Notes under the pieces: model-generated | Seen by the model: the letters and a program-made list of their open reading frames with translations, nothing else | Databases searched by the model: none | Told to the model about the DNA's origin: nothing | Shown: positions 1 through 64,000 of the stretch, one piece after another | Layout of the letters: the number at the start of each line of letters is the position of its first letter | Position numbering within the stretch: the first letter of the stretch is position 1 | Position numbers and translations under genes: made by a program | Assembly (NCBI GenBank): GCA_026400815.1 | Contig: JAPLOI010000075.1 | Location: 124,001 to 188,000 of the forward strand | Direction: 5' to 3' | Length of the DNA stretch: 64,000 nucleotides | Source: Alphaproteobacteria bacterium | GTDB lineage: Bacteria; Pseudomonadota; Alphaproteobacteria; Acetobacterales; Acetobacteraceae

Positions 1-106
1 GGTGGCTGATGAGTGTCACGGGTTCGGACTGGGCGCGCACGTTGAGCGCGGGCAGGGCGAGTGCGGTGCCCAGGGCGGCGCGGCGGCCGATTTTTGTCTT
101 GGCCAT
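1..106 (-). CDS. Exported protein, N-terminus only (probable substrate-binding protein)
   Basis: Only the first 35 codons are in the window; the gene continues past the left edge. The product starts MAKTKIGRRAALGTALALP and carries a twin-arginine-like signal (G-R-R-A-A-L-G), a short hydrophobic stretch and an A-Q-S cleavage region, so it is exported. A ribosome site (AGGGG) precedes the ATG. It lies 44 nt downstream of an amidohydrolase on the same strand and probably shares its transcript. Periplasmic solute receptors often sit beside such catabolic hydrolases, which is why a binding protein is proposed. The visible mature part is too short to assign a family. Confidence 0.6.
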   Translation of the reverse strand, partial: MAKTKIGRRAALGTALALPALNVRAQSEPVTLISH

Positions 107-150
107 GGTCGTTTCCCCTTTTGGTGCCGCCCCTCTGCGGGGGCGTGCGG

Positions 151-1257
151 TTACTTGAAGCCGTACACCTCGCGTGCGTTGCCGATGAAGAAGCGCTCGC
201 GGTTCTTTGCGTCGACGTGCATCGGCAGGGCCTGGGATGGGTCGTCGAAATCCCAGTGCGGGTAGTCGGTGGCGAAGAGCAGGCGGTCCCAGCCGATCCA
301 GCCGATGGTGTCCAGCAGGTGCTCGCGGGGTTCCGGCTCCTCCATGGGCTGGGTGGTGAGCCAGATGTTGCGGTGGATGTATTCGCTGGGGGAGAGGCGG
401 AGGTGCGGGGTTTCCTGCTTGAGGATCCGCCAGTTGCGGTCCAGCCGCCAGGCCAGCGGGGGGAGCCAGGCGAAGCCGGCTTCGACCATGAGGACCTTGA
501 GGCTGGGGTGATCCTCGAACAGGCCTTCCACCACCATGGAGGAGACCTGGGCCTGGGCGGCCTGGGCGTGGCCGGTCATTTCCTCGATGTAGAAGCTGGG
601 CCAGCCGGCGGGGGTGACGGGGGTGCCGCTGTAGCCGAAGGCGTGGATGCTGACGGGCAGGCCGGCGGCGACCGCGGCGGCGAAGATGCGGCGGTAGCGC
701 TTGGCGCCCAGCGGTTCGCCGGTGCGGCCGAGGATGAGGACCTGGCAGAATTCCGGGCGGCCCGCGCAGCGTTCGATCTCGGCGACGGCGGCTTCGGTGT
801 CTTCATAGGGGATGCAGATGGAGGCGCGGAAGCGGGGCTCCTTGCCGACCAGGTCGTGGGCCTGCCATTCGTTGGTGGCGCGGCACATGGCGGCGGAGAG
901 GTAGGGGTTGGCGAAGCCCTCACCGGAGGGGGTGAGGGGGTTGATGACGGCGAAGTGGACGTTCAGCGGGTCGAAATACTGCTGGCGCATGAAATCGAGG
1001 TCGGTGCCCGGGGCGCCGCCGGGGGGCCAGGAGTCGCGCCTTGCGGCGTTGGGCTGGGCCTTGGGGTAGGGGTTCACGCCGTTCTGGTGGCCCTGGCGCT
1101 GGGACATGCCGTAGGTGGCGATGTAGTCGCGCCAGCGTTGCGGCAGGAAGCGGTCGAGATGGGAGAGATGGGGCAGCACCGGGTGCGTGTCGCAATCGGC
1201 GATGGCCATCTTGGTCATGGCGGCTGGTGCGGCCTGCGGGCGGACCTCGACGTTCAT
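151..1257 (-). CDS. Amidohydrolase-2 family metal-dependent hydrolase (paralogue 1)
   Basis: A 368-residue TIM-barrel hydrolase of the amidohydrolase-2 (ACMSD-like) family, which includes decarboxylases and hydrolases of small carboxylated or aromatic-derived compounds. The N-terminal metal site reads D-C-D-T-H (residues 21-25), and the late catalytic Asp lies in F-A-T-D-Y-P-H-W-D-F-D-D (about 328-339). The ATG at 1257 is preferred over an upstream in-frame ATG because AGGAAG sits about 8 nt before it. It is divergent from the Rieske gene at 1395. A weak sigma70-like pair (1309-1314 and 1285-1290, 18 nt spacer) could drive it. Two paralogues lie at 4958 and 6067. The substrate is unknown. Confidence 0.85.
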   Translation of the reverse strand: MNVEVRPQAAPAAMTKMAIADCDTHPVLPHLSHLDRFLPQRWRDYIATYGMSQRQGHQNGVNPYPKAQPNAARRDSWPPGGAPGTDLDFMRQQYFDPLNVHFAVINPLTPSGEGFANPYLSAAMCRATNEWQAHDLVGKEPRFRASICIPYEDTEAAVAEIERCAGRPEFCQVLILGRTGEPLGAKRYRRIFAAAVAAGLPVSIHAFGYSGTPVTPAGWPSFYIEEMTGHAQAAQAQVSSMVVEGLFEDHPSLKVLMVEAGFAWLPPLAWRLDRNWRILKQETPHLRLSPSEYIHRNIWLTTQPMEEPEPREHLLDTIGWIGWDRLLFATDYPHWDFDDPSQALPMHVDAKNRERFFIGNAREVYGFK

Positions 1258-1394
1258 GAGGCGTCTTCCTGCGCGATTTCGGGGAGGATAGGGGGAAAGG
1301 CGGGGTGTCGACAATCGGTAGCTGCGCCGTGCACCCCCGCGACAAGGCGGCTGGGATGCGGCATTATTGGGGCGATTCCAATGGGAGCGGACGG

Positions 1395-1715
1395 ATGTCG
1401 GAGAACTGGGTGCGCGTGGCGGCGGCGAGCGACGTGGCGGAGGGCACGGCCTTTCCGGTGGAGATCAACGGGCTTACGCTGGCGCTGTATCACCTGGAAG
1501 GTGGCCAGTACTACTGCACCGACAATATCTGCACCCATGCCTTCGCGCTGCTGACGGATGGGTATCTGGATGGGAACATCGTGGAATGCCCGCTTCATGC
1601 GGGGCAGTTCGATGTGTGCACGGGCAAGGGGCTTGGCGCGCCGATCGAGGAAGACCTGCAGACCTACAAGGTGAAGGTCGAAGGTGGCGAATTGCTGGTG
1701 AATTTGCCCGCCTAG
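1395..1715 (+). CDS. Rieske [2Fe-2S] ferredoxin (dioxygenase-ferredoxin type)
   Basis: A 106-residue soluble Rieske protein starting MSENWVRV. The cluster ligands are visible as C-T-H and C-P-L-H-A-G, the C-x-H and C-x2-H pairs that bind a [2Fe-2S] cluster. Its size and the Q-F-D-V-C-T-G-K segment resemble ferredoxins that pass electrons to ring-hydroxylating dioxygenases. The ATG at 1395 has GGAG 8 nt upstream; an open frame extends 5' but lacks a ribosome site. No oxygenase alpha subunit or reductase gene is in the window, so its partner is unknown. It is divergent from one amidohydrolase, and a second Rieske gene lies 2.8 kb away with two more. Confidence 0.85.
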   Translation: MSENWVRVAAASDVAEGTAFPVEINGLTLALYHLEGGQYYCTDNICTHAFALLTDGYLDGNIVECPLHAGQFDVCTGKGLGAPIEEDLQTYKVKVEGGELLVNLPA

Positions 1716-1755
1716 AGCGGGAGCCGACCTGATAGGCGGTCGGCTCCCGCTCTAG
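1712..1755. terminator. Perfect 18-bp inverted repeat over the Rieske stop codon
   Basis: Two perfectly complementary 18-nt arms (1712-1729 and 1738-1755) enclose an 8-nt loop. The left arm includes the TAG stop of the Rieske gene. It is followed by a short T-containing stretch (GTCTTTGTTT), as in an intrinsic terminator for the plus strand. Confidence 0.6.
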
Positions 1756-1769
1756 GTCTTTGTTTGAGC

Positions 1770-1816
1770 GAGCAACTTTAGCCCATCCGGCGATTCCGCC
1801 TGGTGGGCTGTTGCTC
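1770..1816. terminator. Second hairpin between convergent genes
   Basis: The outer arms GAGCAAC (1770-1776) and GTTGCTC (1810-1816) pair exactly. The interior carries a near-complementary AGCCCATC/TGGTGGGCT pair and a small GGCG/CGCC core. It abuts the stop codon of the acyltransferase on the minus strand. With the preceding hairpin it probably forms a bidirectional terminator. Confidence 0.45.
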
Positions 1817-3723
1817 TAGGGCTTTAGCGCGACATCCAGATACGTGACGGCCGAGCGCACGTAGCTGGGCCTGAGATGGACTGCGTCCTTGTAGATGGGC
1901 GTGCCGCCTGGTGTGGCGGCGGGGCAGGTGGACTTGGTGCAGAGGTGGTCGAGTGGGTCGATCACCTCGGCCCCGGCTTGGCGCGCGGTGGCCGCGAGGG
2001 CGTGCGAGATGGCGCCGTATTCCGCTTCGAGCCGCGCGCGGTCCAGCGCCATGGGGCGGGTGCCGAAGGTGAGCAGGCCGCGCGTGACGCTCTGGCGCGG
2101 GTCCAGTTCGGCGCCCCAGTGGATGTTGAGCACCAGGATGACGCGCCGGCCCTCTCCGACCCAGCGGGTGATCGTCTCGCCGAGGGCGGCCAGGGCGGCG
2201 TCTCGGCCCGGTGGTTCCGATAGGGGGGCGCTGCCGGCGGTGATACGGGGTGAGGTGAAGTGGCCCCACCACTGGGCGCCGATCACCACGGTGCTGACGC
2301 TGTGCGTTGTTATCGCTGTCTCGGCGGCTGGCATCAGGGTGGCGCAGCCTGGGAGCTTGGCGTCGCGCAGGCCGGGGATGGGCACGCAGCCGCCGCCGGT
2401 GAGGAACAGGGCTGGGCGGTGTGAGTCCGGGGCTGTGCGCAGGAGGGCGACCATGCGCGGGGCATATTGTTCGATGTTGCTGTCGCCTAGGAACAGGACG
2501 GGCGCCCCGGTGCCTGGCTGGCGGTAGAGCACCCGTCCGCCGGCGGAAAGGCGTTCCATGGTGCCGGGGTAGTCCCATTCGCCGGCGGCTTGCAGCACGT
2601 TGTCAACGCCGAAGCGGCTGGCGTAGGCGGGCAGGGCGCCCATCAGCACGGTCTGGCCGGCCAGGGCGAGTGTGGTGCAGCCTGCGACCAGCGCCATCGC
2701 GGTGCGTGGGCGCCGCCAGCCGCCGAAGCGGATTGGGCGTTCCACCCAGAGATAGGTGGCGACCGCCAGAAGTGCTGCAGCGGCGACCAGCGTGGCGCGC
2801 ACCCAGGTGGCTGGTTCGGCGCCTTCCGTGATTCGTGCCAGGGACAGCAGGGGCCAGTGCCAGAGGTAGAGCGGGTAGCTCACCAGACCCACCGCAACCA
2901 GGGCGTGGCGGGCCAGCAGCAGCCGGTTGGGCCAGGCGGCGGGGCCGGCCGCGATGACCAGCGCCGTGCCGAGCACCGGCACCAGGGCGCGCCAGCCGGG
3001 GTAGGGGGCGTGGCGGTCGAACAGGAAGGCCGTGGCCAGGATGGCGGCCAGGCCGGCCGATGCGGCCCAGCCTGCTGCCGGTATGCGCACCGGGCCCAGG
3101 CGCGCCAGCAGGACGCCGGCCAGGAGCTCCCATACGCGCGACTGCGGCAGGAAATAGGCCGCCGCCGGATTGCGGCCGGTATCCAGCAGGCCGTAGCCGA
3201 AGGATGCCGCAAGCAGCGCTGCCAGCACCGGCACTGCCCAGCGGGGACGTTTTGCCAGGCCGAGGGCGACGAGTGGGAAGACGAGGTAGAACTGCTCCTC
3301 GATCGCCAGGGACCAGAGGTGCAGCAGCGGTTTCAGCTCCGCCGCCGTGTCGAAATAGCCGCTTTCGCGCGCCAGGGTGAAGTTGGAGAGGTAGGTGGCG
3401 CCGGCCCGTACGTGGCGGCCGAGCATGCGCCATTCGTCGGGCAGCAGCAGCACCCAGCTGGCCGCCAGAGTGAACGCCAGCACCAGCAGCAGGGCCGGCA
3501 GCAGGCGCACTGCGCGGCGCGCCCAGAAATCCAGCAGGGAGAAGCGGCCACGCGCCTGCTCGGCGAAGATGATGCCGCCGATCAGCCAGCCGGAGACGAC
3601 GAAGAACACGTCCACGCCCACGAAGCCGCCGGGCACCAGCGTGGGGAAGGCGTGGAACAGTACCACCGGCACGATGGCGACAGCGCGCAGCCCATCGATA
3701 TCAGGCCGGTAGGCGACCGCCAT
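1816..3723 (-). CDS. Acyltransferase 3 / SGNH two-domain membrane O-acetyltransferase (OafA-like)
   Basis: A 635-residue protein of the OafA/YrhL family that O-acetylates surface polysaccharides or other glycans. The N-terminal half, from about residue 5, begins R-P-D-I-D-G-L-R-A and V-F-F-V-V-S-G-W-L-I, then runs through about ten hydrophobic segments (acyltransferase-3 domain) to about residue 350. The C-terminal periplasmic half is an SGNH esterase-like domain with F-L-G-D-S-N (nucleophile Ser) and a late D-A-V-H-L-R-P (Asp/His of the triad). Length and architecture are normal for the two-domain class. It faces the Rieske gene across the hairpin pair at 1712-1816. The acceptor glycan is not evident from its neighbours. 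Confidence 0.9.
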   Translation of the reverse strand: MAVAYRPDIDGLRAVAIVPVVLFHAFPTLVPGGFVGVDVFFVVSGWLIGGIIFAEQARGRFSLLDFWARRAVRLLPALLLVLAFTLAASWVLLLPDEWRMLGRHVRAGATYLSNFTLARESGYFDTAAELKPLLHLWSLAIEEQFYLVFPLVALGLAKRPRWAVPVLAALLAASFGYGLLDTGRNPAAAYFLPQSRVWELLAGVLLARLGPVRIPAAGWAASAGLAAILATAFLFDRHAPYPGWRALVPVLGTALVIAAGPAAWPNRLLLARHALVAVGLVSYPLYLWHWPLLSLARITEGAEPATWVRATLVAAAALLAVATYLWVERPIRFGGWRRPRTAMALVAGCTTLALAGQTVLMGALPAYASRFGVDNVLQAAGEWDYPGTMERLSAGGRVLYRQPGTGAPVLFLGDSNIEQYAPRMVALLRTAPDSHRPALFLTGGGCVPIPGLRDAKLPGCATLMPAAETAITTHSVSTVVIGAQWWGHFTSPRITAGSAPLSEPPGRDAALAALGETITRWVGEGRRVILVLNIHWGAELDPRQSVTRGLLTFGTRPMALDRARLEAEYGAISHALAATARQAGAEVIDPLDHLCTKSTCPAATPGGTPIYKDAVHLRPSYVRSAVTYLDVALKP

Positions 3724-3802
3724 GGATCAGCGCCGCGGCGTGCGGAGGCTGTGTGCGCGGAATGTGCCTAACGTCACGCCCATCCTCCCCGACACCGCCA
3801 GA

Positions 3803-4225
3803 TTATCGTGCCGCAAAGGGGTTCACCACGGGCACGGCGAGATCGGCGAAATGCCGTACGTTGCGCGTTGCCAGCGTCGCCCGGTGTGCCAGCGCGGTCC
3901 CGGCGATCATCGTGTCGGCCAGGTCGACCGGCCTGCCTTGCTGGCGTCTTGACGCCATCAGTGCGGCCGAGGCCTCGGCGGCGGGGCGATCGAAGGCCGC
4001 GATCCGTCCCCCCAATTCTTCCACCAGCACGGCATCCAGTGTGGCGGCCAGTCCGTCGCATCGGCGCCCCAGCGGCAGCAGGGCGAGGCCTTATCGCAGT
4101 TCCATCACCGAGACGGCCGGAATCCAGACGTCTTCGGCCGAGCACAAATCGAGCCAGCGCAGTACCGAGGTGTCGGGCTCCGCGCGCATGAGCTCCGCGA
4201 CCACGTTGGTGTCGAGCAGGATCAC
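3803..4225 (-). pseudogene. vapC: VapC/FitB-type PIN-domain toxin interrupted by an in-frame stop
   Basis: Read from the GTG at 4225, this is a 140-codon PIN-domain ribonuclease: I-L-L-D-T-N-V at the start (first acidic residue D5), V-S-V-M-E-L-R (E42) and later D-L-A-D-T-M-I-A-G-T-A (third acidic site). Codon 45, immediately after E-L-R where the family usually has Tyr-Gly, is TAA (minus-strand codon at 4093-4091). Reading resumes in the same frame with G-L-A-L-L-P and continues to a normal C-terminus, so a single nonsense change separates this from an intact toxin. It starts 9 nt after the antitoxin stop. A sequencing error or readthrough cannot be excluded. Confidence 0.8.
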
Positions 4226-4234
4226 GCGCCGGGG

Positions 4235-4504
4235 TCAGCCCTGGTCGCCGAACGGAGGCGTTCGCGGGGCGAAGCCCTTCAGCGCCATGGCCTGCGCTTC
4301 CGCCTCCGACAATCCGGTACCCCGGAACCGTGCCGCGATCCGGCTGCCGAGGCCTTGGGCGGCCGGCTCGGTGCCCATCCCCATTACCGCGCTGCGCAGC
4401 ACCTCGCGCACTTCCGCCTCCAGGCTGCGGCCGTTGCGCGCGGCCTGGGCTTTCAGGCTGTCCTTCACCCGTTCGTCGAGGTTGCGCACCACGAGCTGCG
4501 CCAT
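4235..4504 (-). CDS. vapB: VapB/FitA-type ribbon-helix-helix antitoxin
   Basis: An 89-residue protein starting MAQLVVRNLDERVKDSLKAQ, the typical N-terminus of FitA/StbC-like ribbon-helix-helix antitoxins that bind their own promoter as dimers. The middle (G-R-S-L-E-A-E-V-R-E-V-L) completes the RHH fold, and the tail would wrap the toxin. The ATG at 4504 has a strong GGAGG 6 nt upstream. The reading frame stays open further 5', but that part lies opposite other coding sequence. The antitoxin is intact although its toxin is interrupted. A 12-bp palindrome at 4527-4538, just upstream, is a likely autoregulatory operator. Confidence 0.85.
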   Translation of the reverse strand: MAQLVVRNLDERVKDSLKAQAARNGRSLEAEVREVLRSAVMGMGTEPAAQGLGSRIAARFRGTGLSEAEAQAMALKGFAPRTPPFGDQG

Positions 4505-4526
4505 GCCATCCTCCGCGATATCGTTC

Positions 4527-4538
4527 TGTGATATCACA
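4527..4538. promoter_or_regulatory. Candidate VapB operator palindrome
   Basis: TGTGATATCACA is a perfect 12-bp palindrome 23 nt upstream of the vapB ATG; a second GATATC lies at 4517-4522. RHH antitoxins usually bind short palindromes at this position. It overlaps the stop codon of the upstream Rieske gene. Assignment is by position and symmetry only. Confidence 0.4.
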
Positions 4539-4947
4539 TCTCGACGACGACGTACTGCTCCTCCACGGAGACCGGGATGGTCTCGGCCACGTAGGGGCCG
4601 TTCACCACGGCGGCGCCGGCTTCCACTTCCACCGGGTAGGTGCGGATGCGGGTTTTGTCGGGGTCGACGTAGCTCTGGCCGGTCTTGATGTCGAATTCCC
4701 AGCCGTGCCAAGGGCAGCGCACGATCTCGCCCTTGCGGGAATAGAGGTATTCGCCGGGCTGCTTGGCCTCGCGCAGGCCGGTGATCAGGCCTTCGCACAT
4801 CGGGCCGCCCTGGTGCGGGCAGCGGTTGAGCATGCCGAAATATTCGCCCTTCAGGTTGAAGATGGCGATCGGCCGCCCGCGCACGGTGACCAGCTTGCGG
4901 CCGCCCTCGGGGATTTCCTGGGCGGTGGCAACGACGTGTCGGCTCAT
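4534..4947 (-). CDS. Rieske [2Fe-2S] domain protein
   Basis: A 137-residue Rieske protein starting MSRHVVATAQEIPEGGRKL. The cluster ligands are C-P-H-Q-G-G and C-P-W-H-G-W-E-F-D, separated by a longer loop than in the 106-residue Rieske protein at 1395, so the two are distinct proteins rather than recent copies. It is the last gene of a minus-strand unit: amidohydrolase (6067-7137), amidohydrolase (4958-6070), then this gene after 10 nt. The tight spacing implies co-expression and perhaps an oxygenase-like or redox role with these hydrolases. No partner reductase is visible. The vapB operator palindrome overlaps its 3' end. Confidence 0.88.
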   Translation of the reverse strand: MSRHVVATAQEIPEGGRKLVTVRGRPIAIFNLKGEYFGMLNRCPHQGGPMCEGLITGLREAKQPGEYLYSRKGEIVRCPWHGWEFDIKTGQSYVDPDKTRIRTYPVEVEAGAAVVNGPYVAETIPVSVEEQYVVVEM

Positions 4948-4957
4948 CTTCCGTCCC

Positions 4958-6070
4958 TCAGACCGCGCACCCGCGATAGACTTGGCGGGCGTTCCCCATG
5001 AAGAAGGCGCGGCGCTGTTCCTCGCTGATCTTCATCGGCAGCACGTGCGCGGGGTCGTCGAAATCCCAGTGCGGGTAGTCGGTGGCGAAGATCAGCCGGT
5101 CCCAGCCCATCCACTCGATGGTCTCGGCGAGGCGGGTGGGGCTTTCCGTTTCTTCCATCGGCTGGGTGGTCCACCAGACCTTCTCGCGCAGGTATTCGCT
5201 GGGCAGGCGCTTGAGGTGTGGGGTTTCGCTGCGCAGGGTCTTCCAGTGCTTGTCCAGCCGCCATGCGAGCGAGGGCGCCCAGGCGAAGCCGGCTTCGATC
5301 ATCACCATCTTCAGCGCCGGGAAGCGTTCGAACACGCCTTCGATCACCAGGCTGGTGAGGCCGGCCTGCTGGCTTTGGCTGTGGCCGGTCATTTCCTCGA
5401 TGTAGTAGCTCGGCCAGCCGCCGGGGGTGATGGGGTTGCCGCCATAGCCGAAGGCGTGCACGCCGACCGGCATGCCGGCTTCCTCGGCGGCCTCGTAGAT
5501 CGGCCAGTATTTGCGGCTGCCCATCGGCTCCGCGGTGCGGCTCAGCAGCAGCACCTGGACGAAGGCGGGGTTGCCGGCGTAGCGGCGAATTTCCGCGGCG
5601 GAGGCCACGGGGTCTTCATAGGGAACAACAACGCTGGCCCGCAAGCGGTTGTCCTTGCTGGTCCATTCCGCCAACTGCCATTCGTTGGTGGCGTGGCACA
5701 GGGCGGCCGAGAGTTCCGGGTTCTGCACGCCCTGGCCGGAGCCGAGCGGGTTGAGGATGCCCAGCTCGATGTTGTTGGCATCGAGGTGCTGGCGCTGCAT
5801 GAATTCCAGCGAGCTGCCCGGGCGGCCGCCTTCCGGCGGATAGGCGTCGCGGCGCGAGGCGTTCGGCTGGCTCTTGGGATAGGCCGGGCCGACCTGCCAG
5901 CCCTGGCGCCCCGGCGAGCCGTATTCGTTGATATGGTCCTGCCAGCGCTTGGCCAGCCAGGGGTGGAAATCCTTCGGGCCCTTGCGCGCCGGGTGGATGT
6001 CGCCATCCCCGATGCCGACCTTGCTCGCCGCTGTGACCTCAGGCGTCGCCTGGGAACGGATTTCGTTCAT
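4958..6070 (-). CDS. Amidohydrolase-2 family metal-dependent hydrolase (paralogue 2)
   Basis: A 370-residue paralogue of the hydrolase at 151. Its N-terminal metal motif is D-G-D-I-H-P and its C-terminal motif is F-A-T-D-Y-P-H-W-D-F-D-D-P, identical over this stretch to paralogue 1. The internal segments I-H-A-F-G-Y-G-G-N and W-P-S-Y-Y-I-E-E-M-T-G-H are also shared, supporting duplication and divergence. The start is the ATG at 6070, which overlaps the stop of the upstream paralogue as ATGA, so the two are translationally coupled. The family acts on small carboxylates through a divalent metal. The substrate is not predictable here. Confidence 0.87.
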   Translation of the reverse strand: MNEIRSQATPEVTAASKVGIGDGDIHPARKGPKDFHPWLAKRWQDHINEYGSPGRQGWQVGPAYPKSQPNASRRDAYPPEGGRPGSSLEFMQRQHLDANNIELGILNPLGSGQGVQNPELSAALCHATNEWQLAEWTSKDNRLRASVVVPYEDPVASAAEIRRYAGNPAFVQVLLLSRTAEPMGSRKYWPIYEAAEEAGMPVGVHAFGYGGNPITPGGWPSYYIEEMTGHSQSQQAGLTSLVIEGVFERFPALKMVMIEAGFAWAPSLAWRLDKHWKTLRSETPHLKRLPSEYLREKVWWTTQPMEETESPTRLAETIEWMGWDRLIFATDYPHWDFDDPAHVLPMKISEEQRRAFFMGNARQVYRGCAV

Positions 6071-7137
6071 CCGACGGTCTCCATGAGACGGGCATAGGTT
6101 GCCCTTGGGTTGTCGATCGCGATCTTGCGGGCCAGTTCGGGGCTGAGCCCATCCGGCAGCGCCGCGTTGCCGTCGAACTGGTGGTGCGGGTAGTCGGTGG
6201 AGAACAGCAGCAGCTCGTCGCTCTGCATATGGTCGAAGAGTTTCAGCAGGCTTTCCTGGTCCGGCGGGCCATCCACCGGCTGCAGGGAGAAGCGCACGTT
6301 GCTGCGCACGATGTCGCCGGGGGCGCGATCCACCCAGGGGATCTCCATGCGCAGGCCGCGCCAGTATTTCGTCAGGCGCCAGAGATGCGCGGGCAGCCAG
6401 GTGAAGCCGGATTCCAGCAGCACGACCTTGAGGTGCGGGAACTTGGTGAACACGCCTTCGCAGATCATGCTGGTCAGCTGGGTCTGGAAGGCCTGGGCCT
6501 GGCCGACATAGTCTTCGGTGTAGTAGCTCGGCCAGCCCACGGGGGTGGGCGGGTTGTGGTAGGAGCTGCCGGCGTGGATGCCCACTGCGAGGCCGTGCTT
6601 CTCGCAGGCCGCGTAGATCGGCCAGTGGTGGCGGCGGCCCAAGGGCGTGTCGCCGGAGACCAGCAGCAGGACCTGCACGAAGCGCTTGTCGGTGGCGCAG
6701 CGGTTGATCTCGTCCACCGCCATTTCGACGTTCTGGGTGGGGACGACGATGGAGGCGCGCAGGCGGGGCTCCTTATCCAGCCACTCCTTCACCATCCAGT
6801 CGTTCACGGCCCGGGCGAAGGCGGCACCCATGTCTTCGCTGAACAGCAACTGCACGCCGTAGAGGCAGTTGGCGATGGCGACCGAGGTGCGGAACGGGTC
6901 GAGCGCCTGCCTGGCCACGGTGGCCACATCGGCGGCCGGGCGGCCGGCGGCGGGCTTCCAATCGGCGCGGCAGGTGAGGGGGGAGTTCAGCGGGTAGGAG
7001 ATCGAGTTCAGCTCGTCGATCCCGCGCATCACCACCTGCTCGCGCCAGTGGTCCTCCAGATAGGGCATCAGCGCCTGGACACTGGGCACCGAGGGATGGA
7101 TGTCGCAGTCGATCGCACCTTCCGGCAATGCCGTCAT
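6067..7137 (-). CDS. Amidohydrolase-2 family metal-dependent hydrolase (paralogue 3)
   Basis: A 356-residue family member and the first gene of the three-gene minus-strand unit. The metal motif is D-C-D-I-H-P; the C-terminal motif is F-S-T-D-Y-P-H-H-Q-F-D-G, so it has lost the W-D-F-D-D of the other two. It is the most divergent of the trio, with V-G-I-H-A-G-S-S-Y in place of H-A-F-G-Y. This suggests a related but different substrate. The ATG at 7137 has GGAGAG upstream. The promoter must lie in the 167-bp divergent gap to the serine hydrolase gene; no clear consensus box was found there. Confidence 0.85.
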   Translation of the reverse strand: MTALPEGAIDCDIHPSVPSVQALMPYLEDHWREQVVMRGIDELNSISYPLNSPLTCRADWKPAAGRPAADVATVARQALDPFRTSVAIANCLYGVQLLFSEDMGAAFARAVNDWMVKEWLDKEPRLRASIVVPTQNVEMAVDEINRCATDKRFVQVLLLVSGDTPLGRRHHWPIYAACEKHGLAVGIHAGSSYHNPPTPVGWPSYYTEDYVGQAQAFQTQLTSMICEGVFTKFPHLKVVLLESGFTWLPAHLWRLTKYWRGLRMEIPWVDRAPGDIVRSNVRFSLQPVDGPPDQESLLKLFDHMQSDELLLFSTDYPHHQFDGNAALPDGLSPELARKIAIDNPRATYARLMETVG

Positions 7138-7304
7138 CTCACGTCTCTCCCGCGGCCCGCATCGGGGCCGAGCGTATCTTATTCCGTGAACAGTAAACCC
7201 ATTCCGTCGCGCCGGTCATCCCCGTTGGCCCGCATGCCCGGGGCAATTCCCTCGCACGCCCGAACGTCCTAGGTTGTTGCCATCCAAGCGCCGAGGATTC
7301 CGCC

Positions 7305-8921
7305 GTGACCGATCTGGACGCCACCCTGCTGCACCGCCATGTCGCCACCCTGCTGTCCCCCTGGCGCGATGCGCCCGGCCCCGGCGTTGCCATCGGGATT
7401 GTGCGCGGGAAGGAGCTGGTGCTGCACGAAAGCGGCGGGCTGGCGAGCATCGAGCTGGGGCTGCCGATCGGGGAGGGCACCACGTTCCGCATTGCCTCGG
7501 TGAGCAAGCAGTTCACCTGTGCGGCGATCCTGCTGCTGGCGCAGGAGGGCAGGCTCTCGCTTTCCGATGATGTTCGGCTGCATGTGCCGGAGCTTGCGGC
7601 GTTCGCTGGGGTCGTCACGATTGACCACATGATGCGGAATACCTCCGGCATTCGCGACATGCTGGAGATCATGCGCACCGGCGGCACCGACCTTGCCATG
7701 CCGGCGAGCCATGAGCAGCTGCTGGCCGGGATCGCCCGGCAGCGCACGCTGAATTTCGCGCCTGGGAGCCGGTATCTGTATTCCAATGCCGGGTTCATGC
7801 TGCTGGGGGTGATCGCGGAGCGGGCCAGCGGGATGAAGCTGCGCGATTTCCTGGCCCAGCGGCTGTTTGCCCCCGCGGGCATGAGCATGACGCGGATGGT
7901 GGAATCCACCACCGAACTCGTGCCGGGCCTGGCGACCGGCTACCTGCCGGCCAACCCGGCCGATGGCGTGGGCCCCTGGGTGAAGGCGCAGCATGGGTTT
8001 GCCGTGCATGGCGAGGGGGCGCTGGTGTCCTCCGTTGTTGACCTCGCGCTTTGGGCGCGGGCCTGCGAGACCAACCGGCATGGGCTGACGCCGGAGCTGG
8101 AGGAATGCGCGCCCTTCACCAACGGCACGCTGAACGACTACGCCCGCGGGCTGCGGCTTTCCTCCGTGCGCGGCGTGCGCACCGTGAGCCATGGCGGGCT
8201 GTGGCCCGGCTACAAGACCGAGTTCCTGCGCGTGCCGGAGCTGGAGACGGCGATCGTGGTGATCGCCAACAACGCCACCGCCAATCCCTACGCCATCGGG
8301 CAGAAGATCCTGCACCACATCCTGGACAGCACGCCGGGCGCCAAGCCGGCCTTGAAGCTGCCGGCGCCGGATGTGCTGGCGCGCCATGTTGGCCGCTTCC
8401 TCAACCCCGCCGTGCCGGCCACGGTGGATTTCACCCTGTCGGACAAGGGCGTGCTGAGCGGCAGCACCAACGGCGTGGCCTTCGAGGTGCGGTCGTTCGG
8501 CGATGGGCGGCTGGAATCCTCCAATGCCGGGCGGGATTTTGCCTTCCGCCTGGCCGCCGATGGCAACAGCATGGAGATCGAGCTGGATGCCGGCACCACG
8601 GCCAGCTACCACCGTGTGAAGCCCGATGCCGGGCTGCCGGCCGATCTGCCGGGCACTTATCGGTCGGACGAGATGGCGGCGACCTGGACGATTTCCGCGC
8701 ACCCCGCCGGCATGGACCTTGCCATTGATGGCCCGCATGCGAAGGCCGGGCCGTGGCCGCTGGAGGGGATTGAGGGCGATATCTTCCGCGTGTGGAGCCC
8801 CGGGGCACTCTATCGCTCCTGGCAGGATGCGCGCGTGGTGCGCAATGCCGAGGGGGCGGTGACCGGGCTGCTGATCAACGGCAACCGGGTGAAGAACCTG
8901 GCCTTCACGCGCGCCGCATGA
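7305..8921 (+). CDS. Serine hydrolase, beta-lactamase class C / D-aminopeptidase-like
   Basis: A 538-residue protein whose N-terminal ~350 residues are a class C beta-lactamase-fold hydrolase. The nucleophile motif is S65-V-S-K68, followed by Y-S-N (Y-x-N motif, about residue 157) and S-H-G-G in place of K-T-G. The C-terminal ~190 residues form extra beta domains with G-T-Y-R-S-D-E and A-T-W-T-I, resembling the accessory barrels of D-aminopeptidase. There is no signal peptide, so it should be cytoplasmic. It starts at GTG 7305 behind a GAGG element and is translationally coupled (ATGA) to the following DinB-like gene. D-amino-acid amide or peptide hydrolysis is the best guess; esterase activity is possible. 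Confidence 0.8.
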   Translation: MTDLDATLLHRHVATLLSPWRDAPGPGVAIGIVRGKELVLHESGGLASIELGLPIGEGTTFRIASVSKQFTCAAILLLAQEGRLSLSDDVRLHVPELAAFAGVVTIDHMMRNTSGIRDMLEIMRTGGTDLAMPASHEQLLAGIARQRTLNFAPGSRYLYSNAGFMLLGVIAERASGMKLRDFLAQRLFAPAGMSMTRMVESTTELVPGLATGYLPANPADGVGPWVKAQHGFAVHGEGALVSSVVDLALWARACETNRHGLTPELEECAPFTNGTLNDYARGLRLSSVRGVRTVSHGGLWPGYKTEFLRVPELETAIVVIANNATANPYAIGQKILHHILDSTPGAKPALKLPAPDVLARHVGRFLNPAVPATVDFTLSDKGVLSGSTNGVAFEVRSFGDGRLESSNAGRDFAFRLAADGNSMEIELDAGTTASYHRVKPDAGLPADLPGTYRSDEMAATWTISAHPAGMDLAIDGPHAKAGPWPLEGIEGDIFRVWSPGALYRSWQDARVVRNAEGAVTGLLINGNRVKNLAFTRAA

Positions 8922-9415
8922 TCACGCCGGCCTACGTTCGCACCATGGCGGCGTACAACGCGGAGATGAACCGGCGTTGGTACGCCGCTGCGGATAGCCT
9001 GACCGATGCGCAGCGCCGGGAGGACCGGGGCGCCTTCTTTGGCTCCATCCACGGCACTCTTTGCCACCTCGTCTGGGGCGACAGCACCTGGATGGCCCGC
9101 TTCGCCGGCTGGCCGCGGCCCGCTGTGCCGCAGGGCGACAGCCCCGGCATGATTGCGGACTGGGAGGTGCTGAAGGCGACGCGCTTCGATCTCGATGCGC
9201 GCCTGATCGGCTGGGCCGGGACCGTGACGCAGGAATGGCTGGATGAGGACCTCGCCTGGTTCAGCGGCAGCATCCAGAAGGACCTGGTGATGCCGAAGGG
9301 GCTGTTGGTGACGCATATGTTCAACCACCAGACCCATCATCGCGGGCAGGCGCATGCCATTCTGACCAGCTTTGGTGCCAAGACGGGCGATACCGATTTG
9401 CCGTTTGTGCTCTAG
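8918..9415 (+). CDS. DinB-superfamily putative metal-dependent protein
   Basis: A 165-residue four-helix-bundle protein of the DinB family. The three metal-binding histidines characteristic of this fold are suggested by H-G-T-L-C-H-L-V-W-G-D and, near the C-terminus, H-Q-T-H-H-R-G-Q. Many members are thiol-dependent transferases or remain uncharacterised. The start at 8918 overlaps the preceding stop as ATGA; an upstream extension in this frame overlaps the serine hydrolase gene and is not credible. It probably forms an operon with the serine hydrolase and perhaps the MFS gene 11 nt downstream. The exact activity is unknown. Confidence 0.8.
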   Translation: MITPAYVRTMAAYNAEMNRRWYAAADSLTDAQRREDRGAFFGSIHGTLCHLVWGDSTWMARFAGWPRPAVPQGDSPGMIADWEVLKATRFDLDARLIGWAGTVTQEWLDEDLAWFSGSIQKDLVMPKGLLVTHMFNHQTHHRGQAHAILTSFGAKTGDTDLPFVL

Positions 9416-9426
9416 GCACGCATGCC

Positions 9427-10632
9427 TTGCTGAACAACCTGCCTGCCCGGGAACGCCGCATCCTGCTTTGGATGTGCATCCTTGTTGCCGTCAACCAGCT
9501 TGGCTTTGGCAGCGTGGTGCCGGTGCTGCCGCTGTATGCGCGCCAGTTCGGGGTTCCCGTTGCCTGGATCGGTGCCGCCATTGCTGCCTATGGCCTGGCC
9601 CGGCTGTTCTCCTCCGCACCCGCCGGCCAGATCGCGGACCGGTTCGGCCGCCGGCATGCGCTGGCGGCCGGGGCCATTGCGACCTCGGCCGGGAATCTGT
9701 GGTGTGCGCTGGCTGCTTCCTACCCCGAGTTCATGGCCGGGCGCTTTGTGGCTGGGATCGGAGCCGGGATGGTGGTGACGGCCGGGCAGATCGTGCTGAC
9801 CGACATCACCACGCCGGAGCGGCGCGGGCGGATGATGTCGCTGTACTGGGGCAGCTTCATTTTTGCCGCCGGGGCGGGGCCCTTGCCGGGCGGGTTGCTG
9901 GCGGAGTGGTTTGGGCTTTCGGCGCCGTTCTGGGCCTATGCCGTGGTGGGGTTGTTGGTGGGCGCCATTGCCTGGTTCGCGGTGGGGGAGACCCGGGAGA
10001 TCGCGCGGGCGGGGGCCCGGGGGACGAAGCTGCCCAGCTTTTTCGCGCAGTTGAAGCTGGTGGGCGCCAATCGGGGCTTCGCGCTGGTGTGCCTGGTGTC
10101 GCTGGTGAACGCGGCGACACGGACCGGTGGGCTGTTCAGCATTGTGCCGCTGCTGGGGGCCGAGTGGCTAGGGCTTGCGCCGGGCACGATCGGGCTTTCG
10201 ATGGCGCTTGGTTCCGTGGTGGGCCTGCTTGGGGCCTACCCCGCTGGCTGGCTGTCGGACCGGTTTGGTCGCAAGCCGGTGATTGTGCCGACCGCCATCC
10301 TTTCCGGCGTCGCCATGCTGCTGTTCTGCGTGGCGCCGGACCTGACGTGGTTCATGGCGGCCAGCCTCGCCTGGGGGCTTGCTTCCGGCATGGGTGGCCC
10401 GGCGCCGGCCACCTACGCGGCCGATACCGCGCCGCCGGGGATGAATGCCGCGGCGATGAGCCTGTTCCGCATGTTAGGGGATATCGGCTACGTCGCTGGG
10501 CCGATCGGGCTCGGCCTGATCACGGATTTCTACGGGCCCGCGACGGGGCTGGCGGTCAGTGCCGGGCTTCTGGTGGCCTCGGGCATCGCCTTTGGCCTGT
10601 TCGCCCCGGAGACATGGAAAGGCCGGAAGTAG
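9427..10632 (+). CDS. MFS transporter, DHA1-type drug/metabolite exporter
   Basis: A 401-residue, about 12-helix major facilitator protein of the inner membrane. The family motif A appears twice, as G-Q-I-A-D-R-F-G-R-R-H after helix 2 and G-W-L-S-D-R-F-G-R-K-P in the second half, and the early V-V-P-V-L-P-L-Y segment is typical of DHA1 proton-antiport exporters. The start used is TTG 9427; an in-frame ATG at 9472 would shorten the N-terminus and neither has a clear ribosome site. It follows the DinB-like gene by 11 nt and ends at the hairpin repeat at 10638. The substrate is unknown. Confidence 0.85.
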   Translation: MLNNLPARERRILLWMCILVAVNQLGFGSVVPVLPLYARQFGVPVAWIGAAIAAYGLARLFSSAPAGQIADRFGRRHALAAGAIATSAGNLWCALAASYPEFMAGRFVAGIGAGMVVTAGQIVLTDITTPERRGRMMSLYWGSFIFAAGAGPLPGGLLAEWFGLSAPFWAYAVVGLLVGAIAWFAVGETREIARAGARGTKLPSFFAQLKLVGANRGFALVCLVSLVNAATRTGGLFSIVPLLGAEWLGLAPGTIGLSMALGSVVGLLGAYPAGWLSDRFGRKPVIVPTAILSGVAMLLFCVAPDLTWFMAASLAWGLASGMGGPAPATYAADTAPPGMNAAAMSLFRMLGDIGYVAGPIGLGLITDFYGPATGLAVSAGLLVASGIAFGLFAPETWKGRK

Positions 10633-10637
10633 GGCCT

Positions 10638-10735
10638 GTTCTTTCCGAAGAAAAACCTTCATCCGTTTGCTTGCCTCGGCGCAAGCGGATGAAAGTTTTT
10701 TGGTTCTTTTTTTCAAAAAAGAACCGCTTGCTTCC
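10638..10735 (-). repeat. Intergenic multi-hairpin repeat, copy R1 (minus orientation)
   Basis: First of five related AT-rich elements. On the minus strand it starts 10 nt after the flavoenzyme stop with hairpin H1 (10702-10725; GGTTC, T6/A7 tract, GAACC), then an AAAAAACTTT box. Middle hairpin H2 follows (10658-10693), with an 8-bp outer stem TTCATCCG/CGGATGAA and an inner CTTG/CAAG. A small TTCTT/AAGAA remnant of H3 lies at 10639-10652. It separates two convergent genes and may act as a terminator. Confidence 0.75.
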
Positions 10736-11836
10736 TTAAACGAACGGATAATCCGTATATCCCTTCTCCGCCCCGCCATAGAAGGTCGGCCGGTGGTACG
10801 GCGTGAACGGGATGTCCTCCGCGATGCGGCGCACCAGGTCGGGGTTGCTGATGAAGAAGCGCCCGAACGCCACCGCATCCGCGCGCCCGTCTGCCACCGC
10901 CTCGAACGCGTTGGCGCGGGTGAAGCCGCCGGCATCGATGATGGCCGTGGGCCAGACCGGGCGGAAGATTGCGGCGGTGGAGGGTTGGTCGTCGCGGAAC
11001 ACGTCTGCCTGGCCGGTGCCGCTGGCCCGCGGCTCGATCAGGTGCAGGTAGGCGAGCTTGCGCTTGGCCAGTTCGCCCACGAGGTAATTGTACAGCGGCA
11101 TCGGCTCCGCCTCGGAGCTGTCATTGGCGATGCCGTAGGGGGAGAGGCGGATGCCCGTGCGGTCCGCGCCCACCGCGCCGGCCACGGCATCGGCGATTTC
11201 CAGCGTGAGGCGCGAGCGGTTCTCGATGCTGCCGCCATAGGCGTCGGTGCGCTGGTTGGTTTTGGAATAGAGGAACTGCTCCAGCAGGTAGCCGTTGGCG
11301 CCGTGGATCTCCACGCCGGCGAAGCCCGCTTCCATCGCGTTTTCCGCCGCGCGGCGGAAATCGTTCACCACGGCGGCGATCTCGTCGAGGCGCAGGGCGC
11401 GGGGCACTTCGTAGGGCACGCGCTTGAAGAAGGCGGTCATGGCCATGCCCTGGGCCTGCACCAGGGAGGGCGCGACGGGCGGCTTGCCGAGAGGTTGGTG
11501 GCTGGAGTGCGCCACGCGGCCGGTGTGCCAGAGCTGCAGATACATGTGCCCGCCCTTGGCGCGCGCGGCGTCGGTCACCAGCTTCCAGCCTGCCACCTGG
11601 GCTGCCGAATGGATGCCCGGCACGTTGGGATGCCCGGTGGCCTGCTGCGACACCGGGGAGGCCTCGGCGATCAGCAACCCGCCGGGCGTGGCGCGCTGGG
11701 CGTAGTATTCGGCGTTCATCGCTGTGGGCGCGCCGTCGCGCCAGTGTGCCCGCATGCGCGTCAGCGGCGCCATCACCACACGGTGCGCGAGTTCGATCGC
11801 CCCCAGCTTCAGCGGGGTCATTAGCTTGTCGGTCAT
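10736..11836 (-). CDS. Old Yellow Enzyme-family alkene reductase (NemA/OYE class)
   Basis: A 366-residue FMN-binding TIM barrel of the classical OYE/NemA group, which reduces activated C=C bonds or nitro groups with NAD(P)H. Visible features are A-P-L-T-R-M-R near the N-terminus (Thr that tunes FMN), Q-L-W-H-T-G-R-V-A-H, the substrate-binding H-G-A-N-G-Y-L-L-E-Q-F (His/Asn pair), Y-G-G-S-I-E-N-R-S-R and a C-terminal phosphate-binding F-G-R-F-F-I-S-N-P-D. It starts 4 nt after the lactonase-like gene stop, so the two form an operon. Its 3' end is followed by repeat R1. Two other OYE-fold enzymes lie in the window (21476, 36636). Confidence 0.92.
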   Translation of the reverse strand: MTDKLMTPLKLGAIELAHRVVMAPLTRMRAHWRDGAPTAMNAEYYAQRATPGGLLIAEASPVSQQATGHPNVPGIHSAAQVAGWKLVTDAARAKGGHMYLQLWHTGRVAHSSHQPLGKPPVAPSLVQAQGMAMTAFFKRVPYEVPRALRLDEIAAVVNDFRRAAENAMEAGFAGVEIHGANGYLLEQFLYSKTNQRTDAYGGSIENRSRLTLEIADAVAGAVGADRTGIRLSPYGIANDSSEAEPMPLYNYLVGELAKRKLAYLHLIEPRASGTGQADVFRDDQPSTAAIFRPVWPTAIIDAGGFTRANAFEAVADGRADAVAFGRFFISNPDLVRRIAEDIPFTPYHRPTFYGGAEKGYTDYPFV

Positions 11837-11840
11837 GCTC

Positions 11841-12707
11841 TCAGAATCCGTAGAGTTTCGCGGGATTGTCCACCAGCACCTGCCGGATCACGGCGGGATC
11901 GCTCACGGCCTGGCCGAGCAGGCGAAGCAACGCGCGGTTGTCGTGGCCCATATAGACCACCTTTTCCGGCGCGCCGGCCTTGTGCGGGCCGATATGCGGC
12001 CAATCCGTGCCCCAGACGGCGCGTTCCGGGTTGGCTTCCACCAGGGCGCGGATCACCGGCACGGCATCCTCGAACGTGCCGCCGGCGCGGCTGACGCGGT
12101 TGGCGCCCGAGACTTTCACCCAGGCCTTGCCGGCGCGCAGCAGGGCGAGCACGTCATCGAAGCCCGGGCGGCTTGCGGCGAGCTTGCCGTCGCCGGCGCC
12201 CATGTGGTCGATCACGATATCCACGCCGAGATCGGCGATGGCCGGGGCCAGACCAGCCAGTAGCGAGGGCAGGGCGAAGATCTGGATGTGCCAGCCGAGC
12301 TTGCCGACCCGGGCCGCGGTTTCCTGCAGCTGCGCCACGGCGGCGCCCACATCCGGGATCCCGTTGCTCACCAGGTTGAGCCGCACGCCGCGCACGCCGA
12401 GCTTGGCCAGGGCCTTCAGCTCGGTGTCCTTCGTGGCGGCGTCGATCACCGCGATGCCGCGGCTGGTGGCGCCGCGGGCCTTCAGCGCATCCTTCATGCA
12501 GGTATTGTCGGTGCCGTAGGCGCTGGGCTGCACGAAGACCACGCGGCTGAAGCCCATCCGTGCTGCTTCGGCGTTGTAGACCGGCAGCGTCGCCGGCGTG
12601 GGGTCGTAGGCGCGCCACGCCGCCGGCGGATAGGCCGCCATGTTGCCGAAGATATGCATGTGGCAATCGGTGGCGCCTTTCGGCACCACGAATCCCAGAT
12701 CGGTCAT
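11841..12707 (-). CDS. TIM-barrel lactonase-like amidohydrolase (PDC hydrolase / COG3618 type)
   Basis: A 288-residue hydrolase related to 2-pyrone-4,6-dicarboxylate lactonase and other sugar-lactone hydrolases. The metal-site motif is A-T-D-C-H-M-H-I-F-G near the N-terminus; V-V-F-V-Q-P-S-A-Y-G-T-D-N, I-V-I-D-H-M-G and the late W-G-T-D-W-P-H with its Asp are family signatures. It differs clearly from the three amidohydrolases at 151-7137. It is the first gene of a minus-strand pair with the OYE and is divergent from the class II aldolase at 12769, so the three may serve one route. The true substrate (pyrone or sugar lactone) is undetermined. Confidence 0.85.
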   Translation of the reverse strand: MTDLGFVVPKGATDCHMHIFGNMAAYPPAAWRAYDPTPATLPVYNAEAARMGFSRVVFVQPSAYGTDNTCMKDALKARGATSRGIAVIDAATKDTELKALAKLGVRGVRLNLVSNGIPDVGAAVAQLQETAARVGKLGWHIQIFALPSLLAGLAPAIADLGVDIVIDHMGAGDGKLAASRPGFDDVLALLRAGKAWVKVSGANRVSRAGGTFEDAVPVIRALVEANPERAVWGTDWPHIGPHKAGAPEKVVYMGHDNRALLRLLGQAVSDPAVIRQVLVDNPAKLYGF

Positions 12708-12768
12708 CGGCCCTGTTCCCCCGCGTCGCGCCCGCTACACTAGGCGCAACGCAAGACCGGAGGAACCC

Positions 12769-13581
12769 ATGGACATCGCCGCCCCCTTCGCCCCGAACCC
12801 GCTGCGCATCCGCTCGCTTCGGGCCGAGGTCAGCCCCGCCGAATGGCAGGTCCGCCAGGACCTCGCCGCCTGCTACCGCCTGTGCGACCATTTCGGCCTG
12901 ACCGACATGATCGCCACCCACATCTCTGCCCGCGTGCCGGATCGGCCGAACGATTTCCTCGTGATTGCCCATGGCCTGCTGTTCGGGGAGGTGACCGCCA
13001 GCTCCCTGCTGCGCACGGACACGGACGGGAATGTGACCCTGCAGCCCGAGTTCGGGCCGGACATGCCGGACTACAACCTGCAGCCCGCCGCCTTCGTGAT
13101 CCATAGCGCCATCTACCGGGCGCGGCCGGACGTGAACGCCGCCATCCACACCCACACCACCGCGGGCATGGCGGTCTCCTCCCTGCAATGCGGGCTGCTG
13201 CCGCTGACGCAGACCAGCCACCGCTTCACCGGCCGCGTGGCCTACCACGACTTCAACGGCCCGGAGCGCGACATCGCGGAGCGTGAGCACATCGCCGGCC
13301 ATCTCGGCGACAAGTTCCTGATGATCCTGCGCAACCACGGCCTTCTGACGGTGGGGACCACCATGCAGGAAGCCTTCAGCTACATGTTCGGGCTGGAACG
13401 CGCCTGCCAGGCGCAGGTGGCCGCCATGTCCTGCAACACGCCGCTGAACACCCTGCCGCAGGCCATCGTGGACAAGTCCGCCGCCATGTATGCGCCGGGC
13501 GCCACGCGCAGCTACGGCAAGAAGGAATGGCCGGCGCTGCTGCGCATGCTGGATCGGCAGGATCCTTCCTGGCGGGAGTAA
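12769..13581 (+). CDS. Class II aldolase/adducin family protein
   Basis: A 270-residue protein starting MDIAAPFAPNPLRIRSL. The zinc ligands of class II aldolases are seen as H-T-H-T-T-A-G in the middle and R-N-H-G-L-L-T-V-G later. The aldol-cleavage Glu of fuculose aldolase is not obvious, and many members of this branch act as decarboxylases or lyases in degradation pathways. The ATG at 12769 has a strong GGAGGA about 5 nt upstream. An in-frame extension upstream overlaps the divergent gene and is rejected. It ends at repeat R2, and its regulation presumably sits in the 61-bp gap to the lactonase-like gene. Confidence 0.85.
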   Translation: MDIAAPFAPNPLRIRSLRAEVSPAEWQVRQDLAACYRLCDHFGLTDMIATHISARVPDRPNDFLVIAHGLLFGEVTASSLLRTDTDGNVTLQPEFGPDMPDYNLQPAAFVIHSAIYRARPDVNAAIHTHTTAGMAVSSLQCGLLPLTQTSHRFTGRVAYHDFNGPERDIAEREHIAGHLGDKFLMILRNHGLLTVGTTMQEAFSYMFGLERACQAQVAAMSCNTPLNTLPQAIVDKSAAMYAPGATRSYGKKEWPALLRMLDRQDPSWRE

Positions 13582-13587
13582 GCAAGC

Positions 13588-13722
13588 GGTTCTTTTTTGA
13601 AAAAAAGAACCAAAAAACTTTTGTTCGTTTGCGCCGGGGCTTGAAAACGGGCGCAAACGAATGAAGTCTTTTTCTGCTTCTTTTTTCTTCAGAAGAAAGA
13701 AGATTCTTCCTTTCTTAGGAGC
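13588..13722 (+). repeat. Intergenic multi-hairpin repeat, copy R2
   Basis: Starts 6 nt after the aldolase stop, in the same orientation. H1 is at 13588-13611 with the standard 24-nt sequence. H2 is a perfect 12-bp stem (13624-13635 with 13650-13661) whose sequence differs from other copies. H3, a CTTCTTTT/AGAAAGAAG-type hairpin at about 13678-13702, is imperfect. The element ends in CTTAGGAG, which serves as the ribosome site of the next gene. Confidence 0.8.
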
Positions 13723-13727
13723 CCCCC

Positions 13728-14075
13728 ATGCTGCGCGCCTTTGCCATCCTCCTCCTGTTCGCCAGCCCCGCCCTGGCCCAGTCTGGCGGCCACCAGGGCC
13801 ACGGCGCCGCCGCGGCCGGCGATGCGCCCTCCACCCGCGCCTACAAGCAGGTCAACGACAAGATGCACCGGGACATGTCTATCCGCTTCAGCGGTGACGC
13901 CGATCGCGATTTTGTCGCCGGCATGATCGCCCATCACCAGGGGGCGATCGACATGGCGAAGGTGGTGCTCCAGCACGGCAAGGACGCGGAGATCCGAAAG
14001 CTGGCGCAGGAGATCATTGCCGCGCAGGAAAAGGAGATCGCGCAGATGAAGGAATGGCAGGCGAAGCGGCGCTAA
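13728..14075 (+). CDS. DUF305 (CopM-like) exported protein
   Basis: A 115-residue protein with a signal peptide (MLRAFAILLLFASPALAQ) and a DUF305 four-helix core. The hallmark is M-I-A-H-H-Q-G-A-I-D-M-A, whose histidines, with upstream Met and His residues (G-G-H-Q-G-H-G and D-K-M-H-R-D-M), can bind copper or other soft metals. Characterised relatives act in periplasmic copper handling, but no copper pump or oxidase gene is adjacent, so the metal role is inferred. The ribosome site AGGAG is supplied by the end of repeat R2. The gene overlaps the 3' end of the convergent persulfide dioxygenase gene by 4 bp. Confidence 0.88.
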   Translation: MLRAFAILLLFASPALAQSGGHQGHGAAAAGDAPSTRAYKQVNDKMHRDMSIRFSGDADRDFVAGMIAHHQGAIDMAKVVLQHGKDAEIRKLAQEIIAAQEKEIAQMKEWQAKRR

Positions 14076-15106
14076 ACGGCCGCTACGGCGCCCCCGGCCT
14101 CGCGCCACGCTGCCATGCCGCCCTGGACGTGGCGCGCGGTCAACATCCCCGCCTCCTGCGCCGCTTGCACCGCCATCGCGGAGCGCTCGCCGAACGCGCA
14201 GAAGAACACCAGCGGCCGTTCGCTCGCCGCTGACAACTCGCTCAGCAGCCCGCCAGAGGACAGGTTCTCGCGCAGGGCAGGGTAGGGGGCGTGCAGCGCG
14301 CCGGGGATCACGCCGTGCCGCTCCCGTTCGCTGCGTTCCCGCATATCCACCAGCGCGATCCCGCGCCCCAGCCGGAGTGCCTCGGCCGCCGAAAGCGCCC
14401 AGCCCCGCGCCGCCACCGCATCCTGCGCCAGCCCCTGGCGCATGTTGGCCGGCACCGCCACGTCCATCATCTTGGGGTTGGAGAGGCCGAGGTTGTTCAT
14501 CAGGTGGATGTAGTCATCCACCGATTTCACCTGCAGCCGCGGATTGAACGCCCGTTCCTCCGCGATGGTGGAGACCGTGTCCCCTTTGTAGTCATGCGCC
14601 GGGTACACCAGCGTTTCGTCTGGCAGTTTCAGCAGGCGGTTGAAGATGCTCTCGTACTGCGCCTTGGGGTCGCCGTTCTGGAAATCCGTGCGGCCGGTGC
14701 CGCGGATCAGCAGCGTGTCGCCGGTGAAAACCCGGTCTGCCATGGCGAAGGAATAGGAATCGTCGGTGTGGCCGGGGGTGTAGATCACCTCCAGCGCCAC
14801 GCCCTCGATCGTCAGCTTGTCGCCGTCGCCCACGCGCATGGAGACCACGTCCACCTGGCTCTGCTCGCCCATCACCGTGATGCACTGGGTGCGGTCGCGT
14901 AGCGCGCCGAGGCCGGTGATGTGGTCGGCATGCAGGTGGGTATCCACGGCCTTCACCAGCTTCAGGTCCAGCTCCCGCATGAGCTGCAGGTAGCGATCCA
15001 CTTTCTCCAGCACGGGATCGATGATCAACGCCTCGCCGCCGCGCCGGCTCGCCAGCACGTAGGAATAGGTGCCGGACACCTGGTCGAACAGCTGGCGAAA
15101 GATCAT
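14072..15106 (-). CDS. Persulfide dioxygenase (ETHE1-like MBL fold) fused to a rhodanese domain
   Basis: A 344-residue two-domain enzyme. Residues 1 to about 235 are a metallo-beta-lactamase fold of the ETHE1/glyoxalase II type with T-H-L-H-A-D-H (56-62), T-P-G-H-T-D-D-S and F-T-G-D-T-L-L-I-R-G-T-G-R-T-D-F, which bind one iron and oxidise glutathione persulfide to sulfite. The C-terminal ~100 residues are a rhodanese domain with an intact catalytic loop C-A-F-G-E-R-S. Fusing sulfur transfer to persulfide oxidation is a known arrangement in sulfide detoxification. No sulfide:quinone reductase or BigR/SqrR regulator is nearby. The ATG at 15106 is preceded by GGGAG. Confidence 0.9.
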   Translation of the reverse strand: MIFRQLFDQVSGTYSYVLASRRGGEALIIDPVLEKVDRYLQLMRELDLKLVKAVDTHLHADHITGLGALRDRTQCITVMGEQSQVDVVSMRVGDGDKLTIEGVALEVIYTPGHTDDSYSFAMADRVFTGDTLLIRGTGRTDFQNGDPKAQYESIFNRLLKLPDETLVYPAHDYKGDTVSTIAEERAFNPRLQVKSVDDYIHLMNNLGLSNPKMMDVAVPANMRQGLAQDAVAARGWALSAAEALRLGRGIALVDMRERSERERHGVIPGALHAPYPALRENLSSGGLLSELSAASERPLVFFCAFGERSAMAVQAAQEAGMLTARHVQGGMAAWREAGGAVAAV

Positions 15107-15234
15107 CCCTGTTGCTCCCAGTTACAGAGCATAAGCTACCACGAATACACGATGCGGGAGAACAATCATCTCCGCGCAAACCGCTTGGCCGAAACCAAGA
15201 AAAGGCGGAACATCGCGCCCCGGAGGATCAAGCC

Positions 15235-16026
15235 ATGAGCACCACGGTGCAGACTGCCCCCCTGCTGCGCCACGATGCGGCCGGCATTGCGCGCCTTACC
15301 CTCAACCGCCCGCAGGCGCGCAACGCCCTGTCGATGGCGCTGATGGACGCGCTGGATGCGGAGCTGGTTGCGATCGCTGCGGACGCCACCGTGCATGTTG
15401 TGGTCATCGCCGGCGCCGGACCCGCGTTTTGCGCCGGGCATGATTTGCGGGAGATGCGGGCCAACGCCTCTGAGGCCAGTGCCGAGGCCACATTCAGGCT
15501 GTGCTCGCGCATGATGCAGCGCGTGATGAACCTGCCCAAGCCGGTCATCGCCCAGGTGCACGGCGTGGCCACCGCCGCCGGATGCCAGCTTGTTGCCTCC
15601 TGCGATCTCGCTGTGGCGGCTGAGACCGCCCGCTTCGCCACGCCTGGCGTGAATATCGGCCTGTTCTGTTCCACCCCCATGGTGGCACTTTCCCGCGCCG
15701 TGCCGCGCAAGCACGCGATGGAGATGCTGCTCACCGGAGACATGCTGGCTGCCGACCGCGCCCGCGAGATCGGGCTGGTCAACCGCGTGGTGCCGGAAGC
15801 GGAGCTGGAAGCCGCCACCACCGCGCTGGCCCGGCAGATCGCCGCCAAGAGCCCGCTCACGCTCGCCATCGGCAAGGAAGCCTTCTACCGCCAGGCCGAG
15901 CTGCCACTCTCGGATGCCTACGCCTATGCCTCCGCCGTCATGACCCGCAACATGATGGCCCACGACGCCGCCGAAGGGATCGACGCCTTCCTCAACAAGC
16001 GCCCGCCGATCTGGACCGGCACATAA
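15235..16026 (+). CDS. Enoyl-CoA hydratase/isomerase family protein
   Basis: A 263-residue crotonase-fold protein starting MSTTVQTAPLLRHDAAG. The oxyanion-hole segments are A-F-C-A-G-H-D-L-R-E-M and H-G-V-A-T-A-A-G-C-Q-L. The usual second catalytic Glu is replaced in the F-A-T-P-G-V-N-I-G-L-F-C-S-T-P segment, resembling ECHDC3-type members, so hydration activity is uncertain. The ATG at 15235 has CGGAGGA upstream; an open extension to 15112 lacks this. It is the first gene of a four-gene plus-strand unit (hydratase, VOC, mannonate-dehydratase-like, FAD oxidoreductase) with gaps or overlaps of 20 nt or less. Confidence 0.9.
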   Translation: MSTTVQTAPLLRHDAAGIARLTLNRPQARNALSMALMDALDAELVAIAADATVHVVVIAGAGPAFCAGHDLREMRANASEASAEATFRLCSRMMQRVMNLPKPVIAQVHGVATAAGCQLVASCDLAVAAETARFATPGVNIGLFCSTPMVALSRAVPRKHAMEMLLTGDMLAADRAREIGLVNRVVPEAELEAATTALARQIAAKSPLTLAIGKEAFYRQAELPLSDAYAYASAVMTRNMMAHDAAEGIDAFLNKRPPIWTGT

Positions 16027-16046
16027 AACTCTCGGGGAGACACAAG

Positions 16047-16946
16047 ATGGACGCCCAAACCGCCAAACCGGTCTTCGACCGCACCACCCAGGATGTGGGC
16101 AACATGGTCGAGCTCGGCCATGTCAATGTTCGCGTGCCGGATCAGCGCATCGCCATCCTGTTCTACGTGCAGGGCCTCGGCCTCACCCGCGACCCCTATC
16201 TGCAGACCGGCGTGGACAACATGTGGGTGAACGTGGGCATCAGCCAGTTTCACCTCCCTGTCGGCCCCGCCCAGGTGCTGCGCGGCACCACCGGCCTGGT
16301 GATCCCGGACCCCGACGCGATGGAGGCCCGCCTGCGCGCCGTCGCCCCGCGACTGGAAGGCACGAAGTTCGCCTATAAGCGCAGCGGCGATACCACCGAG
16401 GTGACCTGCCCCTGGGGCAACGCCATCCGTGTTCATGCGCCGGATGCGAAACGCTTCGGCCGCATGAACCTCGGCATGCCCTATGTGGAGGTGGATGCGC
16501 TGCCCGGCTCCAGCGAGGGCATCGTCCGTTTCTATCAGGAAATCATCCAATCGGGCGGCACCGTGGGCGAGGACAGCGCGGGCAAGTTCGCGCGCATCCC
16601 CATCGGGCTTTCCGAAAGCGTGCTCTACCGCGAAACCCCGCGCGCTTCCGTGCCGTTCGACGGCCACCACATCCAGGTTGCCTTCGCCGATTTCTCCGGC
16701 CCGCACCGCAAGCTGCGCGACCGCGGCCTGATCACCGAGGAATCCAACGAAAGCCAGTACCGCTTCCAGGACATCGTCTGCCTGGATACCGGGAAGGTGC
16801 TCAGCACGATCGAGCACGAGGTGCGCTCCATGCGCCACCCCATGTTCGCCCGCCCACTGGTCAACCGGAACCCGGACAACACCAACAACCGCTACGCCGC
16901 AGGCTGGGAAGCCGGCATGTGGCGCATGCCCCCGGCGGACATCTAG
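16047..16946 (+). CDS. VOC-superfamily (glyoxalase/dioxygenase-like) protein
   Basis: A 299-residue protein with two beta-alpha-beta-beta-beta vicinal-oxygen-chelate modules: the first begins L-G-H-V-N-V-R-V-P-D, and the second carries Y-V-E-V-D-A-L-P-G and H-H-I-Q-V-A-F-A-D-F. Such proteins bind a metal and act as dioxygenases, isomerases or lyases. It follows the crotonase by 20 nt with a GGGGAGA ribosome site and precedes the mannonate-dehydratase-like gene by 8 nt. The operon context suggests catabolism of a carboxylated or CoA-linked compound. It is not recognised as any characterised enzyme. Confidence 0.8.
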   Translation: MDAQTAKPVFDRTTQDVGNMVELGHVNVRVPDQRIAILFYVQGLGLTRDPYLQTGVDNMWVNVGISQFHLPVGPAQVLRGTTGLVIPDPDAMEARLRAVAPRLEGTKFAYKRSGDTTEVTCPWGNAIRVHAPDAKRFGRMNLGMPYVEVDALPGSSEGIVRFYQEIIQSGGTVGEDSAGKFARIPIGLSESVLYRETPRASVPFDGHHIQVAFADFSGPHRKLRDRGLITEESNESQYRFQDIVCLDTGKVLSTIEHEVRSMRHPMFARPLVNRNPDNTNNRYAAGWEAGMWRMPPADI

Positions 16947-16954
16947 GGCTCCCC

Positions 16955-17941
16955 ATGCATCTCGGCACCCAACTCGCCGCCCGCGACGACGACGACTATC
17001 GCGTCTGGGCGCAACTCGGCGTGACGCATATCTGCGCCGACCCGCCTGGGAACCCGCATGACTGGACGCTGGAGGACCTGCTGCGCCTGCGCGACCATAT
17101 CGGCCGCTTCAACATCACGGTCGACATGGTGCAGCTGCCGATGAACTCGCGGCGCATGGAGGAGCAGGAGAGCCCCCACATCCTGCTCGGCAAATCCCCG
17201 GAGCGGGACCGCGAGATCGACAGCATCTGCCGCCTGATCGAGCGCCTCGCCCAGGCCGGCATCCCGGCCGCCAAATACAACATGAACATCATCGGCATCC
17301 CGCGCACCCCGGCCTTCCCCGGCCGCGGCGGCTCACGCAATGCCGCCTTCTACTGGGACCAGGCCGACCACAAGGCCGGCCCCGGCATGGCCGGCGTGGT
17401 CAGCGAGGAGGAGAACTGGGAGCGCATCGACTACTTCCTGGCCCGCGTCGTCCCCGTCGCCGCCGCCAACCGCATCCGCCTGGCCTGCCACCCGCACGAC
17501 CCCTACACGCCGCCGGGCTGGCGGGGCGTGACCCGCGTGTTGGGCACCGTCGCGGGGCTGCAACGCTTCGTTCAGATGCATGAGAACGAGTACCACGGCC
17601 TCAATTTCTGCCAGGGCTCGGTGGGCGAGATGCTCGACAACCCCGGCGCGGAGATCGCCGACGTCATCCGCTGGTTTGCCTCGCGCAACAAGATCTTCAA
17701 CGTCCATTTCCGCAACATCAAGGGCGGCAAGCTCGGCTTCCACGAAACCTTCCCCGATGAAGGGGACATGGACATGGCCCGATCGCTGGCTCTGTACCAT
17801 GAGCTCGGCTACCGGCACATGGTGATGCCAGACCATGTGCCGACCATCGACGGGCGAGATCCCGAAGGCGTCGCCTTTGCCTTCTGCTACGGCTACATCC
17901 GCGCCCTGATGGACACGATGGGCCTCCGCCATGCCGCGTAG
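16955..17941 (+). CDS. Mannonate dehydratase-like (UxuA family) TIM-barrel enzyme
   Basis: A 328-residue protein related to UxuA, which dehydrates D-mannonate to 2-keto-3-deoxygluconate. Family-like segments are K-Y-N-M-N-I-I-G near the N-terminal third, the metal-binding L-A-C-H-P-H-D-P (UxuA has C-H-P-x-D-P), N-F-C-Q-G-S-V-G-E-M, F-N-V-H-F-R-N-I-K-G-G and the C-terminal A-F-C-Y-G-Y-I-R-A-L-M. It is somewhat shorter than typical UxuA, and its neighbours are not hexuronate genes, so the real substrate may be another sugar acid. The start at 16955 avoids overlap with the VOC gene. It overlaps the next gene by 11 bp. Confidence 0.82.
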   Translation: MHLGTQLAARDDDDYRVWAQLGVTHICADPPGNPHDWTLEDLLRLRDHIGRFNITVDMVQLPMNSRRMEEQESPHILLGKSPERDREIDSICRLIERLAQAGIPAAKYNMNIIGIPRTPAFPGRGGSRNAAFYWDQADHKAGPGMAGVVSEEENWERIDYFLARVVPVAAANRIRLACHPHDPYTPPGWRGVTRVLGTVAGLQRFVQMHENEYHGLNFCQGSVGEMLDNPGAEIADVIRWFASRNKIFNVHFRNIKGGKLGFHETFPDEGDMDMARSLALYHELGYRHMVMPDHVPTIDGRDPEGVAFAFCYGYIRALMDTMGLRHAA

Positions 17942-19247
17942 CGATGTCTTCCATCCCGACTACCAGCCCGCCCCCTATTGGTGGGACGCCTGGAAACCCA
18001 AGGACGAACAGCCCACCGACGTGCCGACATCCACCCAGGTCGCCATCGTCGGCGGCGGCTATGGCGGGCTGGCCACCGCGTTGGAGCTGAACAAGCTCGG
18101 CATCGAGTGCGTGGTGCTGGAAGCCAACGCCCCCGGTGAGGGCGCTTCCTCCCGCAATGGCGGCGGCGTTTCCGGCGGCGTGAACATCGGCAAGTCCATC
18201 ACCGGCTCCAGCCTCGACCCCGAGAGCCCGCGCGCCCATGCCTTGCTGTCGGATGGGTCAGACGCCTTCGCCACCATCGAGAACCTGATCGCGCAGGAAG
18301 GCATCGACTGCTTCTGGCGCCGCTCCGGCCGCTTTGTCGGCGCCTGGACGCCCAAGCATTACGACAGCCAGGCCAAGAAGATCGCCCGCCTCAACGAAAG
18401 CGCCCAATCCGGCGCCTATATGCTGCCGCGCGAACGCCTACGCGAGGAAATGGCCAGCGACTTCTACCATGGCGGCATGGTGGTGGAACGCTCCGGCCAG
18501 CTCCACCCGGCACTCTACGTGAAGGGCCTGATCGACCGCGTGCGCGCCCGCGGCATTCCCGTGTGCGGCCATGCCGGGGTGCAGAAGATCACCCGCCAGA
18601 ACACCGGCTGGCTGGTGAAGACCGCCCGCGGCGATGTGGAGGCTGCTGAGGTCGTTATCGCCACCAACGGCTATACCGGCGACGTTACCCCGCAGCTGAA
18701 GCGCCGCGTGATCCCCGCCAGCAGCCACATCATCGCCACCGAGGAACTGCCGGAGGATCTCGCCCGCAGCCTGATCCCCAGGAACCGCACCCTGGCCGAT
18801 ACTCGCCGCATCCTCAGCTACTACCGGCTCTCGCCGGATGGCAGGCGCGTTGTTTATGGCGGTCGCGCGCGCTTCACCAACGCGGGGCCGGAGGTGTGCG
18901 CGCCGATCCTGCACCGCTTCATGACCGACCGCTTCCCGCAGTTGAAGGGCGTGCGCGTCACCCACGCCTGGTCCGGCAACGTTGCCTTCACGCTGGATGC
19001 GCTGCCCCATTCCGGCCAGATCGACGGCATGCACTACCTCACCGGCTGCAATGGCTCCGGCGTGGCGATGATGACCTATCTCGGCACCCAGACGGCGCGG
19101 CGCATCGCCGGTGTTGCCAACCGCACCCACGCGTTTGAGGAAGGGGATTTTCCGGATCACCCGCTCTACACGGGGAATCCTTGGTTCCTGCCCGTTATCG
19201 GCACCTGGTATCAGATCCGGGACCGTTGGGACCGCATGCGCGCCTGA
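17931..19247 (+). CDS. FAD-dependent oxidoreductase, DAO family (PuuB-like)
   Basis: A 438-residue D-amino-acid oxidase-type flavoprotein. The dinucleotide-binding G-G-G-Y-G-G-L-A-T-A-L-E-L is near residue 40, followed by the S-R-N-G-G-G-V-S-G-G segment typical of gamma-glutamylputrescine-oxidase-like enzymes, and C-terminal G-C-N-G-S-G-V-A-M-M-T-Y-L-G. It most likely oxidises an amine or amino acid with FAD. It overlaps the upstream gene by 11 bp and is the last gene of the unit, ending just before the hairpin at 19264. Co-transcription with a sugar-acid dehydratase-like gene suggests an amino-sugar-acid or related substrate, which is inference only. Confidence 0.88.
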   Translation: MPRSDVFHPDYQPAPYWWDAWKPKDEQPTDVPTSTQVAIVGGGYGGLATALELNKLGIECVVLEANAPGEGASSRNGGGVSGGVNIGKSITGSSLDPESPRAHALLSDGSDAFATIENLIAQEGIDCFWRRSGRFVGAWTPKHYDSQAKKIARLNESAQSGAYMLPRERLREEMASDFYHGGMVVERSGQLHPALYVKGLIDRVRARGIPVCGHAGVQKITRQNTGWLVKTARGDVEAAEVVIATNGYTGDVTPQLKRRVIPASSHIIATEELPEDLARSLIPRNRTLADTRRILSYYRLSPDGRRVVYGGRARFTNAGPEVCAPILHRFMTDRFPQLKGVRVTHAWSGNVAFTLDALPHSGQIDGMHYLTGCNGSGVAMMTYLGTQTARRIAGVANRTHAFEEGDFPDHPLYTGNPWFLPVIGTWYQIRDRWDRMRA

Positions 19248-19263
19248 TCGCGCTGCAACCGTA

Positions 19264-19283
19264 GGGCGGGCTTCAGCCCGCCC
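19264..19283. terminator. GC-rich hairpin between convergent genes
   Basis: GGGCGGGCT and AGCCCGCCC (9-bp arms, 2-nt loop) form a palindrome after the FAD oxidoreductase stop and over the last codons and stop of lpxI. It probably terminates or insulates both transcripts; there is no T-run. This hairpin type recurs in many GC-rich genomes. Confidence 0.5.
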
Positions 19284-20124
19284 CCACCGTGGCGGGGTCG
19301 AACCCCAGCAGGAACACCCCGGCTTCATCCGCCAGCGCCACCGCTTGCGCCCGCTCGGCCAGCATGGCCCCCCCGGCCTCGAACGCCACGCCGCGCAGCC
19401 CGGCCGCGATCGCGCCGCGCACCGTCTCCGCCCCCAGCGTGGGCAGATCCGCCCGCCGCTCCTGCCCGGGCTTGGTGATCTTCACCAGAACGCCGCCGGG
19501 CCCTTCGCGCCGCAGCCCCGCGCAGCGCGCCAGCATCGCATCCGTGCCCTCGATCGCCTCCACCGCCAGCACCAGCCCTTGCTGCACCACGCAGCCCTGG
19601 CCCACATCGGCCTCGCCCAGCTTGCGTGCCACCGCCACCCCGCGCGCGATATCGGACATCGCCTGCGCATCTGGTGCGGCCTGTGTCAGCAGCCCCAGCG
19701 GGGCCAGCGCCTCGCGCAGCACCTCATGCGCGCCCAGCACGGTGAACCCCATCTCCCCCAGCACCTTCACCACCGCGCGCAGCAGCCCGTCATCGCCGGC
19801 GAAGGCCGCCCGCCCGATCCGCGCCAGCAGCTTCGCCCCCTCGGCATCCGGCCGCAGGTCGAAGAAGCCGGGCCGCTTCACCGTGCCGATCAGCACCACG
19901 TCGCGCACGCCCTGCGCGCGCAGCAGATCCAGGATGCGCCCCGCCGCGCCGATCCGCGCCATGGCATGCGGCCACGGCGCCAACGCGGCCGGCTTCGCGA
20001 AGCCCTCCAGCCCCACCATGAACACCTGGCGCCCCGCCGCCCGCGCCGCCGCGGCCACGCGCAACGGCATTGCCCCGCCACCCGCGATGATGCCCAGCAC
20101 GCACCGGTCCGTATCCACTGCCAT
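19273..20124 (-). CDS. lpxI: UDP-2,3-diacylglucosamine pyrophosphatase LpxI
   Basis: A 283-residue LpxI protein starting MAVDTDRCVLGIIAGGGAMP, the alphaproteobacterial replacement for LpxH. It hydrolyses UDP-2,3-diacylglucosamine to lipid X in lipid A synthesis at the inner membrane face. Characteristic segments are L-G-I-I-A-G-G-G at the start, V-L-I-G-T-V-K-R-P in the middle and the C-terminal catalytic region with A-D-L-P-T-L-G-A-E-T-V (conserved Asp). The ATG at 20124 has GGAAGGG upstream. It lies 41 nt after an MFS gene rather than beside lpxA or lpxB, so it may have moved from the usual lpx cluster. Confidence 0.92.
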   Translation of the reverse strand: MAVDTDRCVLGIIAGGGAMPLRVAAAARAAGRQVFMVGLEGFAKPAALAPWPHAMARIGAAGRILDLLRAQGVRDVVLIGTVKRPGFFDLRPDAEGAKLLARIGRAAFAGDDGLLRAVVKVLGEMGFTVLGAHEVLREALAPLGLLTQAAPDAQAMSDIARGVAVARKLGEADVGQGCVVQQGLVLAVEAIEGTDAMLARCAGLRREGPGGVLVKITKPGQERRADLPTLGAETVRGAIAAGLRGVAFEAGGAMLAERAQAVALADEAGVFLLGFDPATVGAG

Positions 20125-20165
20125 CCACCCTTCCTGCCGCAAGCCCTGCCCTGGGGCCAGTGCGG

Positions 20166-21329
20166 TCAACCTGGCCCGCGCCGCCCCATCCACGCCGCCA
20201 CGGCCACCACCGCGGCCATCCCCGCCATCACCGCCACCGCCACCCATTGCGTCAGCGCCAGCGACCCTGCGCTCAGCGTGGCGCTGGTTACGATGATTCC
20301 CACCGCATTCATCGTCCGTTGCAGCGCGAACAGCTCGGCCTTCTCATGCGCCGCCGCCACCTCGTCCAGCAGCAGCGAATAGGCTGTGCTCAGCGGCGCC
20401 ATGCAGCACCCCACCAGCACCACCGCCGCCACCGTTGCCGGCACCGGCAGTTGCAACGCCACCAGCGCCGACCCCAGCGCCATCGCGGCCATCAGCGCCG
20501 CCACGCGCCCGCGCTGCGGCGGCCGGTTGCGCACGCTTACCCACACCCCGCCGGCCACAGAAGCCGCACACAGCGCCACCGTGAACACGAACCCCATCGC
20601 CGGCGCCATGCCGTAGCGCATCGCCAGCGCCACCGCCCCCACCTCGATGGAAGACACCACGGCGCTGTTCGCCAGCGTCGCCCCCAGCCACATCACGGTG
20701 GACCGGCGCATCAGCCGGCCCCGGTGCCCCTCCGGCTGCGCCGGTGCGCGCGCCTGCGCCACCATCGGCATCAGCAGCGCCGGCAGGCCGCCCAGCAGCG
20801 TCAGCACCAGCAGCGCGAACACCGCATCCACGGTGCCGAGCACGGAGGCCAGGACAGGTGCGGCCACGAAGGTGGTCTCGCTCAGCGTTGCCGCGATGCC
20901 CAGCGCCCGCGGCATGCCGCCGGCGGCCACCAGGTGGTTCACCACGGAGCGCTGGTAGCCGAACGCCGCCCCGTTCACCAACCCGGCCAGCGCGGCCATG
21001 CCGAGCAGCGCCGCGAACGGTGCCCCGGAAGCCGCCAGCCCCGCCACCCCCAGCAGCGCCGCAGTGCGGATCGCCACCAGCAGCCGGAAATAGCTGACGA
21101 TATTGAAGGCCCGGCCCCAGCGCGCCACCGGCACCGCGCCTGCCACCTGCGCCAGCGTCATCGCCAGCACGATTGCCGCCCCGCTCTCGGCACTGCCGGT
21201 CAGCGGCAGCGCCAGCAGCGCGAAGGCGATCGGCCCTGCCGCCTGCGGCACGCTGAACAGGCTGCCCGCCAGGTACCAACGCACCAGCCGCCCGTTCCAC
21301 GCCGTGCCGTGCGATTGGTTCGTTCCCAT
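20166..21329 (-). CDS. MFS-type membrane transporter
   Basis: A 387-residue integral membrane protein with about 12 hydrophobic segments, consistent with the major facilitator fold. It lacks a clear motif A; the equivalent loop reads V-A-R-W-G-R-A-F-N. Late segments such as A-E-L-F-A-L-Q-R-T-M-N-A-V-G-I resemble exporters of the YbfB/SetA sort, but no substrate can be named. The ATG at 21327-21329 follows TAGGGGC. It is upstream of lpxI on the same strand with 41 nt between them, and downstream of repeat R3. The very high Ala/Val/Leu content is normal for this class in GC-rich genomes. Confidence 0.75.
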   Translation of the reverse strand: MGTNQSHGTAWNGRLVRWYLAGSLFSVPQAAGPIAFALLALPLTGSAESGAAIVLAMTLAQVAGAVPVARWGRAFNIVSYFRLLVAIRTAALLGVAGLAASGAPFAALLGMAALAGLVNGAAFGYQRSVVNHLVAAGGMPRALGIAATLSETTFVAAPVLASVLGTVDAVFALLVLTLLGGLPALLMPMVAQARAPAQPEGHRGRLMRRSTVMWLGATLANSAVVSSIEVGAVALAMRYGMAPAMGFVFTVALCAASVAGGVWVSVRNRPPQRGRVAALMAAMALGSALVALQLPVPATVAAVVLVGCCMAPLSTAYSLLLDEVAAAHEKAELFALQRTMNAVGIIVTSATLSAGSLALTQWVAVAVMAGMAAVVAVAAWMGRRGPG

Positions 21330-21363
21330 GCCCCTACACGATACCGGGTTGGCAGTAATTCAG

Positions 21364-21475
21364 CTTCAAAGGCAAAAGGATGTTCTCCGCTTGATGCGGA
21401 AAGACCAAGTCCATCCGCATCAAACGAACAAAAGTTTTTTGGTTCTTTTTTTCAAAAAAGAACCGCTTCCTTCCC
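21364..21475 (-). repeat. Intergenic multi-hairpin repeat, copy R3 (minus orientation)
   Basis: Located 11 nt after the stop of the flavoenzyme at 21476 and read on the minus strand. H1 (21441-21464) is identical in sequence to R1 and R2. H2 is a perfect 10-bp stem TTGATGCGGA (21391-21400) with TCCGCATCAA (21414-21423), a different sequence with the same pairing position. A clear H3 is not seen. The next gene downstream (MFS at 20166) is co-directional. Confidence 0.75.
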
Positions 21476-22561
21476 TTAGGCCCCGGTCACGCTCGCCCGC
21501 AGGAACTGGTTCACCAGCGGCATCGGCGCCCCCAGCTTCTTTGCCGCATGCAGCGGCCAGGCAGGGTCGGCCAGCAGCGCCCGGCCGACCAGCACGATAT
21601 CGGCCCGGTCATTGGCCACGATCTCCGCCGCCTGCTCCGCCGCCGTGATCATGCCCACGGCGCCGGTGGCGATCCCCGCCTCGCGCCGGATCGCCTCGGC
21701 GAAGGGCACGTGGTAGCCGGGATGGATCGAGGGGATCACCTGCTTGGGCGACACCCCGCCCGAGGAGCAGTCGATCAGGTCTACCTTGCCGGTGGCCTTC
21801 AGCATCTTCGCGATCTCGATATTGTCCGCGATGGTGTGCCCGCCGGGCGTCCAGTCGGTGCAGGAAAGCCGAACCCACATCGGCAGTTCGTCCGGCCATT
21901 CGGCGCGCGCCGCTTCCACGATCTCCATCAGCGCCCGCGAGCGGCCCTTGAGGTCGCCGCCGTACTGGTCGTTGCGCGTGTTCGAGAGCGGCGAGAGGAA
22001 TTCGTGCAGCAGGTAGCCGTGCGCGGCATGGATCTCCACCAGCTTGAACCCGGCCAGCCGCGCCATTCGCACGGAGGCGGCGAACTGGTCCACGATGCCC
22101 TGGATTTCCGAAACCGAAAGCGCATGCGGCACCGTCGCGCCGTCCACCGCCGGGATGGCGCTTGGCGCCACCGGCTCCCACCCGCCGGCTTCCAGCGTGA
22201 CCGGCTTGCCGCCCTCCCACGGGCGCTGCGAGCTGGCCTTGCGCCCGGCATGCCCGATCTGGATCGCCGGCACCGCACCGCCATAGGAAATGATCTTCGC
22301 CAGCCGGCCCAGCAGGTGCTGGTGCGCCGGATTATAGGCACCGAGGCACCCCGCCGTGATCCGCCCCACGGCGCTCACATGCGTGGCCTCGGCCATCACG
22401 ATCCCGGCCCCGCCCATCGCCTTGGCGCCCAGTTGCTGGATGTGCCAGTCGTCGCCCAGCCCATCGACTGCGCTGTACTGGCACATCGGCGCCACGCAGA
22501 TGCGGTTGCGGGCAGTGACGGAACGCAGCTCGATCGGCTGGAACAGCTTCGGCACAGACAT
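21476..22561 (-). CDS. YqjM-type NADH:flavin oxidoreductase / ene-reductase
   Basis: A 361-residue FMN TIM barrel starting MSVPKLFQPIELRSV. It belongs to the thermophilic-like/YqjM class: V-A-P-M-C-Q-Y-S-A contains the class-specific Cys that modulates FMN potential, Q-I-G-H-A-G-R-K-A-S follows, and H-A-A-H-G-Y-L-L-H-E-F-L-S-P-L-S-N carries the His/His substrate pair. It reduces enones or similar alkenes with NADPH. The ATG at 22561 with GGGGGT upstream is chosen over an in-frame ATG at 22591. It is divergent from pdxY (90 bp) and ends at repeat R3. Confidence 0.92.
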   Translation of the reverse strand: MSVPKLFQPIELRSVTARNRICVAPMCQYSAVDGLGDDWHIQQLGAKAMGGAGIVMAEATHVSAVGRITAGCLGAYNPAHQHLLGRLAKIISYGGAVPAIQIGHAGRKASSQRPWEGGKPVTLEAGGWEPVAPSAIPAVDGATVPHALSVSEIQGIVDQFAASVRMARLAGFKLVEIHAAHGYLLHEFLSPLSNTRNDQYGGDLKGRSRALMEIVEAARAEWPDELPMWVRLSCTDWTPGGHTIADNIEIAKMLKATGKVDLIDCSSGGVSPKQVIPSIHPGYHVPFAEAIRREAGIATGAVGMITAAEQAAEIVANDRADIVLVGRALLADPAWPLHAAKKLGAPMPLVNQFLRASVTGA

Positions 22562-22651
22562 GCGATAGACCCCCGGTTGGCAGTGTTTCATCCGGTTAGG
22601 CCGCCGCCCGCGCTATGGCAAGCGCCGCGCCAATCCCGGTATGATCCCCGT

Positions 22652-23500
22652 ATGAACATCCTCTCCATCCAGTCCTGGGTCAGCTACGGCCATGTCGGCA
22701 ATGCCAGCGCCGTCTTCCCGCTGCAGCGCCTCGGCGCCGATGTCTGGGCCGTCAACACCGTCCAGTTCTCCAACCACACCGGCTACGGCGCCTGGACCGG
22801 CGATGTCTATTCCGGCGCCCAGGTGGCCCGGATCATCGAGGGTATCGAGGCGCGCGGTGCCTTCCCGCGCTGCGATGCCGTGCTGTCTGGCTACATGGGC
22901 GACCATTCGATCGGGGAGGCGATCCTCGGCGCTGCCCACCGCGTGAAGGCGGCCAACCCGAATGCGCTCTATTGCTGCGACCCCGTGATCGGCGACGACG
23001 ACACCGGCGACTATGTCCGCCCGGGCATCGCCGATTTCATGCGCGACCACGCCATTCCCGCCGCCGATATCATCACCCCCAATCGCTACGAGGTGGAACG
23101 CCTGCTCGGCACGGAGGTCCGCACCGTCGCCGCAGCCAAGGCCGCCATCGCCACCCTGCAGGCCAAGGGCCCGCGCACCGTGCTGGTCACCAGCCTGCGC
23201 ACCGAAGCCACGCCGGACAATGCGATGGACATGATGGTGGGGGAGGGCGGCGAGTACTGGCTGCTGCGCACCCCGCTGGAGGATGTGCAGGTGAACGGGG
23301 CAGGGGATGCCATCTCGGCGCTGTTCCTGTTCCACCGCATCGCCACCGGCAGCGCCGCCGAGGCCTTGTCCCGCGCCGGCTCCTCCATCCACGGCCTGCT
23401 GCGCCGCACCGCGGAGGCGAAGTCGCGCGAGATCCTCACCGTTGCCGCGCAGGAGGAATTCGTGAACCCCACCATGCGCTACACCGCCACGAAGGTGTGA
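22652..23500 (+). CDS. pdxY: Pyridoxal kinase PdxY
   Basis: A 282-residue ribokinase-fold kinase that phosphorylates pyridoxal to pyridoxal 5'-phosphate in the B6 salvage pathway. Family signatures are the N-terminal M-N-I-L-S-I-Q-S-W-V-S-Y-G-H-V-G-N, the T-V-Q-F-S-N-H-T-G-Y segment, C-D-P-V-I-G-D-D and T-P-N-R-Y-E-V-E in the middle, and the anion-hole/catalytic V-N-G-A-G-D-A-I-S-A-L-F near the C-terminus (catalytic Asp). Length is normal. The ATG at 22652 lacks a strong ribosome site; a long upstream open frame opposite the divergent gene is not used. PLP made here would feed enzymes such as SufS. Confidence 0.95.
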   Translation: MNILSIQSWVSYGHVGNASAVFPLQRLGADVWAVNTVQFSNHTGYGAWTGDVYSGAQVARIIEGIEARGAFPRCDAVLSGYMGDHSIGEAILGAAHRVKAANPNALYCCDPVIGDDDTGDYVRPGIADFMRDHAIPAADIITPNRYEVERLLGTEVRTVAAAKAAIATLQAKGPRTVLVTSLRTEATPDNAMDMMVGEGGEYWLLRTPLEDVQVNGAGDAISALFLFHRIATGSAAEALSRAGSSIHGLLRRTAEAKSREILTVAAQEEFVNPTMRYTATKV

Positions 23501-23545
23501 CCATCCCGCCCCGCTTTTGCCGCACCCCTCGCTCATCATAGTTGT

Positions 23546-25300
23546 ATGGTCTTCCTGCGAACCTATCTGCGCGCCCTTGGCACGCTGCGCCAGCACAGCT
23601 GGATCGCGGCGATGCTGGTGCTGGCCAACCTCGTGGTTGCCGGGCTGCAATTCGTCGATCCGCTGCTGTTTGGGCGTGTGATCGAGCTGCTGACTCGGTC
23701 CTCCACCATGACGACCGATCAGCTTTGGCAGGAAGGCGGCACGCTGCTGGGCATCTGGGCCGCGGTGGGCATCGCCGGCATCGGCGCGAGCATCGTCTCC
23801 ACCCTGCATGCGGAGCGCATGGCCCATCGCATGCGCCTGATGGCCATGGCGCGCTATTTCGGGCACGTGCTGCATTTGCCGCCGGAATTCCACGGCGACG
23901 CCCATTCCGGCCGGCTGGTGAAGACCATGATCGGCGGGGCGGATTCGCTGTTCTGGCTCTGGCTCAGCTTCTTCCGCGACCAGCTCGCCACCTTTGTTGC
24001 CGCCATCGTGCTGCTGCCGCTGACGGTGTTCCTCAACTGGCGCCTCGCCCTGTTGCTGATCGCGCTCACGCTGCTGTTCTGCATCGCCACCGTGCTGGTG
24101 ATCACGCATACCGAGGAAGGCCAGGCCCGCGCCCAGCGCTGGCAGATCCAGCTGGCTGGGACCGCACAGGATGCGCTGGCCAATGTGATCGTGATGCAAA
24201 GCTTCACCCGCCTTGCCGCCGAGCAGTCGCTGTTCCGCGAGATCGTGCAGAAGGTGATCCAGCACCAGTTCCCGGTGCTCAACTGGTGGGCCGTGGTGGG
24301 GGTGATGACGCGCGCGGCCTGCACCATCACGGTGATTGCCATCGTGGTGTATGGGACCGTGCTGCATTTGCGCGGCCAGGCGACGGTGGGTGAGATCGTC
24401 AGCTTCATGGGCCTCGCCACCCTGCTGATCAACCGGCTGGACAGCGCGATGATCTTCCTCGCCCGCCTGTTCAGCGAGGTGCCCGGCCTCAACGCCTTCT
24501 TCGCCGTGCTCGATGCGCAGAGCACCGTGCCGGAGAAGCCCAGCGCTCCGGCGCTTTCGGTGCAGCGCGGCGAGGTGGCCTTCGAGCAGGTGGGCTTCCG
24601 CTACCCCAGCGGCGAGCGCGTGCTGGCCGATGTGACTTTCACCGCTGCCCCGGGCAGCGTGGTGGCGCTGGTGGGGCATACCGGCGCCGGCAAGAGCACC
24701 GCGATGGCCCTGCTGCAACGCATGTGGGACCCGCAGCACGGCCGCATCGCCATCGACGGCCATGATCTGCGCGACGTGACGGTGGAATCGCTGCGCCGGA
24801 ACATCGGCGTGGTGTTCCAGGAGGCAATGCTGCTGAACCGGACGATCCGCGAGAACCTGCTGATCGGCAAGCCGGACGCTACCCAGGCGGAGCTGGAGGC
24901 CGCCTGCATCGTGGCGGACGCGCATGAATTCATCATCCGCCAGTCGGATGGCTACAACACCATGGTGGGCGAACGCGGCGCCAGCCTCTCCGGCGGCCAG
25001 CGCCAGCGCCTGGCCATCGCGCGTGCCCTGCTGAAGGACCCGCCGATCCTGGTGCTGGACGAGGCGACCAGTGCGCTGGATGCCGCCACCGAGGCCCGCG
25101 TGGCCAGCGCGCTGCGCCGCCTGATGGCCGGCCGCACCACCTTCATCATCGCCCATCGCCTCTCGACCGTGCGCGATGCCGACCAGATCCTGGTGTTCGA
25201 GCATGGCCACATCGTGGAACGCGGCAGCTTCGCCGAGCTGGTGGCCCAGGGCGGCCCCTTCGCCAGCCTGGTGGCCACGCAGCTGACGCCAGCGCAATAA
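23546..25300 (+). CDS. ndvA: ABC exporter, NdvA/ChvA-like (cyclic beta-glucan type)
   Basis: A 584-residue fused ABC exporter: six membrane segments (about residues 15-310) followed by an ATPase domain. Walker A is G-H-T-G-A-G-K-S (about residue 376), the signature is L-S-G-G-Q-R-Q-R, Walker B is I-L-V-L-D-E-A-T-S, and A-H-R-L-S-T is the switch His. The N-terminus (F-L-R-T-Y-L-R-A-L-G-T-L-R-Q-H) and length match NdvA/ChvA, which export cyclic beta-1,2-glucan to the periplasm for osmotic adaptation and host interaction. No glucan synthase gene (ndvB) is in the window, so the substrate is provisional. MscL 3 kb away also fits osmotic stress. Confidence 0.82.
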   Translation: MVFLRTYLRALGTLRQHSWIAAMLVLANLVVAGLQFVDPLLFGRVIELLTRSSTMTTDQLWQEGGTLLGIWAAVGIAGIGASIVSTLHAERMAHRMRLMAMARYFGHVLHLPPEFHGDAHSGRLVKTMIGGADSLFWLWLSFFRDQLATFVAAIVLLPLTVFLNWRLALLLIALTLLFCIATVLVITHTEEGQARAQRWQIQLAGTAQDALANVIVMQSFTRLAAEQSLFREIVQKVIQHQFPVLNWWAVVGVMTRAACTITVIAIVVYGTVLHLRGQATVGEIVSFMGLATLLINRLDSAMIFLARLFSEVPGLNAFFAVLDAQSTVPEKPSAPALSVQRGEVAFEQVGFRYPSGERVLADVTFTAAPGSVVALVGHTGAGKSTAMALLQRMWDPQHGRIAIDGHDLRDVTVESLRRNIGVVFQEAMLLNRTIRENLLIGKPDATQAELEAACIVADAHEFIIRQSDGYNTMVGERGASLSGGQRQRLAIARALLKDPPILVLDEATSALDAATEARVASALRRLMAGRTTFIIAHRLSTVRDADQILVFEHGHIVERGSFAELVAQGGPFASLVATQLTPAQ

Positions 25301-25428
25301 CGTTGAAACGGCGCCCCGAACGCGCGCAGACTGCCCGAACACGTGCGGGGCTCCTCCCCAGCCACGCCGACCAAGCCTAGCCGTCCCGACAGGGGAGGCG
25401 CCTCCGCCAACAACGGAGGGACCGGGCC

Positions 25429-25863
25429 ATGACTGTCGCCGCCATCCTGAAGCACAAGGGCAGCTTCGTTGCCACCACCACGCCGGACTGCCTTCTGGCG
25501 GATGCGGTGCGAGATCTCGCCACCCGCCGCATCGGCGCGCTGGTCGTGCTGGGCCCCGCCGGCGACGTGGCCGGCATCCTGAGCGAGCGGGATATCGTTT
25601 ATGCCCTGGCCGCACACGGACCCGCGGCGCTGGCGCGCCGGGCGGGCGAGGTGATGACGGCCGATGTCATCACCGCCGGCTTCGCCACCACCTACGACGA
25701 AGCCGTGCGCGCCATGACCGAGGGCCGCTTCCGCCACATGCCGGTGGTGGACCACGGCCGCCTCGCCGGGCTGGTAAGCATCGGCGACGTGGTGAAGGCG
25801 CGCATGATGGAACAGGAAGCCGAGGTGGACGGCCTGCGCGCCTACGTCGCCGGCGGCGCCTGA
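25429..25863 (+). CDS. Two-CBS-domain protein
   Basis: A 144-residue protein made of two tandem CBS motifs and nothing else. The first spans about residues 12-62 (R-R-I-G-A-L-V-V-L and G-I-L-S-E-R-D-I-V), the second about 75-130 (V-M-T-A-D-V-I-T, F-R-H-M-P-V-V-D and G-L-V-S-I-G-D-V-V-K). Such stand-alone pairs bind adenine nucleotides and usually regulate other proteins; the target is unknown. The ATG at 25429 has ACGGAGGG upstream. It lies 128 nt after the ABC exporter, and that gap holds no recognisable feature. It ends directly in the inverted repeat at 25862. Confidence 0.88.
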   Translation: MTVAAILKHKGSFVATTTPDCLLADAVRDLATRRIGALVVLGPAGDVAGILSERDIVYALAAHGPAALARRAGEVMTADVITAGFATTYDEAVRAMTEGRFRHMPVVDHGRLAGLVSIGDVVKARMMEQEAEVDGLRAYVAGGA

Positions 25864-25914
25864 TACCAAACGGCGCAATGGCTGACTCTTCCGGCCATTG
25901 CGCAGTTTGGTATC
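25862..25914. terminator. 21-bp imperfect inverted repeat after the CBS gene
   Basis: Arms 25862-25882 and 25894-25914 pair over 21 positions with a single mismatch, with an 11-nt loop. The left arm overlaps the TGA stop at 25861-25863. It is a likely terminator for the CBS gene or a small palindromic element. Confidence 0.55.
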
Positions 25915-25953
25915 GCGCGCGGGGTTGGCCGGCGGCCGCGCGCCAAAGCAAAG

Positions 25954-26009
25954 ACTCATGCCGGCCCGCTTTGACCCATCCTTCATGGTCAAAGCGGGCC
26001 GGCATGAGT
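25954..26009. terminator. 23-bp perfect inverted repeat before the lipoprotein 3' end
   Basis: Arms 25954-25976 and 25987-26009 are perfectly complementary over 23 bp around a 10-nt loop. The right arm touches the lipoprotein stop codon (26009-26011). On the minus strand it can form a very stable hairpin just after that gene. It is separated by 39 nt from the preceding inverted repeat. Confidence 0.6.
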
Positions 26010-26245
26010 TATTTCCAGACCGGCTTGCCGAGGTCCAGCTGGTCCTGGCTGGTGGCCCCACCGGTGACGGCGCCGACGCCTGCACCGATCGCCGCGCCCA
26101 GGCCCACGCCGATGGGCCCGCCGAACAGCCCGATCGCCGCCCCGGTGCCCGCACCGGTGCCGGCGCCGGTGGAGACGCGGTCGAACTGGCTGGCACCGCA
26201 GCCGGCCAGCAGCGCGACGGTGGCCGCGAGAAACAGAACGCGCAT
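26009..26245 (-). CDS. Small glycine-zipper lipoprotein
   Basis: A 78-residue protein starting MRVLFLAATVALLAGCGAS, with a type II signal peptide and lipobox L-A-G-C at Cys16. The mature part has a dense glycine zipper (G-A-G-T-G-A-G-T-G-A-A-I-G, then G-P-I-G-V-G-L-G-A-A-I-G), the outer-membrane pattern seen in SlyB/OmpA-like lipoproteins. The ATG at 26245 has GGAGG 9 nt upstream. It is isolated: convergent with the CBS gene and divergent from the deacetylase at 26390. No partner can be named; an envelope-stabilising role is typical of such proteins. Confidence 0.8.
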   Translation of the reverse strand: MRVLFLAATVALLAGCGASQFDRVSTGAGTGAGTGAAIGLFGGPIGVGLGAAIGAGVGAVTGGATSQDQLDLGKPVWK

Positions 26246-26389
26246 GCTTGGGTCCTCCATCGTGCTGCCCGACTCGGGCAGGGCAGCCTGCATTGCGCTC
26301 TTGTAGGGCAGGAGCGTGGCGCGATGCGGGATTTTCGCGGCGCGCCCGGGGCTGGTATGGTGTCGCATCGTTACCCGGGAGCGTGAGGG

Positions 26390-27322
26390 TTGCAGCCCGA
26401 CCTCGTCGCCTATTCGCCGATCCGGCATCGCCCGCGCCTGACCTGGCCCGGTGGCGCGCGGGTGGCGCTGTGGCTGTGCCCGAACATCGAGCACTACGAA
26501 TTCCTGCCCGCCTTCCAGCGCACCCGCGACCCCTGGCCGCGCAGCCCGCACCCGGATGTGCTCGGCTATTCCATCCGCGACTACGGCAACCGCGTGGGGC
26601 TGTGGCGGCTGTTCGAGGCGACCGACGCGCTGGGAATTCGATGCACCGTGAGCGTTTCGATGGCCGTGCTGCAGCATTTCCCGGCGATCGCCGAGGGTAT
26701 GCTGAAGCGCGATTGGGAGCTGATGAGCCACGGCATCTACAACACCCGCTACCACTGGGATTTCACCCCGGAGGAAGAGCGCGCGGCGATGCAGGAGAGC
26801 CGGGAGATCCATCGCCGGTTCGTCGGCACCGAGCAGGCCGGCTGGTTCAGCCCGGCGGTGACCAACACGCTGAACACCTTCGACCTGCTGGCCGAGGCCG
26901 GCTTCGACTATACCTGCGACCTGTATCACGACGACCAGCCGACGCCGCTGATCACCAAGGCGCCGCGGCCGGACGGTTCGCCGCTGCTCAGCGTGCCCTA
27001 CACGATGGAGCTGAACGACGTGATCGTCTCCCGCCGCGGCGAGGAGATCGGCGATTTCTGCCGCCAGATCCGCGACCATTTCGACACGGTGTATGCCGAG
27101 GGTGCCGAGCAGGGCCGGGTGATGTGCGTGGCGGTGCACCCGTTCTGGGTCGGCCAGCCCGGCCGGATCCGCCAGTTCCAGCAGGTGATGGCCTATATGC
27201 TCTCCCACCCCGGCGTGTGGTGCGCAACGGCGGGCGAGATCGCCACCCACTACCGCACCCATCACCTGCCGGCGATGCAGGCGCATCTCGCGGCCCGGGA
27301 GGCGCTGCATGGCCGCGCATAG
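26390..27322 (+). CDS. Polysaccharide deacetylase-family protein (PuuE-like), copy 1
   Basis: A 310-residue NodB-fold protein of the PuuE/allantoinase-like branch. The strand that normally bears the catalytic T-F-D-D reads A-L-W-L-C-P-N-I-E-H-Y-E, so the standard acidic pair is replaced. The histidine motif survives as M-S-H-G-I-Y-N-T-R-Y, and late V-A-V-H-P-F-W-V-G-Q-P is present. This branch often hydrolyses C-N bonds of small amides rather than deacetylating polysaccharide. The start is TTG 26390 after GGGAG. It overlaps the next gene, a paralogue, by 14 bp, and the two probably act together. The substrate is unknown. Confidence 0.8.
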   Translation: MQPDLVAYSPIRHRPRLTWPGGARVALWLCPNIEHYEFLPAFQRTRDPWPRSPHPDVLGYSIRDYGNRVGLWRLFEATDALGIRCTVSVSMAVLQHFPAIAEGMLKRDWELMSHGIYNTRYHWDFTPEEERAAMQESREIHRRFVGTEQAGWFSPAVTNTLNTFDLLAEAGFDYTCDLYHDDQPTPLITKAPRPDGSPLLSVPYTMELNDVIVSRRGEEIGDFCRQIRDHFDTVYAEGAEQGRVMCVAVHPFWVGQPGRIRQFQQVMAYMLSHPGVWCATAGEIATHYRTHHLPAMQAHLAAREALHGRA

Positions 27323-28238
27323 GCCCGGCAAGGTGCCGCCTGTCGGCGAGGTGCGCCTGCCGGGGATGGACCATGCGCTCCATCCGTTCCGCACCCTGGC
27401 GGAGGGCCCGCGCATTGCCTGGCCGGGCGGCGCACGTACGGCGCTGACCGTGACGCTGATGCTGGATGATTGGGAGGTGGCACCGCCCGCTGAGGCCAGC
27501 GCCGATCCGCGCATCGTCTCGCCTTTGGGAAAATTCTTTCCGGATTGGCTGACCTGGTCGCAGCGCCTCTATGGCGCCCGCGTCGGCATTTTCCGCATCC
27601 TGGATGTGCTGGACCGCTTCGGTGTGGTGCCGTCCGTCGCATTGGGCGCGGAGGCGGCGCGGCGCTGGCCGGAGTTGGTGGATGAATGCGCCCGCCGCGG
27701 CGCCTGCTTCCTGGCGCACGGCACCTTCGCCACCCGGCGCATCACCCAGGCGATGGACGAGGCGGCGGAACGCGCGTTGATCGGCGAAAGCCGCGCCGCG
27801 GTGGAGCGCGCCACTGGCCAAGCGCCGGCCGGCTGGTGCGGGCAGGATTTCAACCAGAGCACCCGCACCACCGCGCTGCTGGCCGATGCGGGCTTTGCCT
27901 ACACGACCGACTGGAGCAACGACGACAGGCCGTACCGCTTCGCCTCCGGCCTGCTCGCCCTGCCGGCCCATGCCGATTGGAACGACCAGGAGGCGATGTG
28001 GCTGCGCCGCACCCAGCCGCAGGCCTGGGCTGATCTGGTGGCCGAAAGCTTCGCCGTGCTGCATGCCGAGGGCGGGGCGGCCGTGAACCTCTCATTGCAT
28101 CCCTGGCTCACCGGCCAGGCCTCGCGCATCCGCTATCTCACGGACGCGCTCTCGCGCATGCTGGGGCAGGGTGGGGTGTGGCGTGCCACGACCGACTCGG
28201 TGGCGGGCGAAATCACCCGCCAGTTGCCGCTTTCCTGA
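27309..28238 (+). CDS. Polysaccharide deacetylase-family protein, copy 2
   Basis: A 309-residue paralogue of the preceding gene, overlapping it by 14 bp. The equivalent first strand reads A-L-T-V-T-L-M-L-D-D-W-E, which keeps a D-D pair, and the His motif is F-L-A-H-G-T-F-A-T-R-R. The C-terminal N-L-S-L-H-P-W-L-T-G-Q matches copy 1. Unlike copy 1 it therefore retains the metal-binding acidic pair, which suggests a catalytic/non-catalytic or two-substrate pair. The ATG at 27309 sits inside the upstream gene. mscL follows after 26 nt and may be read from the same transcript. Confidence 0.8.
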   Translation: MAAHRPGKVPPVGEVRLPGMDHALHPFRTLAEGPRIAWPGGARTALTVTLMLDDWEVAPPAEASADPRIVSPLGKFFPDWLTWSQRLYGARVGIFRILDVLDRFGVVPSVALGAEAARRWPELVDECARRGACFLAHGTFATRRITQAMDEAAERALIGESRAAVERATGQAPAGWCGQDFNQSTRTTALLADAGFAYTTDWSNDDRPYRFASGLLALPAHADWNDQEAMWLRRTQPQAWADLVAESFAVLHAEGGAAVNLSLHPWLTGQASRIRYLTDALSRMLGQGGVWRATTDSVAGEITRQLPLS

Positions 28239-28264
28239 AAAAACATCGGAGAAGGACATATCCC

Positions 28265-28714
28265 ATGGCACAGCTGCCGATCCGCCCGCCCAACTGGCTG
28301 GAAGAATTCCGCAAGTTCATCATGCGCGGCAACGTGGTGGACCTCGCGGTTGGTATCATCATCGGTGCCGCCTTCACCGCCATCGTGGCCAGCCTGGTGA
28401 AGGACCTCTTCAACCCGGTGATCGGCCTGCTGGTGGGCGGCATCGACTTCAGCAACATCTTCGTCGTGCTGAAGGGCGAGCGCCTGGCGACGCTGGAGCT
28501 GACCCAGAAGGCCGGCGGCGTGACGCTGAACGTGGGCCTGTTCATCAACGCGGTGATCCAGTTCACCATCGTGGCCTTCGCGGTGTTCTGGCTGGTGAAG
28601 GTTCTCTCCCGCCTGCAGCGCAAGGAGGAGGCCAAGCCGGCCGCCCCCGCCGCGCCCTCCCGCCAGGAGGTGTTGCTGGAGGAAATCCGCGACCTGCTGA
28701 AGGCGCGCCAGTAA
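28265..28714 (+). CDS. mscL: Large-conductance mechanosensitive channel MscL
   Basis: A 149-residue MscL protein, the pentameric inner-membrane pore that opens on hypo-osmotic shock. The N-terminal helix and first membrane segment read E-F-R-K-F-I-M-R-G-N-V-V-D-L-A-V-G-I-I-I-G, with the conserved glycine/alanine pore lining. TM2 is Q-F-T-I-V-A-F-A-V-F-W-L-V-K, and the C-terminus is a charged helix. The ATG at 28265 follows GGAGAAGGACA; an upstream in-frame extension overlaps the deacetylase gene and is not needed. It is followed by chaC after 3 nt. Confidence 0.95.
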   Translation: MAQLPIRPPNWLEEFRKFIMRGNVVDLAVGIIIGAAFTAIVASLVKDLFNPVIGLLVGGIDFSNIFVVLKGERLATLELTQKAGGVTLNVGLFINAVIQFTIVAFAVFWLVKVLSRLQRKEEAKPAAPAAPSRQEVLLEEIRDLLKARQ

Positions 28715-28717
28715 CCC

Positions 28718-29431
28718 ATGAGCCAGCACGTCCTGAACCGCGAATTCCTGCTCTCCGGCCGGCTGGCCGAGGAGATCCGCAAGTGGTCGCCCGAGACGCG
28801 GGTGCTGAGCGACGAGGAGCGCAATGCCTCGTTGCATCGCCTGCTGGAGGAACGGCCGGAGTACGACGGTCCAGGCGGGGCGGGGCAGGGCGTGTGGGTG
28901 TTTGCCTATGGCTCATTGATCTGGAACCCCATGGTGCACCACGTGCAGCGCGAGGTGGCGCACACGCCGGACTGGCACCGCAATTTCTGCCTTTCCACCA
29001 AGGGCGGGCGCGGCACGCCGGAGAACCCCGGGCTGATGCTGGGGCTGCGCCCCGGCGGCGGCTGCACCGGGGTGGCGTTCCGCATCGCGGAAGACCTGAT
29101 CGCGCCGGAGCTGGATTTGCTGTGGCGGCGCGAGATGGTGGCGCGCGGCTACATCCCGCGCTGGGTGCCGCTGCTTGATCCCGCCGGCGCGCTGGTGGAC
29201 CACGGCATCGCCTTCACCATCGACCCCGAAGGCCCGGGCTATTGCGACCTGGAGGAGGAGGTGGTGGTGCGTCGCCTCGCCACCGCCAGCGGGCGCATGG
29301 GCACTGCCGCCGAATACCTCTACCGCACCCGCGACGGGCTCCGGGAGCTGGCGATCCACTGCCCCTTCGTGGAACGCATCGCCAGCCTCGTCGATACCGA
29401 GATGGCGGCACTCTCCACCGACAATGCCTGA
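28718..29431 (+). CDS. chaC: ChaC-type glutathione-specific gamma-glutamylcyclotransferase
   Basis: A 237-residue protein of the ChaC family, which cleaves glutathione to 5-oxoproline and Cys-Gly in the cytosol. The substrate-binding loop is V-F-A-Y-G-S-L-I-W-N-P. The family segments R-N-F-C-L-S-T-K-G-G-R-G-T, P-G-L-M-L-G-L and C-T-G-V-A-F-R-I follow, and F-V-E-R-I-A-S-L is near the C-terminus. It begins 3 nt after mscL, so the two are probably co-transcribed; the name derives from an old link to cation transport that enzyme work has superseded. The ~40-residue N-terminal lead before V-W-V-F-A-Y is common in proteobacteria. Confidence 0.92.
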   Translation: MSQHVLNREFLLSGRLAEEIRKWSPETRVLSDEERNASLHRLLEERPEYDGPGGAGQGVWVFAYGSLIWNPMVHHVQREVAHTPDWHRNFCLSTKGGRGTPENPGLMLGLRPGGGCTGVAFRIAEDLIAPELDLLWRREMVARGYIPRWVPLLDPAGALVDHGIAFTIDPEGPGYCDLEEEVVVRRLATASGRMGTAAEYLYRTRDGLRELAIHCPFVERIASLVDTEMAALSTDNA

Positions 29432-29457
29432 TTTTCGCCTTTCCGCTGGAGCGGCCC

Positions 29458-32400
29458 ATGTTCAAGCATTTCCGCCTATGGCTCCTGCTCCCCGCCCTGC
29501 TGCTGGCGCTGCTGGCGGTGGTGCCGGCGCGGGCGCAGGATTTCGAGCTGCCCGGGGTGGAGCAGGAAGCGAGCACCTGGGTGGAGGGGCTGCAGCGCCG
29601 CTTCCCCAGCGGGGCGGCAGCCGCAGCGCGCAAGACGGCGGAGCAGCAGGCGGCCGCGGCGCTGGCCAAGCGGGATTTCGCCGCGGCGGTGACGGCGCTG
29701 GAACTGCGCGTGGCGCAGGGCGAGCCGGTGGTGCAGACCTATGTCGACCTCGCGGATGCCTATCTGCGCCGCACCCCGCCCGATGCGCAGCGGGCGCTGT
29801 GGGCCGGCTGGCAGGCCTTCCAGATGGCCGAGCCCGGCGCGCCGGAGATCCGCCCGCTTCTGCTGGTGGCCGATGCGCTGCGCGTGCTGAACCGCCCGGC
29901 GCAGCAGTTGCAGGCGCTGCAGCAGGTGGTGGAACGCGCGCCGGACAACGCCGACTACAAGGCACGGCTGGAGGCGGCACGGCGCGAGGTCGGCCTGCAG
30001 GTGCGCAGCGTGCGCACCGAGGCGGAGGCGGAGCCGGCGCGCGCCTGCCTGCTGTTCACCTCCCCGCCCAGCCGGCGGCCCGATTTCAACCCGCAGGATT
30101 GGATCGTGCTGAGCCCGCCGGTGCCCGGCGCGGCCGTAACGCGTGAGGGCGACCAGATCTGCGTCTCCGGCCTGCCGTTCGGCGCCACCACGCGCATCAC
30201 GGTGCGCCAGGGCATGCCGGGCGAGGGCGGCATCACGGTGATGCGGGAGGCCTGGGGCAATGTTTCCATGCCGAACCGCCAGCCGCGCGTGGCGTTCGAC
30301 ACGCGCATGTTCGTGCTGCCGCGCGGCCAGGCGCCGGCGGTGACGCTGACCACCGTCAACATGTCCCGCGTGAAGATGACGCTGGTGCGCATGACCGAGC
30401 GCAATGTGGCCGGCTTCATGCGCGACTATCGCCTGGGCGAGGAGATCGACCGCTGGTCGGTGGACAGCATCGCTGAGAGCTCTGGCAGCACGGTGTGGAC
30501 CGGCACGGCGGAGATCCCGAAATGGGAGCCGAACAAGCCCGCGCGCACGGCGCTGCCGATGCCGGATGCGCTGGCGAATGCCGGCCCCGGCCTGTACGCG
30601 CTGTCGGCCGAGATCGGCGACGGCTCGCCCCGGCGCGGTGCCTCGGCGGTGCAGATGATCCTGCGCACGGACCTCGCCCCCACGGTGTGGCGCGGTTCGG
30701 ACGGGCTGACGGTGCAGGTGCGCGGCTATTCCGACGCGAAGCCGAAGCCGGGCGTGATGCTGCGGCTGCTGGCGCGCAACAACGACATCCTGGCCGAGGC
30801 GACCACCGATGAGGCCGGCGTGGCGCGCTTCGCCCGCGCGCTGCTGCGCGGCGAGGGCACGCTGGAGCCGGGGTCGATCCACGCCTTCGCGGAGACGGAT
30901 TTCGCCACGCTCGATCTGAACACCGCCGCCTTCGACCTGTCGGACCGCGGGGTGGAAGGCATGCCGCATCCCGGGCCGATCGACGCCTTCGTGTGGTTCG
31001 ACCGTGGCATCTTCCGCCCCGGCGAGACGGTGCAGCTGATGGCGCTGGTGCGCGATGCCGCCGGCCTGCCGGCCGACCTGCCGGTGCAGGTGACGGTGAA
31101 GCGGCCGGGCGGGCAGACCTTCCTGAAGACCACGCCGGCGCGGCTGGCGGAGGCTTCGATCCATGTGCCGGTGGCACTCTCGGCCGGGGCCTCGGCCGGC
31201 ACATGGACGGTGGAACTGCATGCCGACCCCGCGCTGCCGCCGATCGGCCGCGGCGGGTTCCGCGTGGATGCCTTCGTGCCGGACCGCATGGCGGTGGATG
31301 TCGGCCCCTTGCCGGCCGCACTTGTGGCTGGCCGCAGCGAGAGCGTGCCGGTGGCGGCGCGCTTCCTGTATGGCGCGCCGGGCGCCGGGCTGACCGGCGA
31401 GGCGACGATGCGGCTGGTGGCCGATCCCGCGCCCTTCCCGGCGCTGGCGGGCTATCGCATCGGCCAGGTGGGCGAGGTGTTCGCGCCCTCCCTGCGGCAG
31501 ATCGAGCTGGCGGAGACGGATCCGCAGGGCCGCACCACGATGGTGCTGAATGTCGGCCGCCTGCCGGACACCACCTTCGCGCTGAAGGCGGAGATCGAGG
31601 TGGCGGTGAACGACCCGGCCGGCCGCGCCTCGCGCGCCAGCGTTTCCGTGCCGGTGCGCCCGGCGGGGCCGCTGATCGGGCTGAAGCCGCTGTTCGAGGG
31701 CAATGCGGTGGATGCCCAGGCGGAAGCCGGGTTCGACATCGTGGCCGTGGGGCCCGAAGGCGCGCGCGTGCCGCTGAATGCCCGCCTGCGCCTGGTGCGG
31801 GAACGGCCGGATTGGCGGATGGTGATGCGCGGCTCCCTCGCGCGCTACGAGACCGTGTGGCGCGACGAGCCGCTGGAAACGCAGGACATCGCGATCGGTA
31901 CCGGCACGCCGCACCGCTTCGCGCGCAAGCTGGATTTCGGGCGCTACCGCGTGGAGGTCTCGCAGGCCGGCGGCATGGCGGTGACCACTTATCGCTTCCG
32001 TGCCGGCTGGGCGGCCAGCGAAAGCCCTGATGTGCCAGACCGGGTGGATGTGTCCGCCGCCGTGCGCGCGGCCAAGGTGGGCGAAAGCGTGAAGGTGCAC
32101 ATCGCGCCGCCCTTCGCCGGCGAAGCGACGGTGGCGGTGCTGTCGGACCGGGTGCTCTCGCTGCGCACCGTGTCGGTCCCGGCGGGTGGCGCCGATGTGG
32201 ACGTGCCGGTGGAGGAAAGCTGGGGGCCCGGCGCCTATGTGGCGGTGCATGTGTTCCGCGGTGGTTCGGGCAATGACCGGCCGGGACGGGCGATCGGCCT
32301 CACCTGGGTCGGCGTCGATCCCGCCGCGCGCACGCTGGCCGTGGCGATCGAGACGCCGGAGCGGCTGGCGCCCCGTGCGCGCAGCATTGTGCCGGTGCGC

Positions 32401-34569
32401 GTGGCGCCGGGCGCCTGGGTGACGCTGGCGGCGGTGGATGAGGGCATTCTTCGCCTGACGCGGTTCGAAACGCCGAACCCGGCCGGGCATTATCTCGGCC
32501 GGCGGCGGCTGGGGCTGGATATCCGCGACGACTGGGGCCGGCTGATCGCGCCGGCCGAGGGCGAGGCCACGCTGCTGAAGCAGGGCGGCGACGAGGGCGG
32601 CTTCGTGCTGCCGGATATCCCCATCCGCACGGTCACGCTGTTCACCCCGCCGGTGCAGGCGGGCGCGGACGGCATCGCGCAGGTGCCGCTCGACATGCCG
32701 GATTTCAACGGCGAGGTGCGGCTGATGGCCGTGGCCTGGCAGGGCAGCAAGGTGGGCTCCGCCGGCAAGCCGGCCGTGGTGCGCGACCCCGTGGTGGCTG
32801 AGGCGCTGTTGCCGCGCTTCCTCGCACCCGGGGATGAGGCGCGGCTGGTGGTGATGCTGCACAATATCGACCTGCCGGAAGGCCTGGTCTCCGTGCAGGT
32901 CGCCACCGAGGGACCGCTGGCCATCGCGGGCGATACGACCATCAGCGCCACGCTGGCGCCGGGGGCGCGGGCGCTGCCGGCGACTCTGCTGCGCGCCAAC
33001 GGGGCCGGACGCGGGGTGGTGAAGCTGACCATCTCGGCGGCCGGCGGGTTCAGCCTGCAGCGCGACACCGCGATCACCGTGCGCCCGTCGCGCGGGCCGA
33101 TCAGCGTGGTGGCGGGCAGCGAGCTGGCGCCTGGGGCGGAGCTGCGGCTGGAGCCGCCGACGGGCCGATTCCTGCCCGGCACCTGGAGTGCGGAGGCGAG
33201 CTTCGGCGCGCCGGTGCGCTACGACGTGACGGCCCTGGTGCGGGCGCTGGATGCCTTCCCGATGGCCTGCCTGGAGCAGACCGTCAGCCGTGGCCTGCCG
33301 CTGGCGCTGCTGCCCGATGGGCCGGTGGCGGGCGATCAGCGCGCGGCCCGGTTGGGCTCGGCCGTGGCCTCCGTGCTCGATCGCCAGCGCTACGATGGCG
33401 GGTTCGCGCTGTGGAGCGCAGGCGGGCAGAACGAGGCGTGGCTTTCGGCCTATGCCGTGGAGTTCCTGCTGCGGGCGCGTGCTGCCGGTGCCCCGGTGCC
33501 GGAGGCGGCGCTGGACGAGGCGCTGAAGAACCTCAACGAGCAGAGCGAATATCCCGGCAGCCAGCCGGATGCCGTGGCCGCGCAGGCCTACCGGCTGTAC
33601 GTGCTGGCGCTGGCCGGGCAGGGCCGCCCGGGTGCGGCGCGGGTGATGGCCGAGAACCCGGCCGGGCTGCCCACGCCGCTGGCCAAGGCGCAGGTGGCCG
33701 CGGCCCTTGCTCTGGCACACGACCGCCCGCGCGCCGAGGCGATGTTCCGCGCCGCGCTGGATACGCCGGCGCGGCGCTGGTGGGGGGCGGATTACGGCAC
33801 CGGGCTGCGCGACATCGCGGCGATGGCGGTGCTGCTGAAGGAAAGCGGCCTGCTGCCGGAGCGCCTGCAACGCCTGGTGGCTGGCCTGCCGGGGGTGGAC
33901 CTGCTGCCCGCGGCACTTTCCACCCAGGAGCAGGCCTGGATGGCCGCCGCGGCGGCGGCGCTGGGGCGCGACGGGCGGCCGGTGCGGGTTTCCGTCGAGG
34001 GGCGGGAGCTTTCGGGCCCGGTGGTGGCGGCGAAACTTTCCGGCCCCGTGGCGGCACGCAACCTCACCGACCGGCCGCTGTGGCAGAGCGTCTCCGTCAC
34101 CGGCGTGCCGGCCGAGGCATTGCCGGCGGCGCGCAACGGCATGCGCATCTCGCGCCGCTTCCTGGCGCTGGACGGCACGGCCCTGAACCTCGACCAGTTG
34201 AAGCAGAACACCGAGTTCGTGGTGCTGCTGGAAGGCGAGGCGCAGACGCGCGAGGGGCACCGGGCGCTGGCGATGCAGGGGTTGCCGGCGGGGTGGGAAA
34301 TCACCGCGCGGCTGCCGGCAGGTGCCGTGCCAGGCATGCCGTGGCTGGGTGAACTCACTCCCACTGAAGCACAGCCTGCGGCGGATGACCGCTTTGCCGC
34401 GGCGCTGGAGCTGACAGAGCAGAAGCAGGGCTTCCGCGTGGCGGCCCGGGTGCGGGCAGTGACGCCGGGATTCTTTGAGCTGCCGGGGGCGGAGATGTTT
34501 GACATGTATCGGCCGGCGATCTTCGCGCGGCAGGCCTTGGCGAAGATACGGGTGTTGCCGACGGAGTAA
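29458..34569 (+). CDS. Bacterial alpha-2-macroglobulin (YfhM-like)
   Basis: A 1703-residue periplasmic protease trap. The N-terminus is a signal peptide (MFKHFRLWLLLPALLLALLA, cleavage near A-R-A-Q) without a lipobox, unlike the lipoprotein YfhM of E. coli. Tandem macroglobulin beta domains fill the first ~1100 residues. The bait/anaphylatoxin-like region is followed by the thioester domain with an intact C-L-E-Q at residues 1271-1274. The C-terminal ~150 residues form the receptor-like domain. The ATG at 29458 has GGAG upstream. Penicillin-binding protein 1C follows across repeat R4, the standard partner; together they defend and repair breached cell wall. Confidence 0.93.
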   Translation: MFKHFRLWLLLPALLLALLAVVPARAQDFELPGVEQEASTWVEGLQRRFPSGAAAAARKTAEQQAAAALAKRDFAAAVTALELRVAQGEPVVQTYVDLADAYLRRTPPDAQRALWAGWQAFQMAEPGAPEIRPLLLVADALRVLNRPAQQLQALQQVVERAPDNADYKARLEAARREVGLQVRSVRTEAEAEPARACLLFTSPPSRRPDFNPQDWIVLSPPVPGAAVTREGDQICVSGLPFGATTRITVRQGMPGEGGITVMREAWGNVSMPNRQPRVAFDTRMFVLPRGQAPAVTLTTVNMSRVKMTLVRMTERNVAGFMRDYRLGEEIDRWSVDSIAESSGSTVWTGTAEIPKWEPNKPARTALPMPDALANAGPGLYALSAEIGDGSPRRGASAVQMILRTDLAPTVWRGSDGLTVQVRGYSDAKPKPGVMLRLLARNNDILAEATTDEAGVARFARALLRGEGTLEPGSIHAFAETDFATLDLNTAAFDLSDRGVEGMPHPGPIDAFVWFDRGIFRPGETVQLMALVRDAAGLPADLPVQVTVKRPGGQTFLKTTPARLAEASIHVPVALSAGASAGTWTVELHADPALPPIGRGGFRVDAFVPDRMAVDVGPLPAALVAGRSESVPVAARFLYGAPGAGLTGEATMRLVADPAPFPALAGYRIGQVGEVFAPSLRQIELAETDPQGRTTMVLNVGRLPDTTFALKAEIEVAVNDPAGRASRASVSVPVRPAGPLIGLKPLFEGNAVDAQAEAGFDIVAVGPEGARVPLNARLRLVRERPDWRMVMRGSLARYETVWRDEPLETQDIAIGTGTPHRFARKLDFGRYRVEVSQAGGMAVTTYRFRAGWAASESPDVPDRVDVSAAVRAAKVGESVKVHIAPPFAGEATVAVLSDRVLSLRTVSVPAGGADVDVPVEESWGPGAYVAVHVFRGGSGNDRPGRAIGLTWVGVDPAARTLAVAIETPERLAPRARSIVPVRVAPGAWVTLAAVDEGILRLTRFETPNPAGHYLGRRRLGLDIRDDWGRLIAPAEGEATLLKQGGDEGGFVLPDIPIRTVTLFTPPVQAGADGIAQVPLDMPDFNGEVRLMAVAWQGSKVGSAGKPAVVRDPVVAEALLPRFLAPGDEARLVVMLHNIDLPEGLVSVQVATEGPLAIAGDTTISATLAPGARALPATLLRANGAGRGVVKLTISAAGGFSLQRDTAITVRPSRGPISVVAGSELAPGAELRLEPPTGRFLPGTWSAEASFGAPVRYDVTALVRALDAFPMACLEQTVSRGLPLALLPDGPVAGDQRAARLGSAVASVLDRQRYDGGFALWSAGGQNEAWLSAYAVEFLLRARAAGAPVPEAALDEALKNLNEQSEYPGSQPDAVAAQAYRLYVLALAGQGRPGAARVMAENPAGLPTPLAKAQVAAALALAHDRPRAEAMFRAALDTPARRWWGADYGTGLRDIAAMAVLLKESGLLPERLQRLVAGLPGVDLLPAALSTQEQAWMAAAAAALGRDGRPVRVSVEGRELSGPVVAAKLSGPVAARNLTDRPLWQSVSVTGVPAEALPAARNGMRISRRFLALDGTALNLDQLKQNTEFVVLLEGEAQTREGHRALAMQGLPAGWEITARLPAGAVPGMPWLGELTPTEAQPAADDRFAAALELTEQKQGFRVAARVRAVTPGFFELPGAEMFDMYRPAIFARQALAKIRVLPTE

Positions 34570-34582
34570 GGCAAGCAAGAAT

Positions 34583-34681
34583 GTTCTTTTTTGAAAAAAA
34601 GAACCAAAAAACTTTTGTTCGTTTGGCTCTCGGGTGCCAGTGAGAAAAGTCTTTTTGCTTCTTTTTCTACAGAAAAAGAAG
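34583..34681 (+). repeat. Intergenic multi-hairpin repeat, copy R4, fused to pbpC
   Basis: Starts 13 nt after the macroglobulin stop. H1 is at 34583-34604 and lacks the outermost G-C pair (GTTC...GAAC). No convincing H2 is seen. H3 is an 11-bp perfect stem, CTTCTTTTTCT (34658-34668) with AGAAAAAGAAG (34671-34681), identical to that of R5. Unlike R2 and R5, the element does not end in an AGGAG site; its 3' half is open in the pbpC frame and encodes that protein's first residues. Confidence 0.75.
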
Positions 34682-36568
34682 ATTCTTGCTTGTTTCCTTG
34701 TCCTGCTCGCGGGGCTGTGGGCGTTGGACCGAGCCTTCCCCCCGGCGCTCGGCCGCTTGCACGCTGTCGGCACCGAGGTGCTGGCACGTGACGGCCGCAC
34801 GCTGGCGCTCCTGCCGGCCGAGGGCGGCGTATGGCGCTTTCGCGTGCGCGCTGAGGACGTATCGCCCGCATTGATCGAGACCTTGGTGCGGGTGGAAGAC
34901 CGGCGCTTCTGGTGGCACCCGGGCGTGGATCCCGTGGCGCTGGCGCGGGCGGTTTGGCAGGACATCCGGGCGGGGCGCATCGTCTCGGGCGGATCGACGC
35001 TGACGATGCAGGCGGCGCGGTTGCTGGAGCCGCGGCCGCGGACGGTGCGCAGCAAGCTGATCGAGGTGGCGCGCGCGGTGCAGCTGGAGTGGCGCTACTC
35101 CAAGCGGGAGATTTTGGGCATCTGGCTGACGCTGGCACCCTATGGCGGCAATCTGGAAGGCGTGCGGGCCGGGAGCCTGGCGTGGTTCGGGGTTGGGCCG
35201 CAGCACCTGGATGCCGCGCAGGCAGCGCTGCTGGTGGCGATTCCGCGCCGGCCGGAGGCGCTGCGGCCAGACCGGCATGCGGAGCGGGCGCGGGCGCTCA
35301 GGGACCGGATCCTGGGCTGGGATGGCGGCATGGTGCCGGACCGGCGGGTGGCGCTGCCACGGCACGCGCGGCAGGCGGTGGCGGGGCTGAAGGGCGAGCG
35401 CGTGGAGACGGTGCTCGATCTTTCCTTGCAGCGCGCGCTGGAACGCTTGGCGGAGGAACGGCTGCGCGGGCTGCCGGAGCGGGCTTCCTTGGCGATCGTG
35501 GTGGCGGAGATGGGGGCGCGGGAACTGCGGGCGGTGGTCTCGGGCGGGGCGGGGATGCAGGCGGGCCGGGCGGCGGCGATGGACCTCAGCCGCGCGGTGC
35601 GCTCGCCGGGCTCGGCGATGAAGCCGTTCATCTATGCGATGGCGTTCCAAGACGGGATCGCGGGGCCAGCCACAAGGGTGGATGATCTACCGCGCCGCTT
35701 CGGCGCCTATGCGCCGGAGGATTTCGACCGAACCTTCCAGGGCGGGGTGACAGCGGCGGATGCGCTGCGGCGCTCCTTGAACCTGCCGGCGGTGGCACTG
35801 CTGGACCGCGTGGGGCCGCTGCGCTTTGCCGCGGCGGTGAAGGGGGCAGGGGCGTCGCTGCACTTGCCTCCGGGGGCGGACCCTTCCTTGCCGCTGGCGC
35901 TGGGGGGCGCGGGGATCACGTTGCGGGACCTCGCGGGGCTGTATGCGGCGCTGGGCACCGATGGCAGCGCGGTGCCGTTGCGGCTGCGGCCGGGTCCGAA
36001 CGAGGCGCGGGCCTTCCTGCAGCCGCGCGGCGCGCAGGTGATCGCCGAGGTATTGACGCAGCCTTTCCCGGAGGGCGGGCCGGCCGGCGTGGCGTGGAAG
36101 ACCGGCACCAGCTGGGGCGGGCGCGATGCCTGGGCGATGGGGTTCGATGCCGCGCATGTGGCCGGGGTGTGGGTTGGAAGGCCCGATGGCACGCCGCTGC
36201 CGGGGGCAACGGGGCGGAACCTCGCGCTGCCGCTGCTGTCGCGCGTGATGGGCATGCTGCCACCTTCCCCCCGCCCAGAGCCACGGGCGGAGCGTGTGGC
36301 GGGGCCGAGCCGCGAACGCGCCGGGCAGGAGGAAGCGCTGCGCCTGCTGTTCCCGCCGCCGGGCGCCGTGCTGGGCGGGGAGGGGCCGGTGGTGCTGCGG
36401 GTGATGGGCGGGCGAAGGCCGCTGACCTTCCTGGTGGACGGGGCACGCCTGCCGGCCGACCCGGCCCGTCGCGAGGCGGCCTGGCTGCCGCAAGGGCCCG
36501 GCTTCTACCGCCTGACCGTGCTCGATGCCGAAGGCAGCGCGGCCCGTGCCACGGTGCGCGTGCGGTAG
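34634..36568 (+). CDS. pbpC: Penicillin-binding protein 1C (bifunctional)
   Basis: A 644-residue class A penicillin-binding protein that polymerises and cross-links peptidoglycan. A membrane anchor (I-L-A-C-F-L-V-L-L-A-G-L-W-A-L) is followed by the glycosyltransferase domain with V-E-D-R-R-F-W-W-H-P-G-V-D, G-G-S-T-L-T-M-Q-A-A-R and L-A-P-Y-G-G-N. The transpeptidase has S327-A-M-K330, a S-L-N motif and K-T-G-T-S. The last ~90 residues are the PBP1C C-terminal domain. The start is uncertain: GTG 34634 and TTG 34655 both lie in repeat R4 and have no ribosome site, and the first ~18 residues are repeat-encoded. Pairing with the macroglobulin is a conserved arrangement. Confidence 0.92.
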   Translation: MPVRKVFLLLFLQKKKILACFLVLLAGLWALDRAFPPALGRLHAVGTEVLARDGRTLALLPAEGGVWRFRVRAEDVSPALIETLVRVEDRRFWWHPGVDPVALARAVWQDIRAGRIVSGGSTLTMQAARLLEPRPRTVRSKLIEVARAVQLEWRYSKREILGIWLTLAPYGGNLEGVRAGSLAWFGVGPQHLDAAQAALLVAIPRRPEALRPDRHAERARALRDRILGWDGGMVPDRRVALPRHARQAVAGLKGERVETVLDLSLQRALERLAEERLRGLPERASLAIVVAEMGARELRAVVSGGAGMQAGRAAAMDLSRAVRSPGSAMKPFIYAMAFQDGIAGPATRVDDLPRRFGAYAPEDFDRTFQGGVTAADALRRSLNLPAVALLDRVGPLRFAAAVKGAGASLHLPPGADPSLPLALGGAGITLRDLAGLYAALGTDGSAVPLRLRPGPNEARAFLQPRGAQVIAEVLTQPFPEGGPAGVAWKTGTSWGGRDAWAMGFDAAHVAGVWVGRPDGTPLPGATGRNLALPLLSRVMGMLPPSPRPEPRAERVAGPSRERAGQEEALRLLFPPPGAVLGGEGPVVLRVMGGRRPLTFLVDGARLPADPARREAAWLPQGPGFYRLTVLDAEGSAARATVRVR

Positions 36569-36635
36569 GGCGGCGGCTTTCCAATCCCGCCCGCCCGGTC
36601 TATGCGGCGCCTCTTTGCCAGTGCAGGACCGCCGA

Positions 36636-37772
36636 ATGCCCGATCTGTTCAGCCCCTTCACCCTGAAGGGCGTGACCCTGCGCAACCGCATCGCGATGTC
36701 GCCGATGACGATGTATCGCTCGGTGGACGGGAGGATGGGCGATTTCCACGTGATGCTGATGGGCTCGCGCGCCGCCGGCGGGTTTGGGCTGGTGTTCCCG
36801 GAGCAGATCGCCATCACGCCCGATGGCCGCACCGGCACCAGCTGCGCCGGCATCTGGGACGACAGCCAGATCGAGGGCCTGGCCCGCGTGGCCGCCATCA
36901 TCAAGGACATGGGCGCGGTGCCGGCGATCCAGCTGGGCCATACCGGCCGCAAGGGCAGCGAGAAGAAGCCGTGGGACGGCAAGACGCAGATCGCGCCAGA
37001 CCACCCCGATGGCTGGCAGGTGCGCGCGCCTTCCCCGATCACCTTCGGCGGGCGCTACACCTATCCGGTGCAGGAGCTGAGCGTGGCGGAGATCCACGAG
37101 ATCCACCGCGCCTATGCCGATGCCGCGCGGCGCGCCCTGGCGGCCGGGTTCGAGTGGCTGGAGATGCACTTCGCCCATGGCTACCTCGGCGCCAGCTTCT
37201 TCTCCCCGCTGGCCAACCAGCGCACCGATGACTACGGCGGCAGCCTGGAAAACCGCCTGCGCTACCACCGGGAAGCGATGGACGCGGTGCGCGCGGTATG
37301 GCCGGAACGCCTGCCGCTGACGATCCGGCTGGGCAGCGACGATTTCCACCCCGATGGCGTGCAATTCGACGACGCGGTGTGGGCGGTGGGCGAGCTGAAG
37401 GGCCACGGGCTCGATCTCGCCGATCTCAGCCTGGGCATGAACACGGACGACGTGCGCAACGTCCCGTTCAATGAGGTCGGCTTCATGGTGGAGCGCGCGG
37501 CCCGGGTGCGGCACGAGGTGGGCATCCCCGTGGGCGTCAGCTGGAACCTCGGCATTCCCGCCGCGGCCGATGCGGCGATCCGCGACGAGAAGATCGACCT
37601 GGTGCTGCTGGGCCGGCCGGCGCTGGCCAACCCGCACTGGCCGTTCTACGCCGCGCGCGAACTCGGCCAGCCCGACCCGGTGGCGCTGCTCCCGCAGGAC
37701 TGGTCCTGGTGGCTGCGCAACCGGCCGGGGCCGGAGGGCATCCTGGGCTGGCCGCCCGTCGGGCGAAGCTGA
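36636..37772 (+). CDS. NADH:flavin oxidoreductase of the YqjM-like fold with Thr at the class Cys position
   Basis: A 378-residue FMN TIM barrel starting MPDLFSPFTLKGVTLRNRIA. The segment aligned with P-M-C-Q-Y-S of YqjM reads P-M-T-M-Y-R, so the redox-tuning Cys is Thr, as in classical OYE. Q-L-G-H-T-G-R-K-G-S, M-H-F-A-H-G-Y-L (His/His pair), Y-G-G-S-L-E-N-R-L-R and L-V-L-L-G-R-P-A-L-A-N-P are present, so FMN and hydride-acceptor sites look intact. It probably reduces an unsaturated carbonyl or acts on a degradation intermediate. The ATG at 36636 has CAGGA upstream. It ends 1 nt from the convergent phosphatase gene. Confidence 0.88.
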   Translation: MPDLFSPFTLKGVTLRNRIAMSPMTMYRSVDGRMGDFHVMLMGSRAAGGFGLVFPEQIAITPDGRTGTSCAGIWDDSQIEGLARVAAIIKDMGAVPAIQLGHTGRKGSEKKPWDGKTQIAPDHPDGWQVRAPSPITFGGRYTYPVQELSVAEIHEIHRAYADAARRALAAGFEWLEMHFAHGYLGASFFSPLANQRTDDYGGSLENRLRYHREAMDAVRAVWPERLPLTIRLGSDDFHPDGVQFDDAVWAVGELKGHGLDLADLSLGMNTDDVRNVPFNEVGFMVERAARVRHEVGIPVGVSWNLGIPAAADAAIRDEKIDLVLLGRPALANPHWPFYAARELGQPDPVALLPQDWSWWLRNRPGPEGILGWPPVGRS

Positions 37773-37773
37773 G

Positions 37774-38526
37774 CTACTCCACCAGCCGGGCGCGCAGCAC
37801 GGCCATGCGAGCGTCGTCGAGCCCCAGTTGCTGGTGGAGGTAGGCGTCGATGCTGCCCCAGCCCGTGTGGATCGCCTCATAGGCGGCTTCCAGGAAGGCG
37901 GGCTGTACCGAGAGCAGCGTATCGGCCACCACGGGCGGCAACCCGGCCGAAACCTCGGCATCGCGGCGCCACAGGCGGTTGGTGGCGAGGTAGTCGTGGT
38001 GGATCACCTCCTCCTCCACGCCCAGCGCCGAGAGCAGCAGCATGGCGGCCACCCCGGTGCGGTCCTTGCCGGCGGTGCAGTGGAACAGCAGCGGCGCCGG
38101 CGTCTCGTGCAGCAGCAGGTCAAACATGGTGCGGTAGCGGTGCGCCCAATCGGTGATGTAGCTGCCATAGGCCGCGCGCATCACGCGCACCACGTCTGCC
38201 GCAGTGGAATTCGGGTCCTGCACCAGGTCGCGCAGCGAGGCGCCGATGGTGGGCTGGATGGTCAGTTCGTGGATCGACACGCCCTGGGTGAGCTTCGTCG
38301 GCCAGCGCTCGCGCTCCCCGTCGCCACGGAAATCGACGATGTGGTGCACGCCCAGCGAACGCAGCGCGGCGATGTCCTTCTCCGTCAGCCCGTGCAGGGC
38401 GGCGGAGCGGAACACCTGGCCGCGCTTCACCGTGCCGCCATCGCGCGTCGGCCAGCCGCCGAGGTCGCGCAGATTGCTGACGCCTTCCAGCGCGATGCTG
38501 TGCGGCAGGTCGACGATGCGGGACAT
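37774..38526 (-). CDS. IphP-type tyrosine/serine protein phosphatase
   Basis: A 250-residue dual-specificity-like phosphatase. The N-terminal hallmark S-N-L-R-D-L-G-G-W-P-T-R-D-G is followed by V-F-R-S-A-A-L-H, and the P-loop nucleophile motif is H-C-T-A-G-K-D-R-T-G near residue 150 (Cys nucleophile, Arg phosphate binding). No signal peptide is visible, so it acts in the cytoplasm. It may work on phosphotyrosine or on phosphoinositide-like small molecules, as other PF13350-type enzymes do. Its ATG overlaps the stop of the upstream metallo-beta-lactamase gene by 1 base (TGATG), so the two are translationally coupled. Confidence 0.9.
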   Translation of the reverse strand: MSRIVDLPHSIALEGVSNLRDLGGWPTRDGGTVKRGQVFRSAALHGLTEKDIAALRSLGVHHIVDFRGDGERERWPTKLTQGVSIHELTIQPTIGASLRDLVQDPNSTAADVVRVMRAAYGSYITDWAHRYRTMFDLLLHETPAPLLFHCTAGKDRTGVAAMLLLSALGVEEEVIHHDYLATNRLWRRDAEVSAGLPPVVADTLLSVQPAFLEAAYEAIHTGWGSIDAYLHQQLGLDDARMAVLRARLVE

Positions 38527-39416
38527 CAGGCCGTCTCTCCGTGGTCGAATTCGAAGCGGAAGCCCGCGCCGGCGCGGCGCACCCAGCCCACATGTGGGGC
38601 GCCGAAATGCGCCGGGAAGACGCGGGCATTGGTTTCGCAGCACAGTTCCAGCACCCGGCGGCGGGATTGCTCGGCCTGGACAACATCGGTGCAGAAGCGG
38701 CTGCTCCATTCCGGCCGATAGACCTGGATCGGGTGGTGCATCACGTCGCCCAGGAACACCGCCTGGTCGCCGCCGGAGAGCAGGCGCAGGATGACGTGGC
38801 CGGGCGCATGGCCCGGGGCGGGCTCGATCAGAAGGCCGTCGCCGAGCTGGTCGGTCATTTCCACCACCATGGCCTGGCCGGATTCGATCACCGGCAGCAC
38901 GGAGTCCTGGAAGATGGCGCCTTGGGCGGGGGCGAGGTCCTTGTTCAGCGCGGGGTCCCAATGGTCCCGCTCCACCTTGCTGAACACGTATTTGGCGTTG
39001 GGGAAGGTGGGCACCCAGCGGCCATCGAGCAGCTTGGTGTTCCAGCCGACGTGATCGACATGCAGGTGGGTGCAGAGCACGTAGTCCACCTCCTCCGGCT
39101 GCACGCCGGCCTCGGCGAGGCGCGCGAGGTAGGGGGTATCGAGCATGTGGAAGCGCTCGAAGCCCGGGCGGTCCTTGCCGTTGCCGCAGCACGTGTCCAC
39201 CAGGATGGTGTGGTGCTTGGTGCGGATCACCCAGGAATGGATGGAGGAGATGAACTTGCCGGTCGCGGCCTCGAAATAATTCGGCGAGAGCCAGCCGGCG
39301 TGTTCGGCCAGGATCGCGGGGTCCCAGTCCGGCAGCAAATGCTGGGCGGGGAAGCCGGGGCCGGCGCTTTCGTACACGCGGGTGACGGTGGTTTCGCCGA
39401 TCCTGCGGGTGGTCAT
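38526..39416 (-). CDS. Metallo-beta-lactamase fold hydrolase (lactonase-like)
   Basis: A 296-residue MBL-fold protein starting MTTRRIGETTVTRVYESAGP. The zinc motif is T-H-L-H-V-D-H-V-G, with later A-P-G-H-A-P-G-H, F-L-G-D-V-M-H-H and P-A-H-F-G-A-P-H supplying the remaining ligands. This layout resembles quorum-signal lactonases and related esterases. The ATG at 39416 has AGGAGG 8 nt upstream, preferred over an extension to 39560. It heads a two-gene minus-strand unit with the IphP-type phosphatase (1-base overlap). The substrate is not established; N-acyl homoserine lactone is possible but no LuxI/LuxR genes are near. Confidence 0.87.
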   Translation of the reverse strand: MTTRRIGETTVTRVYESAGPGFPAQHLLPDWDPAILAEHAGWLSPNYFEAATGKFISSIHSWVIRTKHHTILVDTCCGNGKDRPGFERFHMLDTPYLARLAEAGVQPEEVDYVLCTHLHVDHVGWNTKLLDGRWVPTFPNAKYVFSKVERDHWDPALNKDLAPAQGAIFQDSVLPVIESGQAMVVEMTDQLGDGLLIEPAPGHAPGHVILRLLSGGDQAVFLGDVMHHPIQVYRPEWSSRFCTDVVQAEQSRRRVLELCCETNARVFPAHFGAPHVGWVRRAGAGFRFEFDHGETA

Positions 39417-39574
39417 GGGGCGGTTCCTCCTGCCGGGATATGCGGCACATGACAGGAACCGGCCGCGCCGCGCAATGGTGGGGGCAGGGGCGGCGTTTCG
39501 TGTTAATGTTGCGTTGATTGATCGGCGGCAGGCTGCGTTTTCATCTTCCCCTTTACCCAAGCGTCCGGCGACCC

Positions 39575-40150
39575 ATGGACCTGCATCGCATCACCGATCT
39601 CGGCGACCAGGCCGTGATTCTGCCCTTGCTGCTGGCGGTTGGCCTGGTGCTGTTGCTGGCCGGCTGGTGGCGCGGCGCGCTGGCCTGGTTCATCGCCGTG
39701 TCGGCTACGCTCGGGGCGGTGCTTGTGGCCAAGCTCTCCACCATGGCCTGTCAGTCCCTGCTGCCGCCGGTGGGGCTGCTGAGCCCCAGCGGGCATACCG
39801 CCTCGGCCGCGGTGGTGTATGGCGGGCTGCTGGCGCTGGTGATCGGCGGGCCGCGCGCGGCTTTCCTCGCCGGTGCCGCCGTGGCCGGGCTGGTCGGATT
39901 CACGCGCGTGGAACTCGGCGTGCACACGCTGGCAGATGTGGTGGCCGGCGGGTTGATCGGCACGGCCGGCGCCGTGGCGCTTGCCCTGCTTGCCGGCCCG
40001 CGCCCGGCGCTGCGGCGCGGCTGGATCGGCGTGGCGGCGGCCGCCGTGGCGGTGCTGGTGCTGTTCCACGGCCGGCACGTGTATGCCGAGATGCACATCA
40101 GGCAGATGTCCCAGCAGATCTGGCCGCTGAGCCTGTGCGCCGGGCTGTAA
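39575..40150 (+). CDS. PAP2-family membrane phosphatase
   Basis: A 191-residue membrane protein with about five hydrophobic segments. Two of the three PAP2 signature motifs are clear: L-S-P-S-G-H-T-A-S-A (motif 2, catalytic His) and F-T-R-V-E-L-G-V-H-T-L-A-D (motif 3, with Thr for the usual Ser, then Arg, His and Asp). Motif 1 (K-x6-R-P) is degenerate, with only A-K-L-S visible. It would dephosphorylate lipid phosphates such as phosphatidic acid or undecaprenyl pyrophosphate at the membrane. The ATG at 39575 lacks a strong ribosome site. It is divergent from the MBL gene and 63 nt before the flavin reductase-like gene. Confidence 0.82.
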   Translation: MDLHRITDLGDQAVILPLLLAVGLVLLLAGWWRGALAWFIAVSATLGAVLVAKLSTMACQSLLPPVGLLSPSGHTASAAVVYGGLLALVIGGPRAAFLAGAAVAGLVGFTRVELGVHTLADVVAGGLIGTAGAVALALLAGPRPALRRGWIGVAAAAVAVLVLFHGRHVYAEMHIRQMSQQIWPLSLCAGL

Positions 40151-40213
40151 CCGGGGTTTGAAGCGCCGCGCCTCCCCCGGTATGGTCCGCCCGAACGCAC
40201 GGAGGGCCGCCAA

Positions 40214-40825
40214 GTGAGCGACTATTTCTACGAACCCCGTAAGGGCCACGGCCTGCCGCACGACCCGTTCAAGGCGATCGTCGCCCCGCGCCCGATCGGC
40301 TGGGTGGCGACGGTGGATGCGCAGGGCCGGCCCAACCTCGCGCCCTACAGCTTCTTCAACGCCGTCTCCTCCTTCCCGCCGATGGTCTATTTCAACTCGG
40401 AAGGCCGCAAGGACAGCATCGACAACGCCGAGGCGACGCGGGAATTCACCTGCTCCCTGGTCAGCGCCGAGCTGGCGCGTGCCATGAACGCCACCTCTGC
40501 CCCCGTGGCGCATGGCGTGAACGAGTTCGACATGGCCGGGCTGGCCATGGCGCCGAGCACGCGGGTGAAGCCGCCGCGCGTGGCCGAGGCCATCGCCGCG
40601 CTGGAGTGCAAGGTGACGCAAATCATCCAGCTGGCAGACGTGGACGGCAAGCTGCTCGACAGCTGGATGGTGCTGGGCGAGGTGGTGGGCGTGCATATCG
40701 ACGACCGCTGGCTGAAGGACGGCATCTTCGACACCGCCGGCGCCCGCCCGATCGCCCGTTGCGGCTATCGCGGCGACTACACCGAGATCTCCAGCCTGTT
40801 CGAGATGATCCGCCCGACAGCATGA
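40214..40825 (+). CDS. Flavin reductase-like FMN-binding split-barrel protein
   Basis: A 203-residue flavin reductase-like domain protein. The N-terminal V-A-P-R-P-I-G-W-V-A-T-V-D, then N-L-A-P-Y-S-F-F-N-A-V-S and C-S-L-V-S-A-E-L-A are characteristic of the split-barrel FMN-binding fold used by flavin reductases and some decarboxylase partners. It begins with GTG 40214 behind GGAGGG. There is no paired monooxygenase gene in the window, so a free FMN reductase or FMN-storage role cannot be distinguished. A strong GC hairpin at 40834-40856 probably ends its transcript before the suf regulator. Confidence 0.87.
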   Translation: MSDYFYEPRKGHGLPHDPFKAIVAPRPIGWVATVDAQGRPNLAPYSFFNAVSSFPPMVYFNSEGRKDSIDNAEATREFTCSLVSAELARAMNATSAPVAHGVNEFDMAGLAMAPSTRVKPPRVAEAIAALECKVTQIIQLADVDGKLLDSWMVLGEVVGVHIDDRWLKDGIFDTAGARPIARCGYRGDYTEISSLFEMIRPTA

Positions 40826-40833
40826 TCGCGCCG

Positions 40834-40856
40834 GGGCGGGTGTGCCGCACCCGCCC
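40834..40856. terminator. GC-rich hairpin after the flavin reductase-like gene
   Basis: GGGCGGGTG (40834-40842) pairs perfectly with CACCCGCCC (40848-40856) around a 5-nt loop, 9 nt after the stop codon. It has no T-run. It is placed where termination before the suf region would be expected. Confidence 0.45.
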
Positions 40857-40946
40857 TGCTGCCGGCGCAACCGTCTATCCCGCAGGCAATCCAGGGAACC
40901 CGACCGTGCGGCCTTGACGTGCCGGGTCTCGTGGGCCATTTCCCGG

Positions 40947-40972
40947 TAATCAGGACCCGTTGGGTCCGATTA
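40947..40972. promoter_or_regulatory. Candidate operator dyad upstream of the suf regulator
   Basis: TAATC (40947-40951), one extra A, GGACCC (40953-40958), a 3-nt centre, GGGTCC (40962-40967) and GATTA (40968-40972) form a near-perfect dyad ending 26 nt before the regulator ATG. A TTGACG box at 40914-40919 lies upstream. A palindrome here suits a dimeric Rrf2-type autoregulator; this is inferred from position and symmetry. Confidence 0.4.
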
Positions 40973-40998
40973 GCCATCACCGCTTCCGGGACGCTTCG

Positions 40999-41478
40999 AT
41001 GCTGCGCCTGTCCAAGCTCACCGACTATGCCGTGGTCGTGCTGATCCGCCTCGCCGAGGGGGAGCGGCCGACACCGGATTGCGTTCAGACCTCGCCGGGC
41101 CTGGCCGCGGCCACCGGGGTGCCGGAGCCCACCGTGGCCAAGGTGTTGAAGGCGCTTGCGTCCGCCGGGCTCGTTGCCTCCACCCGCGGTGCGCGCGGCG
41201 GCTACCGCCTACTTCGCCCGTTGTGCCAGGTAACGGTGGCCGACGTGATCACCGCCGTGGATGGCCCGATCGCGCTGACGGCCTGCGTGGACGGTTCCAC
41301 GCTCGGCTGCGACGTTTCCTCGGTCTGCGCCGTCAAGGGGCGGTGGGACCTAGTGAACGACGCCATCCAGAATTCGCTGTCGTCCATCACACTGGCCGAC
41401 ATGCGTGCCGCATCCGTTCCGCCGGCCTTCCGCATTCCTGCGGATGCGCCGGCGCTTCTCTCCCGCGCTGCCGAGTAA
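40999..41478 (+). CDS. Rrf2-family Fe-S regulator of the suf operon
   Basis: A 159-residue Rrf2 transcription factor starting [20 protein letters not shown]. The N-terminal winged helix contains [13 protein letters not shown] (recognition helix) and the wing R-G-A-R-G-G-Y-R-L. Three cysteines, in A-C-V-D, L-G-C-D and S-V-C-A (about residues 95-112), match the Fe-S ligands of SUF-associated Rrf2 sensors, so it probably represses suf when cluster-loaded. sufB follows after 14 nt, implying one operon. The ATG at 40999 is chosen because the family begins M-x-R-L-S-K; a longer open frame from 40960 runs into the candidate operator. Confidence 0.9.
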
Positions 41479-41492
41479 AAGGGGGGCCAACC

Positions 41493-42992
<1,500 letters not shown>

Positions 42993-43004
42993 GGAAAGAC
43001 TCTG

Positions 43005-43754
43005 ATGCTCCAGATCAACGGCCTGAAGGCCTCCATCGACGGCAAGTCCATCCTCAACGGCATCGACCTCACCGTGCCGCAGGGCGAGGTCCATGCCATC
43101 ATGGGCCCGAACGGCTCCGGCAAATCCACGCTCTCCTACGTGCTGTCGGGCCGCGAGGGCTATGAGGTGGATGGCGGCACCGCCAACTTCGACGGGCAGG
43201 ACATCCTGGCCATGGAGCCGGAGGAACGCGCCGCCGCCGGCCTGTTCCTGGCCTTCCAGTATCCCGTGGAACTGCCGGGCGTGAACAACGCCAACTTCCT
43301 GCGCACCGCGCTCAACGCCCAGCGCCGCGCCCGCGGTGAGGCGGAGCTGGATGCCGTGCAGTTCCTCAAGCTCGCCCGCGCCGAGGCCAAGCGCCTTTCG
43401 ATGCCGGACGACATGCTGAAGCGCAACGTGAACGTCGGCTTCTCCGGCGGCGAGAAGAAGCGCAACGAGGTGCTGCAGATGGCCCTGCTGCGCCCCAAGC
43501 TCGCCATCCTGGACGAGACCGACTCCGGCCTGGACATCGACGCGCTGAAGATCGTGGCCGATGGCGTGAACGCCCTGCGCGGCCCGACCTTCTCGGCCCT
43601 GGTCATCACCCACTACCAGCGCCTGCTGGACCATATCGTGCCGGACCGCGTGCACATCCTGGCCCAGGGCCGCATCGTGAAGTCTGGCGGGCCGGAACTG
43701 GCCCACGCGCTGGAAGCCGGCGGCTACGCGGCCTTCATCCCGGAGGCGGCATGA
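43005..43754 (+). CDS. sufC: Fe-S assembly ATPase SufC
   Basis: A 249-residue ABC-type ATPase that drives conformational change in the SufBC2D scaffold. Walker A is G-P-N-G-S-G-K-S (34-41), the signature region is N-V-G-F-S-G-G-E-K-K-R, Walker B is L-A-I-L-D-E-T-D-S-G-L-D-I-D and the switch is I-T-H-Y-Q-R. These are SufC-type variants rather than transporter forms; no membrane domain is linked. Its stop overlaps the sufD start as ATGA, so translation is coupled and SufC:SufD stoichiometry is probably controlled in this way. Confidence 0.97.
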   Translation: MLQINGLKASIDGKSILNGIDLTVPQGEVHAIMGPNGSGKSTLSYVLSGREGYEVDGGTANFDGQDILAMEPEERAAAGLFLAFQYPVELPGVNNANFLRTALNAQRRARGEAELDAVQFLKLARAEAKRLSMPDDMLKRNVNVGFSGGEKKRNEVLQMALLRPKLAILDETDSGLDIDALKIVADGVNALRGPTFSALVITHYQRLLDHIVPDRVHILAQGRIVKSGGPELAHALEAGGYAAFIPEAA

Positions 43755-45028
43755 GCATCGCACCCTCCGGCCCGCTCGCGGCGCTGAAGGCGGCGGCGGA
43801 CAGCTTCGTGGCCGACTACCAGGCCCGTAAGACCACGCTGCCCGGCGATAGCCATGTCCGCGCGGAATCCGCCGCCCTGCTCGCCGCCAACGGCCTGCCC
43901 GGCCCGCGCGAGGAAGCCTGGCGCTACACCGCGCTGCGCCCCTTCGCCGAGGCGCAGTTCAAGCCCACCGCCAAGGCCGAACCCTCCGCCGCTTTGCTTG
44001 CCCGCCTGCCGCATGTGGAGGCGACGCGGCTGGTGTTCGTGGACGGGCGCTTCCACTCCGAGCTTTCCGGCGTGCCCGCGGGCTTCCGCGTCACCACTGG
44101 CGAGCCGGCCTACGGCACGCTGGCCCGCCCGGCGGCCGAAAAGCTGGTGGCGCTCAACACCATGCTCGCCGAGGATGGCGCGGCGATCCATGTGCCCGCC
44201 AACACCGATGCCGGCACCGTGCTGCTCGCCAGCCTCGCCACCGGTGCCGCCGTGGGGTTCCACCCGCGCCACCACATCGTGTTGGAGCCCGGCGCGCAGC
44301 TCACCCTGCTGGACGTGACCATCGGCGACGGCGAGTACCTCCACAACCCCGTGCTGACCTTCGAGGTCGCCGCGGGCGCCACCGTGACCCATCTGCGCAC
44401 GCAGGATGAAGGGGCAGGGGCCTTCCACCTCTCCACCGTCTATGCCGAGGTGGCCGAGGGCGGCACGTACGACAGCTTCGCCCTGATCCTGGGCGCCAAG
44501 CTGGCCCGCATGGAGGTGCATGCCCGCCTCGCCGGCCCCAACGCCGCTGCCCATCTCAACGCGGCCCAGCTGCTAGGCGCCTCGCAGCACGCTGATTTCA
44601 CAACAATCGTGCGCCACGACGCCCCCAACACTGCCAGCCGGCAGACGGTGAAGAACGTGCTGACAGGGCGGAGCCGCGGCGTGTTCCAGGGCAAGATCGA
44701 GGTCGCCCGCGTCGCCCAGAAGACCGACGGCTACCAGATGAACCAGGCGCTGCTGCTCTCCGCCAACGCGGAGATGGACAGCAAGCCGCAGCTGGAGATC
44801 TACGCCGACGACGTGAAATGCAGCCACGGCGCCACCGTGGGCGCGCTGGATGCGGACCAGCTCTTCTACCTGCGCAGCCGAGGCGTGCCGGAAGCCGAGG
44901 CGCGCGCGATCCTGGTTCGTGCTTTCCTCTCGGAGGCGCTGGACCCGATCAGCCACGAGGGCGCCCGCGCCGCCATGGAAGCCGCGATCGCGGCGTGGTG
45001 GGCCAAGGGGGGAAGAGTCCAGACATGA
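43751..45028 (+). CDS. sufD: Fe-S cluster assembly protein SufD
   Basis: A 425-residue beta-helix paralogue of SufB and the third component of SufBC2D, involved in iron acquisition. The N-terminal region has L-P-G-P-R-E-E-A-W-R-Y-T. The core has K-N-V-L-T-G-R-S-R-G-V-F-Q-G-K-I and D-D-V-K-C-S-H-G-A-T-V-G-A-L-D, with the functional Cys and His, and the C-terminal part has Y-L-R-S-R-G-V-P-E-A-E-A. The start at 43751 overlaps sufC (ATGA), and the stop overlaps the sufS start in the same way. Confidence 0.96.
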   Translation: MSIAPSGPLAALKAAADSFVADYQARKTTLPGDSHVRAESAALLAANGLPGPREEAWRYTALRPFAEAQFKPTAKAEPSAALLARLPHVEATRLVFVDGRFHSELSGVPAGFRVTTGEPAYGTLARPAAEKLVALNTMLAEDGAAIHVPANTDAGTVLLASLATGAAVGFHPRHHIVLEPGAQLTLLDVTIGDGEYLHNPVLTFEVAAGATVTHLRTQDEGAGAFHLSTVYAEVAEGGTYDSFALILGAKLARMEVHARLAGPNAAAHLNAAQLLGASQHADFTTIVRHDAPNTASRQTVKNVLTGRSRGVFQGKIEVARVAQKTDGYQMNQALLLSANAEMDSKPQLEIYADDVKCSHGATVGALDADQLFYLRSRGVPEAEARAILVRAFLSEALDPISHEGARAAMEAAIAAWWAKGGRVQT

Positions 45029-46263
45029 ACGACGCCATCCAGTCCTTCGATCTCAAGTCCATCCGCGCCCAGTTTCCCATCCTGGGCGAGAAGATCCGCG
45101 GCAAAGACCTGGTCTTCCTCGACAGCGCCGCCTCCGCCCAGAAGCCGCGCGCGGTGATCGACGCCATGGTGCACGCCATGGAGCGCCAATACGCCAACAT
45201 CCATCGCGGCCTGCATTGGATGAGCGAGCGCACCACCGAAGCCTATGAAATGGCGCGTGACGCCTCCGCCCGCCTGCTGAACGCGAATGACCGCAGTGAG
45301 ATCGTGTTCGTGCGCAACAGCACGGAGGCGGTCAACCTGCTCGCCCATAGCTATGGCCGCAGCATCATGAAGCCCGGCCAGGCCGTGCTGATCTCCGGCA
45401 TGGAGCACCACAGCAACATCGTGCCCTGGCAGATGCTGCGCGACAGCCACGGCATCGAGCTGCGCGTGGCGCCGATCACCGATCCCGGCGAGCTGGACAT
45501 GGCCGGCACCGAGGCGCTGCTGGCCGATGGCAAGGTGGGGCTGGTGGCCATCACCCACATGTCCAACGTGCTCGGCACTTACACTCCGGCCGAGCGCCTC
45601 GCCGCCCTGGCGCACCAGTACGGCGCGAAGATCTTCTTCGACGGCAGCCAGGCCGTGGTGCATCGCCGCGTGGACGTGCAGGCGCTGGGGGCCGATTTCT
45701 ACTGCTTCACCGGCCACAAGCTCTACGGCCCCACAGGGATCGGCGTGCTCTGGGGCCGCCGCGAGCTGCTCGATGCCATGCCGCCCTTCCTCGGCGGCGG
45801 AGACATGATTTCCTCCGTCTCCTACGAGCGCAGCACCTGGGCCGATGTGCCGCACAAGTTCGAAGCCGGCACCCCCGCGATCATCGAGGGCATCGGCTTG
45901 AATGCCGCCATCGAGTTCATCGAGTCGATCGGCTACCCCGCCATCGCCGCGCATGAGGCCGCACTCACCGACCACGCGCTGGCCAAGATGTCCGCCATCG
46001 AGGGCATCACCGTGATCGGCCGCGCCCAGGATCGCGGCGGCGTCATCTCCTTCACGCTGGATCGCGCCCACGCCCACGATGTCGCCACGCTGCTCGACCG
46101 CCAGGGCATCGCGGTGCGCGCTGGCCAGCACTGCGCGGAGCCGCTGATGCGCCGCTTCGGCCTGGACAGCACCGCGCGCGCCAGCTTCGGCATCTACACC
46201 ACGCACGAGGAAATCGACGCCCTGGCCGACACGCTGGGCCGCATACGCGAGTTTTTTGCGTGA
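45025..46263 (+). CDS. sufS: Cysteine desulfurase SufS (group II)
   Basis: A 412-residue PLP enzyme that removes sulfur from L-cysteine as an enzyme persulfide. The PLP lysine is K232 in F-T-G-H-K-L-Y-G-P-T-G, the catalytic cysteine is C370 in R-A-G-Q-H-C-A-E-P-L-M, and E-M-H-H-S-N-type PLP contacts appear as G-M-E-H-H-S-N-I-V-P-W-Q. The short Cys-containing segment is typical of group II desulfurases, which need a sulfur acceptor; sufU directly follows. The ATG overlaps the sufD stop as ATGA. An upstream open frame through sufD is not used. Confidence 0.97.
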   Translation: MNDAIQSFDLKSIRAQFPILGEKIRGKDLVFLDSAASAQKPRAVIDAMVHAMERQYANIHRGLHWMSERTTEAYEMARDASARLLNANDRSEIVFVRNSTEAVNLLAHSYGRSIMKPGQAVLISGMEHHSNIVPWQMLRDSHGIELRVAPITDPGELDMAGTEALLADGKVGLVAITHMSNVLGTYTPAERLAALAHQYGAKIFFDGSQAVVHRRVDVQALGADFYCFTGHKLYGPTGIGVLWGRRELLDAMPPFLGGGDMISSVSYERSTWADVPHKFEAGTPAIIEGIGLNAAIEFIESIGYPAIAAHEAALTDHALAKMSAIEGITVIGRAQDRGGVISFTLDRAHAHDVATLLDRQGIAVRAGQHCAEPLMRRFGLDSTARASFGIYTTHEEIDALADTLGRIREFFA

Positions 46264-46715
46264 TGTTCGAGGACGTGCGCGACCTCTACAACGCCGCCAT
46301 CCTGGAGCGTGGTCGCCGCCCGCGCCACATGGGCAAGCTGGAAGCCTTCGACACCACCGCCAAAGGGGACAACCCGATGTGCGGCGACCGCGTGACCGTG
46401 TGGCTGAAATTCGCGCCTGACGGCACCATCGGCCAGACCGGCTTCGACGCCCGCGGCTGCGAGATCAGCAAGGCCTCCGCCGACCTGATGGTGGAGGCCG
46501 TCCAGGGCCGCGCGCCCGCCGACACGAAGGCGATGTTCGAACGCTTCCGCACCATGGCCCAATCCGGCGAATGCCCGTCCTGCGCGGAATTCGAGCCGTT
46601 GAAGCCGTTGGCCGCTGTTCATGCCTACCCGTCGCGCGTGAAATGCGCGGCGCTTCCGTGGCATGCTCTCGTCGCCGCGCTGGACGGCGCCGCCAATGCA
46701 ACCAGCGAATCATAA
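46263..46715 (+). CDS. sufU: SufU-type sulfur acceptor / assembly protein
   Basis: A 150-residue IscU-fold protein of the SufU class. The zinc and sulfur-transfer residues of SufU are all present: C40 and D42 in N-P-M-C-G-D-R-V, C66 in A-R-G-C-E-I-S-K-A-S, and C128 in V-K-C-A-A-L-P-W. SufU takes persulfide sulfur from SufS to feed the scaffold; in many proteobacteria SufE does this. The ATG at 46263 shares its base with the sufS stop (TGATG); a GTG 3 nt earlier is possible. The 18-21-residue insertion before the last Cys that marks SufU is visible (region around G-E-C-P-S-C-A-E-F). Confidence 0.93.
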   Translation: MFEDVRDLYNAAILERGRRPRHMGKLEAFDTTAKGDNPMCGDRVTVWLKFAPDGTIGQTGFDARGCEISKASADLMVEAVQGRAPADTKAMFERFRTMAQSGECPSCAEFEPLKPLAAVHAYPSRVKCAALPWHALVAALDGAANATSES

Positions 46716-46727
46716 CGGGGGCTGGCC

Positions 46728-47102
46728 ATGAACGAAGGCCCGATCAACACACCGCAGGCCGCGGTAGGCACCTGGACACCGGAGGGTGAAACCCCGCCGC
46801 GCCCCAGCGAGGACGACCTGATCGCCGCCTGCGCCAGCGTGTTCGACCCGGAAATTCCGGTGAACATCTACGAGCTCGGCCTGATCTACACGATTGACAT
46901 CGATGATGCCGGCGCCGTGAAGGTGGAAATGACCCTCACCGCCCCGGCCTGCCCAAGCGCGCAGGAACTGCCGGAACAGGTGCGCGATGCCATCCTGGCC
47001 TTGCCCGGCGTCTCCGCCTGCGACGTGGAGGTTGTCTGGGATCCGCCCTGGGACCAGAGCCGCATGAGCGAAGACGCCCGTCTTTCCCTCAACATGTACT
47101 GA
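46728..47102 (+). CDS. sufT: SufT (MIP18/PaaD-like) Fe-S maturation protein
   Basis: A 124-residue MIP18-family protein, an accessory factor for Fe-S protein maturation. The signature is F-D-P-E-I-P-V-N-I-Y-E-L-G-L-I-Y, then M-T-L-T-A-P-A-C-P-S-A-Q-E-L-P (conserved Cys) and V-V-W-D-P-P-W-D-Q-S-R-M-S at the C-terminus. About 25 residues rich in Thr and Pro precede the domain. It lies 12 nt after sufU and 14 nt before sufA, within the operon. In other bacteria SufT is needed when demand for clusters is high. Confidence 0.94.
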   Translation: MNEGPINTPQAAVGTWTPEGETPPRPSEDDLIAACASVFDPEIPVNIYELGLIYTIDIDDAGAVKVEMTLTAPACPSAQELPEQVRDAILALPGVSACDVEVVWDPPWDQSRMSEDARLSLNMY

Positions 47103-47116
47103 GGAGCCGAACAGTC

Positions 47117-47503
47117 ATGTCCGAGAACCTCGCCCCCCCTAATGCAAGCCCCGCTGCCCGCCCGCGCCGCGCCCTGCCGCCGCTGATGCAGGTTTCCGAT
47201 ACTGCCGCCGAGCGCCTGCGCGCCCTCTACGAAAAGGGCCAGCAGGGCAAGCTGCTGCGAATCTCCGTCAACACCAAGGGCTGCTCCGGCCTCGCCTACG
47301 ACATGTCCTGGGTCGATGCCCCCGGCCCCGGCGACGAGACCGTGGCGGACAAGGGCGTCACCGTCCTGGTGGACCGCAAAGCGTCGCTGTTCCTCATCGG
47401 CACGACGATGGATTATGAGGTGAAGGCGCTGTCCTCCGGCTTCACCTTCGTGAACCCGAATGAAAAAGGACGCTGCGGCTGCGGTGAGAGCTTTCACGTC
47501 TAG
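47117..47503 (+). CDS. sufA: A-type Fe-S carrier SufA/IscA
   Basis: A 128-residue HesB/IscA-fold protein that carries clusters to target proteins. The three conserved cysteines are visible: N-T-K-G-C-S-G-L-A-Y and the C-terminal G-R-C-G-C-G-E-S-F. It has an Ala/Pro/Arg-rich N-terminal extension of about 22 residues before the M-Q-V-S-D-T-A domain start, longer than E. coli SufA. It is the last gene of the suf operon; repeat R5 follows 10 nt after its stop and may terminate or attenuate the transcript before cysE. Confidence 0.95.
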   Translation: MSENLAPPNASPAARPRRALPPLMQVSDTAAERLRALYEKGQQGKLLRISVNTKGCSGLAYDMSWVDAPGPGDETVADKGVTVLVDRKASLFLIGTTMDYEVKALSSGFTFVNPNEKGRCGCGESFHV

Positions 47504-47513
47504 AAAGAAAGAT

Positions 47514-47644
47514 GTTCTTTTTTGAAAAAAAGAACCAAAAAACTTTTGTGAGTTTGCTGGTCTCGGCCGCCCGGGGCGCAAACGAATAAAAGTCTTTTTG
47601 CTTCTTTTTCTTCAGAAAAAGAAGACTCTTCCTTCCCTTAGGAG
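47514..47644 (+). repeat. Intergenic multi-hairpin repeat, copy R5
   Basis: Begins 10 nt after the sufA stop in the same orientation. H1 is at 47514-47535 (GTTC...GAAC form, as in R4). H2 is a 6-bp stem GTTTGC (47552-47557) with GCAAAC (47578-47583). H3 is the 11-bp stem CTTCTTTTTCT (47601-47611) with AGAAAAAGAAG (47614-47624). It closes with CTTAGGAG, which acts as the cysE ribosome site, as in R2. Confidence 0.8.
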
Positions 47645-47653
47645 AACCCAGCC

Positions 47654-48496
47654 ATGTGGGACTGCGCCGACCTCGCCGCCGCCATGGCCCATCGCCACCG
47701 CCGCATTGCCGCCGGTGGCGCCACCTGGGACGAGCTTGTGGCCGAAGGCCGCGAGGCCGCCGCCCGCGAGCCCATGCTGATGCGCACGCTGGAGCACGGC
47801 CTGCTCGCCCATGAAAGCTTCGCCGACGCGCTGGCCCACCGCCTCGCCCACAAACTGGAAGATGCCGATCTCGGCGCCGCCTGCCTCGCCCCGCTGATCC
47901 TGGAGGCGATGGAGGACGACCCCGAAATCCCCGCCGCCGCCGCCGAAGACCTGCTGGCCGTGCGTGACCGCGACCCCTCGATCACCGATCTCCTCACCGC
48001 CTTCCTGTATTTCAAGGGCTACCACGCCATCCAGACGCACCGGGTGGCGCATCACCTGTGGCGCCACGGCCGCCAGCACGCCGCGCGGTTCCTGCAAAGC
48101 CGCTCCTCCGAGGTGTTCGGCGTGGACATTCACCCCGCCGCGAAGCTCGGCCGCCGGCTGATGTTCGACCACGGCACCGCCATCGTGATCGGCGAGACGG
48201 CGGTGGTGGAGGATGATGTCTCCATGCTCCATTCCGTCACCCTCGGCGGCACCGGCAAGGAGGGCGGCGACCGGCACCCCAAGATCCGCCGCGGCGTGCT
48301 GATCGGCGCCGGCGCCAAGATCCTGGGCAATATCGAGGTGGGCGAAGGTGCGAAGATCGGCGCCGGCAGCGTGGTGCTGCGCGCGGTGGAGCCCTACGCC
48401 ACCGTCGTCGGCAACCCCGCCCAGCCCGTGGGTGCCAAGCGCACCACCATGGCGGCGCTGACGATGGACCAGATGCTGGACGATTGCACCGGCTAG
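47654..48496 (+). CDS. cysE: Serine O-acetyltransferase CysE
   Basis: A 280-residue serine acetyltransferase making O-acetylserine for cysteine synthesis. The helical N-terminal half is followed by the left-handed beta-helix: D-I-H-P-A-A-K-L-G, D-H-G-T-A-I-V-I-G-E-T-A (active-site Asp/His), G-G-T-G-K-E-G-G-D-R-H-P-K-I and the hexapeptide turns I-G-A-G-A-K-I-L-G-N-I-E-V-G-E-G-A. The ribosome site AGGAG comes from the end of repeat R5. Placement after the suf operon links cysteine supply to Fe-S sulfur demand. It ends 1 nt from the convergent methyltransferase gene. Confidence 0.95.
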   Translation: MWDCADLAAAMAHRHRRIAAGGATWDELVAEGREAAAREPMLMRTLEHGLLAHESFADALAHRLAHKLEDADLGAACLAPLILEAMEDDPEIPAAAAEDLLAVRDRDPSITDLLTAFLYFKGYHAIQTHRVAHHLWRHGRQHAARFLQSRSSEVFGVDIHPAAKLGRRLMFDHGTAIVIGETAVVEDDVSMLHSVTLGGTGKEGGDRHPKIRRGVLIGAGAKILGNIEVGEGAKIGAGSVVLRAVEPYATVVGNPAQPVGAKRTTMAALTMDQMLDDCTG

Positions 48497-48497
48497 C

Positions 48498-49820
48498 CTA
48501 CCGGGAGAATACGCACACGCTCTCCAGCCGCGCCGACCACAGGAACTGGTCGATCGGCGTGGCGGAGAGCAGCTTGAACCCGGCGCCGCGCAGCATCGCG
48601 GCATCGCGCCCCAGCGCCACCGGGTTGCAGCTCACATAGATCACCCGCTTCACCGCGCTCGCCGCCAGCCGCGCCATCTGCGCCAACGCGCCGGCATGCG
48701 GCGGATCCAGCACCACCACGGCGAAGGGCGCCAGCTCGGCCTCGGTCAGCGGCTGGCGCGCGAGATCCCGCGCCGCACCCTCCACCTTGCCGCCCAGCCC
48801 GCCGCGCCCGGCTGCCTGGCGCAGCCCGGCGATCGCCGCCGCATCTCCCTCATAGGCGGAAACCCGCCCGTGCCGCGCTAAGGCGAAGGTCAGCGTCCCG
48901 CTGCCGGCATACAGCTCCGCAATCCGCGCCCGCGCCGGCATCTTCTCCGGCAGCCCGGCCAGCACCGCGGCCACGATTGCCGCCTCGCCCTCGGCGGAGG
49001 CCTGCAGGAACCCGCCGGGCGGCGGCACCACGTCCACCCCGGCCATGGAGGTTTCCGCCGGCCGCAGCACCGCCACCGGCTCCATCTTGCCGTTGCCCAC
49101 TTCCACGGTGATGCGCGACAGCCCATGGGCATGGGCGAAATCCGCCAACCGCTTGCGATCCGGCATGGTCGGCTCCGCATCGGTGCGCAGCAGCAGGTCC
49201 GGCCCGGCATCCAGCAGGTTCACCACCGCGGAGCCTTCGCGGCGCGGCGTGGCCAGCGTGCGCAGCAGCGCGCGCAATGCCGGGATCAGCGCCGAAAGGG
49301 CAGGGGCCAGCACCGCGCAGCCGCCGATATCGATCACCCGCTCGCTCCGGGGCGCATGCAGCCCCACGACCACGCCGCCGGGAACGCGCCGCAACGCCAG
49401 GTCCATCCGCCGCCGCCCACCGGGCTGCGTGCGTACCATCGGCGCCAACGGCACACCGCCAAACCCGGCCCGCGCCAGGCTGGTCGCCAGCAAGCCGGTC
49501 TTCCACGCCACATAGGCGCCATCATCCAGGTGCTGCACGGTGCAGCCGCCACAGGCGGTAAAATGCGGGCAGGGCGCCTCGGCGCGCGCGGGGGAAGGTT
49601 CCAGCACCTGCGCAGTGCCGGCCCAGCCATCGCCACGCTTGTGGGTAATGGTGGCAAGCACCCGCTCGCCCGGCAGGGTAAACGGCAGGAACAGCGCCGC
49701 CCCGGTCTCGGGGTGCACAGCCACCCCGTCGCCCTCGGCGCCAAGCCGCTCCACCACCGTCTCACACGCCGGCGGAAGCGCTGGGGTGGGCGCGCGCTTC
49801 ATCCCGCCGGCACGGCGCAC
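48498..49820 (-). CDS. Class I SAM-dependent m5U RNA methyltransferase (RlmD/TrmA-like)
   Basis: A 440-residue TrmA/RlmC/RlmD-family enzyme that makes 5-methyluridine in rRNA. An N-terminal TRAM-like region precedes the [4Fe-4S] motif C-P-H-F-T-A-C-G-G-C (C-x5-C-x2-C), with a fourth Cys in D-I-G-G-C-A-V-L. SAM is bound through A-E-L-Y-A-G-S-G-T-L-T; motif IV is D-P-P-H-A-G and the catalytic Cys is in Y-V-S-C-N-P. The GTG at 49820 sits 4 nt after the gcdH stop with GGCGAG upstream; ATG 49802 is the alternative. It is the third gene of a minus-strand unit with the helicase and dehydrogenase. The target base is not assigned. Confidence 0.92.
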   Translation of the reverse strand: MRRAGGMKRAPTPALPPACETVVERLGAEGDGVAVHPETGAALFLPFTLPGERVLATITHKRGDGWAGTAQVLEPSPARAEAPCPHFTACGGCTVQHLDDGAYVAWKTGLLATSLARAGFGGVPLAPMVRTQPGGRRRMDLALRRVPGGVVVGLHAPRSERVIDIGGCAVLAPALSALIPALRALLRTLATPRREGSAVVNLLDAGPDLLLRTDAEPTMPDRKRLADFAHAHGLSRITVEVGNGKMEPVAVLRPAETSMAGVDVVPPPGGFLQASAEGEAAIVAAVLAGLPEKMPARARIAELYAGSGTLTFALARHGRVSAYEGDAAAIAGLRQAAGRGGLGGKVEGAARDLARQPLTEAELAPFAVVVLDPPHAGALAQMARLAASAVKRVIYVSCNPVALGRDAAMLRGAGFKLLSATPIDQFLWSARLESVCVFSR

Positions 49821-49824
49821 CGGA

Positions 49825-51039
49825 TTACTCGCCGAACGCCGCGATCCCCGTCTGGGCGCGGCCCAGGATCAGCGCATGCACGTCATGCGTGCCTTCGTAG
49901 GTGTTCACCGTCTCCAGGTTCAGCACGTGGCGGATCACGTGGTACTCGTCCACGATCCCGTTGCCGCCATGCATGTCCCGGCTCATCCGCGCGATATCCA
50001 GCGCCTTGCCGCAGGAATTGCGCTTGCACAGGCTGATCATCTCCGGCGCCGCGCGCCCGTCATCCATCAGCCGGCCCAGCTGCAGCACGGATTGCAGCCC
50101 GATGGTGATCTCGGTCTGCATGTCCGCCAGCTTCTTCTGCACCAACTGCGTGGCAGCCAGCGGCCGGCCGAACACGATGCGGTTCAGCGTGTAATCCCGC
50201 GCCGCATGCCAGCAGAACTCGGCAGCGCCCAGCGCGCCCCAGGAAATGCCGTAGCGCGCATTGTTCAGGCAGGAGAACGGCCCGCGCAGCCCCTTCACCT
50301 TGGGCAGCATGTTGCCCTCGGGAACGAACACCTCGTCCATCATTATCATGCCGGTGACAGAGGCGCGCAGCGAGAACTTGCCCTCGATCTTCGGCGTGGT
50401 CAGCCCCTTCATGCCGCGTTCCAGGATGAAGCCGCGGATATCCCCGGCATCGTCCTTCGCCCACACCACGGCCACATCGGCGATCGGCGAATTGCTGATC
50501 CAGGTCTTGGAGCCGCTCAGCAGGTAGCCGCCCTCCACGCTCTTGGCGCGCGTGCGCATGGAGCCGGGGTCGGAACCGCCATCGGGCTCCGTCAGCCCGA
50601 AGCAGCCCACGAACTCGCCGGTGCGCAGCTTGGGCAGGAAGCGGTCCTTCTGGTCCTCGGATCCGAACGCATAGATCGGATACATCACCAGCGAGGACTG
50701 CACGGAGAACGCGCTGCGATAGCCGCTATCCACCCGCTCCACCTCGCGGGAGATCAGGCCGTACGCCACGTACCCCACATCGGCGCAGCCATGGGACGAG
50801 AGCGTGGCGCCCAGGAAGCCCATCTCGCCGAACTCGTTCATGATCTCGCGATCGAAGTGCTCGTTGCGGAAGCCCAGCTTCACCCGCGGCAGCAGCTTCT
50901 CCTGGCAGAACACATGCGCCGCATCGCGGATCGCCCGCTCATCGTCGGTGAGCTGGCTGTCCAGCAGCAGCGCATCGTCCCATTTGAACGGACCCAGCTT
51001 GCCCTTGGTCGACGGGGCAGGGGTGGGGGCATCGTTCAT
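49825..51039 (-). CDS. gcdH: Glutaryl-CoA dehydrogenase
   Basis: A 404-residue acyl-CoA dehydrogenase-fold flavoenzyme that oxidises and decarboxylates glutaryl-CoA to crotonyl-CoA in lysine, tryptophan and aromatic catabolism. Signatures are [19 protein letters not shown], the long [11 protein letters not shown] strand and the catalytic base Glu in [16 protein letters not shown]. The R and E residues that separate this enzyme from short-chain dehydrogenases appear in this region. The ATG at 51039 lies 1 nt after the helicase stop, with GGAG inside the helicase 3' end. Crotonyl-CoA could feed the hydratase type encoded at 15235. Confidence 0.93.
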
Positions 51040-51040
51040 C

Positions 51041-52840
<1,800 letters not shown>

Positions 52841-52987
52841 GCTGTCTGTGCTTCCATCGTGGCGCCACACTCTTGGCGTATGGCCGTGCCACAGCAGGCG
52901 CGCGGGGCGCGCGCATCCCTGCGGCGTATCGGCAAATGGCGGCGCAAAGTCAAGGTTTGGCTGCCCTGCACGCGAAAGGAGGTGGCG

Positions 52988-53290
52988 ATGGAACGAATTT
53001 GGCGATGGGGTTTGGCGGTCGCGGCTGTGGCGGCGCTGCTCGGCGCCGGCGCGGCAGAGGCCCACTGGCGCGGCAACGGCGGCGTCTATCTCGGGATGGG
53101 CCCGTATCCCTACACGCCCTACCCAACCTACCGCCCGTACTACGCCCCCCCGGCATACTACGCCCCGCCTGCCGCCACGGAGGGCTGCTACGCCGGCGCC
53201 TATGTCTGCCCGCTCGAAGGGCCGGCCGCCGTCGGCATGCCGTGCTCCTGCCGCACCGGCCGCGGCCAGGCCTGGGGCCGCGCCCGCTGA
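52988..53290 (+). CDS. Small secreted Tyr/Pro-rich protein
   Basis: A 100-residue protein with a signal peptide (MERIWRWGLAVAAVAALLGA, cleavage near A-E-A-H). The mature part has Y-P-Y-T-P-Y-P-T-Y-R-P-Y-Y-A-P-P-A-Y-Y, a low-complexity Tyr/Pro run, then four Cys residues (C-Y-A, Y-V-C, P-C-S-C) that may form disulfides. It has an excellent ribosome site, AAGGAGGTG, 5 nt before the ATG. It is divergent from the helicase gene and overlaps or abuts the GH15 gene. No homologous function is recognised. Confidence 0.78.
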   Translation: MERIWRWGLAVAAVAALLGAGAAEAHWRGNGGVYLGMGPYPYTPYPTYRPYYAPPAYYAPPAATEGCYAGAYVCPLEGPAAVGMPCSCRTGRGQAWGRAR

Positions 53291-55062
53291 CCAGCCCCAC
53301 GCCCGATATCGCGGACTACGCCCTCATCGGCGATTGCCGCAGCGCCGCCCTGGTTTCGCGCGGCGGCTCCATCGATTGGCTATGCTGGCCCCGCTTCGAC
53401 AGCCCGGCCTGCTTCGCCGCGCTGCTCGGCGATCCCAGCCACGGAAGCTGGCGCATCGCCCCGCGCTCCGCCGCCGCGCGCTCCCATCGCGCCTATCGCG
53501 GTGTGTCGCTCGTGCTGGAAACCGTGTTCACCACCCCCACCGGGGAAGTGGCGGTGATCGACCTCATGCCCATGGGCGGCGCCGGCACCTCCCTGGTGCG
53601 CATCGTCGAGGGCCGCCGCGGCCGCGTGCCCATGCGCCTCGACCTCGTGCTGCGCTTCGACTACGGCGACGTGGTCCCCTGGGTCACCCGCCTGCCCGAG
53701 GAGGCCGGCATCCAGGCTGTCGCGGGGCCAGACCTCGTGGTGCTGCACAGCCCGGTGCGGCTGCATGGCGAGGGGCTGACCACCACCGCCCGCTTCACCG
53801 TCGCCGCCGGCGAGTCGCTCGCCTTCACCCTGTCCCACGGCCCCAGCCACGAAGCCCCGCCACCCCTGCGCGAACCCAGTGCCGCGCTGGAGGAAACCAC
53901 GGCGTTCTGGGCCCGCTGGCACCAGCACGGCCGCGTGTCCGGCCCGCATGAAGCCCTGGTCCGCCGCTCCCTGCTCACGCTCAAGGCCCTCACCCACGCC
54001 CCCACCGGCGGCATGGTCGCCGCCCCCACCACCTCCCTGCCCGAACAACCCGGCGGCACCCGCAACTGGGACTACCGCTACTGCTGGCTGCGCGACGCCG
54101 CGCTGGCCCTGCGCGCCTTCATGCCCGCCGGCTATTTCGATGAAGCCCGCGCCTGGCGCGACTGGCTGCACCGCGCCCTGGCCGGCAGCCCGTCACAGGT
54201 GCGCGTGATGTACGGCCTGGCCGGCGAACGCCGCCTGCCGGAATGGGAGGTGGACTGGCTGCCCGGCTTCCAGGGCGCTCGCCCCGTGCGCATCGGCAAC
54301 GGCGCCGCCGGCCAGGTGCAGCACGATCTGTTCGGCGTCGTGATGCAGGCCCTGCTCGATGCCCGCGAAGGCGGCCTGCCCGCCGCGCCGGAAAGCTGGT
54401 CCCTCCAGCGCGCCCTCATCGATCACCTCGCCGCCACCTGGGAACAACCGGATGACGGTATCTGGGAGGTGCGCGGCGGCCGCCGCCACTTCACCTTCTC
54501 CAAGGTGATGGCCTGGGTGGCGATCGACCGCAGCATCCAGGCCGCCGAGCGCCACGGGCTGAAGGCCCCCCTCGCTGAATGGCGCACTCTGCGCCGCCGC
54601 ATCCATCAAACCGTCTGCGCCCACGGCATCGACCCCGCCCGCGGGTGCTTCACGCAAAGCTTCGGCAGCACCGCGCTGGATGCCAGCCTGCTGCAGATCC
54701 CCCTCCTCGGCTTCCTGCCGGCCGACGACCCTCGCGTGGTCGCCACCGTCGCCACCATCGAACAAGACCTGATGCCCCAGGGCCTCGTGCTGCGCTACGA
54801 CACGCGCGCAGCCATGGACGGCCTGCCCCCGGGCGAGGGCGCCTTCCTCGCCTGCAGCTTCTGGCTGGTGGAGGTCTACGCGCTGCAGGGCCGTCGTGCG
54901 GAGGCCGATGCCCTGTTCGCGCGCCTCGCCGCCCTGGCCAACGATGTCGGCCTGCTGGCGGAGATGGCCGATCCCGCCACCGGCCGCCTGCTCGGCAACT
55001 TTCCGCAGGCCTTCAGCCACGCCGCCCTGATTTCAGCGGCGGCGCGGCTGGCGGAGGCCTGA
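53242..55062 (+). CDS. Glycoside hydrolase family 15 (glucoamylase/trehalase-like)
   Basis: A roughly 590-606-residue enzyme of GH15, which hydrolyses alpha-glucosidic bonds in maltodextrins or trehalose. Segments of the family are I-A-D-Y-A-L-I-G-D-C and R-G-G-S-I-D-W-L-C-W-P-R-F-D-S at the start, R-N-W-D-Y-R-Y-C-W-L-R-D-A-A, R-P-V-R-I-G-N-G-A-A and D-D-G-I-W-E-V-R-G-G (catalytic acid region). The start is unclear: GTG 53242 overlaps the preceding gene by 49 bp. An overlapping CTG at 53287 is closer to the family start, but CTG starts are rare. No signal peptide is seen, so it is likely cytoplasmic, perhaps for glycogen or trehalose turnover. Confidence 0.88.
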   Translation: MLLPHRPRPGLGPRPLTSPTPDIADYALIGDCRSAALVSRGGSIDWLCWPRFDSPACFAALLGDPSHGSWRIAPRSAAARSHRAYRGVSLVLETVFTTPTGEVAVIDLMPMGGAGTSLVRIVEGRRGRVPMRLDLVLRFDYGDVVPWVTRLPEEAGIQAVAGPDLVVLHSPVRLHGEGLTTTARFTVAAGESLAFTLSHGPSHEAPPPLREPSAALEETTAFWARWHQHGRVSGPHEALVRRSLLTLKALTHAPTGGMVAAPTTSLPEQPGGTRNWDYRYCWLRDAALALRAFMPAGYFDEARAWRDWLHRALAGSPSQVRVMYGLAGERRLPEWEVDWLPGFQGARPVRIGNGAAGQVQHDLFGVVMQALLDAREGGLPAAPESWSLQRALIDHLAATWEQPDDGIWEVRGGRRHFTFSKVMAWVAIDRSIQAAERHGLKAPLAEWRTLRRRIHQTVCAHGIDPARGCFTQSFGSTALDASLLQIPLLGFLPADDPRVVATVATIEQDLMPQGLVLRYDTRAAMDGLPPGEGAFLACSFWLVEVYALQGRRAEADALFARLAALANDVGLLAEMADPATGRLLGNFPQAFSHAALISAAARLAEA

Positions 55063-55069
55063 GCCCCCG

Positions 55070-58000
55070 TTACAGGATGAACCAGCTCGCGTCCGGCGTG
55101 CCCACCGGCCGCACGAAGATCGTGAGGTCGGCGGCAAAGTCGCCATTCGTGTCGCCCAGGATAGACACGCGCGTACCGTCCAGCGCCCACACCAAGGAGC
55201 CCGCGCCGGAGAACCCGGCACCCTGCGTGGGGTTGAAGGTGAAGGCATCGTTGGCCAACGTGCCAGCAACGGCGTCGATCGCCGACAGGTCCAGCTTCTC
55301 CCCAAGGCCCGGGTTGAAATCCTGGATCGTCGTGGCGTTGGTGGCACTGGTGCCGATCGCGGCCTGCAGGAAGCGGAAGCTGTCCACCCCGGCATTGCCC
55401 GTCACCGTGTCCAGCCCGCCGCCGAGCAGGAACAGGTCCGCCGCCGTGCCGCCGGTCAGCGTCTGGTTGGCCGCGGTGCTCACGAAGTCGTCATTCAGGA
55501 TCACGCCCTGCGCCGTGGCGGTGCCGATCACCGCCCCGCCCGTGGGGCTGGCCAGCGTGACCGCGAAGCGCTCGTTTGCCTCCTGCGCCTCATCCGCCCG
55601 CACGTTGATGGTCACGGTGCGCGAGACCTGGCCTTCGGTGAAGCTGATGGTACCGGTCGGGAACACCCCGTTGGCAAAATCCGCCGCGGTGGCGGGCGTG
55701 GTGCCGCTGCCGGTGGCACCCGCCACGGAGAAGCCCACGGTCTGCGCCACGTTGGTGCCGCCGGTGCGCGTCACGGAGAAGGTGAAAGCCGATGTGGCGC
55801 CGGTGGGGCCATTGCCTTCCGCCCGGCTGGCGGCGACCGCCGCGATCGAAACCGTGGATTCGTCGGTCAGGATGATGCCGCGCTGGCTGGGGGTGGAAAT
55901 GGCGGCCCCGGTGGCGTTGGCGAGCGTAAGTTCGAACACCTCGTCATCCTCGAAGACCGTATCGCCCGCCACGTTCACCGTCACGGTCTTGGTCACTTCG
56001 TTCGCCGCGAAGGTCAGCGTGCCAGACGGCAGCACGCCGCCGGTGAAATCCGCCGCATCCGCCGGACCGGCCAGGGCATCGCCGACAAGCCCGGTCACGG
56101 CGAAATTCACCGTGCTGACCCCTGTGGTCGTGCCCTGGCGCTGAACCGTGAACACGAAGGCGCGCGGGCCAGTGTTGCCCTCGGCCTGCCGCAGGTTGCC
56201 GCTGGCCAACACGCGCAGGCTGGTGTCGTCGTTCTGGATGATCCCCTGGGCGCTGGGGGTCGCAATCTGCGCCCCATTGGTGGGGCTGGCCAGCACCACC
56301 GCGAAGCGCTCGGAAAGCTCGCCCAGCGTGTCCGCGGCAACTGGCACGCTGATCACCCGGCTGGTCTCGCCCACCGCAAAGCTCACCACCCCGGTCGGCA
56401 ACACCCCGCCCGCGAAATCCGCCGCATCCGCCGGCTGCGTGCCCGATCCGGTCGTGCCATTCACCGACCACGCCACATTCTGCGCAACCCCGGTGCCCCC
56501 GCTGCGCGTGACCGTGAAGGTGAAGGGCGTGGTGGCCCCGGCCCCCCCTGTCCCCTCCGCCTTGTTGGCGCTGGTGGCCGCGATCGACAGCTGGGAGTCG
56601 TCGCTCTGGATAACCGCGCCCAGGCTGGGGCCAGAGATCGCCGCCCCGGTGGCGCCAGACAACACCAGCTGGAAGCCTTCATCGGCCTCCTGTGCCGTGT
56701 CGCCCGAAACCTGAACGGTAACGGTCTTGCTCGTCTCGCCGCCCAGGAAGGTCAACGCACCGCTGGGCAGCACGCCGCCCACGAAATCGGCCGCATCAGC
56801 CTGGGCCGCGCCCGTGCCCGTCACGGAATACGCCACCGTGCTGGTGCCGGTAACGATGCCCTGGCGCTGCACCACGAAGCTGTAGGAGCGGACCCCGCTA
56901 TCGCCTTCGGCTTGCGTCATCGCCCCGCCCGCCACAACGCGCAGGCTTGTGTCGTCGTTCTGGATAATGCCACCCGCGCTCGCCGTGTCCAGCACGGCCC
57001 CACCCGTGGGGCTGGACAGCGTCACGGCAAAGCGGTCGTTCGATTCGCCCAGAATATCTGCGGCCACCGGCACGCTGATCACCCGGCTCGTCTCGCCGGC
57101 CGCGAAGGTCAGCACGCCCGAGGGCAGCACGCCACCCGCGAAATCCGTTGCATCCGCCGGCTGCGTGCCGGCGCCGGCCACACCGGCCACCGACCATGCC
57201 ACCGTCTGCTGCACGCCGGGCGTGCCCGTACGGGTTACCGTGAAGGTGAACTGGGTCGTCGCTCCCGCCGCTCCAGTGCCCTCCGGCTTGTTTGCGCTGG
57301 TCGCCGCGATCGAGAGGCCATTGTCGTCGTTCAGGATCGTGCCGGTCGCCGTGCTGGTGCCGATGGCGCCACTGCTGGGGGCGGAAATCGCCACCTGAAA
57401 GCCCTCGTTCGCCTCCGCCGTGGCATCGCGCGCCACGTTGATCGTTACCGTCCGGCTGGCCTCGCCCGCCGCGAAGCTCACGGTGCCGGAAGGCAGCACG
57501 CCGCCGGTGAAATCCGCCGCGATGGCCGGGGCACTGCCGCCGCCGGTCACGCTGAACGCCACCGATCCGGCGCCCACCGTACTGCCCGTGCGCTGGACCA
57601 GGAAGGTGAAGGCAGTGCTGCCGCTGCCATTGCCCTCCGCCAGGGCGGCAGAGCTAGCCGCGATCGAGTAGGTGTTGGGGGTTGGCGGGACCGGTACGGT
57701 CACGTCGCTGAACTTCAGCTGCTCGATGTTCGTCAGCGTGTCCTTGCCGTCCGCGCCGGTCACGGTCACCACGCCGCTCGGCCCGGCGGTCACCGTGTAC
57801 GTGGCCGAGGCGCCGGAGAACACGGCGGTGTCCTCGCCGCCCGCACCATCGATGATGTCGTCGCCCAGCCCGCCCTGCAGCACATTGGCGCCGGCATCGC
57901 CGGTCAGCGTATCGGCAAACTCCGTGCCGTTCGCATTCTCGATGCCAAGCAGCGTATCGACGCTGCCGAAGCCGTCGGTGGCGCTGCCCTTGCCCAGCCC

Positions 58001-60274
58001 GCCACTGCCAAGGTTCACCGTCACGCCCGCGGCCCCGCCATCGGCGATGTCGCGGGTGTAATCCACGGTGTCGATGCCGCCGGCGCCGTTGATCACGTCG
58101 GCGCCGTTCAGGCCCTGGAAGCGGTTATTGTTGCCGTCGCCGGTCAGCGTGTCGCCGGCCAGCGCGTTGCTGCCGCGCACATCCTCGAAGCCCGCCAGCG
58201 TATCGGTGTCGCCGAACCCGTCCGTCGCGGTGCCCAGCGTCAGGTTCACCGTCACCGCCGCCTTGCCGCCGTACTGGGCATCGCGGTCGTAGCGCGCCAT
58301 ATCGGTGCCGGCGCCGCCAGCGAGCGTGTCCGCCCCCCTCAGGCCGGTGATCTGGTTCGCACCGCCATTGCCGGTGATGGTATCGGCAGCACTGGTGCCG
58401 CGGACGTTCTCAATGCCGGTGAAGCTGTCGGTCCCGCCCAGCGGGTCGACGACCGAGCCTTTGGTCAGGTCCAGCGTGATGCCCACGCTGTTCGTGAAGT
58501 CGGCATAGCTGATCTGGTCGGCCCCGCCCGAGCCGCCCTTCACCGTGTCGTTGCCGGCGCCCGGCTCGATATACACGGAATAGGCGCCACCGTTCAGGAT
58601 GTCGTCCCCGCCGCGCCCCATCAGCCCGTACGAGGTGCCCGGGGGCAGCGTGGCGTCGCCGCCCGTCAGCGTGTCGGCGAAGCTCGAGCCAACCACCTGC
58701 TCGATCGAGGTCAGAGTGTCGATGTTGCCGAACCCGTCCGTCGCGGTCCCGGCAGCCAGGTTCACCGTTACGCCGGCGGCACCGCCGAACAGCGCATCCA
58801 CCGAATAGTCGGCCGTGTCGATGCCACCCGCGCCATCCAGCGTGTCGTTGCCGGCCATGCCCTGCAGCAGGTTGGCATTGTCGTCGCCGGTCAGCGTGTC
58901 CGCCAGCGCCGAGCCGCGGATGTCTTCGATCGAGACCAGCGTATCCGTGTCGCCGAACCCGTCGATGGCGGTCCCCGTAGCGAGGTTGACGGTCACGCCC
59001 TTGGTGCCACCGTACTGGGCATCGCGGTCATAGCGCACCTGGTCAGTGCCGGCGCCACCATTGATCGAATCGTTGCCGGCCAGCCCGCGAACGAAGTTGT
59101 TCAGGCTGTTGCCGATGATGGTGTCGGCATTCCGCGTCCCGCGCACACCCTCGATGCTGCCGAACAGTGTGTCGGTGCCGCCATAGGGGTCGGCAACGGT
59201 GTTGTTCGCCAGGTCGAACGTGGCGCCCTTGTCCCCGGTGTATTCGGCATAGCTCACCTGGTCGGCGCCGTTGCCGCCGGTGATCTTGTCGTTGCCCGCG
59301 CCGGGCTCCACGTACAGGTCCCAGGTGCCGGCGATGATCGTGTCGTCCCCGCCCAGCCCATAGGCCTCGTAGCTGACACTGTTCGCCAGCAACAGGTTGC
59401 CGCCGGTCAGCGTGTCCGCCACCTCGGTGCCGACCACGGCCTCGATATTGGTGAAACTGTCAGTCTTGCCGAACCCGTCCGTGCCGGAGCCGGTGGCCAG
59501 GTTCACCACCACGCCCAGCGCACCGCCGTACTGCGCATCCCGGTTGTAGCGGATCTGGTCGACCCCCGCCCCGCCATCCACCACATCCGCGCCGCCCAAC
59601 GGCTCGAACCGGTTGTCGGCGGCATTGCCCGTCAACGTGTCGGCGAAGTTGGTGCCGCGCACGCCCTCGATGCCGCTGAAGCTATCGGTGTTGCCCCAGG
59701 CATCGGTCACGGTGGCCTTGGTAAGGTCCACGGTCACGCCCTTGGTCACCGTCGCGTCGCCATTGGCATTGGCGTAGGACAGGATGTCGCGTGTCCCGTC
59801 GCCGCCATCCACCGTATCGGTGCCCCGGCCAGGCTCGATGTAGTCATCCCCCGCGAAGCCGCTGATCGTGTCGTTGCCCGCGCCCCCGAACAGCGAGTCG
59901 TTCCCGGTGGAACCGTTCACCGTGTCGTTGCCCGACAGCAGGAAGTTGAACACATTGCCCAGGCTCACCTGCCACGTATTGTAGAAATCGACAGCGGGAA
60001 CCGACAGGCCAGCAAACCCGGCGAGCTGGGTGGCGAAATCGGCCTGGTACAGCGTGATGTTCTGGATGGTCCCGGCCGTCGGCACCATTTCGCCGCCGCC
60101 GATATCCGTCAGCACGAAGCCGGTGCCAACGATGGCGACGATCGTGCCATCGGGGTTCTGCACATTGATAAAAATGGAGGAGGAGCCAAGCAGGCCGCCG
60201 CCATCGCCGGTCTGGAAGAACTTGGAGGAGGTAACGCCCGCGCCGAGCGCGTTCATGATGGTGTAGCTGGCCAT
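55070..60274 (-). CDS. RTX/Calx-beta repeat secreted protein (type I secretion substrate)
   Basis: A 1734-residue secreted calcium-binding protein. Residues 1-130 are a non-repeat head starting MASYTIMNALGAGVTSSKFF. About 132-860 is a beta-roll region of RTX-type G-G-x-G-x-D nonapeptides alternating with ~70-residue spacers. About 868-1595 holds six Calx-beta domains. The last ~138 residues resemble the serralysin C-terminal domain, with L-D-L-S-A-I-D-A and G-D-T-N-G-D-F-A-A-D-L-T-I, the usual type I secretion signal. No cleaved signal is seen, consistent with that route. The ATG at 60274 has GGGAG upstream. It is probably an adhesin or matrix protein; no T1SS ABC gene is in the window. Confidence 0.88.
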   Translation of the reverse strand: MASYTIMNALGAGVTSSKFFQTGDGGGLLGSSSIFINVQNPDGTIVAIVGTGFVLTDIGGGEMVPTAGTIQNITLYQADFATQLAGFAGLSVPAVDFYNTWQVSLGNVFNFLLSGNDTVNGSTGNDSLFGGAGNDTISGFAGDDYIEPGRGTDTVDGGDGTRDILSYANANGDATVTKGVTVDLTKATVTDAWGNTDSFSGIEGVRGTNFADTLTGNAADNRFEPLGGADVVDGGAGVDQIRYNRDAQYGGALGVVVNLATGSGTDGFGKTDSFTNIEAVVGTEVADTLTGGNLLLANSVSYEAYGLGGDDTIIAGTWDLYVEPGAGNDKITGGNGADQVSYAEYTGDKGATFDLANNTVADPYGGTDTLFGSIEGVRGTRNADTIIGNSLNNFVRGLAGNDSINGGAGTDQVRYDRDAQYGGTKGVTVNLATGTAIDGFGDTDTLVSIEDIRGSALADTLTGDDNANLLQGMAGNDTLDGAGGIDTADYSVDALFGGAAGVTVNLAAGTATDGFGNIDTLTSIEQVVGSSFADTLTGGDATLPPGTSYGLMGRGGDDILNGGAYSVYIEPGAGNDTVKGGSGGADQISYADFTNSVGITLDLTKGSVVDPLGGTDSFTGIENVRGTSAADTITGNGGANQITGLRGADTLAGGAGTDMARYDRDAQYGGKAAVTVNLTLGTATDGFGDTDTLAGFEDVRGSNALAGDTLTGDGNNNRFQGLNGADVINGAGGIDTVDYTRDIADGGAAGVTVNLGSGGLGKGSATDGFGSVDTLLGIENANGTEFADTLTGDAGANVLQGGLGDDIIDGAGGEDTAVFSGASATYTVTAGPSGVVTVTGADGKDTLTNIEQLKFSDVTVPVPPTPNTYSIAASSAALAEGNGSGSTAFTFLVQRTGSTVGAGSVAFSVTGGGSAPAIAADFTGGVLPSGTVSFAAGEASRTVTINVARDATAEANEGFQVAISAPSSGAIGTSTATGTILNDDNGLSIAATSANKPEGTGAAGATTQFTFTVTRTGTPGVQQTVAWSVAGVAGAGTQPADATDFAGGVLPSGVLTFAAGETSRVISVPVAADILGESNDRFAVTLSSPTGGAVLDTASAGGIIQNDDTSLRVVAGGAMTQAEGDSGVRSYSFVVQRQGIVTGTSTVAYSVTGTGAAQADAADFVGGVLPSGALTFLGGETSKTVTVQVSGDTAQEADEGFQLVLSGATGAAISGPSLGAVIQSDDSQLSIAATSANKAEGTGGAGATTPFTFTVTRSGGTGVAQNVAWSVNGTTGSGTQPADAADFAGGVLPTGVVSFAVGETSRVISVPVAADTLGELSERFAVVLASPTNGAQIATPSAQGIIQNDDTSLRVLASGNLRQAEGNTGPRAFVFTVQRQGTTTGVSTVNFAVTGLVGDALAGPADAADFTGGVLPSGTLTFAANEVTKTVTVNVAGDTVFEDDEVFELTLANATGAAISTPSQRGIILTDESTVSIAAVAASRAEGNGPTGATSAFTFSVTRTGGTNVAQTVGFSVAGATGSGTTPATAADFANGVFPTGTISFTEGQVSRTVTINVRADEAQEANERFAVTLASPTGGAVIGTATAQGVILNDDFVSTAANQTLTGGTAADLFLLGGGLDTVTGNAGVDSFRFLQAAIGTSATNATTIQDFNPGLGEKLDLSAIDAVAGTLANDAFTFNPTQGAGFSGAGSLVWALDGTRVSILGDTNGDFAADLTIFVRPVGTPDASWFIL
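55486..57675 (-). repeat. Six tandem Calx-beta domain repeats
   Basis: Six ~120-residue domains, each opening with a short beta strand and E-G-x-G and closing N-D-D. Types alternate: domains 2, 4 and 6 open S-I-A-A and have S-V-A/N-G-x-T-G-S-G-type centres; 3 and 5 open S-L-R-V. Domains 2+3 and 4+5 look like a duplicated pair. Confidence 0.75.
57700..59890 (-). repeat. RTX-like beta-roll and spacer repeats
   Basis: G-N-D and G-A-D nonapeptide blocks alternate with spacers bearing G-V-T-V-N-L-A-T-G-T-A-type strands and A-D-T-L-T-G. The spacers recur many times with close similarity (for example R-Y-D-R-D-A-Q-Y-G-G three or more times), indicating recent internal duplication. Confidence 0.75.
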
Positions 60275-60318
60275 GGCGTTGGCTCCCGTCGCAAAAAAAG
60301 TGCAGTTCTTGCCAGCGG

Positions 60319-60347
60319 AGATTACGCTCCGTCCTATCGACAGGCAA
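60319..60347 (-). promoter_or_regulatory. Candidate sigma70 promoter for the RTX/Calx-beta gene
   Basis: On the minus strand TTGCCT (60347-60342) is followed by exactly 17 nt and TAATCT (60324-60319), each close to consensus, about 45 nt before the ATG at 60274. It suggests transcription independent of the RND genes upstream. Confidence 0.4.
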
Positions 60348-60385
60348 GAGCATTCAACCCACAAATATCCGGTACCGCAATAAAA

Positions 60386-63300
60386 TCAGGCCGTTACAAT
60401 CTGTTTCCGCCGCCGTCCCCGCAGCGCCAAATACACCACCGGCGTCGTGTACAGCGTCAGCATCTGGCTCACCACCAGCCCGCCCACCACCGTCAGCCCC
60501 AGCGGCTGGCGCAGCTCCGCCCCCGTACCGGTCGCAATCGCCAGCGGCACCGCCCCCAGCAGGGCGGCCAGCGTCGTCATCATGATCGGCCGGAACCGCT
60601 CCACCGCCGCCTGCCGTATCGCCGCCACCCCATCCATCCCGCGCTGCCGTTCCAGCTCCAGCGCGAAATCCACCATCATGATGGCGTTCTTCTTCACGAT
60701 CCCCATCAGCAGCAGAATGCCGATGATCGCCATCGCCGAAAGCTCCGTCTCCGTTGCCCACAGCACCAGCAGCGCCCCCAGGCCCGCGGAGGGCAGGGTG
60801 GACAGGATCGTGATCGGCTGCACCAGGCTCTCGTACAGCACCCCCAGCACGATATAGATCGCCAGCAGCGCCGCCCCGATCAGTAGCGGCTGGGTGGAAA
60901 GACTGTCTGCCAGCCAGCGCGAATTGCCGGCGAAACTGGTGCGCACCGTATCCGGCATGCGCATTTCCCACGCCACGCGCTGCACCGTGGCCAGGCCCGT
61001 ACCCGCCGGCATGCCCGGCGCCAACGAAAACGTGATCGTGGCCGCCGGCGACTGCCCCTGATGCCGCACCGCCAGCGGCGCCCCGCCGCGCTCCAGCCGC
61101 ACCAGGCTGCCCAACGGCACCTGCCGCCCGCCTGTCGCGCCCACATACACCCGGTTCAACCCCTCGGGGTCCGCCTGCAACGCCTGGGCGATCTCCTCGA
61201 TCACCCGATACTGGTTGCGCGCCGTGTAGATGATCGAGATCTGCCGCTGCGCGAACGCATTGTTCAGCGCCGCGGTGATCGCCGAAACCGAAACCCCCAG
61301 CCGTGCCGCCGCCTCCCGGTCGATCACCACGTTCACCTGCGGCCCCGCCCGGTCCTGGTCGCTGGAAACATCCGTGATCCCCGGCTCCTCGCGCAGCCGG
61401 TCCACCAGCAGCTGGGACCACTCGCGCAGCAGGCCGAGATCCTCGCTCAGCAGCACGAACTGGTTGCTGCTCCCCTGCCGCCCGCCGCCGCGCATTTCCT
61501 GCGCCGACCAGGTGAACGCCTGGATCCCCGCCAGCCCCGCAAGCTGCGGCCGCAACCGCGCCACCACCTGCTCGGCCGAAACCCCGCGCTCCGCCACCGG
61601 CTTCAACCCGATCACCAGCTGCCCGCGATTGAGCGAAGCCCAGCCGGAGGTCACCCCGATATTCGACCCGATCTGCGCCACCGCCGGATCGCGCTCGATG
61701 ATCTCGATCACCCGCCGCTGCCGCTCCGCCATCGCCGCGAAGGAAATCTCCGGCCCCGCGATCACCGCCCCCTGCAGCATCCCGGTATCCTGGATCGGCA
61801 TGAACCCCTTGGGCACCTGGCCATACATCCACACCGTCAGCCCCAGTATCCCCACCGTCACCGCCAGCATCAGCCAGCGCACCCGCAGCGCGAGATCGAG
61901 CGAGCGCGCATAGCCACGCTGCAACCCCGCCAGCGCCCGCTCCACCCCCCGATCCATCGCGCCCAGCAGCCCGCGCGGGGGCAGGGGCCGCGCCCGCATG
62001 AACTGCCCCATCATCATCGGCGTCAGGCTCAAGGACACCACCGCGGAAATCGCGATCGCCACCGTCAGCACCACGGCGAACTCATGGAACATCCGCCCCA
62101 AAATGCCGCCCATGAACAAAATCGGGATGAACACCGCCACCAGGGAGATGCTGATCGAGATCACCGTGAACCCGATCTGCGCCGCCCCATCCAGCGCCGC
62201 CCGCAGCGGCGATTTCCCCATCTCCGCATGCCGCGCCACGTTCTCGATCATCACGATGGCATCGTCGACAACGAACCCCACCGCAATCGTCAGCGCCATC
62301 AGCGAGAAGTTGTTCACCGAGAAGCCCAGCAGGTACATCGCCGCCAGGCTCCCCGCCAACGACAGCGGCACCGTCACCGCCGCGGCCAGCGTCGGCACCA
62401 GCCGGCGCAGGAACAGCAGCACCACCAGCAGCACCAGCACGCAGGAGATCAGCAGCGCGTTGCGCACCTCCGCCACGCTGGCGCGGATCGTCTGGGTCCG
62501 GTCCACGATCACCGTCATCGCCACGTCGGGCGGCATCCAGGCCTGAAGCTGCGGCAGCAACGCCTTGATGCGGTCCACCGTCTCGATCACGTTGGCCCCG
62601 GCCGCCTTGGTCACGTTCATCAGGATCGCCGGCTTCGTTCCCAGCCACGCCGCCAGCCGCGCGTTGGTCACGCCGTCCACCACCTCGGCCACGTCCCCCA
62701 GCCGCACCACGCCGCCGCCCGGCACGGTCTTCAGCACCAGCGGGCGATACTCGGCCGCGCGCACCATCTGCCCGTTCAGCCCGATCAGCTCCGCCTGAAC
62801 CTCCCCGTCGAACCCGCCGGTGGGCCCGAACACATTGCTGAGCCGGATCGCGTTGAACACGTCCTGCCCCGAAAGCCCCGCCGCCGCCAGCGCCGCCGGG
62901 TCCAGCCGCACCCGCACCGCCGGCTTCTCCGCGCCATTGATCTGCACGCTGCCCACGCCGTCCAACTGGGAGATGCGCTGGGCGAACACGCTGTCCGTCA
63001 TGTCGTACAGCTCCGCCATGGAGCGGCTTTCGGAGGTCAATGCCAGGCTTATGATCGGCGCCGCCGCCGGGTTGAACTTGCGCAGGAACGGCCGCGTCGG
63101 CAGGTCCGCGGGCAGATCGGGCGTGGCCGCGTTGATCGCCGCCTGCACATCCTTCGCCGCGTCGTCGATGTTCCGGCTCAACTCGAACTGGATCACGATG
63201 GAGCTGGCCCCCACGGAATTGGTGGAGGTCAGCTCCGTCACCCCCGCAATCTCCGACAGCCTTCGCTCAATCGGTGCCGCGATCGAATTCGCCATCGTCT

Positions 63301-63469
63301 CCGGGTCCGCGCCGGGCCGGCTGGCGAACACCACGATGGTGGGAATATCCACATTCGGCAGCGGCGCCACCGGCAGGAACCGCCAAGCCACCAGCCCCGC
63401 GATCATCAGCCCCAGCGCCATCAGGATGGTGCCCACCGGCCGCGCGATGAAGGCGGCGGAAAACCCCAC
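60386..63469 (-). CDS. mdtC: RND efflux pump, HAE1/MdtC-like
   Basis: A 1027-residue resistance-nodulation-division transporter of the inner membrane that exports drugs or lipophilic compounds with proton antiport. The N-terminus is A-A-F-I-A-R-P-V-G-T-I-L-M-A. The TM4 proton-relay region is G-F-V-V-D-D-A-I-V-M-I-E-N, and the TM10-11 region has [17 protein letters not shown]. Two large periplasmic loops are intact, and length is normal. It starts with GTG 63469, 4 nt after the stop of a second RND gene, so the two form a MdtBC-type pair; a membrane fusion partner should lie beyond the right edge. The name is by analogy. Confidence 0.88.
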   Translation of the reverse strand: MGFSAAFIARPVGTILMALGLMIAGLVAWRFLPVAPLPNVDIPTIVVFASRPGADPETMANSIAAPIERRLSEIAGVTELTSTNSVGASSIVIQFELSRNIDDAAKDVQAAINAATPDLPADLPTRPFLRKFNPAAAPIISLALTSESRSMAELYDMTDSVFAQRISQLDGVGSVQINGAEKPAVRVRLDPAALAAAGLSGQDVFNAIRLSNVFGPTGGFDGEVQAELIGLNGQMVRAAEYRPLVLKTVPGGGVVRLGDVAEVVDGVTNARLAAWLGTKPAILMNVTKAAGANVIETVDRIKALLPQLQAWMPPDVAMTVIVDRTQTIRASVAEVRNALLISCVLVLLVVLLFLRRLVPTLAAAVTVPLSLAGSLAAMYLLGFSVNNFSLMALTIAVGFVVDDAIVMIENVARHAEMGKSPLRAALDGAAQIGFTVISISISLVAVFIPILFMGGILGRMFHEFAVVLTVAIAISAVVSLSLTPMMMGQFMRARPLPPRGLLGAMDRGVERALAGLQRGYARSLDLALRVRWLMLAVTVGILGLTVWMYGQVPKGFMPIQDTGMLQGAVIAGPEISFAAMAERQRRVIEIIERDPAVAQIGSNIGVTSGWASLNRGQLVIGLKPVAERGVSAEQVVARLRPQLAGLAGIQAFTWSAQEMRGGGRQGSSNQFVLLSEDLGLLREWSQLLVDRLREEPGITDVSSDQDRAGPQVNVVIDREAAARLGVSVSAITAALNNAFAQRQISIIYTARNQYRVIEEIAQALQADPEGLNRVYVGATGGRQVPLGSLVRLERGGAPLAVRHQGQSPAATITFSLAPGMPAGTGLATVQRVAWEMRMPDTVRTSFAGNSRWLADSLSTQPLLIGAALLAIYIVLGVLYESLVQPITILSTLPSAGLGALLVLWATETELSAMAIIGILLLMGIVKKNAIMMVDFALELERQRGMDGVAAIRQAAVERFRPIMMTTLAALLGAVPLAIATGTGAELRQPLGLTVVGGLVVSQMLTLYTTPVVYLALRGRRRKQIVTA

Positions 63470-63473
63470 CGCG

Positions 63474-64000
63474 CTATTCCGCTGCGACCGGCCGCGCCCA
63501 GCGCAACCGCAGCCGCTCGAACGCCAGGTAGATCGCCGGCGTGGTGTACAGCGTCAGCACCTGGCTCAGCAGCAGCCCACCGATGATCGTCACCCCCAGC
63601 GGAAAGCGCAGCTCGCTGCCGCTGCCGGATTCCAGCGCCAGCGGCAGCGCCCCCAGCAACGCCGCCGCCGTCGTCATCATGATCGGCCGGTAGCGCAGCA
63701 GGCACGCCTCGGTAATCGCCGCCTCCGGCGACAGCCCGCGCGTGCGCTCCGCATCCAGCGCAAAGTCGATCATCATGATCGCGTTCTTCTTCACGATCCC
63801 CATCAGCAGCACGATCCCCACCAGCGCCACCAGCGACAAATCCTGCCCCGTCACCATCAGCGCCAGCAACGCCCCGATCCCCGCGGAGGGCAGGGTGGAC
63901 AGGATCGTCACCGGGTGGATGAAGCTCTCGTACAGCACCCCCAGCACGATGTAGATCACCACGATCGCCGCCAGGATCAGCCATGGCTCGGCCTCCAGCG
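63474..64000 (-). CDS. mdtB: RND efflux pump, MdtB-like, C-terminal part only
   Basis: About 175 C-terminal residues of an RND pump; the rest lies beyond the window's right edge. The visible part includes [36 protein letters not shown] and the last membrane helices, [13 protein letters not shown]. It is closely similar to the adjacent MdtC-like pump, as expected for a heteromeric MdtBC pair. The frame is open to base 64000, so any start in the window is internal. The stop is 4 nt before the next gene's GTG. Confidence 0.88.

Follow-up and report, generated by a model that had tools for sequence, protein, structure and literature searches.

The locus raises the question of which enzymes its two Rieske ferredoxins serve. 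The window, a 64,000-nucleotide stretch of contig JAPLOI010000075.1 from an alphaproteobacterium, begins with three amidohydrolase-like genes and two Rieske genes (Table 1). A preliminary description had reported no oxygenase among them, and had suggested an uncharacterised degradation or redox-linked hydrolysis module. The gene content that it gave is borne out by Pfam, since PF04909 is found in three window proteins (E 8e-45 to 4e-52) and PF00355 in two. The H1 and H2 reading frames overlap by ATGA, as described, and R starts 10 bases past the H2 stop. H3 is divergent from r2, whose conserved part runs from an internal ATG near 1395. The start of an exported protein that had been noted beyond H3 is at base 106 on the minus strand, and the full gene, which continues past the window edge, encodes a 412-aa ABC solute-binding protein. 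Further left are two permease-like genes (the one tested matches PF00528) and then H4, the fourth such amidohydrolase, which is AibH2-type and has ligand row DHHEDHD. Because an acyltransferase-SGNH gene and toxin-antitoxin remains lie in between, the H1-H2-R and H3/r2 groups are not one operon.

Table 1. Features of the locus. Positions are those of the window, except for the genes to its left, which carry L001 coordinates.
Feature	Position	Strand	Basis
H1, AibH1-type amidohydrolase-fold subunit	6067-7137	minus	PF04909; AibH1 best match; row DHHEDHQ; H1 clade
H2, AibH2-type predicted catalytic subunit	4958-6070	minus	AibH2 best match; row DHHEDHD; model
R, Rieske [2Fe-2S] ferredoxin, 137 aa	4534-4947	minus	PF00355; C-x-H...C-x2-H
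H3, AibH2-type protein	151-1314	minus	AibH2 best solved relative, E 1e-84; row DHHEDHD
r2, second, shorter Rieske ferredoxin	1305-1715	plus	PF00355
ABC solute-binding protein gene, first 106 bases	1-106	minus	PF13416, PF01547
SxxK serine hydrolase	7305-8921	plus	PF00144, E 1.2e-52
Acyltransferase-SGNH gene	1816-3723	minus	
Toxin-antitoxin remains	3803-4516	minus	
Solute-binding protein, full gene	L001: 14868-16106		
Permease-like gene	L001: 13913-14854		
Permease-like gene	L001: 13093-13911		
H4	L001: 11756-12862		

We propose, with high confidence, that H1, H2 and R together make up a multicomponent monooxygenase like AibH1H2. This places them with the amidohydrolase-related dinuclear oxygenases (AROs), which include Rhodococcus AibH1H2 and SfbO in the parts of the literature consulted (PMC7782822, PMC10401708, PMC10811679). 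The best solved relative of H2 is AibH2 (6m1w_B; E 2.9e-92, against 3.8e-7 for ACMSD), and that of H1 is AibH1 (6m1w_A; E 2.2e-81, against 1.7e-57 for AibH2 and 4.7e-6 for ACMSD). Thus, the ACMSD-type label originally given to these proteins does not name their nearest solved kin. The ligand set of H2 is complete, with D24, H26, H205, E259, D331 and H334 plus D336 (D25, H27, H211, E265, D337, H340 and the acid at 342 in the AibH2 reference). H1 retains D/H/H/E/D/H but has Gln at the place of AibH2 Asp342. The published pair is divided in the same way, the acid at 342 being present in AibH2 and missing in AibH1, and the D342A change in AibH2 is reported to lower activity (PMC7782822, PMC10401708, in the parts consulted). 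In two sets of ligand rows, none of the complete H2-type rows lacks any of the six dinuclear ligands or the equivalent of Asp342 (46/46 and 78/78 have them all), and an acid at the Asp342 place occurs in no H1-type row (0/47 and 0/71). These rows are not independent of one another and not entirely free of bias, as many are from Bradyrhizobium and two of the ligands form part of one of the two search patterns. H1 and H2 fall in separate clades of the tree. A single-chain model of H2, with pLDDT below 50 in loops 56-71 and 209-228, has AibH2 chains as its seven top-ranking PDB matches, at TM 0.87-0.88 when normalised by query length.

Judged by sequence, metal ligands and modelled fold, H2 is very probably an AibH2-like ARO, and H1 is very probably an AibH1-like member of the same family, predicted from its ligand row to be a non-catalytic partner. 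H3 is 55% identical to H2 and has no H1 gene adjoining; both it and H4 are probably additional AROs lacking an H1 partner. Three marks of an ARO are found here, i.e., AibH2/SfbO as nearest kin, the six ligands plus the acid (in the rows of H2, H3 and H4) and an adjoining small Rieske gene. An AibH1-type gene directly before H2 corresponds, at the gene level, to an AibH1H2-type heteromer.

The leading alternative takes H1 and H2 for genuine hydrolases or decarboxylases like ACMSD, and the Rieske protein for a same-pathway neighbour serving another enzyme. PF04909 proteins are mostly non-redox according to the part of PMC10401708 consulted, and 15 of the 60 Rieske loci examined (the best 60 of 87) have neither H1 nor H2 within 6 kb, some of them being cut by contig ends. 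Against this, the ACMSD matches are weak beside those to AibH2 and AibH1, and the dinuclear ligand set is complete and has the Asp342 equivalent. In addition, the genome has seven other PF04909 proteins, none of them on a contig carrying a Rieske match; DYPHxD is absent from the six for which the C-terminal end was read. We therefore consider this alternative improbable. ACMSD-type hydrolysis itself was rejected on the best matches and ligand rows, and the redox-linked hydrolysis first suggested is very probably wrong, since the sequence and ligands of H1 and H2, and also the fold of H2, point to AROs.

The pairing of these hydrolase-like proteins with Rieske proteins is real and conserved in other genomes. 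Of 87 related Rieske matches in genomes other than that of the window, the best 60 were read and the 27 weaker ones left out; 41 of these 60 genes have both H1 and H2 within 6 kb. Among the best 80 of at least 581 confirmed H2 loci, many from Bradyrhizobium, H1 is within 6 kb in 71 and R in 59. In the same best 80, the order H1-H2-R on one strand is found in 56 of 80 named loci, and 12 of the 80 have room for R or r2 but show neither (L037 and L106 are one and the same contig). In the ARO papers, a small Rieske gene is reported to adjoin 90% of 555 AibH2-like genes (PMC7782822, PMC10401708, PMC10811679, in the parts consulted). The source genome has two further H1-H2-Rieske operons, three in all. 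Of its 16 PF04909 matches, eight are no more than 6 kb away from one of the six PF00355 matches, where about 0.23 would be expected; this clustering is more than chance. The three operons have different neighbours, namely dipeptide-type ABC genes, CoA-transferase and luciferase-like genes, or the serine hydrolase, and these neighbours therefore settle no substrate. The SxxK serine hydrolase, divergent from H1, recurs in all 7 of the testable loci where H2 identity is 69% or more, and its nearest curated model is D-aminopeptidase (156 bits, below the cut-off of 443). The module is probably catabolic. It is uncharacterised, as first described, with respect to substrate, but not with respect to its kind; the ARO family and its Rieske link were already published in 2021-2024.

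R is the likely electron donor to H1H2, in the role of AibG, and r2 is probably also a donor. Neither is above any NCBIfam cut-off, though r2 is HcaC/MocE-like, and nine distinct loci have an r2 relative next to H1/H2. R-type Rieske proteins also have some other role than serving H1H2, because 3 of the 15 H1/H2-free Rieske loci hold R, r2 and a reductase together and no amidohydrolase. With the hydrolase-like H1 and H2 very probably the oxygenase and R its likely donor, no oxygenase is missing at the locus. Thus, the statement that none is present does not stand, as a published oxygenase family is where these proteins fit best (PMC7782822, PMC10401708, PMC10811679, in the parts consulted). A classical oxygenase just left of the window, which had been raised as a possible explanation of the Rieske proteins, was sought and none is there; the Rieske-oxygenase catalytic domain PF00848 has no match in the genome (positive controls in 4 of 14 genomes).

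A second alternative is that electrons from the Rieske proteins go to another oxygenase whose gene lies elsewhere, for example one of PaaABC type or a P450, and that the amidohydrolases act on its products. The genome does encode a PaaE-type reductase, and r2 resembles dioxygenase ferredoxins. However, the PF00848 result covers the Rieske-oxygenase catalytic domain, and R stays close to H2 in the loci counted above, which makes this reading highly unlikely.

No reductase gene, AibF-like (FMN/2Fe-2S) or other, was found beside the three H1-H2-R operons. A BphA4-type reductase elsewhere in the genome was rejected, since the BphA4-type domain PF14759 has no match there and a BphA4-like query gave four weak matches (best E 3.5e-14). 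PF00175 has only two matches in the genome, both on other contigs; one is PaaE (434 bits, cut-off 420.8) and the other is above no curated cut-off. Either could be the reductase for H1H2. Among relatives, a BphA4-type reductase adjoins ARO genes in four loci, and Limibaculum locus L152 has the one-strand array reductase-r2-H1-H2-R.

The family, ligand set, operon, conservation and H2 fold come from the present analysis, and the heteromer, metals, electron flow and O2 reaction from published relatives. By this analogy, H2 would hold a dinuclear Mn/Fe or Fe2 site in the amidohydrolase barrel, and H1, holding one metal, would be its structurally needed, non-catalytic partner in a heteromer, predicted to be an alpha2-alpha'2 heterotetramer. 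An NAD(P)H reductase encoded elsewhere would pass electrons to R, and probably to r2 too, and from there to H2. H2 would activate O2 and insert one oxygen atom into a C-H bond of an imported small molecule, which we guess to be polar and perhaps amino-acid- or amide-like. That the proteins descend from AROs and have lost oxygenase function is hardly credible: several H1-type relatives have lost metal ligands (rows DHQNDHR, DHHDDHR) and the operon has no reductase gene, but the H2 ligands are intact in all complete rows and the genome has three intact paralogous operons.

The closest known system is AibH1H2-AibG-AibF, the 2-aminoisobutyrate monooxygenase of Rhodococcus wratislaviensis, all four proteins of which are reported to be required in cells (PMC7782822, PMC10401708, in the parts consulted). 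The gene order H1-H2-Rieske is shared, H1 and H2 are each nearest to their namesake, the H2 ligand set is identical and H1 lacks the acid. In contrast, the window operon has neither an AibF-like reductase nor aib catabolic genes beside it, H2 is about 43-44% identical to AibH2, and close by there are another type of Rieske protein and AibH2-type proteins that have no H1. SfbO and three further AROs (PDB 8SM6-8SM9; PMC10811679, in the part consulted) likewise combine a dinuclear amidohydrolase-fold protein with a small Rieske gene, and match the H2 model at TM 0.82-0.86 with 32-38% identity. SfbO is treated there as a single protein, whereas H2 is accompanied by H1. The substrate reported is a proposed native one for AibH1H2 and a surrogate for SfbO (PMC7782822, PMC10811679, in the parts consulted). 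PtmU3, a PF04909 hydroxylase, shares the fold and has a published dinuclear site, but is distant from H2 (E 1.5e-20; TM 0.69). ACMSD and gamma-resorcylate decarboxylase type enzymes share the Pfam family and barrel, but match at TM 0.61-0.67 with about 20% identity and are published as mononuclear and non-redox. The riboflavin paper PMC12746152 was set aside as a parallel, the part consulted concerning an ordinary Rieske dioxygenase. In the literature searched, we met no account of the strict H1/H2 division in these Alphaproteobacteria, of two Rieske types at one locus (including reductase-Rieske-H1-H2-Rieske) or of a divergent serine hydrolase retained among the closest relatives of the window, and found neither a later ARO substrate paper nor one on TruffO, a name in PDB titles.

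Under the annotation "amidohydrolase", a family of monooxygenases that activate O2 and possibly use manganese goes unnoticed. The three H1-H2-Rieske operons in different neighbourhoods, and the relatives that retain the serine hydrolase or a reductase alongside, are handles on the substrate and the electron source. The one-residue split makes the role of H1 directly testable. A more specific form of the proposal, which we hold only tentatively and think rather unlikely, is a two-ferredoxin ARO. Here a reductase would send electrons by way of r2 and R, H1 would be an obligate subunit for both docking and structure, and H2 would hydroxylate an amide- or amino-acid-like compound released or consumed by the SxxK serine hydrolase. 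If so, the Limibaculum L152 array would be the complete form.

H1-H2-R, in which the genes of an AibH1-like and an AibH2-like PF04909 protein are followed by a Rieske ferredoxin gene, very probably encodes a multicomponent monooxygenase of the amidohydrolase-related dinuclear oxygenase (ARO) kind. This is by far the best reading, and the kind is a known, little-studied one. The best solved relatives are AibH1 for H1 (2.2e-81), AibH2 for H2 (2.9e-92) and again AibH2 for H3 (1e-84), an AibH2-type protein encoded without an adjoining H1. The predicted H2 model (mean pLDDT 80.9, pTM 0.85; pLDDT below 50 in loops 56-71 and 209-228) finds AibH2 chains as its top seven matches in the PDB (TM 0.87-0.88, 43-44% identity), with SfbO next. 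Against ACMSD (2wm1) it scores 0.64 with 21% identity.

Excerpts of PMC7782822 state that Rhodococcus AibH1H2 hydroxylates 2-aminoisobutyrate, and that cells were active only when AibH1 and AibH2 were combined with both a Rieske protein, AibG, and a reductase, AibF. The two metals of AibH2 are held by Asp25, His27, His211, Glu265, Asp337 and His340, and AibH1 is mononuclear and lacks Asp342. Excerpts of PMC10401708 report lower activity for AibH2 D342A and an Mn/Fe active cofactor of AibH1H2. According to excerpts of PMC10811679, the AibH1H2 group named the wider class ARO and discovered SfbO via its Rieske neighbour gene; the group reports 555 AibH2-like proteins, 90% of them with an adjoining small Rieske gene. 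Thus, the hydrolase-Rieske pairing, which suggested an uncharacterised degradation or redox-linked hydrolysis module to the preliminary description, is already in print together with its explanation.

A relative of R (E up to 1e-10) is present in 42 of 100 genomes drawn from the family of the window's genome. The pairing is indeed conserved in other genomes. Among the best 60 of 87 Rieske matches outside the window's own genome, H1 and H2 both lie within 6 kb in 41 loci, including 34 as one-strand H1-H2-R; H1 only is found in 3, H2 only in 1 and neither in 15. In three loci (L-numbers, read around relatives of R or H2), L040, L044 and L048, the Rieske gene has an H1-type gene within 6 kb but none of the H2 type. 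In 80 named H2 loci, the best of 581 confirmed and mainly from Acetobacteraceae and Bradyrhizobium, H1 is found in 71, R in 59 (5 more end at a contig edge) and the order H1-H2-R in 56.

The window's genome has 16 PF04909 and 6 PF00355 matches, and 8 of the 16 are no more than 6 kb from a Rieske gene (about 0.23 expected). Three H1-H2-Rieske operons (window, C19 and C83) are each closed by a Rieske gene. The other three PF00355 genes are r2, of a second, shorter Rieske type, one beside a cytochrome-b-like gene and one for a 116-aa protein. Of the remaining eight PF04909 matches, one (window 11841-12707) is 6.9 kb from a Rieske gene and seven are on Rieske-less contigs; none of the six among these seven with the C-terminal end read has the DYPHxD motif. 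PF00848, the Rieske oxygenase catalytic domain, has no match in this genome; the positive controls are matches in 4 of 14 genomes.

Whether a ligand row counts as H1-type or H2-type was decided by which of the window's two proteins, H1 or H2, its sequence matched best, and not from a motif. D-H-H-E-D-H-D is found in all complete H2-type rows: 46 of 46 in set one and 78 of 78 in set two, for which one search pattern contains two of the ligands and not the Asp342 place. Another three rows are truncated or masked. No H1-type row has an acid at the Asp342 place (0 of 47 and 0 of 71), which holds Gln, His or Arg, and a few have lost other ligands too. H3 and H4, a protein of the same type encoded left of the window, are H2-type in this test. 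The 119 H1 and 130 H2 proteins in a 250-sequence tree with one distant outgroup fall into two distinct clades, with supports of 0.68 and 0.83.

The window's genome is 5.11 Mb long and 97.55% complete, and the window itself spans bases 124001-188000 of its contig 31. Past the ABC solute-binding gene, outside the window, its locus (L001) has two permease-like genes and H4. An acyltransferase-SGNH gene, a FitA-like antitoxin and the remains of a toxin gene separate H1-H2-R from H3/r2. By our reading, the latter two are a decayed toxin-antitoxin pair, the toxin part being putative.

Features of the window, with positions and strands
Feature	Position	Strand	Remark
H1	6067-7137	minus	overlaps H2 by ATGA
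H2	4958-6070	minus	ATGA overlap with H1
R	4534-4947	minus	10 bases after H2
H3	151-1314	minus	divergent from r2; left of H1-H2-R
r2	1305-1715	plus	second Rieske gene, divergent from H3
ABC solute-binding protein gene	start at base 106	minus	
PF00144 serine hydrolase	7305-8921	plus	right of H1, divergent from H1
FitA-like antitoxin (PF22513), then toxin-like frame	3803-4516	minus	frame broken by in-frame stop
Old-yellow-enzyme-like, sulfomuconolactone-hydrolase-like and class II aldolase-like genes	10736-13581		

Nine distinct loci have relatives of r2 next to H1/H2 (L036, L037, which is on the contig of L106, L102, L146, L150, L151, L152, L156 and L159), and R is alongside them in L036, L037, L102 and L152. 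A BphA4-type reductase gene lies beside the ARO genes in L037, L057 and L151 (PF07992 and PF14759) and, by similarity, in L152 (Limibaculum), where reductase, r2, H1, H2 and R form a one-strand array. PF14759 has no match in the window's genome, and the reductase of the window's system may be PaaE or one other PF00175 protein of the genome.

Counter to a strict pairing rule are the 15 Rieske loci without an amidohydrolase, including L070, L073 and L088. Around 7450-11000 in these three, genes for an R-type Rieske protein, an r2-type Rieske protein and a BphA4-like reductase are consecutive. Since no H1 or H2 is within the locus, the R-type ferredoxin must have a different partner there. By eye, TctC-like genes are beside these rows in all three loci and TauD-like genes in L073 and L088. 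In others of this group, MBL-fold or unknown proteins adjoin. MBL-fold genes adjoin the R-type Rieske gene, with no amidohydrolase near, at L049:1690-3322 (PF00753) and L053:6-1213 (similarity), and their product is a possible oxygenase-like partner of this ferredoxin. A conserved 535-aa protein near the R-type Rieske gene at L047:4830-6437 has no Pfam match; the protein at L050:6676-8277, also near such a gene, resembles it by eye.

Seven distinct loci combine an H2 of 69% identity or more with enough DNA (L036, L042, L046, L103, L104, L105 and L106), and in every one a relative of the window's serine hydrolase is encoded on the strand opposite H1-H2-R. In L036 this gene lies 5.8 kb away and is truncated where the locus ends. 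L102 is too short to judge, and the remaining loci read have none. A DmpA-type peptidase (PF03576) is also found in L046 and L104, and a relative of the 11841-12707 protein in L042 and L103. These neighbours suggest, as a guess, that the substrate is an amide-, peptide- or lactone-like compound. In the literature searched (open-licence papers only), we found neither the link of the serine hydrolase to H1-H2-R, nor the strict H1/H2 division, loci with two Rieske types or the L152 array. The sulfomuconolactone-hydrolase-like gene of the window scores 166 bits, below the model's cut-off of 500. Relatives of at least one gene of its segment (10736-13581) recur near H1-H2-R in L037/L106, L042 and L103.
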